Source: a virus. Taken from it: a DNA stretch of 20,447 bases. Below, one piece after another: positions 1 through 20,447 of the stretch. How positions within the stretch are numbered: the stretch's first letter is position 1; every line of letters starts with the position of its first letter. Both the position numbers and the translations under genes were made by a program. The stretch covers positions 1-20,447 of IMG/VR virus record IMGVR_UViG_3300048583_000022; one strand, given 5' to 3'. The notes under the pieces were generated by a model. That model was not told where the DNA came from and did no database searches. It saw only the letters and a program-made list of their open reading frames with translations.

Positions 1-13
1 ATGGGGATTTGAG

Positions 14-706
14 ATGGCTGATATTCTCCCGCCCGTACCTGTAGACGCACCGTTTGGTAGCTACAATTGGACCGATTGGTATAAAAAGGTTCGGGATGCC
101 ATTAATGCGGCTGAAACAATTTCATGGTCAGCTATTACGGGTACTCCTACAACCTTATCTGGTTACGGTATTACTAACGCTCAGAATGGTATTCAGTTTC
201 AAGATGAAGGTAGTAACCTAGGTTCCTCAGGGTCGGCCACTACTGTAGACTTTACAGGGACCGGCGTCACAGCTTCAAGAGCCGGAAACACAGTTACGGT
301 AAACATTACTGGTGGGGGTGGCGACTGGACTTATCTACAACTGCTTACGGACTTTGATACAGATAGTGCTACGGCTGTAGATGTAACTGGGCTTGGCTTT
401 ACTCCTATTGCCAACAAAACTTACATTGTAGAGTGTGGGCTTATGGTGGAAACCGATGATGTTACTGTGGGTGTTAAGCCAGGAGTTAGTTGGCCCGGTG
501 GACTTAACAATGGAGTAGCAAAGCTAGAAGTCACTACAAGTGCAACGGCAAGTGCCATTAAGAATCTAAACTTTGGTGCCGATGGTGAAGTAGACGGCAC
601 TGGATTACCAGCAATCAATACAAGTTATCCTGCATTTATTAATAGCTCTTTTATTACAGGGGGCTCTCCGACAGGGACTTTTCAAATTACATTAGCAAAG
701 GAATAA
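14..706 (+). CDS. Tail fibre-like structural protein
   Basis: The product is 230 residues with no signal peptide or membrane segment. It is rich in Gly, Thr, Ser and Asn. Residues about 36-60 contain SGYGITNAQNG, a pattern common in phage tail fibre shaft and collar proteins, followed by a Thr/Gly/Val-rich beta-type stretch (TVDFTGTGVTASRAGNTVTV) and a GGGG linker at about 100. The C-terminal 125 residues look like a compact beta domain with no recognised motif. It is the first of five closely spaced + strand genes of similar composition, and the next ATG follows its stop by one base. I infer an external tail or fibre component; the exact role is not known. The alternative is a minor virion decoration protein. 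Confidence 0.6.
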   Translation: MADILPPVPVDAPFGSYNWTDWYKKVRDAINAAETISWSAITGTPTTLSGYGITNAQNGIQFQDEGSNLGSSGSATTVDFTGTGVTASRAGNTVTVNITGGGGDWTYLQLLTDFDTDSATAVDVTGLGFTPIANKTYIVECGLMVETDDVTVGVKPGVSWPGGLNNGVAKLEVTTSATASAIKNLNFGADGEVDGTGLPAINTSYPAFINSSFITGGSPTGTFQITLAKE

Positions 707-707
707 A

Positions 708-1121
708 ATGGCTGCTTACAATAAATTTAACTCTTGGGTTGAAGTTATGCAGGAAAGCGCAAACGTTGGTAGTGACCAGTTTGTAGTTGCATTAACTAAC
801 AGCGCCCCAACTGCGGCTAACACCGTGTTGGCTGACATTACGCAGATTACTTACACTAACCTATCGTCTCGAAATCTTACAACCGCATCTTCGAGTCAAA
901 CATCTGGTACGTTTAAACTTGACTTTAACGATTTGACTCTTACCGCCTCTGGTGGTAGTGTTGGTCCTTTTAGGTATGTAGTTATCTATGACGACACTCC
1001 AACGTCTCCTGCTGATCCTCTTGTATGCTGGTTTGATTATGGTAGTTCAATTACTTTAGCTGACACTGAAACTCTAGCACTTACGTTTAACGTTTCTAAC
1101 GGTTTGTACACCGCTTCTTAA
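708..1121 (+). CDS. Phage structural protein of a widespread beta-rich family
   Basis: The 137-residue product starts MAAYNKFNSWVEVM, preceded by the ribosome binding site AAAGGAATA at 698-706. Features include FVVALTNSAPTAANTVLADI at residues about 25-44, SQTSGTFKLDFNDLTLTASG in the middle and GPFRYVVIYDDT followed by CWFDYGSSITLADTETLALTF near the end. This pattern is familiar from many phages and prophages, where the protein lies among tail or baseplate genes; a biochemical function is not established as far as I know. The predicted fold is all beta. It is probably a virion protein near the fibre. The same AAAGGAATA ribosome binding site recurs before 1134 and 3492, showing a shared translation signal in this operon. 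Confidence 0.6.
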   Translation: MAAYNKFNSWVEVMQESANVGSDQFVVALTNSAPTAANTVLADITQITYTNLSSRNLTTASSSQTSGTFKLDFNDLTLTASGGSVGPFRYVVIYDDTPTSPADPLVCWFDYGSSITLADTETLALTFNVSNGLYTAS

Positions 1122-1133
1122 TAAAGGAATAAT

Positions 1134-1622
1134 ATGTCACTCACCACTGCACAAGGCGCAACGCTTGAGGCCGCCATCCGCGCAAACCCTGCGCTGACGC
1201 AACTCGTCGCAGATCGCCGGGATGATCTCATCGCCGCGTATTACAACGAGCCGGCATCGCCGACCGTGACCGTGTGGCGCACGGCTGTGCCACGCGTCGA
1301 TGCGCAGGCCGAGGGCTTTGACTGGACGCAGGTGGACAACCTGACGACCGGGCAGTCTCGCATCTGGTTCGATGCTCTGTTCGGCAACGGGTTTGTCAAC
1401 GCAGCAGACGCAGGGCAACGGGCCGGCATCGCCGAGGCGTGGAAGGGCACAGCGGCAAAGGTCGCCGTTGCCACGTTTGTGCTCGGCAAGTGCAAGCGCG
1501 CAGCGACTCGCGCAGAGGCCCTTTTCGCCACGGGAACCGGCTCGGTTGCTGTGCCGGCTGTGATGACGTTCGAGGGCAACGTGCAGCCGTCCGAGGTGTC
1601 CGACCTGCTGAACCGGGAGTAA
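1134..1622 (+). CDS. High-GC phage protein of tail gene neighbourhood
   Basis: The product is 162 residues. It is mostly alpha-helical and Ala-rich (TAQGATLEAAIRANPALTQL at 4-23; ASPTVTVWRTAVPR at about 41-54; IWFDALFGNGFVNAADAGQR mid-protein). The arrangement of a helical N-terminus, a WRTAV segment and a FDALFGNGFVN segment resembles hypothetical proteins found beside tail fibre genes in phages and prophages of high-GC proteobacteria. Codons end overwhelmingly in G or C, unlike the gene before it, yet its ribosome binding site AAAGGAATA is the low-GC operon type. It is therefore the first gene of an apparently imported cassette running to about 2880. The function is unknown; an assembly or structural role is only inferred from neighbours. 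Confidence 0.6.
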   Translation: MSLTTAQGATLEAAIRANPALTQLVADRRDDLIAAYYNEPASPTVTVWRTAVPRVDAQAEGFDWTQVDNLTTGQSRIWFDALFGNGFVNAADAGQRAGIAEAWKGTAAKVAVATFVLGKCKRAATRAEALFATGTGSVAVPAVMTFEGNVQPSEVSDLLNRE

Positions 1623-1625
1623 AGC

Positions 1626-2099
1626 ATGGCGATCAAGCACAAGTACGCCAGCGCCAGCACGACCGTCATCAGCCACGCGGCGACGCTGGCGACGGGGGCG
1701 AACACATGGGCGACCGGCACGACCATGACGGCGCTCAACAACTCGACGGACAAGTACCCGCACTGTCGTTTCGTGCTTGACATCCCCGACACGTTCGCAG
1801 CCGCGCCGACAGCGGGCAGCGTCATCAACCTCTACATGACCGTCAACAACATCGACGGCACCAGCGACGAAACGCCTGTGCCCGGCGCGACTGACATCGT
1901 GAACCTCGCGCGCTATGTCGGCTCGTTCCGGCTCGACAACCAAGACGTTGCCACGCGCAAAGCAATCTACGTGTTCGATGTTTTGGCCGGCGTCGAGAAC
2001 GCTGACTTCTACATTGAAAACCAGAGCGGCCAGACGATCAGCTACAGCAGCAACCCGACGACGGTCAAGGCGCAGCCGTTCACGTTTGAGGACGTCTAA
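1626..2099 (+). CDS. High-GC beta-rich virion-type protein
   Basis: The product is 157 residues, starting three bases after the previous stop behind GGGAGTAAAGC. It contains a Thr/Ala-rich N-terminus (AATLATGANTWATGTTMTAL), a PHCRFVLDIPDTF segment, INLYMTVNNIDGTSDE, and ARYVGSFRLDNQDVATRKAI, ending AQPFTFEDV. This has the look of a phage beta-sandwich protein that co-occurs with the preceding gene and a LamG-like gene in prophages; I know no experimentally assigned function. Codon use is strongly G/C-ending, matching 1134-1622 and the first part of 2103-3482. A structural role in the tail or fibre is inferred. Confidence 0.55.
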   Translation: MAIKHKYASASTTVISHAATLATGANTWATGTTMTALNNSTDKYPHCRFVLDIPDTFAAAPTAGSVINLYMTVNNIDGTSDETPVPGATDIVNLARYVGSFRLDNQDVATRKAIYVFDVLAGVENADFYIENQSGQTISYSSNPTTVKAQPFTFEDV

Positions 2100-2102
2100 G
2101 CC

Positions 2103-3482
2103 GTGAGTCTGCGCTACGTCCGCGCGCCGGGACAGACGCAGCCGCAGGGGCCGGCGCAGCTTTCGCTGGACATACCGCGCCCAAATTGGGCGATCAACTT
2201 TGCCACCGGCTCAATCCCGCTGATCGGGCCGCCCGGCACTATCACAGACACCGGCACGATTGGCCGGGGTGCGTTTGGTGGCCGGCACGGCGGCGTCATC
2301 GGGATTTCAGGCTCCGGCGCGCAGCGGACGATTACAGACCCGCTGCTGTCGATGGCGACCACTGGCGCCGTATGCCATCTCGGCGTCGCGCGCTTCACGT
2401 CGCTGGATTCAAACTTTGGCGGCCTGTTCGCAGTCTCTGATGCTTCAAACAACGCTTGGTTTTCAGCGCAGCGGAGCGGCACATCCGGCGACCTGCAGAT
2501 TTTTCGCGGCAATTCTGGCGGGACCATTCTGTCTGGCGCGGTTGCTGCGCTGGTTGACTCGCAGGTCCACGCATTCCTGATCTATTCGACATCCAACGGG
2601 GCAAACTCTGCCACCGAGTTGTGGATAGATGGCCGGCTGGCGTTTTCCAACGCCACCGGCAGTAGCGGTGGAACGGGCGGCAGCGGCTCGTCGCAAATCC
2701 GGTTCTTCACCTCGCGTGACGGCAGCACGTCGTTCGGGTCCGATGGTCAGTATTTCGCGCACGCGGCGTGGACTCGGAACCTGCCGGACCCGGTTAAGGC
2801 CGCGCTGACGGAGAACCCGTGGCAGTTATTCGAGCCCCGCCGCATCTGGATTCCGCAGTCCGGTGCGGGGGGTGGCGCGTTTACACTGCCTTTAGATGCC
2901 GGAAGCTATATATATACCGGCCAAATCGCCGATTTAGCTGTTGCACGTAAACTGTCTTTTGATAGTGGAACATATGGATACACTGGACAAGCAGTGGGTG
3001 TTTCTTACGGCCGCCAGCTTAGTTTAGATTCAGGTAGCTACAGTTACACTGGACAGTCTGCGGGACTTGCAGCCACCAGAAAACTAAGTTTTGATGCTGG
3101 CTCATACAGCATCACGGGTAACGATGTTACACTTACATATGATTCGTCTACCGATACATACACAATAAGTTTAGATGCAGGTAGTTATACTTATACCGGA
3201 CAAACAACAGATTTTAAAATTTCGCGTAAGCTGACGTTTGATGCGGGTGTATATGCATACACGGGACAGACGACGAATTTTGCTGTTGGTCGCAAGCTCA
3301 GTTTGAATGCAGGCTCTTATGCCTATACTGGACAAGCAACAGCATTTGTTGTAAATAGAAATCTTGCTCTTGACTCAGGAGCATACACTTACACCGGACA
3401 GATCACAGGACTAGCCTATAGTGGCTCAACAGGGTTTGTGACAATCAAAGCAGGTAGCTGGCTGCGTTACCGAGTAATATAA
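2103..3482 (+). CDS. Chimeric tail adhesin: LamG-like domain plus 22-residue repeats
   Basis: The 459-residue protein is read from GTG three bases after the previous stop. Residues about 20-245 form a concanavalin/LamG-type beta sandwich by composition (PNWAINFATGSIPL near the start, CHLGVARFTS, FLIYSTSNGANSATELWIDG, FFTSRDGSTSFGSDGQYFAH), closing with the phage signature ENPWQLFEPRRIWIP. A Gly-rich linker (SGAGGGAF) follows. Residues about 259-445 are eight tandem copies of a 22-residue unit of type LSxDAGSYxYTGQxxxLxxxRK. The linker coincides with a sharp drop in G+C: the N-terminal part matches the imported genes 1134-2099 and the repeats match the rest of the genome. The LamG fold commonly binds carbohydrate, so receptor binding or adhesion is likely but inferred. 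Confidence 0.65.
   Translation: MSLRYVRAPGQTQPQGPAQLSLDIPRPNWAINFATGSIPLIGPPGTITDTGTIGRGAFGGRHGGVIGISGSGAQRTITDPLLSMATTGAVCHLGVARFTSLDSNFGGLFAVSDASNNAWFSAQRSGTSGDLQIFRGNSGGTILSGAVAALVDSQVHAFLIYSTSNGANSATELWIDGRLAFSNATGSSGGTGGSGSSQIRFFTSRDGSTSFGSDGQYFAHAAWTRNLPDPVKAALTENPWQLFEPRRIWIPQSGAGGGAFTLPLDAGSYIYTGQIADLAVARKLSFDSGTYGYTGQAVGVSYGRQLSLDSGSYSYTGQSAGLAATRKLSFDAGSYSITGNDVTLTYDSSTDTYTISLDAGSYTYTGQTTDFKISRKLTFDAGVYAYTGQTTNFAVGRKLSLNAGSYAYTGQATAFVVNRNLALDSGAYTYTGQITGLAYSGSTGFVTIKAGSWLRYRVI
2878..3440 (+). repeat. Eight in-frame 66-base coding repeats
   Basis: The C-terminal part of the chimeric adhesin is a tandem array with a period of 22 residues (66 bases). Each unit has a DAGSY or DSGxY core followed by YTGQ and an Arg-Lys/Arg-Gln hinge. 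Copy 4 differs: YTGQ is replaced by ITGN and it is lengthened by a few residues (TLTYDSSTDTYT). The DNA of the copies has diverged at synonymous sites, so the array is old or selected at the protein level rather than newly expanded. A repeated beta-hairpin stalk is a reasonable structural guess. Confidence 0.85.
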
Positions 3483-3491
3483 AGGAATACT

Positions 3492-4889
3492 ATGTACGAA
3501 GGTTTAAACTGGCAAGATGTTCCGGTTGGAGTTTATGGGGATTCTGGTGATGGTGCCCAAGCAACTATGGACTACAACTGGATGGATTGGAATCAACCCG
3601 GTTTTGATTCATCCAATTTTCTGCGGTCCATGGGCTACGACCAAGAAGGTGGGGGAGAAAACTTTGCCATGGATGAGAGCAAGCTGGGTTCTTATTTACA
3701 AAGCAAAGGGCTTGGTTTACAGCAAGCCAGCCTAGGTAATAACACTGGCTATAAATCTTTGTATGATTTAAACACAAAGAATGTATATGGCACTCCTACG
3801 TTCTATACAAACGATGATCCTATGTTCCAACTTGGCTCGGCTGCTGTACTGGGTTTAGCCAATCCGGCTGCTATTGGTACGGCTCTTGGTGCAACAGGGG
3901 GCATGGCTTCATTTCTAGGGGGTGGTGCTTTAGGATCAATGGGTAGTATGCTTACCGGCTCTGATCCGCTTAAAGGGTTTGCTCTTGGTGGTCTAGGCAC
4001 CTTTATGCCTGACGTTGCTGGCATGGCCGGTATTACAAACAACACAGTAAAGAGTGCCATTAACAGCGGTTTAAAAGGCGGTTTAAGCGCTGCAATTCAA
4101 GGTGGCGACGTGGGTACCAATGCTTTGTTTTCGGGCGCTGTAGGCGGTTTAAACAGCCTTGGCGGCCTATTTACGCAGGGTGCTGGAGAAATGCCGGACG
4201 TGGGTACCATTGGAGGTGAAATGAATGCTTTAAATGGTGAATCCTATGCGGGTACCGAGGGACAGCCAGGAACTGATTTATGGGGTTATTGGGGAAATCC
4301 CACAGCATCGGTAACAACGGATGGTAAACGCACAGCACAATCTGAAAGCACTGGAGAAGGTGGTGGTTTGTTTGACAGTGTAAGTTCCTTATTATTTCCA
4401 ACCGAAGGTAAGGGTGTATTTGGCTCTAACCTACAGTTTGGTGACTTAGCTCAGGGCCTTGCTGGGCTGTATGGCAACTACCGTCAACGGCGTGATGCCA
4501 AGGAAATGCTGAGAGGCATTAGTGGTCGTCGTGACGCGTACAGCCAGAATCTACAGCGTAGTCTACAGCGTAGGGATGCTGCGTCAGGTAGACGTTCAGA
4601 CTATGGTGGTCGTGATGTACAACTGCAAGCTGCTCTGGCGGAGCTAGACAGTCGTAATGCCCCAGCTATTTCACAACTTAACCAACAACGTCAACAAGGT
4701 CTTGCGGGCATGCTTGCTGGTGCTCTGCGCATGGGTGGTAGAGCAGGTGTGCTACCTATTGGACAACCTAATCCAATGGCTTACTCCCTGGCTCAAGGTA
4801 ATGTACCGCTAGGTCCACAAGTTGCACCCGATACAAGCATGTATAGCTTAGCTAATGGTGATCCTCGCCTACGTCGATTTGGAGGCTAA
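3492..4889 (+). CDS. Probable internal virion/ejection protein (465 aa)
   Basis: The start follows the ribosome binding site AAAGGAATA by two bases. Residues about 1-105 are acidic and aromatic (DYNWMDWNQPGFD). Residues about 110-235 are rich in Gly, Ala and Leu with long hydrophobic runs (LGSAAVLGLANPAAIGTALG, GGMASFLGGGALGSMGSMLT), suggesting membrane-active helices. Residues about 315-410 are highly basic and helical (NYRQRRDAKEMLRGISGRRD, LQRSLQRRDAASGRR, QLNQQRQQGLAGMLAGALRM). This combination and the position before two more long genes fit the small core or ejection proteins of T7-like phages, which leave the capsid and form a channel in the cell envelope. No specific family motif was recognised. 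A 13-base direct repeat (4107-4119, 4197-4209) encodes DVGT twice. Confidence 0.5.
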   Translation: MYEGLNWQDVPVGVYGDSGDGAQATMDYNWMDWNQPGFDSSNFLRSMGYDQEGGGENFAMDESKLGSYLQSKGLGLQQASLGNNTGYKSLYDLNTKNVYGTPTFYTNDDPMFQLGSAAVLGLANPAAIGTALGATGGMASFLGGGALGSMGSMLTGSDPLKGFALGGLGTFMPDVAGMAGITNNTVKSAINSGLKGGLSAAIQGGDVGTNALFSGAVGGLNSLGGLFTQGAGEMPDVGTIGGEMNALNGESYAGTEGQPGTDLWGYWGNPTASVTTDGKRTAQSESTGEGGGLFDSVSSLLFPTEGKGVFGSNLQFGDLAQGLAGLYGNYRQRRDAKEMLRGISGRRDAYSQNLQRSLQRRDAASGRRSDYGGRDVQLQAALAELDSRNAPAISQLNQQRQQGLAGMLAGALRMGGRAGVLPIGQPNPMAYSLAQGNVPLGPQVAPDTSMYSLANGDPRLRRFGG

Positions 4890-5837
4890 ATGAACTTTCA
4901 AATGAATCCTCAATCGCTGGGGGCTCTTAACAGCGTTCCGGTGGACATGACTCTTCAGGCCCTAGATTGGCAACAACGTGCTCAACAGGCCGATCAGATG
5001 TCCCTAGCGGAAATGAATGCTGCCAACCAACGGGCAGCCCAAAAGCACATGCTGGATCAAGAGCAAGCTCGCATTGCCAATGAAACTTCTTTAGCCCAAC
5101 TTCCAGGTATTCGTGCCCAGTCTTCCATACAACAGCGCAAGAACACAATGGAAGAAGCTACGTTTGAGCCTGAACTAAAAGCTAAGATGACTGAGTTTGG
5201 TATTAAAGCAACAGACGCTGAACTAAAGGCGTATGACCAAGGTGTACAGAAACTACTGAACAGCAGCAATCCTGCTGAACGTGCTCGTGGTGAGAAGCTG
5301 TGGCAAGCCAGTAGTGTAATGATGAAAGCTCGTGAAGACCACAAGCTTAAGATGGAACTTGACGATAGGCGTGCTAATAATGATATTAGAATTAAGCAAG
5401 CTGTGCCCGGGACCGCAGCAGTTCCAAAAGCTGACCCAACGGACATTGCTGCTGGTGCGATTAATGCATTGCAATCCGGTCGCATGGATTATGTAAAGGG
5501 CGCAACAACTTTTTATACACTATCGGAATTGCTTCCAGACACTGATCCACGTAAAGCACAATTTCGTCAAATTGCCGAAGCCTTGGAAAAGGCCCGTCTT
5601 GCCGATCGTACGGCGGGTGCTAAACCGGCCCCCGATATGGCTGAACTGGGTATCCCAACAACCACTCCTCAAGCAAATCCTGCTCTTGGTGGAACAGCAA
5701 ATCCGGTAACAGCAGATAGGCCGGCACGGCAAGCTAATAGTGAACGTGTTACTATTTACAAAGATGGCAAAGCCGTTGGTACAGTTCCAAAGGCTCAGGC
5801 CGACCAAGCAGTCCAAGAAGGCTACACACTAAAGTAA
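4890..5837 (+). CDS. Probable internal virion protein (315 aa, helical)
   Basis: The ATG directly abuts the previous stop, with GGAGG at 4881-4885 inside the end of that gene, so translation is probably coupled. Residues about 25-180 are nearly all helical and Gln/Ala/Glu rich (LDWQQRAQQADQMSLAEMNA, NQRAAQKHMLDQEQARIANE, EDHKLKMELDDRRANNDIRI), suggesting coiled coil. The rest holds a Pro/Ala-rich linker (about 245-285) and a short C-terminal module ITIYKDGK-like (VTIYKDGKAVGTVPKAQADQ) in which a beta strand pair precedes a helix. I recognise no enzyme motif. The position between two large structural genes supports a second ejection or core protein, but this is inference. Confidence 0.5.
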   Translation: MNFQMNPQSLGALNSVPVDMTLQALDWQQRAQQADQMSLAEMNAANQRAAQKHMLDQEQARIANETSLAQLPGIRAQSSIQQRKNTMEEATFEPELKAKMTEFGIKATDAELKAYDQGVQKLLNSSNPAERARGEKLWQASSVMMKAREDHKLKMELDDRRANNDIRIKQAVPGTAAVPKADPTDIAAGAINALQSGRMDYVKGATTFYTLSELLPDTDPRKAQFRQIAEALEKARLADRTAGAKPAPDMAELGIPTTTPQANPALGGTANPVTADRPARQANSERVTIYKDGKAVGTVPKAQADQAVQEGYTLK

Positions 5838-5838
5838 T

Positions 5839-8800
5839 ATGGCAAAACTAGACATTCAACCACTAGACATCCAACCGCTTGATATTCAGCCGTTGGATAT
5901 ACAGCCTATTGCTAAACCAACTTCGTGGATTGAAGACTTAAAGATTGCCGGCTCTGGTGCTTTTGAGAACATGGACCGGTGGGACACCGGCCTAGATATT
6001 GCTATTAAAGACATACTAGGCAATGAAGCTGGTGCTGCTGAATCTCTATCCAAGCTACAAGAACGTACTAAGAAACGTAGGGACTGGGCCAACCCAGAAC
6101 AAAAACAACAATCGTTTGGTGGTAAAGCTTTAGGTATGATTGGGACTCTTCCTCTGCAACTGGCAGCATTCCCATTTAGCCCTGCTGGCACTGGGGGGCA
6201 GATGATTGACGAGGGTGAGACGCTTGGTACGTCTGCTGCCGGTGCCGGCATTGATACACTAGGTAACATGGTGGGTGTAGCTCTGCCTGGGACCGTTGGC
6301 ACTAAGGTACTTGGTAAAGCCGCCTCTGGCGCAGTAATTAATGCTGGGCAGGATGCTGCTACTCGCAAAGCTATTTCTGCCATTGCTAACAAGGAATCCA
6401 CTAAGGCTTTGTTTGATCCTACATGGGAAACTACAGGTCTTGCTGCTATTCTTGGTGGTGCTATTGGGCCATTGTCTCCAACCACAAAGAAAGCTTCCGG
6501 TGTTAAGCCTGTTAATGAACGTTTAGCTAAGGCACCACAGCAACAAGTAAAAGTTGATATTCCTGAGCTTCTAATTCCAGAAATGCGGATTGAGTCCCCC
6601 ATTGCTGCTGAAACTCGTATTCGCAATATTAAGCAGACTCGTGGGGCCGACGACTGGAACAGCATGGATGCTGCTGCTAAAGCTGTTGAAGAAGAAATTG
6701 CTGCTACGGAGGCAATGCAAAGATTTGAGCAAGAACAGGTCCAGATGGCCCGCGATGCGGCGGAGCTTGCTAAAGCCGAGGAGTTCAGAACTAAGGCGCA
6801 GCAAGATAGCATTGTTGAAGACTTTGGTAACAATGATCCGCTGACGTGGATGCCAGAAATGCGTATAGATGAAAACGGTATACCTATTCGGGCAGACCTA
6901 TCTATGGAAGCACAGAACCTACAAAATCCCCTACAGCGCAATCTGTGGGGTGATGAGTTACCTACACGCACTGGTGATGATGGTATTCCTCTTACACAAG
7001 CCCTAGACTCTATGGAGCCCGGACCTGCTCGTGACCAAGCCATTACTCAGCTTGGTGGCATGGGCCGTGGGCAGCGTGGTGGCCTAGACATTCAAGGCAT
7101 TGGCGAAGGAGTTTCTAAACTTGTAGATAAGTTTAGACAAGGCTCCAATAAGGAGTGGGTACAGAATTTCTTAAACGAGAAACTCTATCCAGATCGTACT
7201 GATCCAGACACAGTGTTAGCTGCTGCAAAGCAAGAAACCCCAGAAACTCGGGGCAATGTACTCTCACGTCCTACGCAGAACTTTGCTGCCGGCGGCACCC
7301 TTGAGGGTATGAAACGCAACAGTGCTCTTGTTACTGGCGTATCTCGCATTATGCAACGCGCTAAGAACATTGGTGAAGATAAACAAAAGATGCAAGTATT
7401 TCCTGTAGAGGGGGCATTTCGTAAGGTTAAGTCAGAGCAACTTGTTAAATTAACAGAGGCTCTGCTAGACGAAAACATTAACAAAACCAGATTCTCGACT
7501 GAAGATTTGGCTGCTCGTGGTCTAGGTGTCGATGCTTTGCTTGCTTATGATAAGTATCGTACCATGATGGATGATGCGTTTGAGTATCAGAACTCTGTGC
7601 GGGAAGCACTGGGCAAAAAGCCGATTGGTCGGGAAGAAGCGTACATGACTAATGCGCGTGAAGGTGACTTCATTCAAATCATTAAGGACTCAGAAGGTAA
7701 GACTGTATGGGCTATTGGTGGTAACACCAAGCGGGATGTACGCATGCAGCTTGATGCCATCATGAAAGAGTTTCCTGATTTGAAGCCGGACAACATCATC
7801 ACTCGCAAAAGCTCGCGTAGCGGCTTTGATGCCCACATCATGTACAACGAAATGTTGGACTTACTTGGTGCGAATGATCCGGTAGTGGCTAAAATTCGTG
7901 AGTGGGCAGACATTAAAGTACAGCAGCAAGGGCAGCCTTATCTTGGACAACTTCAGCACTTTAAGAATAAAATCAATGCTCGTGGCTTCCTTGGTGATCG
8001 ACCCGTTAATACGCTAGACCTTACTGAGTCTGCTAAACAGGGTAAAGCTGTAGGTAAGTTTGATCCGCAGAAAGAGGCTTTAGCACAGATTCAAGCTTCT
8101 ATTGACTATGCTAAGAATGCCTACGCATGGGGCGAAATGCAGCTTGCTATGGCTGACTTAAAGAAAATCATTAACGATGAGCAACTTTTGCGCGATCAGC
8201 CACGCAATATGGCTTTTGTGCGTGACTATGTTCTTTCCAATCTGGGGATGAATGATAGCATTGTTGCTAAGGCTATTGATGATACTCTACGTGCGGGCGG
8301 CATTACACCAAGCAATGTAGTTAAACACATTAACGATATTAAGGGGTTGTGGATTACGCAGAAGTTGCTTGGTGCTGGTCACTATGCCGCTAATATTTTA
8401 CAGGCAGCTAATATGGCGCCGCACATTACTGATATCTATTCTAAATATGGTGGTAATCCTGTAAAGGCCATTACCTATGGTACATACATGGGAATGCTTA
8501 CTGGTACATCCCACACACTGCACTCAGCTTTTGGCAAAGGACCACAGAATGCTGCTGTGTATAAGGCTATGAAAACGGCAGGATTATCAGACTTTGATAT
8601 GCGTGCTGTAAAGTATGCTGAAGACAACAGCATTACTACCCGGTCCATTTACGACGAGTCCCCTATTGCTACTGAGTTTACTACTGCTGGTAAAGTAAAG
8701 CGGTCCGCTACTCGCATTATTGCGGCGCCTGAAACCTTCCTGCGCGCAACGGCATTTATGACCTACGCCAAAATGCTAGAAAGCTCTGGCAAGTTTAAGT

Positions 8801-9882
8801 CCGACTTGGATTTGTTTAGGATGGCGGAAGAGTACACCAACGCTTCTATGGGCGACTATAGAGGTAGTGAACGTGCTATGGTGTTTGATAAGCTTGGCTC
8901 ATCTGCAACTGCGGTCAATACTTTTTCGACGTTCCCTATTAACTACTTTAATCAGTGGTCTTGGGTAACAAGGGAAATGGGCCGTGGTAATCCTGGGCCA
9001 TTTGCGGCTATGTTCATGACTCAATATTTGCTTGCCGGTGCTATGGGCATTCCTGGATTCAATGATATGGATCAGATTTGGAATTGGATGAAGGATATGC
9101 TAAAGACTGCTGATCCACTTATGTGGAATAAAGTCAAAAATATTGACCTAAAAGATGCTGCTTTAGCTGCTGGTGGTAATGTTGGGTTATATGGTGCTCC
9201 TTCAGTGCTTAGTGAGTATGCGCTAACCTCACGAGTATCGGCCCCTGCTGGTATTGACATGACAGGTACCCCTGCGGCACCTTGGATTGACATGGCTAAG
9301 ATTGCAGGAAATGCTGTTGGTGTTGCTAGAAGTCCAGGTGATAGTCAGAAGTGGGCAGAGCTAACTCATAGTGTTGCTCCTGCGGGTATGCAGAGCTTTG
9401 TAGAAAACACTATGTTCCGTGATCAAATGTCTGTGCCTGCTGAGCGTGATGGTGTTCAAGGTCGTATTGTCGGAAAACCTACCGATTTATCGGACAGGAA
9501 AGGCCAAGTGTTTCGCACACCTGAAATGGAAGAGAAGCGTGTTTTGGGGCTTCGAGCGCAATCAGAACAGTTTGAAAGAGACTTTGCATATAAGGCGCGT
9601 AAGCGCCAACAAGATGTTCGAGAAGTGTCTAGAGAATTGGTAAATAAAACATACAATCAGATTCGTAATGGTAACATGGAGAAGGCCCGAGACTTCATTC
9701 AACTTTACACAAAGTTAACTGGAAAGCAGATGACTCAAGAAATGTTTACCACACGAATGGTTAATGAATTTACTACTGGAAGTGAAAGAGCATTAATGGA
9801 CATTTCCTCTGTGGAAGGTATGATTGCGGCTAAGCGGCTTAAGATGCTGTTGGATGAGCAGAAAGAAATGGCTACTCAGTAA
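5839..9882 (+). CDS. Large internal virion/DNA ejection protein (1347 aa)
   Basis: This is the longest gene in the window and the last of the + strand operon. The first 24 residues contain four copies of LDIQP. A Gly/Ala hydrophobic zone follows (about 95-160, e.g. GMIGTLPLQLAAFPFSPAGT and GNMVGVALPGTVGTKVLGKA). The middle holds long charged helices (about 265-320: AKAVEEEIAATEAMQRFEQE). The second half has helical segments and one clear hydrophobic stretch near residues 1054-1075 (PFAAMFMTQYLLAGAMGIPG). Size and position match the largest core protein of T7-like phages (gp16, about 1300 residues), which threads into the periplasm during infection. I see no lytic transglycosylase or peptidase motif, so if homologous in role it lacks that enzyme or hides a diverged one. 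Structural identity is inferred. Confidence 0.6.
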   Translation: MAKLDIQPLDIQPLDIQPLDIQPIAKPTSWIEDLKIAGSGAFENMDRWDTGLDIAIKDILGNEAGAAESLSKLQERTKKRRDWANPEQKQQSFGGKALGMIGTLPLQLAAFPFSPAGTGGQMIDEGETLGTSAAGAGIDTLGNMVGVALPGTVGTKVLGKAASGAVINAGQDAATRKAISAIANKESTKALFDPTWETTGLAAILGGAIGPLSPTTKKASGVKPVNERLAKAPQQQVKVDIPELLIPEMRIESPIAAETRIRNIKQTRGADDWNSMDAAAKAVEEEIAATEAMQRFEQEQVQMARDAAELAKAEEFRTKAQQDSIVEDFGNNDPLTWMPEMRIDENGIPIRADLSMEAQNLQNPLQRNLWGDELPTRTGDDGIPLTQALDSMEPGPARDQAITQLGGMGRGQRGGLDIQGIGEGVSKLVDKFRQGSNKEWVQNFLNEKLYPDRTDPDTVLAAAKQETPETRGNVLSRPTQNFAAGGTLEGMKRNSALVTGVSRIMQRAKNIGEDKQKMQVFPVEGAFRKVKSEQLVKLTEALLDENINKTRFSTEDLAARGLGVDALLAYDKYRTMMDDAFEYQNSVREALGKKPIGREEAYMTNAREGDFIQIIKDSEGKTVWAIGGNTKRDVRMQLDAIMKEFPDLKPDNIITRKSSRSGFDAHIMYNEMLDLLGANDPVVAKIREWADIKVQQQGQPYLGQLQHFKNKINARGFLGDRPVNTLDLTESAKQGKAVGKFDPQKEALAQIQASIDYAKNAYAWGEMQLAMADLKKIINDEQLLRDQPRNMAFVRDYVLSNLGMNDSIVAKAIDDTLRAGGITPSNVVKHINDIKGLWITQKLLGAGHYAANILQAANMAPHITDIYSKYGGNPVKAITYGTYMGMLTGTSHTLHSAFGKGPQNAAVYKAMKTAGLSDFDMRAVKYAEDNSITTRSIYDESPIATEFTTAGKVKRSATRIIAAPETFLRATAFMTYAKMLESSGKFKSDLDLFRMAEEYTNASMGDYRGSERAMVFDKLGSSATAVNTFSTFPINYFNQWSWVTREMGRGNPGPFAAMFMTQYLLAGAMGIPGFNDMDQIWNWMKDMLKTADPLMWNKVKNIDLKDAALAAGGNVGLYGAPSVLSEYALTSRVSAPAGIDMTGTPAAPWIDMAKIAGNAVGVARSPGDSQKWAELTHSVAPAGMQSFVENTMFRDQMSVPAERDGVQGRIVGKPTDLSDRKGQVFRTPEMEEKRVLGLRAQSEQFERDFAYKARKRQQDVREVSRELVNKTYNQIRNGNMEKARDFIQLYTKLTGKQMTQEMFTTRMVNEFTTGSERALMDISSVEGMIAAKRLKMLLDEQKEMATQ
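5848..5907 (+). repeat. Four tandem LDIQP codon blocks
   Basis: Codons 4-23 of the large virion protein are four consecutive 15-base units each encoding LDIQP. Codons vary between copies (CTA, CTA, CTT, TTG for Leu; CAA, CAA, CAG, CAG for Gln; ATT, ATC, ATT, ATA for Ile), so the peptide is conserved while the DNA is not. A short linear motif presented in multiple copies at the N-terminus, perhaps a docking tag, is a possible reading. Confidence 0.9.
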
Positions 9883-9898
9883 ATCGTAAGCACAAAAC

Positions 9899-9932
9899 AA
9901 AAAAGGGACCTACCCTTTGTTGAGTAGGCCCC
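9899..9932 (-). terminator. Intrinsic terminator of the minus-strand operon
   Basis: On the - strand the RNA reads GGGGCCUAC, a ten-base loop, GUAGGUCCC, then six U residues. The stem is eight pairs with one bulged A. It lies after the last minus-strand gene and 16 bases beyond the stop of the convergent + strand operon. On the + strand the hairpin has no T tract directly after it, so it serves mainly minus-strand transcripts. The HNH remnant's stop codon lies inside the stem. Confidence 0.75.
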
Positions 9933-10274
9933 ATGCTTGGCGATCTGCTTTATGCTCTAATCTATGACAATTGGCACATAACGTTTGAAGATTGTTTTCA
10001 TTATTATTTTTATGATTTTTATCAATATGATGTACGTCTAATTGACACGGATCACTCGCTACAAAGCCGCATTTTTCGCAATGTGGCTTTTTGCTTTTCT
10101 GTGTGGTTTTGAAAAATCACCATATTTTTTCTTTGCACAAGAACTGCAAATACTTACATATTTTTTATATCCCAATACTGATTTTGGGCCGGGCATTTGT
10201 TTATTCTTGTTACATGAAACACAAATGCCCTGTTCTTGATCTGAAGTTAATTTTCCAATAGTCAGGTCCCTTTT
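9901..10274. repeat. 11-base perfect inverted repeat flanking the HNH remnant
   Basis: AAAAGGGACCT at 9901-9911 and AGGTCCCTTTT at 10264-10274 are exact inverted copies. Read together without the intervening 352 bases they make a textbook bidirectional terminator: a GGGACCT stem flanked by an A tract and a T tract, with further T-rich sequence (CTTTTT) on the right side. The repeats lie exactly at the ends of the HNH-coding stretch, and the convergence point of two operons is where such a terminator is expected. I infer that the HNH gene was inserted into the terminator loop. Confidence 0.7.
9910..10265 (-). pseudogene. Frameshifted HNH endonuclease gene
   Basis: Reading the - strand from about 10265, one frame gives an N-terminal zinc-ribbon-like part with two Cys pairs (CVSCNKNKQ and CSSCAKKKYG) up to a run of five A (T at 10088-10092 on +). 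The next frame then gives a classical HNH domain: CEKCGF, LDVHHIDKNHKNNNENNLQT, LCANCHRLEHK, ending LLNKG and TAG at 9910-9912. Adding one A to the run joins the halves as KAKKPHCEKCG, so a single-base deletion broke the gene (or the base is a sequencing error). No ATG opens the first frame after the upstream in-frame stop; CTG at 10265 is only a nominal limit. Its likely former role was a free-standing homing endonuclease. It sits between the proteasome-like gene and the operon terminator. Confidence 0.8.
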
Positions 10275-10278
10275 CTTT

Positions 10279-10728
10279 TTATAGTTTAAGTTCGTTAAAT
10301 CCCATGCCTGTCATGGGGTCATGCTTGCTAGCAATTTTTACAGCTTCCAATGGTGTTTTACCGCAGGTCATAGCGGCAATGGCATATGTCATACCACTGC
10401 CAATAGCCATGTACTTGTCTTCCACTTTAAGTAAAGAACGAAAATCGTTGCCATGATAGATTTCCTTGTTACTGGTAAGTAACAATATTTCAATTTCTTT
10501 AAGCTTAGGGAATTTCTTTGTTGGATTCCATAGCCACTCCACTGCTCGTTGCATAGGAATAGCATTGCCACAAAACCCTACAAGTACACGATCTGAGTTA
10601 AACACTGCTTTGCATGTTTCCTTAGGAACATCAAAGATTTTGGTTTTACCCATCATCTTCAATGCTCCCTGGTAGGTAAACTGGCGATCCCCCGCAATAC
10701 CTTCTTTATTAACGGCTACTGTTGTCAT
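10279..10728 (-). CDS. Proteasome/HslV-like N-terminal threonine peptidase family protein
   Basis: The 149-residue product begins MTTVAVNKEGIAGDRQ, closely matching the start of HslV (TTIVAV...AGDGQ). After removal of Met the first residue would be the Thr nucleophile. Asp14 (AGDRQ) and Lys30 (KTKIF) occupy the places of the conserved Asp17 and Lys33 of mature HslV. Residues about 110-121 (IGSGMTYAIAAM) match the HslV GSGGNYALAAA helix. The end (SKHDPMTGMGF) resembles phage members of the family. Such Ntn-hydrolase proteins occur in several phages, with no settled function. No HslU-type ATPase is visible here, so it may act alone or with a host unfoldase. It overlaps the LAGLIDADG gene by 20 bases and is the last intact gene of the operon. 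Confidence 0.75.
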   Translation of the reverse strand: MTTVAVNKEGIAGDRQFTYQGALKMMGKTKIFDVPKETCKAVFNSDRVLVGFCGNAIPMQRAVEWLWNPTKKFPKLKEIEILLLTSNKEIYHGNDFRSLLKVEDKYMAIGSGMTYAIAAMTCGKTPLEAVKIASKHDPMTGMGFNELKL

Positions 10729-11077
10729 TGGTTACAAATGGAGAATCAATTGTTGTTTCCATAATGTAGTCGATGCGGGCTTTCCGACGACTACACATTA
10801 GCGGGTATACATGATGCATAATGTTTCGGGCTTTTGGACCATATGCATCAAAGCGGAAACGGTCTTTATGAGATTCTTTTTTACTCTTATATGGCCCGCG
10901 TTTGTTTCCAAAAGGAAACACATGTTTAAGTCTGTCAATTACATCTTCGTCCGTGCTGTCAACCAGTACATAAGGATGTAAAGTTTTCCCCTTATGTAAC
11001 GTAAAGCACCCTTCACCTTCAATTAGCCCAGCAGCCCAAGCAAGTTCAAGTGGATTATACAATTTCGCAAGCCCCAT
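10709..11077 (-). CDS. LAGLIDADG homing endonuclease (single motif)
   Basis: The 122-residue product carries LAWAAGLIEGEGCF at residues 13-26, a direct match to the LAGLIDADG helix plus GEGxF strand, with Glu as the acidic catalytic residue. Further family traits are VLVDSTDEDVIDRLKHVF at about 37-54, a basic strand region (RGPYKSKKESHKDRFRF) and a C-terminal helix ending RRKARIDYI. With one motif it would act as a dimer. It overlaps the end of the reductase gene by 23 bases and the start of the peptidase gene by 20 bases, so it is stitched between two essential-looking genes without loss of either. It is a free-standing gene rather than intron-borne, as no intron core was seen around it. Confidence 0.8.
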   Translation of the reverse strand: MGLAKLYNPLELAWAAGLIEGEGCFTLHKGKTLHPYVLVDSTDEDVIDRLKHVFPFGNKRGPYKSKKESHKDRFRFDAYGPKARNIMHHVYPLMCSRRKARIDYIMETTIDSPFVTNDNSSR

Positions 11078-12944
11078 TTACACAGGCAAATTCATGCATA
11101 TTAAGTTGAGCATCGTTTACTTCATAGGAGTCGAATAATGTCCAATTAATAGTTGGAAAGGTAGTGGATAAGCGTTCATACTCTTCTTTAGTAATATCTT
11201 GGTAAGGGGCTTGCGGGTAGATATGATCATTCCCCGGCAAAAAGCTCACACCACCAAGAGAATCTAAATTTTTATAAACCCAGGCGCCCACATCAAACCA
11301 CTCATTTGATTTTACGTCAACGGTAATAGAGGGGTTATGCTCACACCAGTATTGTTGGAACATTAAATAATGTTTAAGTTGAGTAATAGCATCAATTTCA
11401 TGTCGCGTCACGCTATTTTGAGGCGCTTTAATTGGAAAACTGAATACTAGATTTGATTTATTAAACATATCAACTTCCCACGGAACACCTTGAGACTGTA
11501 AAAACAGTGCTAATGGGTCTTTAATATCGGCTCGTACAGTGCGAATATAGTATTTTGAGTGCCTGGGGTGAATTCCAGAAGCGGAATCAACCAGTTGGGA
11601 GACGGTCCCGGAAGGCTTCACAGTAGTAATACTTGCGGACGGTTGTACCCCAAGCAAGTGAGCCCATTCTTTGTTTACCTCGATCGCATGCTCTTTTAAA
11701 GTAGCTAGTGTGTGCTTAGCGTCTGCAGATACTTTATTTAGAACAGCATGGTCCATAATACCCGTCATTGATACTCCCAACAGCCTCTCTTCTTCTGCAT
11801 TTTCTTTCCACTTTTTTCTAATATAGCGGAAATTTGTTAGAGTGCTTTGAAATGTACCAATAATAGTAGCAAGTTCCACTTTGGTTTTAATGTCATCCAC
11901 CGAATCGTCACTACGTATAATTACTTCACTAAGATTGCAGAATCCTAATGGCCGTAAGATAATCTCTCCACATGGATTAGTCCCAAATGCATGATTTAAT
12001 TCTCGTCGTCCGGTTTTCTCTGCTTGTTTTGTGGCCGCAACACGATTATAAATCCCACGCTCTCCACTCTTGCTTTCAATAAGAGCAAGCCACTCCTTCA
12101 TAAAAGTTTCAATATCAGGGGCTTCAGTATAGGCGGTGGAAATATTGGCGAGAGCACGTTGTTTATCTTCTACAAACCACTGTCCGTTTTTATAGTTTCG
12201 CATTCTTTCATCTGACAAATTAGATAGACAGATAAGAGCGGAACGGCGTACTCCTCCAACCACCACGACTTCAGCGGTTTTACAGACAATATCTGAGCAT
12301 TCAACTGAGGAAAGTTTTCGTCCAGCAGCTTTTGTAAAAATGTACGTGGTGAAGTTGAACAGGTCCTCAAGCGGAGCAGGGCCGCTTGCACGTCCTCCAA
12401 AAGTTTTAAGTCGAGCCCCGGCAGGGCGGACTTTAGACAAATCCCATTTCGGGAGCTGCCCGCTGTACAATAAACTAATAAGTTGTCGGAATGCGCTGGC
12501 CCATCCGGCTTTACTATCTCCAACCGAAATAATTGTGTCGGTTTTATAGAATTCTTCGGCGACGTTGGGAAGCTTTGCAATTTCTTGTCTTTCAACTGAG
12601 TACCCTACTCCAGTCCCATTCATCAAAATGAACATAATCTCATCAAAGGCCCTAATATCATCAATGGGGATATAAGAGCAATTGAATCCGGCAATATTAT
12701 CTCGTTCTAATGCTGGTCCGGCCGTCATGAGGGCCCGCATTGAGGGCATAACCTGCTTCGCTAAAATAGCATCATACACTTTTGTATACGGAAACACTCC
12801 TGGGTATTTGTTTTCCCAAAAATCACAGTAGCGTTTTACCGTTTCTTCCCAAGTTTCTCGCCTACCTTTATCCTCAATCCAGCGCGCGTACCGACTTTTA
12901 TGAATATAAGTTTGGTAGTCCGCAGAAATATTATTTTGTTGCAT
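11055..12944 (-). CDS. nrdJ: Adenosylcobalamin-dependent (class II) ribonucleotide reductase
   Basis: The 629-residue enzyme reduces ribonucleotides to deoxyribonucleotides using cobalamin and thus feeds phage DNA synthesis. Diagnostic residues are present: Cys89 (GFNCSY), NPCGEI with the thiyl Cys325 and Glu327, Cys336 eleven residues later (GFCNLSE), PSGT at 444-447 followed by SASGIHPRHSKYYIR, and a C-terminal redox pair CVNGAC (Cys621, Cys626). The 325-336 spacing and the CX4C tail match the Lactobacillus leichmannii type monomeric enzyme (Cys408/Cys419, Cys731/Cys736). At 629 residues it is shorter than that enzyme (about 739), as is common in phages. No small subunit gene is nearby, as expected for class II. 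The start overlaps the preceding gene by 14 bases. Confidence 0.93.
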   Translation of the reverse strand: MQQNNISADYQTYIHKSRYARWIEDKGRRETWEETVKRYCDFWENKYPGVFPYTKVYDAILAKQVMPSMRALMTAGPALERDNIAGFNCSYIPIDDIRAFDEIMFILMNGTGVGYSVERQEIAKLPNVAEEFYKTDTIISVGDSKAGWASAFRQLISLLYSGQLPKWDLSKVRPAGARLKTFGGRASGPAPLEDLFNFTTYIFTKAAGRKLSSVECSDIVCKTAEVVVVGGVRRSALICLSNLSDERMRNYKNGQWFVEDKQRALANISTAYTEAPDIETFMKEWLALIESKSGERGIYNRVAATKQAEKTGRRELNHAFGTNPCGEIILRPLGFCNLSEVIIRSDDSVDDIKTKVELATIIGTFQSTLTNFRYIRKKWKENAEEERLLGVSMTGIMDHAVLNKVSADAKHTLATLKEHAIEVNKEWAHLLGVQPSASITTVKPSGTVSQLVDSASGIHPRHSKYYIRTVRADIKDPLALFLQSQGVPWEVDMFNKSNLVFSFPIKAPQNSVTRHEIDAITQLKHYLMFQQYWCEHNPSITVDVKSNEWFDVGAWVYKNLDSLGGVSFLPGNDHIYPQAPYQDITKEEYERLSTTFPTINWTLFDSYEVNDAQLNMHEFACVNGACEIV

Positions 12945-13164
12945 CTAGTTTTTGTAGGTTGGTAACAAGCTCACGCATACTATAAAGTAGCTCTACAGCA
13001 ATTTCTTGTGTCTCGTTATTAAGTTTATGAATGTATGTATTGAGTCCTAGTGGAGCCTTGTTTGCATGAGCCTTAACCATTTCGCCAACCTGAACACTAT
13101 CAGTGAGCATGGTGGCTATCATCCGCTCAAGGTACTCTATCGTTTCTTGTGGTGTTAAGTTCAT
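12931..13164 (-). CDS. Small helical hypothetical protein
   Basis: I prefer the ATG at 13164, giving 77 residues starting MNLTPQETIEYLERMIATML, a natural-looking helical N-terminus; the body is helical throughout and ends RELVTNLQKLDATK. An upstream ATG at 13251 has a better ribosome binding site (AAGAAGGA, eight bases before) and would give 106 residues. The extra 29 residues then lie entirely across another small gene (13127-13303) and use less typical codons, so that start is less likely but not excluded. The end overlaps the reductase start by 14 bases. The function is not recognised. Confidence 0.55.
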   Translation of the reverse strand: MNLTPQETIEYLERMIATMLTDSVQVGEMVKAHANKAPLGLNTYIHKLNNETQEIAVELLYSMRELVTNLQKLDATK

Positions 13165-13303
13165 ATTCTTTAAGTTGCTCAAGAGCTTCTTTATCCTGTT
13201 GCACTCGAAGGCGAAATCTAACAGACTTGCTGTGGTTCTTAGATAGGCCATCGTCCGAGTCCTTCTTATTCGAGGGCTTCGTTAATTTCTTCGTGGTTGT
13301 CAT
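13127..13303 (-). CDS. Small basic hypothetical protein
   Basis: A 58-residue frame opens at ATG 13303 (a TTG at 13315 would add four residues). It is Lys/Asp/Ser rich at first (MTTTKKLTKPSNKKDSDDGL) and then has a charged helix SVRFRLRVQQDKEALEQLKE typical of small early proteins in podoviruses. It overlaps its neighbours on each side by 38 bases in other frames. Codons are like those of surrounding genes (many GAx, AAx), which favours it being real, but no good ribosome binding site precedes it. The function is unknown. Confidence 0.5.
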   Translation of the reverse strand: MTTTKKLTKPSNKKDSDDGLSKNHSKSVRFRLRVQQDKEALEQLKEYELNTTRNDRVP

Positions 13304-13415
13304 CAATTTTGTCAAGGAAAGCGTCTACAATGTCGTCCGTACTTAGCTTCAATAGTTCCACTACCGTTAGCACATCTTGTAAGCGCAGCCTTTCAAGTAA
13401 GTCAAGTTTGTCCAT
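13266..13415 (-). CDS. Very small acidic helical protein (49 aa)
   Basis: A 49-residue frame runs from ATG 13415 to TAA 13266-13268, starting three bases after the previous gene's stop. The sequence begins MDKLDLLERLRLQDVLTVVE and continues with LLKLSTDDIVDAFLDKI and an acidic tail ending NEALE. The pattern of Leu-rich helix, short turn with S-T-D-D, and acidic helix recalls small conserved proteins in T7-like phage early regions. It neatly fills the gap between 13419 and the next genes. The function is unknown. Confidence 0.55.
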   Translation of the reverse strand: MDKLDLLERLRLQDVLTVVELLKLSTDDIVDAFLDKIDDNHEEINEALE

Positions 13416-13418
13416 ATG

Positions 13419-13760
13419 TCATAGCAGGCCGCCCCATCGAATATATCGAATAGGAATACCATGCTCCTTTGCAAATTCAATTTCTTTACCAACACCATAG
13501 CTACGCTCCCACCCCGGCATTTGATATACTGCAAGTTCATCACAGTGTTTCAAAATAGCAAAGTCTTGCCGTAGCCACCAATCGCCCTCCTGGCGAACCA
13601 TTTTACTTTCTTCTTCAATAGCATGACTATGTGCAATGGGGCAAAATACTTTCTCCCCACTCAGCATAAGCTTTGATGCCATTTTACATACTTGACTATA
13701 CGCTTCAGATACAGAACCTAGATAGCCATTGTAAGGGGATGCTAGGTAAACTAAGCTCAT
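13419..13760 (-). CDS. DUF1937-like / nucleoside deoxyribosyltransferase-fold protein
   Basis: The 113-residue product starts MSLVYLASPYNGYLGSVSEA, the YLASPY beta-strand and loop typical of DUF1937 and of the nucleoside 2-deoxyribosyltransferase superfamily. Residues about 36-50 (EKVFCPIAHSHAIEEES) and 61-72 (WWLRQDFAILKH), then CDELAVYQMPGWERSYGVGK and EIEFAKEHGIPI match the family order: strand, D-x-x-x-L region, PGWExSxG nucleotide-binding loop, and final E-x-x-A helix. A role in nucleotide salvage or base exchange would fit the neighbouring dNTP genes, but substrate is unknown. It overlaps the previous gene by ATGA. Confidence 0.75.
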   Translation of the reverse strand: MSLVYLASPYNGYLGSVSEAYSQVCKMASKLMLSGEKVFCPIAHSHAIEEESKMVRQEGDWWLRQDFAILKHCDELAVYQMPGWERSYGVGKEIEFAKEHGIPIRYIRWGGLL

Positions 13761-13960
13761 ACAATTACTCGCTTATCCACACTTAACGCTGTCCATAAAT
13801 GCACTAAATATTTTTCAATGTTTTGGGCTTTGAGAAGCTTTTCAAAATCAAAATAATCTAATTCAATAGATGTAGGGCGACAGCCTTCTCGCTTCAAACC
13901 AACCAATTTCGCTCCCATTGGTTTTTCTAAAAACGTATTGTTTTTAAATTTAATAATCAT
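13757..13960 (-). CDS. Small hypothetical protein (67 aa)
   Basis: The product starts MIIKFKNNTFLEKPMGAKLV, has a middle SIELDYFDFEKLLKAQNIEK and ends SVDKRVIV. No motif was recognised. ATGA overlaps at both ends link it translationally to the DUF3310 gene before it and the DUF1937-like gene after it, so it is very likely expressed. The composition suggests a small alpha/beta domain. Confidence 0.65.
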   Translation of the reverse strand: MIIKFKNNTFLEKPMGAKLVGLKREGCRPTSIELDYFDFEKLLKAQNIEKYLVHLWTALSVDKRVIV

Positions 13961-14256
13961 GATTTTAATGTCTCAACAAGCTTTTCAAGGTAGTGAATGC
14001 CTTTTTGAATCTCTTGGACATTCTCATCTTTGGTTCCCATACGCATAATATACTTAAGAGCACCATGCCGGTAAACACCAATACGTTGCTCAAGAGGCCA
14101 AGTATCTACGACATCCCAGGGCTCAATGCCCATGTCTTTGTAGTAGGTACCTCCTACCTGCTTGTCATTAGCACCTAGCACACCTTCCGCAACAACTTTT
14201 GGTAGTTCAAGCCCTATGTTGGTGGCTTGTTGAATAACATCAAGAGGATTTATCAT
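13957..14256 (-). CDS. DUF3310 family protein
   Basis: The 99-residue protein has the DUF3310 core VGGTYYKDMGIEPWDVVDTW followed by RIGVYRHGALKYIMRMGTKD and EIQKGIHYLEKLV. In this family the GxxYY...PWD and YRxGALKYIxRxGxK pieces are hallmarks. The domain is found in many phages and is related to part of T7 gp1.7, reported as a nucleotide kinase, so a nucleotide-linked role is plausible. The start ATG 14256 follows AAGGAAAAAAT. It overlaps the phosphoesterase by 17 bases and the next gene by ATGA. Confidence 0.8.
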   Translation of the reverse strand: MINPLDVIQQATNIGLELPKVVAEGVLGANDKQVGGTYYKDMGIEPWDVVDTWPLEQRIGVYRHGALKYIMRMGTKDENVQEIQKGIHYLEKLVETLKS

Positions 14257-15010
14257 ATTTTTTCCTTAAATAATCAAGACTGATGGGCATAAGGTCAAAT
14301 TCACCATCGTTGACTTCGTGTAGCATGAGACAACCACGCCAATGCTTGTTGCCTTGGGGTCCCATGTAGTCTTCATTGTGGGTGTAACAACTTCCAGCGA
14401 TAATAGACGTAAGCCTCTTACCATCGGCCCTGTGTCCTGTAGCAATTTGCAGTCCTTGTTGATGCCCCGCAATGCAACTCATATGCTTCTTAGTTAGCTG
14501 TGCTGCTGCTGTGGTGCAGGGTCTGCCCATAACGCCTGTAGTGAAGTAATGGCTATATGCAATGCCGTCAATGACAACAACATCTAAGAACGGGTGGACT
14601 TCCCATCCGTACTCTTGGTAACGTAAGTCTCCAATACCAATGGTTCCATCCAGCTTAGGGTCTTGATTGGTAACTTTGTTAATTCTATTACAGTGGTTAC
14701 CTAGCAGCATAATTTTTTCTGGATTGTAAGTTTCTTTTTTACTTTTCCGTGCTTTAAAATTATACTCGTTAATTGGGGCTAGCAAAGTATCCATAGCGGC
14801 GTGTGTCGCCTCAATGTCGGCTTTATAGCGCCGCCCTTCAAAAGATTTAGTTCCCACATCATAGCTGGACAGACTTGGCATGTCGGCGAAATCCCCTAAA
14901 CAAATTACTTTGTCTGGTTTTTTTGCTACAATATATTTACCAATGTCAGATAAAAATGTAAAATCGTTTCCAGGCTTTGCCTGAACATCAGGAATTATAA
15001 AGTGACGCAT
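14240..15010 (-). CDS. Calcineurin-like metallophosphoesterase
   Basis: From ATG 15010 the protein is 256 residues and begins MRHFIIPDVQ, placing Asp8 and Gln10 in the first metal motif (usually DxH; here DxQ). Then come GDFAD at 39-43 and GNH at 104-106, with the late histidine motifs SHYF and AGHQQG. These are the ordered metal ligands of the binuclear metallophosphatase fold, which hydrolyses phosphodiesters or nucleotides. A GTG at 15028 would add six residues but places the DVQ motif abnormally far in. The first 23 bases overlap the end of the HNH-type gene 14988-15389. Members are common in phage replication operons; substrate is unknown. Confidence 0.85.
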   Translation of the reverse strand: MRHFIIPDVQAKPGNDFTFLSDIGKYIVAKKPDKVICLGDFADMPSLSSYDVGTKSFEGRRYKADIEATHAAMDTLLAPINEYNFKARKSKKETYNPEKIMLLGNHCNRINKVTNQDPKLDGTIGIGDLRYQEYGWEVHPFLDVVVIDGIAYSHYFTTGVMGRPCTTAAAQLTKKHMSCIAGHQQGLQIATGHRADGKRLTSIIAGSCYTHNEDYMGPQGNKHWRGCLMLHEVNDGEFDLMPISLDYLRKKYDKSS

Positions 15011-15389
15011 GTCTATTATGTGCCCCACGGCGAGAATTTTCTGAATGCGTAACCCATTCCATATTGTCTAATGAGTATCCACTAGACGAATCAATTCTAT
15101 CTACAGATGGGGTTAGCTTACGTTCATAACCAGATTGTTCCCATTTGGTAAATAAAGAATAAAAGGTGGGGTCATTCATTGCCCAGCAATAAAACTCTTC
15201 TCTTGCTAGTAAATTCAAACCATTATATAAATGGGCTTTAGTCCGCTGAACACCTTCAATACGGGATTGCATGTTTCTATACAAACGCATAAGAAATCCT
15301 CGATGAGTTTTCTCATACTTTTTTGTATAAGCATTATTGTTATTTTTTCGCCTTTGCCTCTGATCTGCTAATCGTTCTTCTTTAGTCAT
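14988..15389 (-). CDS. HNH-type homing endonuclease, DRIDxSxGY subclass
   Basis: The 133-residue product has a basic Asn/Lys-rich N-terminus (RQRRKNNNNAYTKKYEKTHR), a helical middle, and a nuclease core at about 93-122: PSVDRIDSSSGYSLDNMEWV then THSENSRRG. The DRIDxSxGYxxxN plus TxxxNxxRG pattern is typical of a free-standing phage HNH subclass. Its start follows AGGAG closely and overlaps the upstream small gene by eight bases; its C-terminal codons overlap the phosphoesterase start by 23 bases. It shares the DRIDSS-GY motif with the partial gene at the right end of the window. It is likely a mobile gene. Confidence 0.75.
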   Translation of the reverse strand: MTKEERLADQRQRRKNNNNAYTKKYEKTHRGFLMRLYRNMQSRIEGVQRTKAHLYNGLNLLAREEFYCWAMNDPTFYSLFTKWEQSGYERKLTPSVDRIDSSSGYSLDNMEWVTHSENSRRGAHNRHASLYNS

Positions 15390-15570
15390 TAAGCTCCTGC
15401 TTTTCCTCTGCCTCCTCTACTTGCTTCATAAGCTGCTGTGTGCTAATGCCGGCAGCAACAAGGAAGTTTAGAGCAAACTGTAGAAGCACTTGGACTTCAT
15501 TGGCAGAAAGTGTTTGGTGGTATTGAATACTTCCATCGCCATTAAATACTGGTACATCGATAATTTTCAT
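15382..15570 (-). CDS. Small conserved phage protein (62 aa)
   Basis: The product starts MKIIDVPVFNGDGSIQYHQT, a beta-type N-terminus, followed by a hydrophobic helix VQVLLQFALNFLVAAG and a charged tail (QQLMKQVEEAEEKQELND). Proteins with this MKIIDVPVFN...GSI...QTLS start are common in marine and freshwater podovirus genomes; no function is known to me. The helix could be membrane-associated or part of an oligomer. The stop of the upstream HNH gene overlaps its ATG by four bases. It is bracketed by two endonuclease genes. Confidence 0.7.
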   Translation of the reverse strand: MKIIDVPVFNGDGSIQYHQTLSANEVQVLLQFALNFLVAAGISTQQLMKQVEEAEEKQELND

Positions 15571-15986
15571 TTCTTATTTTCTTCTTTTGTTGTCGCTTTT
15601 TCAGCTCGACTTTTCTTTTTATGACATGGCTTGCACAGGGTTTGGAAGTTGTCTCGCTCTGTAAACAACCGCTCAATGAACGTATTCCAATCTACGAATC
15701 CAACCTTAGGATCAACCACAGGGATAATGTGGTCTACTTCCACGTCTTTGTTCGTGAACTCCTGCTGGCATTTGGCACACTTATAGAACTGTGCCAAACG
15801 CCCAGAGGCTGGATTAATACGCTTCTCTGTTTTGGACTCGTTAAGACATTCAAACTTGGGCGGCCATTTCCTACTGCCATACCGTAAGGTTGTTGTGATG
15901 AATCCACGAATACGTCCTTCAGTCCACTGCAAGGATAGTTTTCCAATTGTCCTGGGGCTTACGCCAGATATAAATACATTGTGCAT
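15567..15986 (-). CDS. HNH endonuclease with zinc-binding Cys pairs
   Basis: The 139-residue frame opens at ATG 15986; a TTG at 15932, just before QWTEGRIRGF, may be the true start because the longer form shares 68 bases with the exonuclease gene. The HNH core has Cys70/Cys73 (YKCAKCQQEF), VDHIIPV with Asp85-His86, Asn113 in DNFQTLC, and Cys118/Cys121-His122 (LCKPCHKKKS), all needed for metal binding and catalysis. The N-terminal WTEGRIRGFITTTLRYGSRKW is basic and probably binds DNA. It could be a homing enzyme or a resident phage nuclease (for example in recombination or packaging); the conserved context after the exonuclease leaves this open. Confidence 0.8.
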   Translation of the reverse strand: MHNVFISGVSPRTIGKLSLQWTEGRIRGFITTTLRYGSRKWPPKFECLNESKTEKRINPASGRLAQFYKCAKCQQEFTNKDVEVDHIIPVVDPKVGFVDWNTFIERLFTERDNFQTLCKPCHKKKSRAEKATTKEENKK

Positions 15987-16617
15987 TCATGTCTAGTTCT
16001 TCTTCCGACGCATATAAATCTCGAATCGTGCTAAGCCATTCAGATCGTGGTGTGTTGTCCAAAAGGAGGTCGGCTTTCTTTGGACCGTACCCACTAACGC
16101 CCTTGATGTTGTCAGTGGGATCGCCAGTAATAAGCTGATAGTAAAAGAAACGATTGCCTTCTTCAGGCGTAACATAATATTTGTTTTCAGGTTTAATTAC
16201 CTTTCCAAGTCTTCGTAATTCCCATGTATAGTGCCAGCCAGCAATTTGATTCATGTCCTTATCTAAGTGACATAAAATTGCTTGGTCTTTAAGCTCAGTG
16301 AGTCGAATGCCCAGCATGTCATCGGCTTCACAGCCCTGTGACACATTGGCATCCCACACACGTTTAAAGTGGTCTTTAACAGCTTGTTCATGCTTAGGGC
16401 GGTAGGCCCCCAGCCTGTTGGCTTTATACTCGGGATATACTTTGTTTCTAAAGTTGTCTTTGCCAGTTAGCCATAGCTCTGCTTGGTCTGCTCCTGTAGC
16501 ACGAAGAATGTTGAACACCATTTCTTGCGCTCGGGCAATGGCATGTTCTTCTTCAGCATCTTCAGCAGACGCAGCACAAGCAAACGCCACGTTGTCACTG
16601 TCGATGAGTGCTAGCAC
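15919..16617 (-). CDS. 5'-3' exonuclease / flap endonuclease (PIN-FEN family)
   Basis: The 232-residue enzyme would remove RNA primers and degrade DNA from 5' ends, roles filled by T7 gp6 and T5 exonuclease. In order are seen DSDN at 6-9, YKANR at 64-68 (the phage PYKxNR motif), EADD at 97-100, Asp119 and Asp121 (LDKDMNQI), GDPTDN at 165-170 and the helix-hairpin-helix GVSGYGPKKA at 173-182. These are the metal ligands and DNA-binding elements of the family. The start is GTG at 16617, overlapping the deaminase stop by seven bases; no ATG lies near. It stands near the polymerase as in related phages. Confidence 0.9.
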   Translation of the reverse strand: MLALIDSDNVAFACAASAEDAEEEHAIARAQEMVFNILRATGADQAELWLTGKDNFRNKVYPEYKANRLGAYRPKHEQAVKDHFKRVWDANVSQGCEADDMLGIRLTELKDQAILCHLDKDMNQIAGWHYTWELRRLGKVIKPENKYYVTPEEGNRFFYYQLITGDPTDNIKGVSGYGPKKADLLLDNTPRSEWLSTIRDLYASEEELDMNAQCIYIWRKPQDNWKTILAVD

Positions 16618-16958
16618 TTAATGCTTTCGGTTGTGTCTTCATTAGTTGTATAGTAAATTCTATTAATGCCCACACTCCTTATAAGCTCCATGCAATTGTA
16701 GCAAGGCTTAGCGAGTGCCACCCTGCCGCCAGGAGTAAGACGGCTAACATAAATATCAGCACCCACCAAATCATGCTGCCTGCCAGCTTTAAGTATCTGT
16801 AGAATAGCGGCTGCTTCGGCATGTAAGGTGGGGGTTTTAAGCAGTCCGCTTGGTCTACGTTGGTTGAATCCGGTAGATAGGATTCTAGACCCTTTAACAA
16901 TAACGGCACCAATACGATGCTGCTCAAAACTCGATTTCAAGGCCGTTTTTAAGGCCAT
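16611..16958 (-). CDS. dCMP/cytidine deaminase family protein
   Basis: From ATG 16958 the protein has 115 residues and begins MALKTALKSSFEQHRIGAVI, the standard start for this zinc enzyme; a GTG at 17015 would add 19 non-conserved residues. The zinc site is HAE (His46, Glu48 as proton shuttle) and PCYNC (Cys86, Cys89). A dCMP deaminase supplies dUMP for thymidylate synthesis, which suits the neighbouring ribonucleotide reductase. The small size leaves the exact substrate (dCMP, cytidine or other) open. It overlaps the upstream gene by 35 bases. Confidence 0.85.
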   Translation of the reverse strand: MALKTALKSSFEQHRIGAVIVKGSRILSTGFNQRRPSGLLKTPTLHAEAAAILQILKAGRQHDLVGADIYVSRLTPGGRVALAKPCYNCMELIRSVGINRIYYTTNEDTTESIKC

Positions 16959-17244
16959 CCGGGAGGACACGATGGTTATCTTTTCTGTGGTGGGCAATGA
17001 GGGTAACTGTAACACTACGCATGTTATTGGGCTTGCGGTCAGTGCGAATAGTTACTCGCTTGTCATGCCGCCATGCCCAGAACTTTGCAGCGTCTTTAAA
17101 CCTAACATAGTCTGCGTAGTCTAGAGGATGGGTTGTAATAGAATCCCCAATGTACTCTAGATGTTGTGTGAATCCATATTTAGGTTTGGGAAAGAATCCC
17201 TCTTCAGTCCACCGCTTCCACTTTTTCGTCGAATTTGTTTCCAT
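16924..17244 (-). CDS. Hypothetical protein (106 aa)
   Basis: The start is taken at ATG 17244 (METNSTKKWKRWTEEGFFPK); a TTG two codons earlier is possible. The protein is rich in Trp, Lys and Arg, with ADYVRFKDAAKFWAWRHDKR mid-protein and a beta strand RSVTVTLIAHHRK before the end, NGLEIEF. This looks like a small basic, possibly nucleic acid-binding protein, but no family was recognised. It overlaps the ssDNA-binding-like gene by 41 bases and the deaminase by 35, and so is embedded in the replication block. Confidence 0.6.
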   Translation of the reverse strand: METNSTKKWKRWTEEGFFPKPKYGFTQHLEYIGDSITTHPLDYADYVRFKDAAKFWAWRHDKRVTIRTDRKPNNMRSVTVTLIAHHRKDNHRVLPDGLKNGLEIEF

Positions 17245-17710
17245 ATACAAAGTCTACAAACTTTTGTGCGGTTTCTAGCACTTGATCGGTTTCAACAAAA
17301 GCTTGTCCTTCTCGGTCATTTACCATATTCCAATATGTGAGCGCATTTGTAATCGAACTCTGACGAATAATATATAGCTGCTTAACCTTACGCTCCTCAG
17401 CAGTCTCATAAGTACTGGTCACAGTTTTAACACTGTTCGCGGGGGTCGCTCCCTTCGGCGCTGCCTCTTCAGCCACTAGCGATAGCTGTGTCCAGTTGTA
17501 ATAGGGAGCACCATCGTTCTCTACTTCTACAACTGTTGGATGCTTGATTTTGCTAACCGCTGCAAACACCGCAGGATTGCTGAAAGACATGATTTTCTTT
17601 TCTTTGTTTTCACCACGCTCTGTGGTGTAGGTAACTACTGCTTGGCTATATGGCTTCTTGCCGGTGTTAACAGTGTTAATGATAACTTCTTGAACGGTAA
17701 CTTTGGTCAA
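17204..17710 (-). CDS. Probable OB-fold single-stranded DNA-binding protein
   Basis: The 168-residue product is read from TTG at 17710 behind AAAGGAG with six-base spacing; the ribosome binding site lies in the last codons of the polymerase gene, so the two are coupled. Residues 3-85 form alternating strands (TVQEVIINTVNTG, YSQAVVTYTTERGENKEKKI, PTVVEVENDGAPYYNWTQLS), the layout of an OB fold with an aromatic YYNWT strand. A linker rich in Ala/Pro/Thr follows, then a helical region (ETAEERKVKQLYIIRQSSIT) seen in putative phage SSB proteins. The position between polymerase and exonuclease supports ssDNA binding. The assignment is by pattern, not by strong motif. Confidence 0.55.
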   Translation of the reverse strand: MTKVTVQEVIINTVNTGKKPYSQAVVTYTTERGENKEKKIMSFSNPAVFAAVSKIKHPTVVEVENDGAPYYNWTQLSLVAEEAAPKGATPANSVKTVTSTYETAEERKVKQLYIIRQSSITNALTYWNMVNDREGQAFVETDQVLETAQKFVDFVYGNKFDEKVEAVD

Positions 17711-18248
17711 TTAAATCTCCTTTAGTTGGCCCTTGCTTGGGCCGACAGATACTTCACACAACATAGGTAGTTTAAATTTGTACCTATAAATATTATAACA
17801 CAGTTCTGGTACTTTTGCAACACTCTCTCGCAAGAGTTGAGAGGTTGCTTCTACGTTAGCCGTGGGCACGTCATACACAAGGCTGTCATGCACCGTAGCA
17901 ATGAATTCTCCCTCCATACCCGATGCTTTAAACCTGTTAAATGCTTCAATGCGAGCAAGCTTAACGAGATCAGCGCCGAAACCTTGGATGGGGTAGTTCT
18001 TGATTTGGGTTATCGGCCACTTGGGGTGCCCCCTAAACGTCTTGGACTCCCACTTGTAGAACCTACCGCTGGGAATCTCCAGCATGCCGGTTTCTTTAAC
18101 TTGTTTGATGTCCCTCTCATGTCCTTTAGCAATCCCTGTGTACTTGCCATAAAACGTGTCAATGACCTTCTGCCATTGCCGCTCGGAGTACCCTACGTGA
18201 CTAAAGTCCGGGTCTTGAGCATAGCCATAGGCAGAGGAGCCATAAATT
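17711..18248 (-). CDS. Family A DNA polymerase, exon 2 (fingers and palm end)
   Basis: After the intron the polymerase frame resumes with IYGSSAYGYAQDPDF, the second half of motif B, and continues SERQWQKVIDTFYGKY, LEIPSGRFYKWE, KNYPIQGFGADLVKLARI and motif C as TVHDSLVYDVP, ending GQLKEI. Motif C normally reads HDE; here the acidic third residue is Ser. Joined to 18944-19113 at the predicted splice site the frame is continuous (708 bases, 235 residues plus stop), which supports the junction. The enzyme copies phage DNA. In unspliced RNA this region could only be read from internal starts such as ATG 18085, which lacks motif B. Confidence 0.9.
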
Positions 18249-18943
18249 CCTTGTTGTTAGCTGTATATTCCTATACAGAGCAGACTATATCATCATCCCG
18301 TGGGGATGGAGTGCGCTTCGAGTTGTTGTCAACCCTACTCTCTTTCGAGATAGTCGTTACACTTTCAAAAGCTTTCCAACATTTGTGTTCAATTTGATGA
18401 CACTGCTTACATAACAATACTAGATTCTCAATAGTATTGTTTGTTTGATTGTGGTCTTTGTGATGTCCCACCCACTCGTAATGAGTGGCGTGTTTTATGT
18501 TTTTACCACAATGTTCACATAAGCCTATAGTAAGTTTACGTTCTTTCGCCCATCTACGAAAGACAGATCGGCCGTTAACGTAATTACTTGCTTCAGCCCC
18601 TAATTTACTTCCAGAACCAGTTCCTTTAAACTTCCCGGTTTTAATAAACCACTTTTTAACAGACTGTTTTGCTACAAGTTTTGTAAAAATAGGTTTACAT
18701 ACAGGGCAATATTTAGAACATGATCCAGTGGGCTGGTACTGAGTACCACATTGAACACATTGTTTTTCTTTAAGTTCACGCATAAACACCTCCTATTAAT
18801 GGTACATCTATGATACCAGATTTTATTGAGGATGTCAAGTTGAACTTAAAACTCTTGCTTAGCTCGGGATTGTCCGTTCTGGAGTTCCCCCGAATTCACA
18901 CTCTTCACATCATTAAATTGCTTTAATGAGGGCCTATTTATTA
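18249..18943 (-). ncRNA. Group I intron in the DNA polymerase gene
   Basis: The 695-base insert interrupts motif B between IFNFK-L and IYGSS. Group I core elements are visible on the - strand: Q-like GACAATCCCGAGCTAAGC (18857-18874) whose CCCGA can pair with upstream TCGGG; R-like AACGACTATC (GACTAT, 18350-18355) pairing exactly with ATAGTC of GATGATATAGTC (18283-18288) as P7; and a 7-base-pair P9-type hairpin with a GGAA loop (18261-18278). The exon ends in T, able to form the P1 U-G pair (GCT with GGC at 18932-18934), and the intron ends in G. Splicing gives AAG CTA ATT TAT GGC (K L I Y G), restoring the polymerase. The boundary could shift by one base. Confidence 0.88.
18271..18783 (-). 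CDS. Intron-encoded HNH homing endonuclease
   Basis: The start is ATG 18783 behind AGGAGG at five-base spacing (a GTG two codons earlier is possible), giving 170 residues. An N-terminal zinc-ribbon-like part (CVQCGTQY, then CSKYCPVCK) precedes a basic linker and the HNH core: GLCEHCGKNIKH, GHHKDHNQTNNTIENLVLL, CKQCHQIEHK. It should nick or cut intronless polymerase alleles and so spread the intron. The reading frame continues through both strands of intron helix P7 and stops (TAG 18271-18273) in the loop of the P9-type hairpin, so its last 35 or so codons also serve as ribozyme core. Confidence 0.88.
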   Translation of the reverse strand: MRELKEKQCVQCGTQYQPTGSCSKYCPVCKPIFTKLVAKQSVKKWFIKTGKFKGTGSGSKLGAEASNYVNGRSVFRRWAKERKLTIGLCEHCGKNIKHATHYEWVGHHKDHNQTNNTIENLVLLCKQCHQIEHKCWKAFESVTTISKESRVDNNSKRTPSPRDDDIVCSV

Positions 18944-19113
18944 AGCTTAAAGTTAAAAATCTTAGCGATGAGTCTACTGGGTAGGTTGAATGCAGTTTGG
19001 TTATTCTGGTGAATGTCTTCTTTATTCAGCAGTTCCTTCTGCAAAACCTTGTCGTCATACCAGTCTGCTGCTACATAAATCTCAAGGCTTTTTACGTCAC
19101 AGTTGACAATCAT
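18944..19113 (-). CDS. Family A DNA polymerase, exon 1 end (motif A to motif B)
   Basis: From ATG 19113 this frame reads MIVNCDVKSLEIYVAADWYD, which is polymerase motif A (DVKSLE in place of the usual DYSQIE, with the metal-binding Asp kept), then NKEDIHQNNQTAFNLPSRLI and AKIFNFK up to the intron. It lies one frame away from the upstream exonuclease-containing part, which stops at 19097 after LLISRYDCQL. Either a small indel has split the gene, or the polymerase is naturally made as two chains with this ATG starting the catalytic one. Its coding capacity after splicing is 235 residues (with 17711-18248). No well-spaced ribosome binding site precedes the ATG. Confidence 0.8.
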
Positions 19114-20290
19114 ACCTACTTATCAACAAATTATCTACATTCTCGTCTGTGTTTTGCAGGTTGGGCTTACTGCTACTTAGCCTGCCAGTGACTACTGTGT
19201 TTTGGTTAAACTGCCCGTGGATAAACCCATTCCATTGTTGCTCCTCGTTAATTTTAATAAACGATTCAATCATTTCACATGCTTTAGCTTTTACGGACAA
19301 CGCCGTAAGCGCAGCCAGTAAAGCTTGCTGCTCTTTGGTTTTAGCTTTGAGAGACAACAGCGTCGGAGCGTCTGTTTGATAATAACGTACTTTAGCGGTT
19401 GGGTTGCCCTTAGTTTTTGCAACCTCTTTCTCCGGGTCTGGTGTAAAGTACCCAAGAAAGCACACATGCTTCTCATGCCAGGTGTTTTTCGTGTAAGCTT
19501 GGCCCAACTTTGCGCCTGATTTGTATATCGCTGGCGCAGATATCGCATAGTCATATGTTATGGTTCCACCATATAGTAGGGCACTAAGTTGGTCCCCACT
19601 GTTCCAATTAAAATCCGTGGCCTCAGAAGGAACAAACTCATTCAGAGTCTGTTTGATGGTTGCTACCTCAGTTTGCAAAGCTGAAACTGTATTAATCGCT
19701 TGTGCAACATCGAACTTCATACCAGCATACTCAGCAGCTTGCAGAGTTTTTAGGTCTTCTCCTTCCAGATACACAAGAGCTTTCTGTTTTTCATCCAACA
19801 TGTTTTGTTCAATGAGAAACAACGGGTATGTTGCGTCTACTACATCATGTGTATTGTACTCTTCGACAATCGGGACTGGAATATTTTCCGTACTAATACC
19901 TTGCTTCCAGTATTCCCGTACAAGGTCCGGTTTACGCGGCAGTCCATAGCGTTCGCACGCAGCGTCAAGGCTGTCGTATGGTAGTTGTTGTCCCGATGCA
20001 ATGAATTCAGCTAGCTGCACATCCCAGATTTTTACATGGGAGGGGATAACAATGCCAATACGCCTAGCCCAGTGGAGATCGAACTTAATAGCAAAACCGC
20101 ATATAACAGCACACCCGTCCACTGATTGTTGTAGGTGACTCCTAAAATCAGGGTCAGTATAGTACATAAAGCGGCGCTGATTGTTAAGTAAAGTAACATA
20201 ACTCACCAAAAAATTACGGGAGTCGAATGGACTCCCTTTGTTGTAAATAGATGTTTCAACGTCAAATACGAGAATATTATTTTGTGTCAC
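19097..20290 (-). CDS. Family A DNA polymerase N-terminal part: 3'-5' exonuclease and thumb
   Basis: The 397-residue frame starts at GTG 20290 (encoded TQNNILVFDVETS follows) and overlaps the upstream gene by 14 bases. It has all three proofreading motifs: DVE (Asp10, Glu12), KFDLHW (Asp71) and Y145-x3-D149 (YNTHD). A helical thumb region follows, then VVTGRLSSSKPNLQN (from about 366), the start of the polymerase domain. The normal continuation into motif A is lost: after LLISRY the frame runs into DCQL and TGA, whereas the expected MIVNCDVKSLE follows in another frame (see 18944-19113). Full-length homologues carry both domains on one chain. Proofreading should be intact in this fragment. 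Confidence 0.88.
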   Translation of the reverse strand: MTQNNILVFDVETSIYNKGSPFDSRNFLVSYVTLLNNQRRFMYYTDPDFRSHLQQSVDGCAVICGFAIKFDLHWARRIGIVIPSHVKIWDVQLAEFIASGQQLPYDSLDAACERYGLPRKPDLVREYWKQGISTENIPVPIVEEYNTHDVVDATYPLFLIEQNMLDEKQKALVYLEGEDLKTLQAAEYAGMKFDVAQAINTVSALQTEVATIKQTLNEFVPSEATDFNWNSGDQLSALLYGGTITYDYAISAPAIYKSGAKLGQAYTKNTWHEKHVCFLGYFTPDPEKEVAKTKGNPTAKVRYYQTDAPTLLSLKAKTKEQQALLAALTALSVKAKACEMIESFIKINEEQQWNGFIHGQFNQNTVVTGRLSSSKPNLQNTDENVDNLLISRYDCQL

Positions 20291-20447
20291 TATGTAACTC
20301 TAGGACACTTTTGGCAAATTGAATTAATTCTTCGTTGTTTGCATAGGATTTCATAAGATTTGCCAGTCTACTTATTACTTGGACATTTCCTTTAACGTAA
20401 CCTTGGGAAGAGTCAATCCGATCTAATGAAATTGTCGAGGGTGTATT
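20277..20447 (-). CDS. Partial HNH-type endonuclease gene (C-terminal part)
   Basis: The gene enters from the right edge and its last 56 complete codons are visible, ending at TAA 20277-20279. The translation includes LDRIDSSQGYVKGNVQVIS followed by RLANLMKSYANNEELIQFAK and a C-terminal helix ending HSDTK. LDRIDxSxGYxxGNVxVIS with a following N-x-x-K-S is a common signature of small phage HNH-like nucleases, and the first part matches the motif in 14988-15389. The N-terminus lies outside the window. It directly precedes the polymerase, overlapping its GTG start by 14 bases. Confidence 0.7.
   Translation of the reverse strand, partial: NTPSTISLDRIDSSQGYVKGNVQVISRLANLMKSYANNEELIQFAKSVLELHSDTK

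Follow-up and report, generated by a model that had tools for sequence, protein, structure and literature searches.

Layout of the polymerase locus and content of its two chains

The window analyzed here is a 20,447-bp virus fragment from IMG/VR (linear, a partial record), in which the DNA polymerase locus lies on the minus strand. The first gene (nt. 19097–20290) begins with a GTG start codon and encodes a protein of 397 a.a. (the N chain) comprising a 3′-5′ exonuclease, a thumb, and the first part of the palm (TGRLSSSKPNLQN). The second gene encodes the C chain and begins at an ATG (nt. 19113) located 14 nt ahead of the TGA stop codon of the N-chain gene, such that the two genes overlap by 17 nt (nt. 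19097–19113). An in-frame stop occurs two codons before this ATG, and a weak Shine-Dalgarno-like stretch lies one base upstream. From nt. 19113 to 18944, the C-chain ORF runs open, corresponding to a first exon (nt. 18944–19113) that extends from motif A (MIVNCDVKSLE) to motif B (RLIAKIFNFKL). Reading on from this segment stops inside a group I intron of 695 nt (nt. 18249–18943), which is located within motif B codon 764 (E. coli Pol I numbering) and encloses an HNH ORF (nt. 18271–18783). The second exon (nt. 17711–18248) encodes the remaining fingers and palm, including motif C (VHDS), and joining the two exons gives an ORF of 236 codons (235 a.a. and a stop). All of these features are on the minus strand.

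A sequence-only reading of the locus had described the frame as shifting by a net one base immediately ahead of motif A, to which the gene overlap (nt. 19113/19097) corresponds, and had proposed an exonuclease-thumb chain and a palm-fingers chain. The separate ORFs bear out this division, except that the N chain does not end directly after the thumb but runs on past the palm start, and thus also holds part of the palm.

Both chains matched PF00476 above cut-off, the N chain over profile positions 55–131 and the C chain over positions 154–378. The model of the N chain aligned to residues 313–648 of Bst Pol I (Z 19.2, 322 residues, 3.6 Å), and the C-chain model of a relative, L016, to residues 648–876 (Z 24.8, 217 residues, 1.9 Å). 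Together, the two chains tile Bst Pol I with no residues missing at the seam, a loss that the sequence-only reading had considered, and the seam itself falls just ahead of the first beta strand of motif A. The L016 C chain was predicted alone with a pLDDT of 94.6. The N-chain prediction was good except for the palm piece (residues 361–380 and 391–397, pLDDT 54–65), as expected if this piece packs on the partner chain. The complementary halves are thus placed as separate neighboring genes with nothing missing between them.

The N chain carries the exonuclease residues D10, E12, D71, and D149, invariant in 28 sequences, as well as the primer-grip motifs; the TGRL/PN.QN motif on this chain was likewise invariant. 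Motifs A, B, and C are all on the C chain, where D6, E11, R47, K51, H178, and D179 (L016 numbering) are invariant, the HD pair being motif C; the motif residues there also include Y59 and G60. With the motifs divided in this way, neither chain holds a complete polymerase site. Based on the sequence match, the motifs, and the predicted Pol I fold, we assigned the locus as a family A DNA polymerase. Family A polymerases are usually one polypeptide, whereas the window and all of its clade relatives have two ORFs; given that the fold and motifs are complete over the two chains, we did not hold a single polypeptide to be defining for the family.

The intron in motif B

In a 1.1-kb search, Rfam RF00028 matched both ends of the 695-nt insert (E-values of 1.1e-6 and 7.4e-4), and no Rfam match reached gathering level over the window, since the HNH ORF interrupts the core between the two matched halves. 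We tested eleven frame-keeping joins near the site, each with a U closing exon 1 and a G closing the intron, of which only 18944/18248 restores the Rx3Kx7YG motif (RLIAKIFNFKLIYG). The length and junction given for this intron by the sequence-only reading were therefore exact. The joined exons match the intron-less relatives L016, L010, L009, and L013 (FKLLYG) in codon number across the site. Within the same polymerase group, introns at this site were found in about ten further contigs, and that of the nearest relative, L176, passes the RF00028 gathering level (58 bits). In an alignment of nine intron cores (the window and eight relatives), 476 of 504 pair cells were kept (94%), with compensatory changes at 20 of the 56 pairs and P7 strands invariant in sequence. 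Read from the sequence, the P1 helix (GCU|U...AGGC, nt. 18932–18946) has a U-G pair at the 5′ splice site, and a P10 is possible between AUAAAU (nt. 18941–18936) and AUUUAU in exon 2 (nt. 18247–18242).

P1 in the window is homologous to that of the relatives but short (about 4 pairs, compared to six in L014 and L118), which could point to a decaying gene whose intron cannot splice and whose C chain is no longer made. We consider this highly unlikely, given that the exons are open, the catalytic residues and the HNH ORF are intact, the P3, P4, P5, P8, and P9 pairs of the intron are intact, and a C-chain search of the window, itself a partial record, found no other polymerase gene. These comparisons support the insert as a group I intron, a ribozyme that most likely removes itself, and the catalytic chain should therefore come only from spliced RNA.

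The HNH ORF encodes 170 a.a., with a PF01844 match above cut-off and a match to phrog_25862 (1.5e-25). AGGAGG ahead of its ATG offers a good ribosome-binding site, and the 3′ end of the ORF runs into the ribozyme core. From the HNH domain and its location, we assigned it as an intron-borne homing endonuclease with putative cleavage activity. Group I introns with HNH genes have been described in the polymerase genes of phages SPO1, Pf-WMP3, phiL7, phiI, and W31 (PMC3428280). The window resembles these in its group I core, the HNH gene inside, and the targeting of a conserved catalytic motif; however, the published sites are 674, 676, and 881 (E. coli numbering; PMC3428280), and that in the window is 763/764, in motif B. 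As introns are also found at this same motif-B site in the fused polymerases of Acinetobacter, Xanthomonas, Klebsiella, and Aeromonas phages, it is an established intron target unrelated to the split.

We did note some related elements elsewhere. The introns of L180, L181, and L183 share the motif-B site and the HNH family but have a visibly different core, while in L169 (MZ997840) an intron at the Walker A motif of the primase-helicase gene shares 3′ core sequence with the window intron. The minus strand of the window also contains three further nuclease-like ORFs (nt. 10709–11077, which contains AAGLIEGEG, nt. 14988–15389, and nt. 15567–15986), which PHROGs and Pfam place in the HNH or endonuclease VII type and which adjoin ribonucleotide reductase, phosphoesterase, and 5′-3′ exonuclease genes. 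Counting the intron HNH, there are at least four nuclease-like genes in the 20-kb window.

The split and its history across relatives

We surveyed the locus in IMG/VR and phage records using alignment queries and profiles built from split sequences. The alignment queries found relatives, where a single-sequence search of viral contigs found none. Both halves were present at 160 loci (138 distinct N genes), and all 160 were split into two ORFs, a figure that describes this clade only, as the profiles came from split sequences; fused polymerases were seen only among more distant phages. The split occurs in the named phages most closely related to the window, MW202796 (six genes and 3.6 kb between the halves), MW202697, OK172329, and OP830906; complete phage genomes with the split include ct2os315 (six intervening genes) and Alcaligenes QDWS535. 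Separate N-type and C-type polymerase families are also held in PHROGs, and split annotations therefore exist elsewhere.

The sequence-only reading had left open whether the break at nt. 19113 is natural or instead reflects a sequencing or assembly error within one ordinary intron-bearing gene. The window is from a metagenomic contig, and a one-base change would account for the break locally; moreover, a one-base break occurs inside the palm gene of one relative, L003. Yet the identical seam is found in 138 distinct loci, in all three frames and with gaps of up to 3.6 kb, and recurs in many assemblies and several complete genomes, with the exact 17-nt overlap of the window present at seven other distinct loci. 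An error is thus so improbable as to be negligible, and the comparison with relatives confirms the split as a real, natural gene arrangement. As for L003 (MW202697), its frame break (L003:5055-5300) lies after motif A in the C-chain gene, which is intact in relatives and is annotated in L003 as starting at MYGG.

Across the 138 distinct loci, the spacing between halves ranged from −17 to +3598 nt, and their relative frames were near-random (53/44/41). A C-chain start codon near motif A was found at 129 of these loci (ATG in 124, GTG or TTG in 5), with none found by script in the other 9. The halves overlap at 22 loci, some having small overlaps other than that of the window. The overlap of the window ORFs in a +1 relation could allow programmed ribosomal frameshifting to fuse the two into one chain, a reading we regard as very unlikely: one shift would serve the overlaps of −17, −14, and −11, but those of −4 and −1 call for the other; at most loci the halves are separated by stops and 29–3598 nt; and no conserved slippery site was seen on inspection by eye.

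The DNA between the halves consists of unrelated small ORFs of many kinds, or there is none. An HNH-type ORF is present at the seam in about 10 loci (ICP2, L093, and L178 among them), and the ICP2 record joins the halves around its HNH gene. Both would suit a split that is itself a spliced intron or its remnant, as was suspected for MEP401 (PMC10580990) and is implied by the ICP2 annotation. However, Rostov-5342, a relative of ICP2, has no HNH gene and is still split; no group I match was found at the seam in nine loci, whereas the motif-B intron of the L118 control was recovered; and C-chain genes generally begin with a start codon of their own. Where the halves overlap there is no room for a seam intron, and we consider such an intron extremely unlikely. 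Error, frameshifting, and a seam intron were each rejected, then, on the recurrence of the split, its mixed frames and gaps, and the lack of an Rfam match at the seam.

No homing endonuclease is present at the seam of the window itself. In L178, precisely the interval separating the two polymerase genes (L178:2420-3350) is occupied by a free-standing HNH gene and a methylase-like ORF; this HNH is of the same family as that of the window intron (53% identical), without the tail, which the window copy translates from ribozyme core. L171 combines an HNH-type ORF at the split seam with an HNH-bearing intron in motif B. The HNH genes at seams and the free-standing L178 copy suggest a role for homing endonucleases in the fission, and stop short of demonstrating an HNH gene as the maker of the split.

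Two trees were used, a careful one of 29 concatenated sequences, from which support was taken, and a quick one of 70 rows. The main split clade was supported at 100/100 in the former and at 99 in the latter. The intron, present in eight rows, needed eight changes, indicating that it came and went while the split stayed. From these trees, the split is old, fixed, and clade-wide, and the intron a scattered later arrival, such that the locus is best described as a family A polymerase in a conserved two-gene form, into which a mobile intron has entered. The sequence-only reading had the gene interrupted twice; both breaks are real but are separate events, one old and shared by the clade and the other later and scattered. 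The seam arrangements (overlap or gap) are labile by parsimony, with 16 changes and no firm ancestral state.

Vibrio phage ICP2 and Rostov-5342 (L006/L007) have two ORFs as in the window, with an HNH gene between them in ICP2, but their seam lies roughly 10–15 residues upstream of that in the window, the N chain ending in PNLQNISN, and ICP2 groups with fused polymerases on the tree. One origin for all splits was disfavored (AU p 0.0105, for a group that was named after seeing the tree), and the ICP2/Rostov-5342 split is probably a second, independent event.

A probable two-chain polymerase with a nested intron

A split polymerase in this group is already on record: a 2023 paper described it in MEP401-type phages, and its authors suspected an intron but did not settle the matter (PMC10580990). 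The OM43 phages of the MEP401/MEP402 type (a Zobellviridae subfamily) are split in the same place, into an exonuclease-plus-N-terminal-polymerase gene and a C-terminal polymerase gene (PMC10580990). In our comparison, which covered the polymerase genes, the window and MEP401-type polymerases are homologous along both chains (44% in the C chain), but MEP401-type phages have a small ORF between the halves where the window has a 17-nt gene overlap and an intron in the C-chain gene. The passages found of a 2024 phage polymerase survey contain no mention of split polymerases (PMC11348598).

Other essential replication enzymes are known in two polypeptides, namely gp43A/43B, the family B polymerase in Aeromonas phages 25 and 44RR, and the NrdA of phage Aeh1 (PMC2988022), and, as in the group studied here, some members have homing endonucleases at the seam (PMC2988022). 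The gp43A/43B split is in a family B enzyme and known from few phages, whereas that of the window is in family A, with one split common to a whole large clade. For Aeromonas phage 25, gp43A and gp43B were found to co-purify and to be active (PMC2988022), a precedent by which the two chains described here may likewise assemble.

Our favored interpretation, to which we give a probability of roughly 0.87, is a two-gene family A polymerase that assembles from two chains, with an HNH-bearing group I intron in the C-chain gene; two-chain translation, assembly, splicing, and homing we infer from the sequence. The two adjacent genes would encode a Pol I-type replicative polymerase and be carried on one transcript, with the chains most likely made in succession via the overlapping genes, probably by re-initiation. 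The N chain would supply the thumb, the exonuclease for proofreading, and the initial, primer-binding part of the palm, and the C chain motifs A, B, and C, and so both catalytic aspartates, together with the fingers; self-removal of the ribozyme would be required before this catalytic chain exists. The two chains most likely fold into one working enzyme, and either half alone would not polymerize. It is possible, though we think it rather unlikely, that the whole clade has an obligate two-chain polymerase with a divided palm in which the split is kept as useful, for example through a free N-chain exonuclease or through chain ratio or splicing timing the catalytic enzyme.

What these comparisons add is that the split is clade-wide, ancestral, complete in residues, and not caused by an intron, and that several members carry the motif-B intron in their second polymerase gene. 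This argues against the suggestion of an intron at the seam (PMC10580990) and for an old gene fission in this clade. In these phages, nature would provide a testable example of a Pol I-type replicase with two subunits, the exonuclease on one chain and the catalytic site on the other, which may be useful for asking how a cut polymerase palm still works and for engineering split polymerases. The mobile intron nested within the second gene suggests that selfish elements keep targeting this same enzyme at a different, conserved point.
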